Under the pieces are notes generated by a model. The model worked only from the letters and a program-made list of their open reading frames with translations, was not told where the DNA came from and searched no databases. This document shows, one piece after another, positions 1 to 8,204 of a stretch of DNA of 8,204 bases (its first letter is position 1; every line of letters starts with the position of its first letter). The position numbers and the translations under genes are program-made. The DNA lies in the NCBI GenBank assembly GCA_024405255.1, contig JAKSOY010000200.1, positions 1-8,204 on the forward strand. Direction: 5' to 3'. Origin of the DNA: Kiritimatiellia bacterium. Lineage in GTDB: Bacteria; Verrucomicrobiota; Kiritimatiellia; RFP12; UBA1067.

Positions 1-551
1 TCATCCTGAACGGCCTCGGCAAGGACGCGGCGTACATCATCTCGCGCATCAACGGGTTCACCTACTGCAAGACCGTCTTCAATCCGAAGACCGAGAAGGT
101 GAAGGTCGTCTCCAAGACGGCGTTCTCCAAGGGACCGCGCGCGAATGTCCGCTGCTATGGCGCCGACAACGTGCCGGAAGGCGTGGCGATCATGCGCATG
201 GAGAACGTGGGCGTGTCCATCACGGGCAACTCCACGAACCCGACGCGCTTCCAGCATCCGGTCGCGGGCACCTACAAGAAGTGGTGCTGGGAGAACGGCC
301 GCAAGTACTTCTCCGTCGCCTCGGGCGGCGGCACGGGCCGTACGCTCCATCCCGACAACATGGCGGCGGGTCCGTCCAGCTACGGCATGACCGACACGAT
401 GGGCCGTATGCACTCCGACGCGCAGTTCGCGGGCTCCAGCTCGGTGCCGGCGCACGTCGAGATGATGGGCCTCATCGGCATGGGCAACAACCCGATGGTC
501 GGCGCGACCGTCGCGGTGGCCGTGGCCGTCGAGGAAAGCTTCAAGAAGTAA
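1..551 (+). CDS. GGGtGRT-family protein, C-terminal part (5' end outside window)
   Basis: The frame is open from base 3 to the TAA at 549-551, giving 182 residues with no start of its own; an internal ATG at 99 is unlikely to be the true start because the coding pattern continues upstream of it. The defining feature is the motif SGGGTGRT, with GGGTGRT encoded at 324-344, followed by LHPDN and a Gly/Met-rich stretch (GMTDTMGRMHSDAQFAGSS) and a tail rich in Ala and Val. This matches the Pfam-type family named after its GGGtGRT motif, whose biochemical role is not established; members are usually roughly 330 residues, so somewhat over half is present here. From memory, relatives can lie beside NifU-like Fe-S scaffold genes, but that neighbour would be upstream and is not visible. 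Codons end overwhelmingly in C or G, which suggests strong expression. The gene is followed by a terminator-like hairpin. Family assignment is fairly secure; function is unknown. Confidence 0.8.
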   Translation, partial: ILNGLGKDAAYIISRINGFTYCKTVFNPKTEKVKVVSKTAFSKGPRANVRCYGADNVPEGVAIMRMENVGVSITGNSTNPTRFQHPVAGTYKKWCWENGRKYFSVASGGGTGRTLHPDNMAAGPSSYGMTDTMGRMHSDAQFAGSSSVPAHVEMMGLIGMGNNPMVGATVAVAVAVEESFKK

Positions 552-565
552 GCTGAAGCTGAAAC

Positions 566-632
566 AATCCTTATCGAATGGAAAGGACGGGGGAGCCCCG
601 GTTCCCCCGACCCCCTTCGGTAAGGATTTTTT
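566..632 (+). terminator. Nested hairpin with T-run, probable intrinsic terminator
   Basis: The outer arms 566-578 (AATCCTTATCGAA) and 616-628 (TTCGGTAAGGATT) pair over 13 positions with a single T-G wobble. They enclose a second stem, 589-594 (GGGGGA) with 603-608 (TCCCCC). The 3' arm runs straight into six Ts at 627-632. It begins 14 bases after the stop codon of the GGGtGRT gene, the normal place for its terminator. Oddly, it ends only 8 bases before the ATG at 641, and its 3' arm contains the only Shine-Dalgarno-like AAGGA (622-626) near that start. It could therefore act as an attenuator or translational switch as well as a terminator. Confidence 0.75.
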
Positions 633-640
633 GTCTCTCG

Positions 641-2164
641 ATGAACCGTCACGGAACACAATGGGCGCTGTTTGTCGCCACGCGTGCCATGGGCCTGCTG
701 ATCGATACGGGCTTATTGGGGATGGCGTATCTGGCGGCGGTGATTCTGCGGTTCGATTTCCGTGAACCGCTTTGGGGCTGGCGTGCAACGGCCTTGAGTT
801 TTGGAACGGTCTGGCTGGTGCAGATCGTTTCGTTGGTGGTGACGGGCTGCTATAAACTGCCTTGGCGACGGACAGGTACGCTGGCCCTGCCGCGTTATGC
901 TCTAGCCTTTGTGCTGAGTGCCGTGGTGCTGGCGGGCTTGCGTTGGTATCTGCCCGAATTCACCTTGGCGCATGTGCGTCCGCCGTATTCGGTGACGTTG
1001 ATTTCCACCGTGTTCGCCTTCTGCGCTGTGGTGGGGGCGCGCTTCCTGTGGCGTTTCTATTCCCAGGCCCGGCAGGACGAGAAGAAATTGCTGCGCCGTC
1101 ACGAGAAGGTCGTGGGCGGTGCGGGCGTGTTGGATCTTTTGCGCGACAAGACGGTTCTCGTGACCGGTGCGGGCGGAACGATCGGCAGTGAAATCGTGCG
1201 CCAGGTCGCCTGCAGCGGCGCCAAGCGTGTGATTATGCTTGAGCGGAGCGAGAACGCGCTCTACGAGATCGATCGCGAGATGCGCGGGGCGGGCGTGAGC
1301 GCCGACTGCATTCCTGCGATGGTCGACATCCGCGACGAGGATCGGATGAAGGCGGTGTTCGCGCGCTGGAAGCCGCAGGTCGTGTTGCACGCGGCGGCCT
1401 ACAAGCACGTGCCGATGGTGGAGAAGAATCCGCTGGAGGGCCTGCGAAACAATACCGTCGCCACGCGCCGTCTCGGCGAGTGGGCGCGGGAGGCGGGCGT
1501 CAAGCGCTTTGTGATGATTTCAACGGACAAGGCGGTGAACCCCATCAGCGTGATGGGCATGACGAAGCGCCTGGCCGAGGTTCTGCTTTTGGAATTGAAC
1601 GGCGGTGCCACGCTGTTCTCGTGTGTGCGCTTTGGCAATGTGCTTGGATCAAGCGGCAGCGTCGTGCCGCTCTTCCGCGAGCAGATTGCGCAGAGGGGAC
1701 CCGTCACGGTGACCCATCCCGAGATGAAGCGCTACTTCATGAGCGTGGAAGAGGCGGTGGGCCTTGTACTCGAGGCGGCGTCGATTTCGGGGACCGAACG
1801 GACGGGGACTCTGGCGTCCTCGAACCCTGCCCAGGGGAGTGGGCTTATTTTCACGCTCGACATGGGTGAGCCGGTGAAGATCATCGACTTGGCGGAGGAC
1901 ATGATTCGCCAGGCCGGCTATCGACCCTATGTCGACATTCCGATCCAGTTCACGGGGATTCGTCCGGGCGAGAAGCTCTTTGAAGAGCTTGACGTGAACG
2001 AGAAGAGCGCCTATTGCACGACTGGACACGCCCGTATCTTCATCTGTCGCGCCGCAGGCCGTGCCGAAGGCATTGAAACGGACGAGGTGATGCGCTTCGC
2101 CGCAGGAAATCCAACCAAGGAAGAGGTGCGTGCCTTCCTCAAGGCACGGGTGGGCGTCGCGTGA
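641..2164 (+). CDS. Membrane-bound nucleotide-sugar 4,6-dehydratase/epimerase, CapD/WbpM/FlaA1 type, short form
   Basis: This 507-residue protein resembles enzymes that act on UDP-sugars at the inner membrane to make precursors for surface polysaccharide or protein glycans. The N-terminal part has about four hydrophobic segments (residues ~17-36, 50-69, 83-102, 117-137). The SDR domain starts near 170 with the cofactor loop GAGGTIGSE (176-184; G176, G179, G182), then HAAAYKHVPMVE, STDKA (294-298), VMGMTK (304-309) and RPGEKLFEE (441-449). In place of the usual YxxxK there is M305-x3-K309, the variant known in WbpM-like dehydratases. Relatives of about 600-670 residues have an extra Rossmann-like domain between the membrane part and the SDR domain; it is absent here. 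Residues ~384-401 form an insertion before LDMGEPV. I chose ATG 641 because the in-frame ATG at 578 lies inside the terminator stem; ATG 689 is another option. The stop overlaps the next gene's GTG (GTGA). The exact substrate cannot be told. Confidence 0.88.
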   Translation: MNRHGTQWALFVATRAMGLLIDTGLLGMAYLAAVILRFDFREPLWGWRATALSFGTVWLVQIVSLVVTGCYKLPWRRTGTLALPRYALAFVLSAVVLAGLRWYLPEFTLAHVRPPYSVTLISTVFAFCAVVGARFLWRFYSQARQDEKKLLRRHEKVVGGAGVLDLLRDKTVLVTGAGGTIGSEIVRQVACSGAKRVIMLERSENALYEIDREMRGAGVSADCIPAMVDIRDEDRMKAVFARWKPQVVLHAAAYKHVPMVEKNPLEGLRNNTVATRRLGEWAREAGVKRFVMISTDKAVNPISVMGMTKRLAEVLLLELNGGATLFSCVRFGNVLGSSGSVVPLFREQIAQRGPVTVTHPEMKRYFMSVEEAVGLVLEAASISGTERTGTLASSNPAQGSGLIFTLDMGEPVKIIDLAEDMIRQAGYRPYVDIPIQFTGIRPGEKLFEELDVNEKSAYCTTGHARIFICRAAGRAEGIETDEVMRFAAGNPTKEEVRAFLKARVGVA

Positions 2165-3225
2165 AAGCGTCGTTGATCGTCCCCTGCTGGAACAGCGCGC
2201 GCACGCTTCCGCGTTTTTTCGCGTGCGTACAGGCGCAGACACTGTCCGATTTCGAGGTGATTTTCGTCGATGACGGGTCCACGGACGAAACATCGACTTT
2301 GCTGGCGGATTTCGCGCGTGCGACGTATCCGTTTCTCGTACGGGTGGTGACCCAGGCCAATCGGGGCGTGAGCGCCGCACGGAATGCGGGGCTAGACCTT
2401 GCGCGCGGGACATTCATCTTCTTCGCGGATCCCGATGACCTCATTCGCGCCGAAATGCTCGCGAAGGGCGTTTCCGCAATGGAAATGGATGCGGCGGACT
2501 ACTGCGTGTTCCCCTATGCCGAACGTCTGGAAGACGAGGCCGAATCGCGCCTTGTGCCGTTGAAGGGGAACTGCCGCCTGGTTTCAAACGAGGCTATTCG
2601 CGTCCAGTATCTCACGCGTCTCTTCGGCTATTCGTTTGAGCAGGTCAAGGCCTGGTATGCGGGTACACCGCTGTTCGCGCATCGTGTGCAGGGGGGCGTG
2701 TGCTGGTGCGTCTATCGGCGGGCGCTTCTCGAAGAGCATCATGTTCGTTTCGATCCGCGCATTACGCTTTATGAGGACGCGATGTTCAACAGTGCCTATT
2801 TGCTGTACGCGACGCGTATGACCTGTGTTGACGAGCCGCTCTATGACTATCTGCACGCGCGCACGGGGGCGATTGCGCGGCTGCGCCGGAACGGACGTGA
2901 ACTCGCAAACAAGCTTGAACTCCTGCGCGTGCGCCAGGAACTCGATGCCGCCTCCGGATATCAGCTGACCCCGCTCTATGCGGCCTCGTGCGTCTTCTCG
3001 GTACTCGAGATGCTGTACATCGTCTTGACTGGTCGCGCGCCGTTCCGGATGGGACTGCGCCAGGTGCGAACCTATCTCGCGGTGCCGGTCGTACGGCGGG
3101 CGATTCGCGACTTCCCGCTCTGTCTGTGGCATCCTGTGCTGGCGCTCGGGGTGCTTGTCCTTCGCGTGGTCGCTCCTGTGCGACACGCTGAACCGAATGC
3201 CGCTGCCGTGCGTTCAATGAGATGA
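2161..3225 (+). CDS. Family 2 (GT-A) glycosyltransferase
   Basis: This 354-residue protein probably transfers a sugar from a nucleotide-sugar donor to a growing glycan at the cytoplasmic face of the membrane. The N-terminus is a typical GT2 domain: SLIVPCWN at 4-11, VDDGSTDE at 36-43, NRGVSAARNAGL at 67-78, and the metal-binding DxD-type motif FFADPDDL (D90, D92). A second conserved block, CWCVYRRALLEE followed by LYEDAMF (E205, D206), fits the position of the catalytic-base ED motif in this family. A hydrophobic stretch near 322-339 could associate with the membrane. It starts with GTG at 2161, whose last two bases begin the TGA of the upstream dehydratase gene, implying translational coupling; its own stop is overlapped by the next ATG. 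Donor and acceptor are unknown. The adjacent SDR enzyme may supply the donor and the pilin-like neighbour could be an acceptor, but both are inferences. Confidence 0.9.
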   Translation: MKASLIVPCWNSARTLPRFFACVQAQTLSDFEVIFVDDGSTDETSTLLADFARATYPFLVRVVTQANRGVSAARNAGLDLARGTFIFFADPDDLIRAEMLAKGVSAMEMDAADYCVFPYAERLEDEAESRLVPLKGNCRLVSNEAIRVQYLTRLFGYSFEQVKAWYAGTPLFAHRVQGGVCWCVYRRALLEEHHVRFDPRITLYEDAMFNSAYLLYATRMTCVDEPLYDYLHARTGAIARLRRNGRELANKLELLRVRQELDAASGYQLTPLYAASCVFSVLEMLYIVLTGRAPFRMGLRQVRTYLAVPVVRRAIRDFPLCLWHPVLALGVLVLRVVAPVRHAEPNAAAVRSMR

Positions 3226-4145
3226 TGAAAGTTGTCCGATCCAGATTCCTTGCCGGCTTCACGCTGATCGAGGTGTTGCTTGTCGTGTCCATTCTGGCCG
3301 TACTGGCGACACTTGTCGTGAACCGTTACGCGCGGGTGGCCGAAACGGCGAAGGTCACGGTGGCCGAGGCCGATCTGCAGGCGATCCGTACCGCCTTCCT
3401 TGCGCCGGAGCACGGCTATGTGCGGGATTTGACGGGACTCGCTGGTTTCTCGCCGGTCTATCTGCGCGTCGGCAATCTCTTTGTTGCGACGAACGTGTTC
3501 GGTAACAAGGTGGTAGGGCCGCGTGTCGCCGATTTGCGCACGCGCGGTCTTCGTCTGGACGAAGGAAGCGAGGCCCAGTGCCAGGCGGAAGGGCGTGCGC
3601 GCCCTGAACTCTTCACATCGTGGGATGAAACGCGCAACCGCGGCTGGCACGGACCTTACCTCGCATCGGCAACGGGCGTGTTCCCCGCGCCGGAGGCCGT
3701 ACGCTTTGCCAATGACGCCACCTTCGCGGCACGTGGTTTCTTCCCGGCGTTGACGCACCTCTTGCTGCCGGATGAATTCAAAGATGCGACGCGTGCGTCG
3801 GTCTACGGGTTTGTCGGCGAACCGACGCTGCTCGATCCGTGGGGAAATCCATACGTGGTGCAAGTGCCGCCGCCGCAGGCGTTTGCGGGGGTGACGAACA
3901 TTCCCGATGCGGTTCGCTTCGACTATGCGCGTGTCGTCTCGGCGGGTCCGGACGGCGTCCTTTCAACACCGTGCTTCGGTGCGAACACGACGAACTACTG
4001 GGGCGCGACCGGCTGGAGCGAACGTCGTCGGCGCCTCGCGCGCCAGGCGGGCCTCATCGACGGTACCGACCGTTCTGCCCGCGGCGACGATCTCGTGCTC
4101 TTCTTCACCCGTACCGACCTCGACGAAGGCGAGTCCACCCGCTGA
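3222..4145 (+). CDS. GspG-like pseudopilin / prepilin-type N-terminal methylation protein
   Basis: The 307-residue product is a class III-signal prepilin. A short basic leader ends in G12, followed by F13-TLIE with the conserved Glu at mature position +5 (E17) and a hydrophobic helix to about residue 35, so prepilin peptidase should cut between G12 and F13. The C-terminal part resembles the major type II pseudopilin GspG: GWHGPYL (141-147), DPWGNPY (205-211), SAGPDG (240-245) and GDDLVLFF (288-295), the Asp-rich pieces that hold calcium in GspG. It is about twice the usual GspG length because of an insertion of roughly 57 residues between GWHGPYL and DPWGNPY and additional sequence after SAGPDG. 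The ATG shares ATGA with the stop of the glycosyltransferase gene; a second ATG follows at once (3225). It may be a surface filament subunit or an exported pilin-like protein. No other secretion genes are visible. Confidence 0.87.
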   Translation: MMKVVRSRFLAGFTLIEVLLVVSILAVLATLVVNRYARVAETAKVTVAEADLQAIRTAFLAPEHGYVRDLTGLAGFSPVYLRVGNLFVATNVFGNKVVGPRVADLRTRGLRLDEGSEAQCQAEGRARPELFTSWDETRNRGWHGPYLASATGVFPAPEAVRFANDATFAARGFFPALTHLLLPDEFKDATRASVYGFVGEPTLLDPWGNPYVVQVPPPQAFAGVTNIPDAVRFDYARVVSAGPDGVLSTPCFGANTTNYWGATGWSERRRRLARQAGLIDGTDRSARGDDLVLFFTRTDLDEGESTR

Positions 4146-4336
4146 TTAAGGTGCGTCCCTGTCTCAATAGCTGGAATCTGGACGACGTACGCGTTTAGTC
4201 CGTGGCCCGCTCGCCGCCCACGCGCCAACGATCAATGTGGCGAAATCTGCTTAAAATATTGAGATAAAGATAGCAGAGTTTTATAAATGTAATATTATTG
4301 ATTAGTATCATGATTTTTTATTTTATAAAAATGTAT
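4146..4336 (+). other. Intergenic composition break with AT-rich tract
   Basis: No gene is visible between the pseudopilin and the ATPase. The first part is GC-rich and contains only weak hairpins (5-bp arms 4201-4205 with 4218-4222, and 4223-4227 with 4238-4242) without a T-run, so I see no clear terminator. From about 4245 the DNA turns extremely AT-rich: 12 of 60 bases are G or C at 4261-4320. A small AT palindrome occupies 4315-4331 (7-bp arms, TTT loop). The tract lies directly upstream of a strong promoter and could act as an UP element; it also marks a likely junction of acquired DNA. Confidence 0.6.
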
Positions 4337-4366
4337 TTGACGGAATGTCGGATGAAATGGTATGAT
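4337..4366 (+). promoter_or_regulatory. Sigma-70-type promoter of the ATPase gene
   Basis: TTGACG at 4337-4342 matches the -35 consensus at five of six positions and TATGAT at 4361-4366 matches the -10 at five of six, with an 18-base spacer. The predicted transcription start is near 4373, leaving a short leader. A strong ribosome site (GAGAGGAG, 4377-4384) follows, six bases before the ATG at 4391. The long AT-rich tract just upstream would favour polymerase binding. The gene is thus transcribed independently of the glycan operon. Confidence 0.8.
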
Positions 4367-4390
4367 TTAGCCACATGAGAGGAGCAGATC

Positions 4391-5785
4391 ATGATTGGGC
4401 GTCTAAAAGAGCGGCAACAATTGCTGGAGGCTTTTCAATCCGAATATTCTGAGTTTGTGGCCGTCTATGGCCGACGTCGGGTTGGCAAGACCTTTTTGAT
4501 CCGCGAAACATTCAATTATTCGTTTACGTTTCAGCACACAGGGGTTAAAAGCGCCAACAAGGAGATCCAGCTTCAACGATTTCGGGCGTCGCTGGTTGAA
4601 CAGGGGCACAAGGACTGTCCCGTATTGCGAAGTTGGTTCGATGCGCTGGACCAATTGAAAGTCGTCATCGCGTCAAGTGCGGACGAACGCAAGGTGGTGT
4701 TCATTGATGAGGTTCCGTGGATGGGGCGGACGGATTCCAGTTTCATCTCGGCTTTGGAACATTTTTGGAATGGGTGGGCGTCGGCGCGGAAGGACATTGT
4801 TCTCATTGTCTGCGGTTCGGCAACCTCGTGGGTTTTGGATAAGATTGTGCATAATCGGGATGGCCTGCATGGCCGTGTGACCTACCGCATTCGCCTGGAT
4901 CCTTTTTCGCTTGCGGAATGTGCCGACTACGCGGAATCGCGCGGGCTCGAATACACCAAGGACCAGTTGGCGGAATGCTATATGGTTCTAGGGGGAATCC
5001 CGATGTATTGGCGATACCTTGAAAAGGGGAAAAGCGTTGCGCAGAACATTGACGAGCTGTTCTTTTCGGGGAGCGAGAAGCTTGAACATGAATTTGACGA
5101 ACTCTATTCGTCCCTGTTTGAAAATGCAGAGCCCTATATCGCCATCGTGACGGCGCTTGCCGGTAGAAAATGTGGCATGACCCGCGAAGAGGTTTCCAGG
5201 AATTCCGGAGTGGCAGACAATGGTTGGCTTTCCAAGTATCTCAAGGTTCTTGAACAATGCGGTTTCATTCGGCGGTTCACTGAGATCGGTAAAAAATGTA
5301 AAGGGGCGGTTTTTCAGCTGATCGACAATTTTACATTATTCCATTTCAGGTATATGAAAGGGAACACGACCAACGATCCGCATTACTGGTCGTCAATGCT
5401 CGACTCACGCGTGCATACTACGTGGGTGGGGTTGGCCTTTGAGCGCCTTTGCCTGCAGCATGTCGAGCAGATCAAGTCCGCATTGGGGATCAGCGGGGTT
5501 TTGACGAATGTCCATTCCTGGCGGAATGAGAACGCCCAAGTTGATTTGCTGGTGGATCGCAAAGACGGCATTATCAATCTCTGCGAGATGAAATATTGGG
5601 CTGGACCGTACACCCTGACAGAAAGCGATGACCGGAATCTTGCGAACAAGAAAGTCGAGTTCAAGACTGCAACTAGAACGCGCAAGGCGGTTCACTTGAC
5701 CCTGGTTACGTCGTTTGGCGTTAAAGACAACGCCTATTCCCATAAAGTTCAGTCGTTTGTGACGCTTGACGATTTGTTCAAGTGA
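4391..5785 (+). CDS. P-loop ATPase of the archaeal-type ATPase/DUF234 family with PD-(D/E)XK-like C-terminus
   Basis: The 464-residue protein belongs to a widespread but poorly understood STAND/AAA-like group. The opening MIGRLKERQQLL is typical. Walker A is GRRRVGKT (27-34, K33), Walker B is VVFIDEVPW (D106, E107), and CGSATSW (141-147) sits where a sensor residue is expected. Residues ~257-300 look like a winged helix (MTREEVSRNSGV...WLSKYLKVLEQCGFI). The C-terminal DUF234-like domain carries a restriction-endonuclease-like signature: E351, then D385 in QVDLLVD and ExK at E399-M-K401 after a hydrophobic strand. The family length (about 450-480) is matched, so the gene looks intact. Start choice is firm, given the ribosome site and promoter. 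Codon use is more AT-rich than in the upstream operon, consistent with transfer. Function is unknown; a DNA-acting ATPase/nuclease or a mobile or defence-linked role is possible but inferred. Confidence 0.88.
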   Translation: MIGRLKERQQLLEAFQSEYSEFVAVYGRRRVGKTFLIRETFNYSFTFQHTGVKSANKEIQLQRFRASLVEQGHKDCPVLRSWFDALDQLKVVIASSADERKVVFIDEVPWMGRTDSSFISALEHFWNGWASARKDIVLIVCGSATSWVLDKIVHNRDGLHGRVTYRIRLDPFSLAECADYAESRGLEYTKDQLAECYMVLGGIPMYWRYLEKGKSVAQNIDELFFSGSEKLEHEFDELYSSLFENAEPYIAIVTALAGRKCGMTREEVSRNSGVADNGWLSKYLKVLEQCGFIRRFTEIGKKCKGAVFQLIDNFTLFHFRYMKGNTTNDPHYWSSMLDSRVHTTWVGLAFERLCLQHVEQIKSALGISGVLTNVHSWRNENAQVDLLVDRKDGIINLCEMKYWAGPYTLTESDDRNLANKKVEFKTATRTRKAVHLTLVTSFGVKDNAYSHKVQSFVTLDDLFK

Positions 5786-5796
5786 GGGGTGATGGG

Positions 5797-5838
5797 GCCG
5801 TGAGCGGGAGATTTGAACACAAGTTGCTCCGCCACGGC
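5797..5838. repeat. GC-rich imperfect palindrome after the ATPase gene
   Basis: GCCGTG (5797-5802) pairs with CACGGC (5833-5838). With single-base bulges at 5803 and near 5808, GCGG and AG continue the pairing with CTCCGC (5827-5832), about 12 pairs around a 16-base loop. It starts 11 bases past the ATPase stop. No T-run follows, so it is not a standard intrinsic terminator. Given the REP-associated transposase domain encoded downstream, it is a candidate REP-like hairpin, though a Rho-type or structure-only 3' end is equally possible from this copy alone. Confidence 0.5.
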
Positions 5839-5867
5839 TGATACATCGTATGCTGAACTTTTGGGTA

Positions 5868-5930
5868 CGATTTTCTTGGGTGACATTCCATTGACGATCT
5901 TTGACCTATGGATGTTACAGAAGAAAATCG
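5868..5930. repeat. 63-base imperfect palindrome
   Basis: CGATTTTCTT (5868-5877) and AAGAAAATCG (5921-5930) are perfect 10-base inverted arms. Inside, after a small internal loop, GTGACAT pairs with ATGTTAC (one wobble) and, past one bulged T, CCAT pairs with ATGG, giving about 21 pairs around a 16-base loop. Neither strand has a T-run after the stem, so terminator function is doubtful. It lies just upstream of the regulator promoter. It could be a regulatory structure, a REP-like or MITE-like remnant, or a substrate of the nearby HUH transposase. Confidence 0.5.
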
Positions 5931-5945
5931 CATCCATGATTTCAG

Positions 5946-5968
5946 AATTGCAAATTGGGTAATTGCAA
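5946..5968 (+). promoter_or_regulatory. Direct repeat AATTGCAA x2, candidate operator
   Basis: Two copies of AATTGCAA lie at 5946-5953 and 5961-5968, 15 bases apart start to start. The second copy contains the putative -35 hexamer of the regulator gene. A DNA-binding protein on these sites would block polymerase, so autorepression by the XRE product encoded just downstream is a reasonable guess. There is no experimental support. Confidence 0.45.
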
Positions 5969-5991
5969 TGCGTCCCGAAGTTTGATATAAT
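5963..5991 (+). promoter_or_regulatory. Extended -10 promoter of the regulator/transposase unit
   Basis: TATAAT at 5986-5991 is a perfect -10 and is preceded by TGA (5983-5985), an extended -10 TGn. TTGCAA at 5963-5968, 17 bases upstream, serves as a partial -35 (4 of 6). With the last T at -7, transcription should begin at about 5998, the A of the ATG itself. No Shine-Dalgarno sequence lies before that ATG, so a leaderless mRNA is predicted. Confidence 0.72.
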
Positions 5992-5997
5992 GTCGGC

Positions 5998-7032
5998 ATG
6001 AAAACAGGAGAAATAGTTCTTGCTGACCGAATAAGGTCTTTACGCCAGGCGCGCGGATTGAGTCAGGCGGTATTGGCAAAACGGATGGGAATGACACCAT
6101 CACAATTGTGCAAGATCGAGCTTGGGCATAATGGCCTTTCGGAATCGAGCATTCGGCGCGTGGCGGAGGCCTTGGGGGTGACGATCGCCGAATTGATGGG
6201 TGAAACGGAGATCGGTGCACAGGCGCGTGAAAAGCCAGTGGTGAAAACAGATAAGGGTGAGGTCGTACCGATTATGGTAAGCGATCTTCCTGCTGAATTC
6301 ATAGCCGAGGTCGGTACACATGCCCTGGCGTTTGATGCGCAGATGATTGGTGTGAAAGAGGCACTTGGGGTGATGGCGCAGTCGTCATTGCAACTGGTGT
6401 TCCCGTACGGGGTTGATGAAGAGGCGGCCGAATTACTCGCGCGGGATATGAGGTATTCGTTGGGCGTGGGGTGTGTGCCGGTCAGTAATCTTGAAACGGT
6501 ATTGGAAATGCGCGGCGTACGCATCGTTCGGCGGCAATACCCCAAGCAGTTCCAAAGTGGCTCGTTTTACAATGCGTGGCATCGGTCGCTCATTATCGTT
6601 GTCAATGAATCGAATACGCAGGAACGTAATGATTATCGACTGGCCTACGAGCTCGGCGCGGCGACGCTTTTTGCAATGACCGGTTTTAAGACGATTCGCG
6701 ATGAAGGGGCGGCCCATCGGCTTTTACGGCGGTTCACGGCGGCGTTTTTGATGCCGGAAGAGACGATGCGCATGGATGTGGCGCAAAGCGGCATTACGCC
6801 CGAGGGCTGGACGATGGAACTGCTTTTGATGATGAAAGCGCGTTTCTCGGTTTCGGCCGAGGCCTATGCCCTGCGCCTCGAATCGCTCGGCCTCATCAAC
6901 CCCGAGTTGCGCGTGAAGCTGCGAGACGACTTGCGGGCGCATTATCAAAAGAATCCCAAAGCCATGGAACCCCAGCCAGAGGAGCAATCCATGCTCGCGA
7001 TATTAAAGGCAGTAGCCAAAGGAGGCCGATGA
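5998..7032 (+). CDS. XRE-family regulator with degenerate ImmA/IrrE-like domain
   Basis: The 344-residue protein begins with a Cro/C1-type helix-turn-helix (about 8-66: LADRIRSLRQARGLSQAVLAKRMG, then MTPSQLCKIELG). A linker follows, and then an ImmA/IrrE-like domain from about 140 to 310. Fold markers of that peptidase family are visible: RFTAAFLMP (245-253) in the place of the usual NxFAAxLLMP, and FSVSAEAYALRLESLGLI (283-300) in the place of the VSxxAxxxRLxxLGLI stretch. The zinc site is gone: where HEIGH is expected the sequence is YELGA (217-221), and the third-ligand Glu position aligns with Leu242. It should therefore bind DNA, and perhaps a ligand or partner, but not cut proteins. The start is the ATG seven bases past a perfect -10, predicting leaderless translation. 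The stop overlaps the next gene's ATG. Most likely a repressor of its own operon; the target is inferred. Confidence 0.85.
   Translation: MKTGEIVLADRIRSLRQARGLSQAVLAKRMGMTPSQLCKIELGHNGLSESSIRRVAEALGVTIAELMGETEIGAQAREKPVVKTDKGEVVPIMVSDLPAEFIAEVGTHALAFDAQMIGVKEALGVMAQSSLQLVFPYGVDEEAAELLARDMRYSLGVGCVPVSNLETVLEMRGVRIVRRQYPKQFQSGSFYNAWHRSLIIVVNESNTQERNDYRLAYELGAATLFAMTGFKTIRDEGAAHRLLRRFTAAFLMPEETMRMDVAQSGITPEGWTMELLLMMKARFSVSAEAYALRLESLGLINPELRVKLRDDLRAHYQKNPKAMEPQPEEQSMLAILKAVAKGGR
7018..7025 (+). promoter_or_regulatory. Ribosome binding site of the transposase-fusion gene
   Basis: AAAGGAGG is a strong Shine-Dalgarno sequence lying inside the last codons of the regulator gene. It is only three bases from the ATG at 7029, tighter than usual. 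Another ATG at 7033 has better spacing, but its frame ends at the TAG 7069-7071, so 7029 (sharing ATGA with the regulator stop) is preferred. The next in-frame ATG is at 7092. Confidence 0.65.
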
Positions 7033-8204
7033 ATGGCAGTATCCAGAATCTGCCTTCGGGTTGGCATTTAGATCCCGATACGGGTGCGTGGATGCGTGAT
7101 ACGATCCACCACATGGGGCGACGTTGCCGTAACTGGGATTATCGTGGGCGGGGCGTGTATCTGATCACGATTGCGGCGGCAACTCGGGGAAGCGGCATTT
7201 GGGGGCGGGTGGCGGCCGAGGTCGCAAGCGACTCGCCGCTCACGGAAGCCGGCGCGCCGCACGTGGGCGTGAAGGAAGCAGGCGTGCCGCGCGTGGGCGT
7301 TTCACCGCTTGCGGTGAAATCCTCCGTGAAATTCCGGCCCAATGCAAACGGCCGGTTGATTGAAGCCGAGTGGTTGCACCTTGCCGAGGCTTGGCCGGGG
7401 GTGAAGCTGCTGGCGCATCAGGTGATGGAAGATCATTTTCATGGTGTGATTGCCACGCCCTCGTTCATGCAGAAACCTCTGGGGGCCATTATCGGGTCAT
7501 TCAAGGCGCGGTCGTCGAGTGTGGCGGGGAAGTCGTTGTGGTCGAAAGGGTATGTTGATACGATTCTCTTTGATGACGTTGCGGTTGAGAAGGCGATTCA
7601 ATATGTACGGGAAAACCCGTGGCATCTCTTTGTGAAGCGAGGTAATCCTGAATTGTTTCTAGTGAAGCGTGGGCTTGAAGTTAAGGGAATCGGTCATTTC
7701 GTCGCCATCGGCAATCACTTCCTCTTGGATGCCCCGCACATCCTTCAAGTACAATGCTCGCGTACGCATTTTGCGTATGCGCGTCGCTCTGACGGTTCAA
7801 TCGATAAAGAGGCCCACCCTCTGGTGGCCACGAGCGAATTTTCGGAAAAGGCTGAAGGTCTTCTCGAAGCAGCGGCTCATGGCGCCGTATTGGTAAGCCC
7901 GTGCATCAGCCACGGCGAAAAGGAAATCGCCCGTCGGGCGTTCGCGGCGGGCGCGAAGGTGATCACGCTTGCCAACAAAGGGTTCAGTCCGCTCTACAAG
8001 CCGGGAGGGAAATTGTTCGATCAATGTGCCAATGGTAATCTGCTGATGCTCGCCCCAGCCGCCTGGCCCTACTTGCCGGGGAAGAAGCCAATCACGCGTA
8101 TCGATGCATGTGTGCTCAATCGCATCGCCCAACTGATCGCGGGCAGCGGAGCCACCGAAATCGACTACAAAGGCATTCGTCTCGAAGGAGTGGAAGAGGC
8201 AATG
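7029..8204 (+). CDS. REP-associated tyrosine transposase (Y1/HUH) fused to a DprA/Smf-like domain, 3' end outside window
   Basis: The frame is open for 392 codons from ATG 7029 to the window edge. Residues ~36-205 are a Y1 transposase domain of the REP-associated (RAYT/IS200-like) kind: WDYRGRGVYLITI opens the fold, the metal/DNA-binding HUH motif is H136-F-H138 in VMEDHFHGVIATP, and the nucleophile is likely Y192 in YVRENPWHL, 54 residues later as expected. Residues 64-100 are a repetitive insertion. From about 206 a second domain follows, resembling the Rossmann-like core of DprA/Smf: GNHFLLDAPHILQVQCSR (228-245), AVLVSPCISHGEKEIARRAF (286-305), then GAKVITLANKGFSPLYKPGG (308-327). DprA binds single-stranded DNA and HUH enzymes cut it, so a joint ssDNA role is plausible but inferred. 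No terminal repeats or partner gene of an autonomous insertion sequence are seen. It is co-transcribed and overlaps the regulator by 4 bases. Confidence 0.85.
   Translation, partial: MNGSIQNLPSGWHLDPDTGAWMRDTIHHMGRRCRNWDYRGRGVYLITIAAATRGSGIWGRVAAEVASDSPLTEAGAPHVGVKEAGVPRVGVSPLAVKSSVKFRPNANGRLIEAEWLHLAEAWPGVKLLAHQVMEDHFHGVIATPSFMQKPLGAIIGSFKARSSSVAGKSLWSKGYVDTILFDDVAVEKAIQYVRENPWHLFVKRGNPELFLVKRGLEVKGIGHFVAIGNHFLLDAPHILQVQCSRTHFAYARRSDGSIDKEAHPLVATSEFSEKAEGLLEAAAHGAVLVSPCISHGEKEIARRAFAAGAKVITLANKGFSPLYKPGGKLFDQCANGNLLMLAPAAWPYLPGKKPITRIDACVLNRIAQLIAGSGATEIDYKGIRLEGVEEAM
7245..7304 (+). repeat. 30-base in-frame tandem repeat, two units
   Basis: Units 7245-7274 and 7275-7304 encode EAGAPHVGVK and EAGVPRVGVS. 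They differ at a few bases and keep the reading frame. They sit in the variable loop of the transposase domain between the first strand and the segment leading to the HUH motif, where length changes are least likely to harm the fold. Probably a product of replication slippage. Confidence 0.75.

Follow-up and report, generated by a model that had tools for sequence, protein, structure and literature searches.

A predicted fusion of a RAYT-type Y1 transposase with a short DprA-like Rossmann domain, and palindromic hairpins in and around its genes

REP transposases are enzymes that cut DNA hairpins, and RAYTs are regarded as domesticated transposases of unsettled benefit to the cell. DprA is a protein that holds single-stranded DNA (ssDNA). 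Among the TnpA-Y1 enzymes, as set out in the main text and Table 1 of Quentin et al. 2018 (PMC6006769), subclass 2.4 carries REP sequences in frame within the transposase gene, in a variable loop generally between HUH and Tyr, and is characterized by a median length of 194 aa, the motifs NH[IFV]H, WQ and YIxNNP, and no C-terminal domain in the table. Subclass 2.3 comprises longer proteins (median 325 aa) present in several copies per genome, with NHYH, WE and YVDLNP motifs, a conserved 55-aa insertion, an unnamed subclass-specific distal C-terminal domain (61-aa model) and no REPs found, while subclass 2.1 bears HTH/DnaA-like C-terminal domains. With regard to DprA, passages of PMC4066776 describe R115 of SpDprA (R52 of HpDprA) as an ssDNA contact acting alongside a basic patch to which K202 belongs; binding requires the whole patch, and R115 by itself is insufficient. 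According to passages of PMC4489622, the isolated Rossmann domain of DprA from H. pylori binds ssDNA. The words "rossmann" and "fused" are absent from the main text of PMC6006769, and "dpra" has no occurrences in the searched text of PMC3733652. Among the papers returned by searches of open-licence literature, none shows a RAYT-DprA fusion in its title or the start of its abstract, which is weak evidence of novelty because the coverage is limited to open-licence papers.

The window, that is, the whole stretch of 8,204 nucleotides analysed here, ends inside a gene that joins both kinds of protein in one frame:

7029..8204, + strand: fused RAYT-DprA gene, 392 codons up to the end of the window without a stop
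7021..7025, + strand: probable ribosome-binding site GGAGG, 3 nt 5' of the ATG, as read off the sequence

An earlier note on this DNA had described a continuous 392-codon frame from 7029 that joins a REP-associated Y1 transposase to a DprA-like domain, and this observation is confirmed: translation from the ATG proceeds to the last base of the window without a stop. The 3' end of the gene, which the window cuts at 8204, was taken from P0002, a single 420-aa protein with 98% identity to the window protein (P0001) over residues 200-392 and with 8 residues beyond its final codon; the stop that the note had sought past 8204 would follow 8 further residues if the window allele ends as P0002 does. 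A frameshift artificially joining two genes, the outcome that the note had named as fatal to its claim, is excluded because P0002 is one protein and because the family-wide check that it had proposed found the two-part layout in 62 distinct fused frames, which were selected by a C-terminal profile (E<=1e-10) and an HUH pattern. Chance is likewise excluded, since a search with residues 200-392 returned 1,328 proteins at E<=1e-3 within length limits of 216-686 aa; the best 120 of the 1,328 were seen, and some are shorter pieces.

The N-terminal half contains the following features:

7104..7643, + strand: Y1 HUH domain of RAYT/TnpA-REP type, about residues 26-205, from the structure model
7431..7442, + strand: HUH motif DHFH (H136, H138)
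7602..7604, + strand: catalytic Tyr192
7614-7616, + strand: Asn196, four residues after Tyr192, in the Y---NP signature

By structure comparison, the predicted model of this half has a Y1 transposase fold nearest to TnpA-REP, with the row for E. coli TnpA-REP (PDB 4er8) covering residues 26-351 and the IS608 rows residues 40-204; the domain limits are a reading of the P0002 model (26-225), less 20 residues after the insert. The catalytic residues are those given in the note, with DHFH at residues 135-138 and Tyr192 within YVREN, and together with N196 they provide both the HUH motif and the Tyr in Y---NP that mark class 2 TnpA-Y1 enzymes. The Tyr and the Asn, neither of which was used in choosing the 62 fused frames, occur in all 62, whereas the HUH pattern was used and its presence is therefore no test. 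The fusion thus resembles RAYT/TnpA-REP proteins in N-terminal fold, motifs and palindromic hairpins around the gene, but adds a DprA domain, has the canonical GT[AG]G foot only at chance level and scores below the family cut-offs (28.2 vs 80 bits for NCBIfam NF047646; 16.1 vs 23 bits for Pfam Y1_Tnp). Pfam searches with the window protein and its C-terminal piece gave Y1_Tnp alone, below threshold, and neither PADLOC on the window protein nor PHROGs on P0002 gave a useful match. The in-frame inserts in a variable loop recall subclass 2.4, and the length, distal domain and several copies per genome recall subclass 2.3. However, the motifs DHFH, LWS and YVRENP differ from both Table 1 descriptions (PMC6006769), as do, for subclass 2.4, the length of >400 aa and the C-terminal DprA fold and, for subclass 2.3, the presence of hairpins; the comparison with subclass 2.3 covers the motifs and the hairpins.

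The C-terminal half contains the following features:

7659..8204, + strand: DprA-like Rossmann domain, beginning near residue 211 and reaching the end of the window, by fold match and profile alignment
7758..7763, + strand: Ser244-Arg245, counterpart of the DprA G-S-R by alignment
7908..7919, + strand: Ser294 to Glu297 in SPCISHGEKE, the best-conserved pair of the domain
8097..8099, + strand: Arg357, likely counterpart of SpDprA K202

The strings quoted in the note are present (GNHFLL at 228-233, SPCISHGEKE at 290-299 and GAKVITLANKGF), and the DprA similarity that it had proposed was found at two levels: structure comparison of the predicted model revealed a DprA Rossmann fold, and profile comparison provided a sequence link. 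With hhalign, the divergent set A4 matched DprA at 70% (E 4e-5) and the close-family profile A2 at 10% (E 0.003). A PDB sequence search with the window protein and A2 gave no DprA match, the C-terminal piece of the window had no match in Pfam, where the PF02481 gathering score was not reached, and among 20 divergent members PF02481 was matched by two (best E 0.12) and TIGR00732 by one (0.17). Likeness to DprA/Smf (3uqz, 4ljr, 3maj) comprises the Rossmann fold, a GN.LL..P lead-in, the arginine of (G/C)SR and the Asn of the RNR motif. On the other hand, the domain is shorter C-terminally, lacks the winged-helix or SAM domain, stays below the PF02481 cut-off and reads VSPCISHGE in place of DprA VSGLARGID. 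Arg245 aligns with SpDprA R115, and both Ser and Arg of this pair are kept in 57 of the 62 frames. SpDprA K202 lies 7 residues before the Asn of RNR, and Arg357 lies equally 7 before the Asn of LNR; it is invariant across the 50 rows of alignment A5, and in the wider 62-frame set its column falls short of 85% conservation. Glu297 is found in 62/62 and Ser294 in 61/62 frames, all of which had been retained by a profile of this same domain. That the domain holds ssDNA is plausible. A separate claim, that conservation is higher in the DprA half than in the RAYT half, was withdrawn: it is 0.67 vs 0.48 in alignment A1, whose proteins were found using the C-terminal half as query, but 0.32 vs 0.31 in the 62 frames, which had been located with the whole protein or the N half as query before retention by the C-terminal profile, and 0.53 vs 0.48 in 353 closer pairs.

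Hairpins were defined as perfect palindromes with a stem of at least 8 and a loop of 2-4, and were compared with 20 dinucleotide shuffles. The 26 stop-to-stop fusion frames obtained from 30 candidate loci (L022, L040, L041 and L043 were unrecognised by the patterns) contain 58 hairpins in 32 kb, or 1.80/kb, against 3.2 after shuffling (max 8), with at least one hairpin in 20 of the 26. Their 0-500 bp flanks hold 20, against 1.6 expected (max 4; 0.79/kb), and the next kilobase 8, against 3.2 (max 7; 0.18/kb); nine control DprA loci from eight genomes also exceeded their shuffles, with 7 against 2.0 (max 5; 0.23/kb). The flanking palindromic hairpins typical of RAYTs are therefore a property of the family, whereas the window itself, whose 3' flank lies beyond its end, has a single strong hairpin inside the gene (7300-7319). 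In the larger set, 87 hairpins occur in 39 of 62 frames, and the other 23 have no hairpin of this strength. At locus L002, one palindrome is repeated both within and beside the gene and is translated as SRMDARA. Peptide repeats at L012 (LAKNGEARD) and L044 (CASPETAK) are likewise translated palindromes, and similar repeats were seen at the protein level at L067, L072 and L075; low-complexity repeats of annotated proteins may be such in-frame hairpin arrays.

These palindromes are mainly local, in contrast to the REPs of E. coli, which the main text of PMC6006769 describes as dispersed. Genome G002 carries three or more fusion genes; three of them have different palindromes, of which 10/10, 6/6 and 9/22 copies, respectively, lie inside or within about 170 bp of the corresponding match: CGCGCATNNATGCGCG at C17:7787-9281 (fusion match 7872-9116), TCGCCATTNTTGGCGA at C14:1301-1703 (within match 565-1851) and CGCCGTTTCCGGCG at C313:195-1406 (match 322-1554), the remaining 13 copies of the last being scattered. 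In G011, 9 of 10 palindrome copies are on the contig of the fusion gene, and for another palindrome the same holds for 4/4 copies in G007 and 5/8 in G015. Privacy is narrowed to two of the three G002 palindromes and is not strict. The 14-mer CGCCGTTTCCGGCG has a background of 2-8 copies in 11 genomes besides G002 and G011, one CGCGCATNNATGCGCG site occurs in G001, and TCGCCATTNTTGGCGA occurs once or twice each elsewhere in G006, G008, G035 and G058. TCGCCATTNTTGGCGA is also found in the fusion genes of G006, G008, G041 and G048, so the palindrome follows the gene lineage rather than one genome. The G002 palindrome CGCGCATCCATGCGCG has one exact copy in another genome, at L017 (G001:C113:11758), and two CGCCGTTTCCGGCG copies 30 bp apart at G002:C26:4741-4784, away from the listed fusion genes, are possibly a remnant.

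The reading that is favoured, and given an even chance of being right, is that a single protein nicks and rejoins folded ssDNA with its RAYT half while its short DprA half holds the neighbouring strand, mainly at the hairpins of its own gene. The substrates would be short palindromic hairpins in and around that gene, exposed as single strands during replication or repair; the RAYT half would cut and join at the hairpin, and the DprA half would bind and protect the displaced strand and confine the reaction locally, both acting in one reaction. Hairpin units would then be gained, lost or moved mostly inside the gene itself, surviving in frame within loops. In favour of this reading are the predicted folds of both halves, the sequence link to DprA, the conserved catalytic Tyr/Asn and DprA ssDNA arginine, the linked divergence of the two halves, the enriched and mainly local hairpins with their density peak between HUH and Tyr, the differing unit number of two close alleles and the ssDNA binding of the HpDprA Rossmann domain; that the hairpins serve as substrate, that ssDNA is bound by the DprA half and that both halves share one reaction is inferred. 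Against it stand the restriction of the shared foot to some of the loci, the 23 frames lacking a strong hairpin, the excess of hairpins at the control DprA loci, the 121 nt around the window hairpin, whose folding is only marginally better than that of shuffles (z -1.6), the need of SpDprA for a whole basic patch, the variable Arg357, the shortened domain and the sharing of one palindrome between genomes. A stronger version, possible but doubtful, makes each fusion gene a self-directed system that processes the palindrome in its own coding sequence, the DprA domain returning the strand to the same locus, with transposase and hairpin co-diversifying as several pairs per genome. The fusion would physically link hairpin nicking to DprA-type strand handling, and a multi-copy RAYT branch with a built-in ssDNA-binding-type partner and different hairpins per copy would offer matched enzyme-substrate pairs within one genome, a natural specificity experiment. 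Since the hairpins lie inside the coding sequence itself, the likely target is directly testable.

Alternatively, the C-terminal domain might act, by analogy with ShosA or with nucleotide-binding SLOG/LOG proteins, as a sensor or regulator that gates the nuclease half on a phage, damage or nucleotide signal, a reading considered unlikely. ShosA (8zva, 9vzo; PDB name DprA-like antitoxin) is the top fold match of this half and is a separate protein; a title search for literature on ShosTA found no paper. LOG-type Rossmann (SLOG) proteins carry a PGGxGTxxE motif, which is absent from the fusion.

Another alternative concerns the hairpins themselves, which might be slippage-prone palindromes or expression elements of the gene's own mRNA that persist in tolerant loops without being substrates. 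The relevant features of the window are the following:

7230..7330, + strand: insert loop with tandem 30-bp units and hairpin, in a low-confidence part of the model (P0002 68-109, pLDDT <50)
7244..7303, + strand: two tandem 30-bp units (family D3), copies 7244-7270 and 7274-7300, 89% alike
7300..7319, no strand assigned: REP-like perfect hairpin TTTCACCGC-TT-GCGGTGAAA, in frame, translated GVSPLAVK

Units of ten residues of the GVPxVGVKEA type number two in the window and four in P0002 (the last partial), which indicates that the loop varies in length between close alleles; tandem units and such a copy-number difference fit slippage, and hairpins could expand through replication slippage with no need for the enzyme. 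Within frames, hairpin density peaks between HUH and Tyr (2.34/kb). It is lowest in the DprA domain (0.57/kb), which also agrees with persistence in tolerant loops. Against this, hairpins of both orientations are found beside the gene as well (G007, G015), they differ between paralogues of one genome, and different stems share a common foot, all of which is as expected of enzyme-substrate pairs. The foot GT[TC][CA][TC]G[TC]G, a pattern derived from these same data whose matches all read GTYCYGYG, was counted at 36 of the 130 hairpins, where shuffling the flanks gave 0.35 (max 2 over 200 shuffles), and is limited to 15 of 50 loci; in the first set it accompanied 40 of 83 hairpins and none of the seven control hairpins. 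The canonical REP foot GT[AG]G occurs at 2 of the 130 (shuffle mean 2.9), and no foot is assignable at the window hairpin. This alternative is considered unlikely.

Finally, the note had compared the C-terminal half to a protein that loads RecA, the one part of its interpretation that was not supported. According to passages of PMC4066776, the RecA-contact residues of SpDprA are E235, M238, D243 and E265. That the domain keeps the full DprA job, with RecA loaded on the strand freed by the RAYT half and hairpins moving by recombination, is very unlikely despite the DprA fold and the retained ssDNA arginine, because the match ends at SpDprA 236-241 with about 20 residues remaining in P0002, so that E265 has no counterpart, D243 hardly one and E235 and M238 uncertain ones, no length remains for a winged-helix domain, compact members (L004, 318 aa) stop earlier still at the LNELARIIVEEL helix, and all eight genomes tested also encode a separate DprA that passes the Pfam threshold.

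Distances of the N- and C-terminal halves correlate across the 62 frames, with a Spearman coefficient of 0.73 that none of 500 permutations reached; an old shared history of the halves would be expected to produce this. An N-half-only model, applied to 30 loci (one per genome), found 12 with the C-terminal domain, 17 without it and one without a recognised frame, so plain RAYTs coexist with the fusion; in 27 further divergent loci (26 distinct genes, L051 and L061 being one), the domain is visible by eye in every one except L047, whose frame is broken by an internal stop. The C-terminal half alone gave 184 proteins, those among the 120 listed measuring 109-310 aa, which were taken for fragments; a stand-alone family may be missed because the third search scored only 7,998 candidates.

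Kiritimatiellae and Victivallales are among the source names of the matches, and a contig scan named five hosts (Victivallales, Verrucomicrobia, Porphyromonadaceae and two Prevotellaceae MAGs). Among 59 relatives of genome G002, 46 contain a match to the family profile at E<=1e-3, which in some cases covers just the N-terminal half. In even draws with at most 6 candidates scored per genome, 28 of 288 genomes from the phylum of G002 matched at 1e-40, and 30 of 296 from the phylum to which G004, a Prevotellaceae genome, belongs matched at 1e-20; among these 30, G004 has full-length fusions and the other 29 the N-terminal half, in frames of 167-266 aa. Phages and plasmids gave no family match, and none of the seven stretches of viral contigs that matched a pattern encodes a relative.

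Immediately upstream of the fusion lies another gene:

5998..7032, + strand: HTH (HTH_31/HTH_3) and Peptidase_M78 (ImmA/IrrE-like) protein, 344 aa, by domain matches

It overlaps the start of the fusion by 4 bp (ATGA, 7029-7032), and its product is matched by PADLOC RmrA models (best 6.6e-24). Of the 59 related genomes, 33 have a match to this protein, confined in some to its HTH, and among the matches listed none was seen by eye on the same contig as the fusion, so the pairing looks not to be conserved. The stretch 4200-8204 may be an acquired block, because G+C drops to 0.48-0.52 at 4001-6400, from about 0.60-0.63 in 1-4000, and then rises again. Within the low-G+C stretch, a 464-aa gene at 4391-5785 has an ATPase_2 match and weak DUF234/DUF4143 matches. 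Further upstream, the frame at 3222-4145 begins with a type IV pilin-like signal, GFTLIEVLLVVSILAVLATL, as read from its translation.
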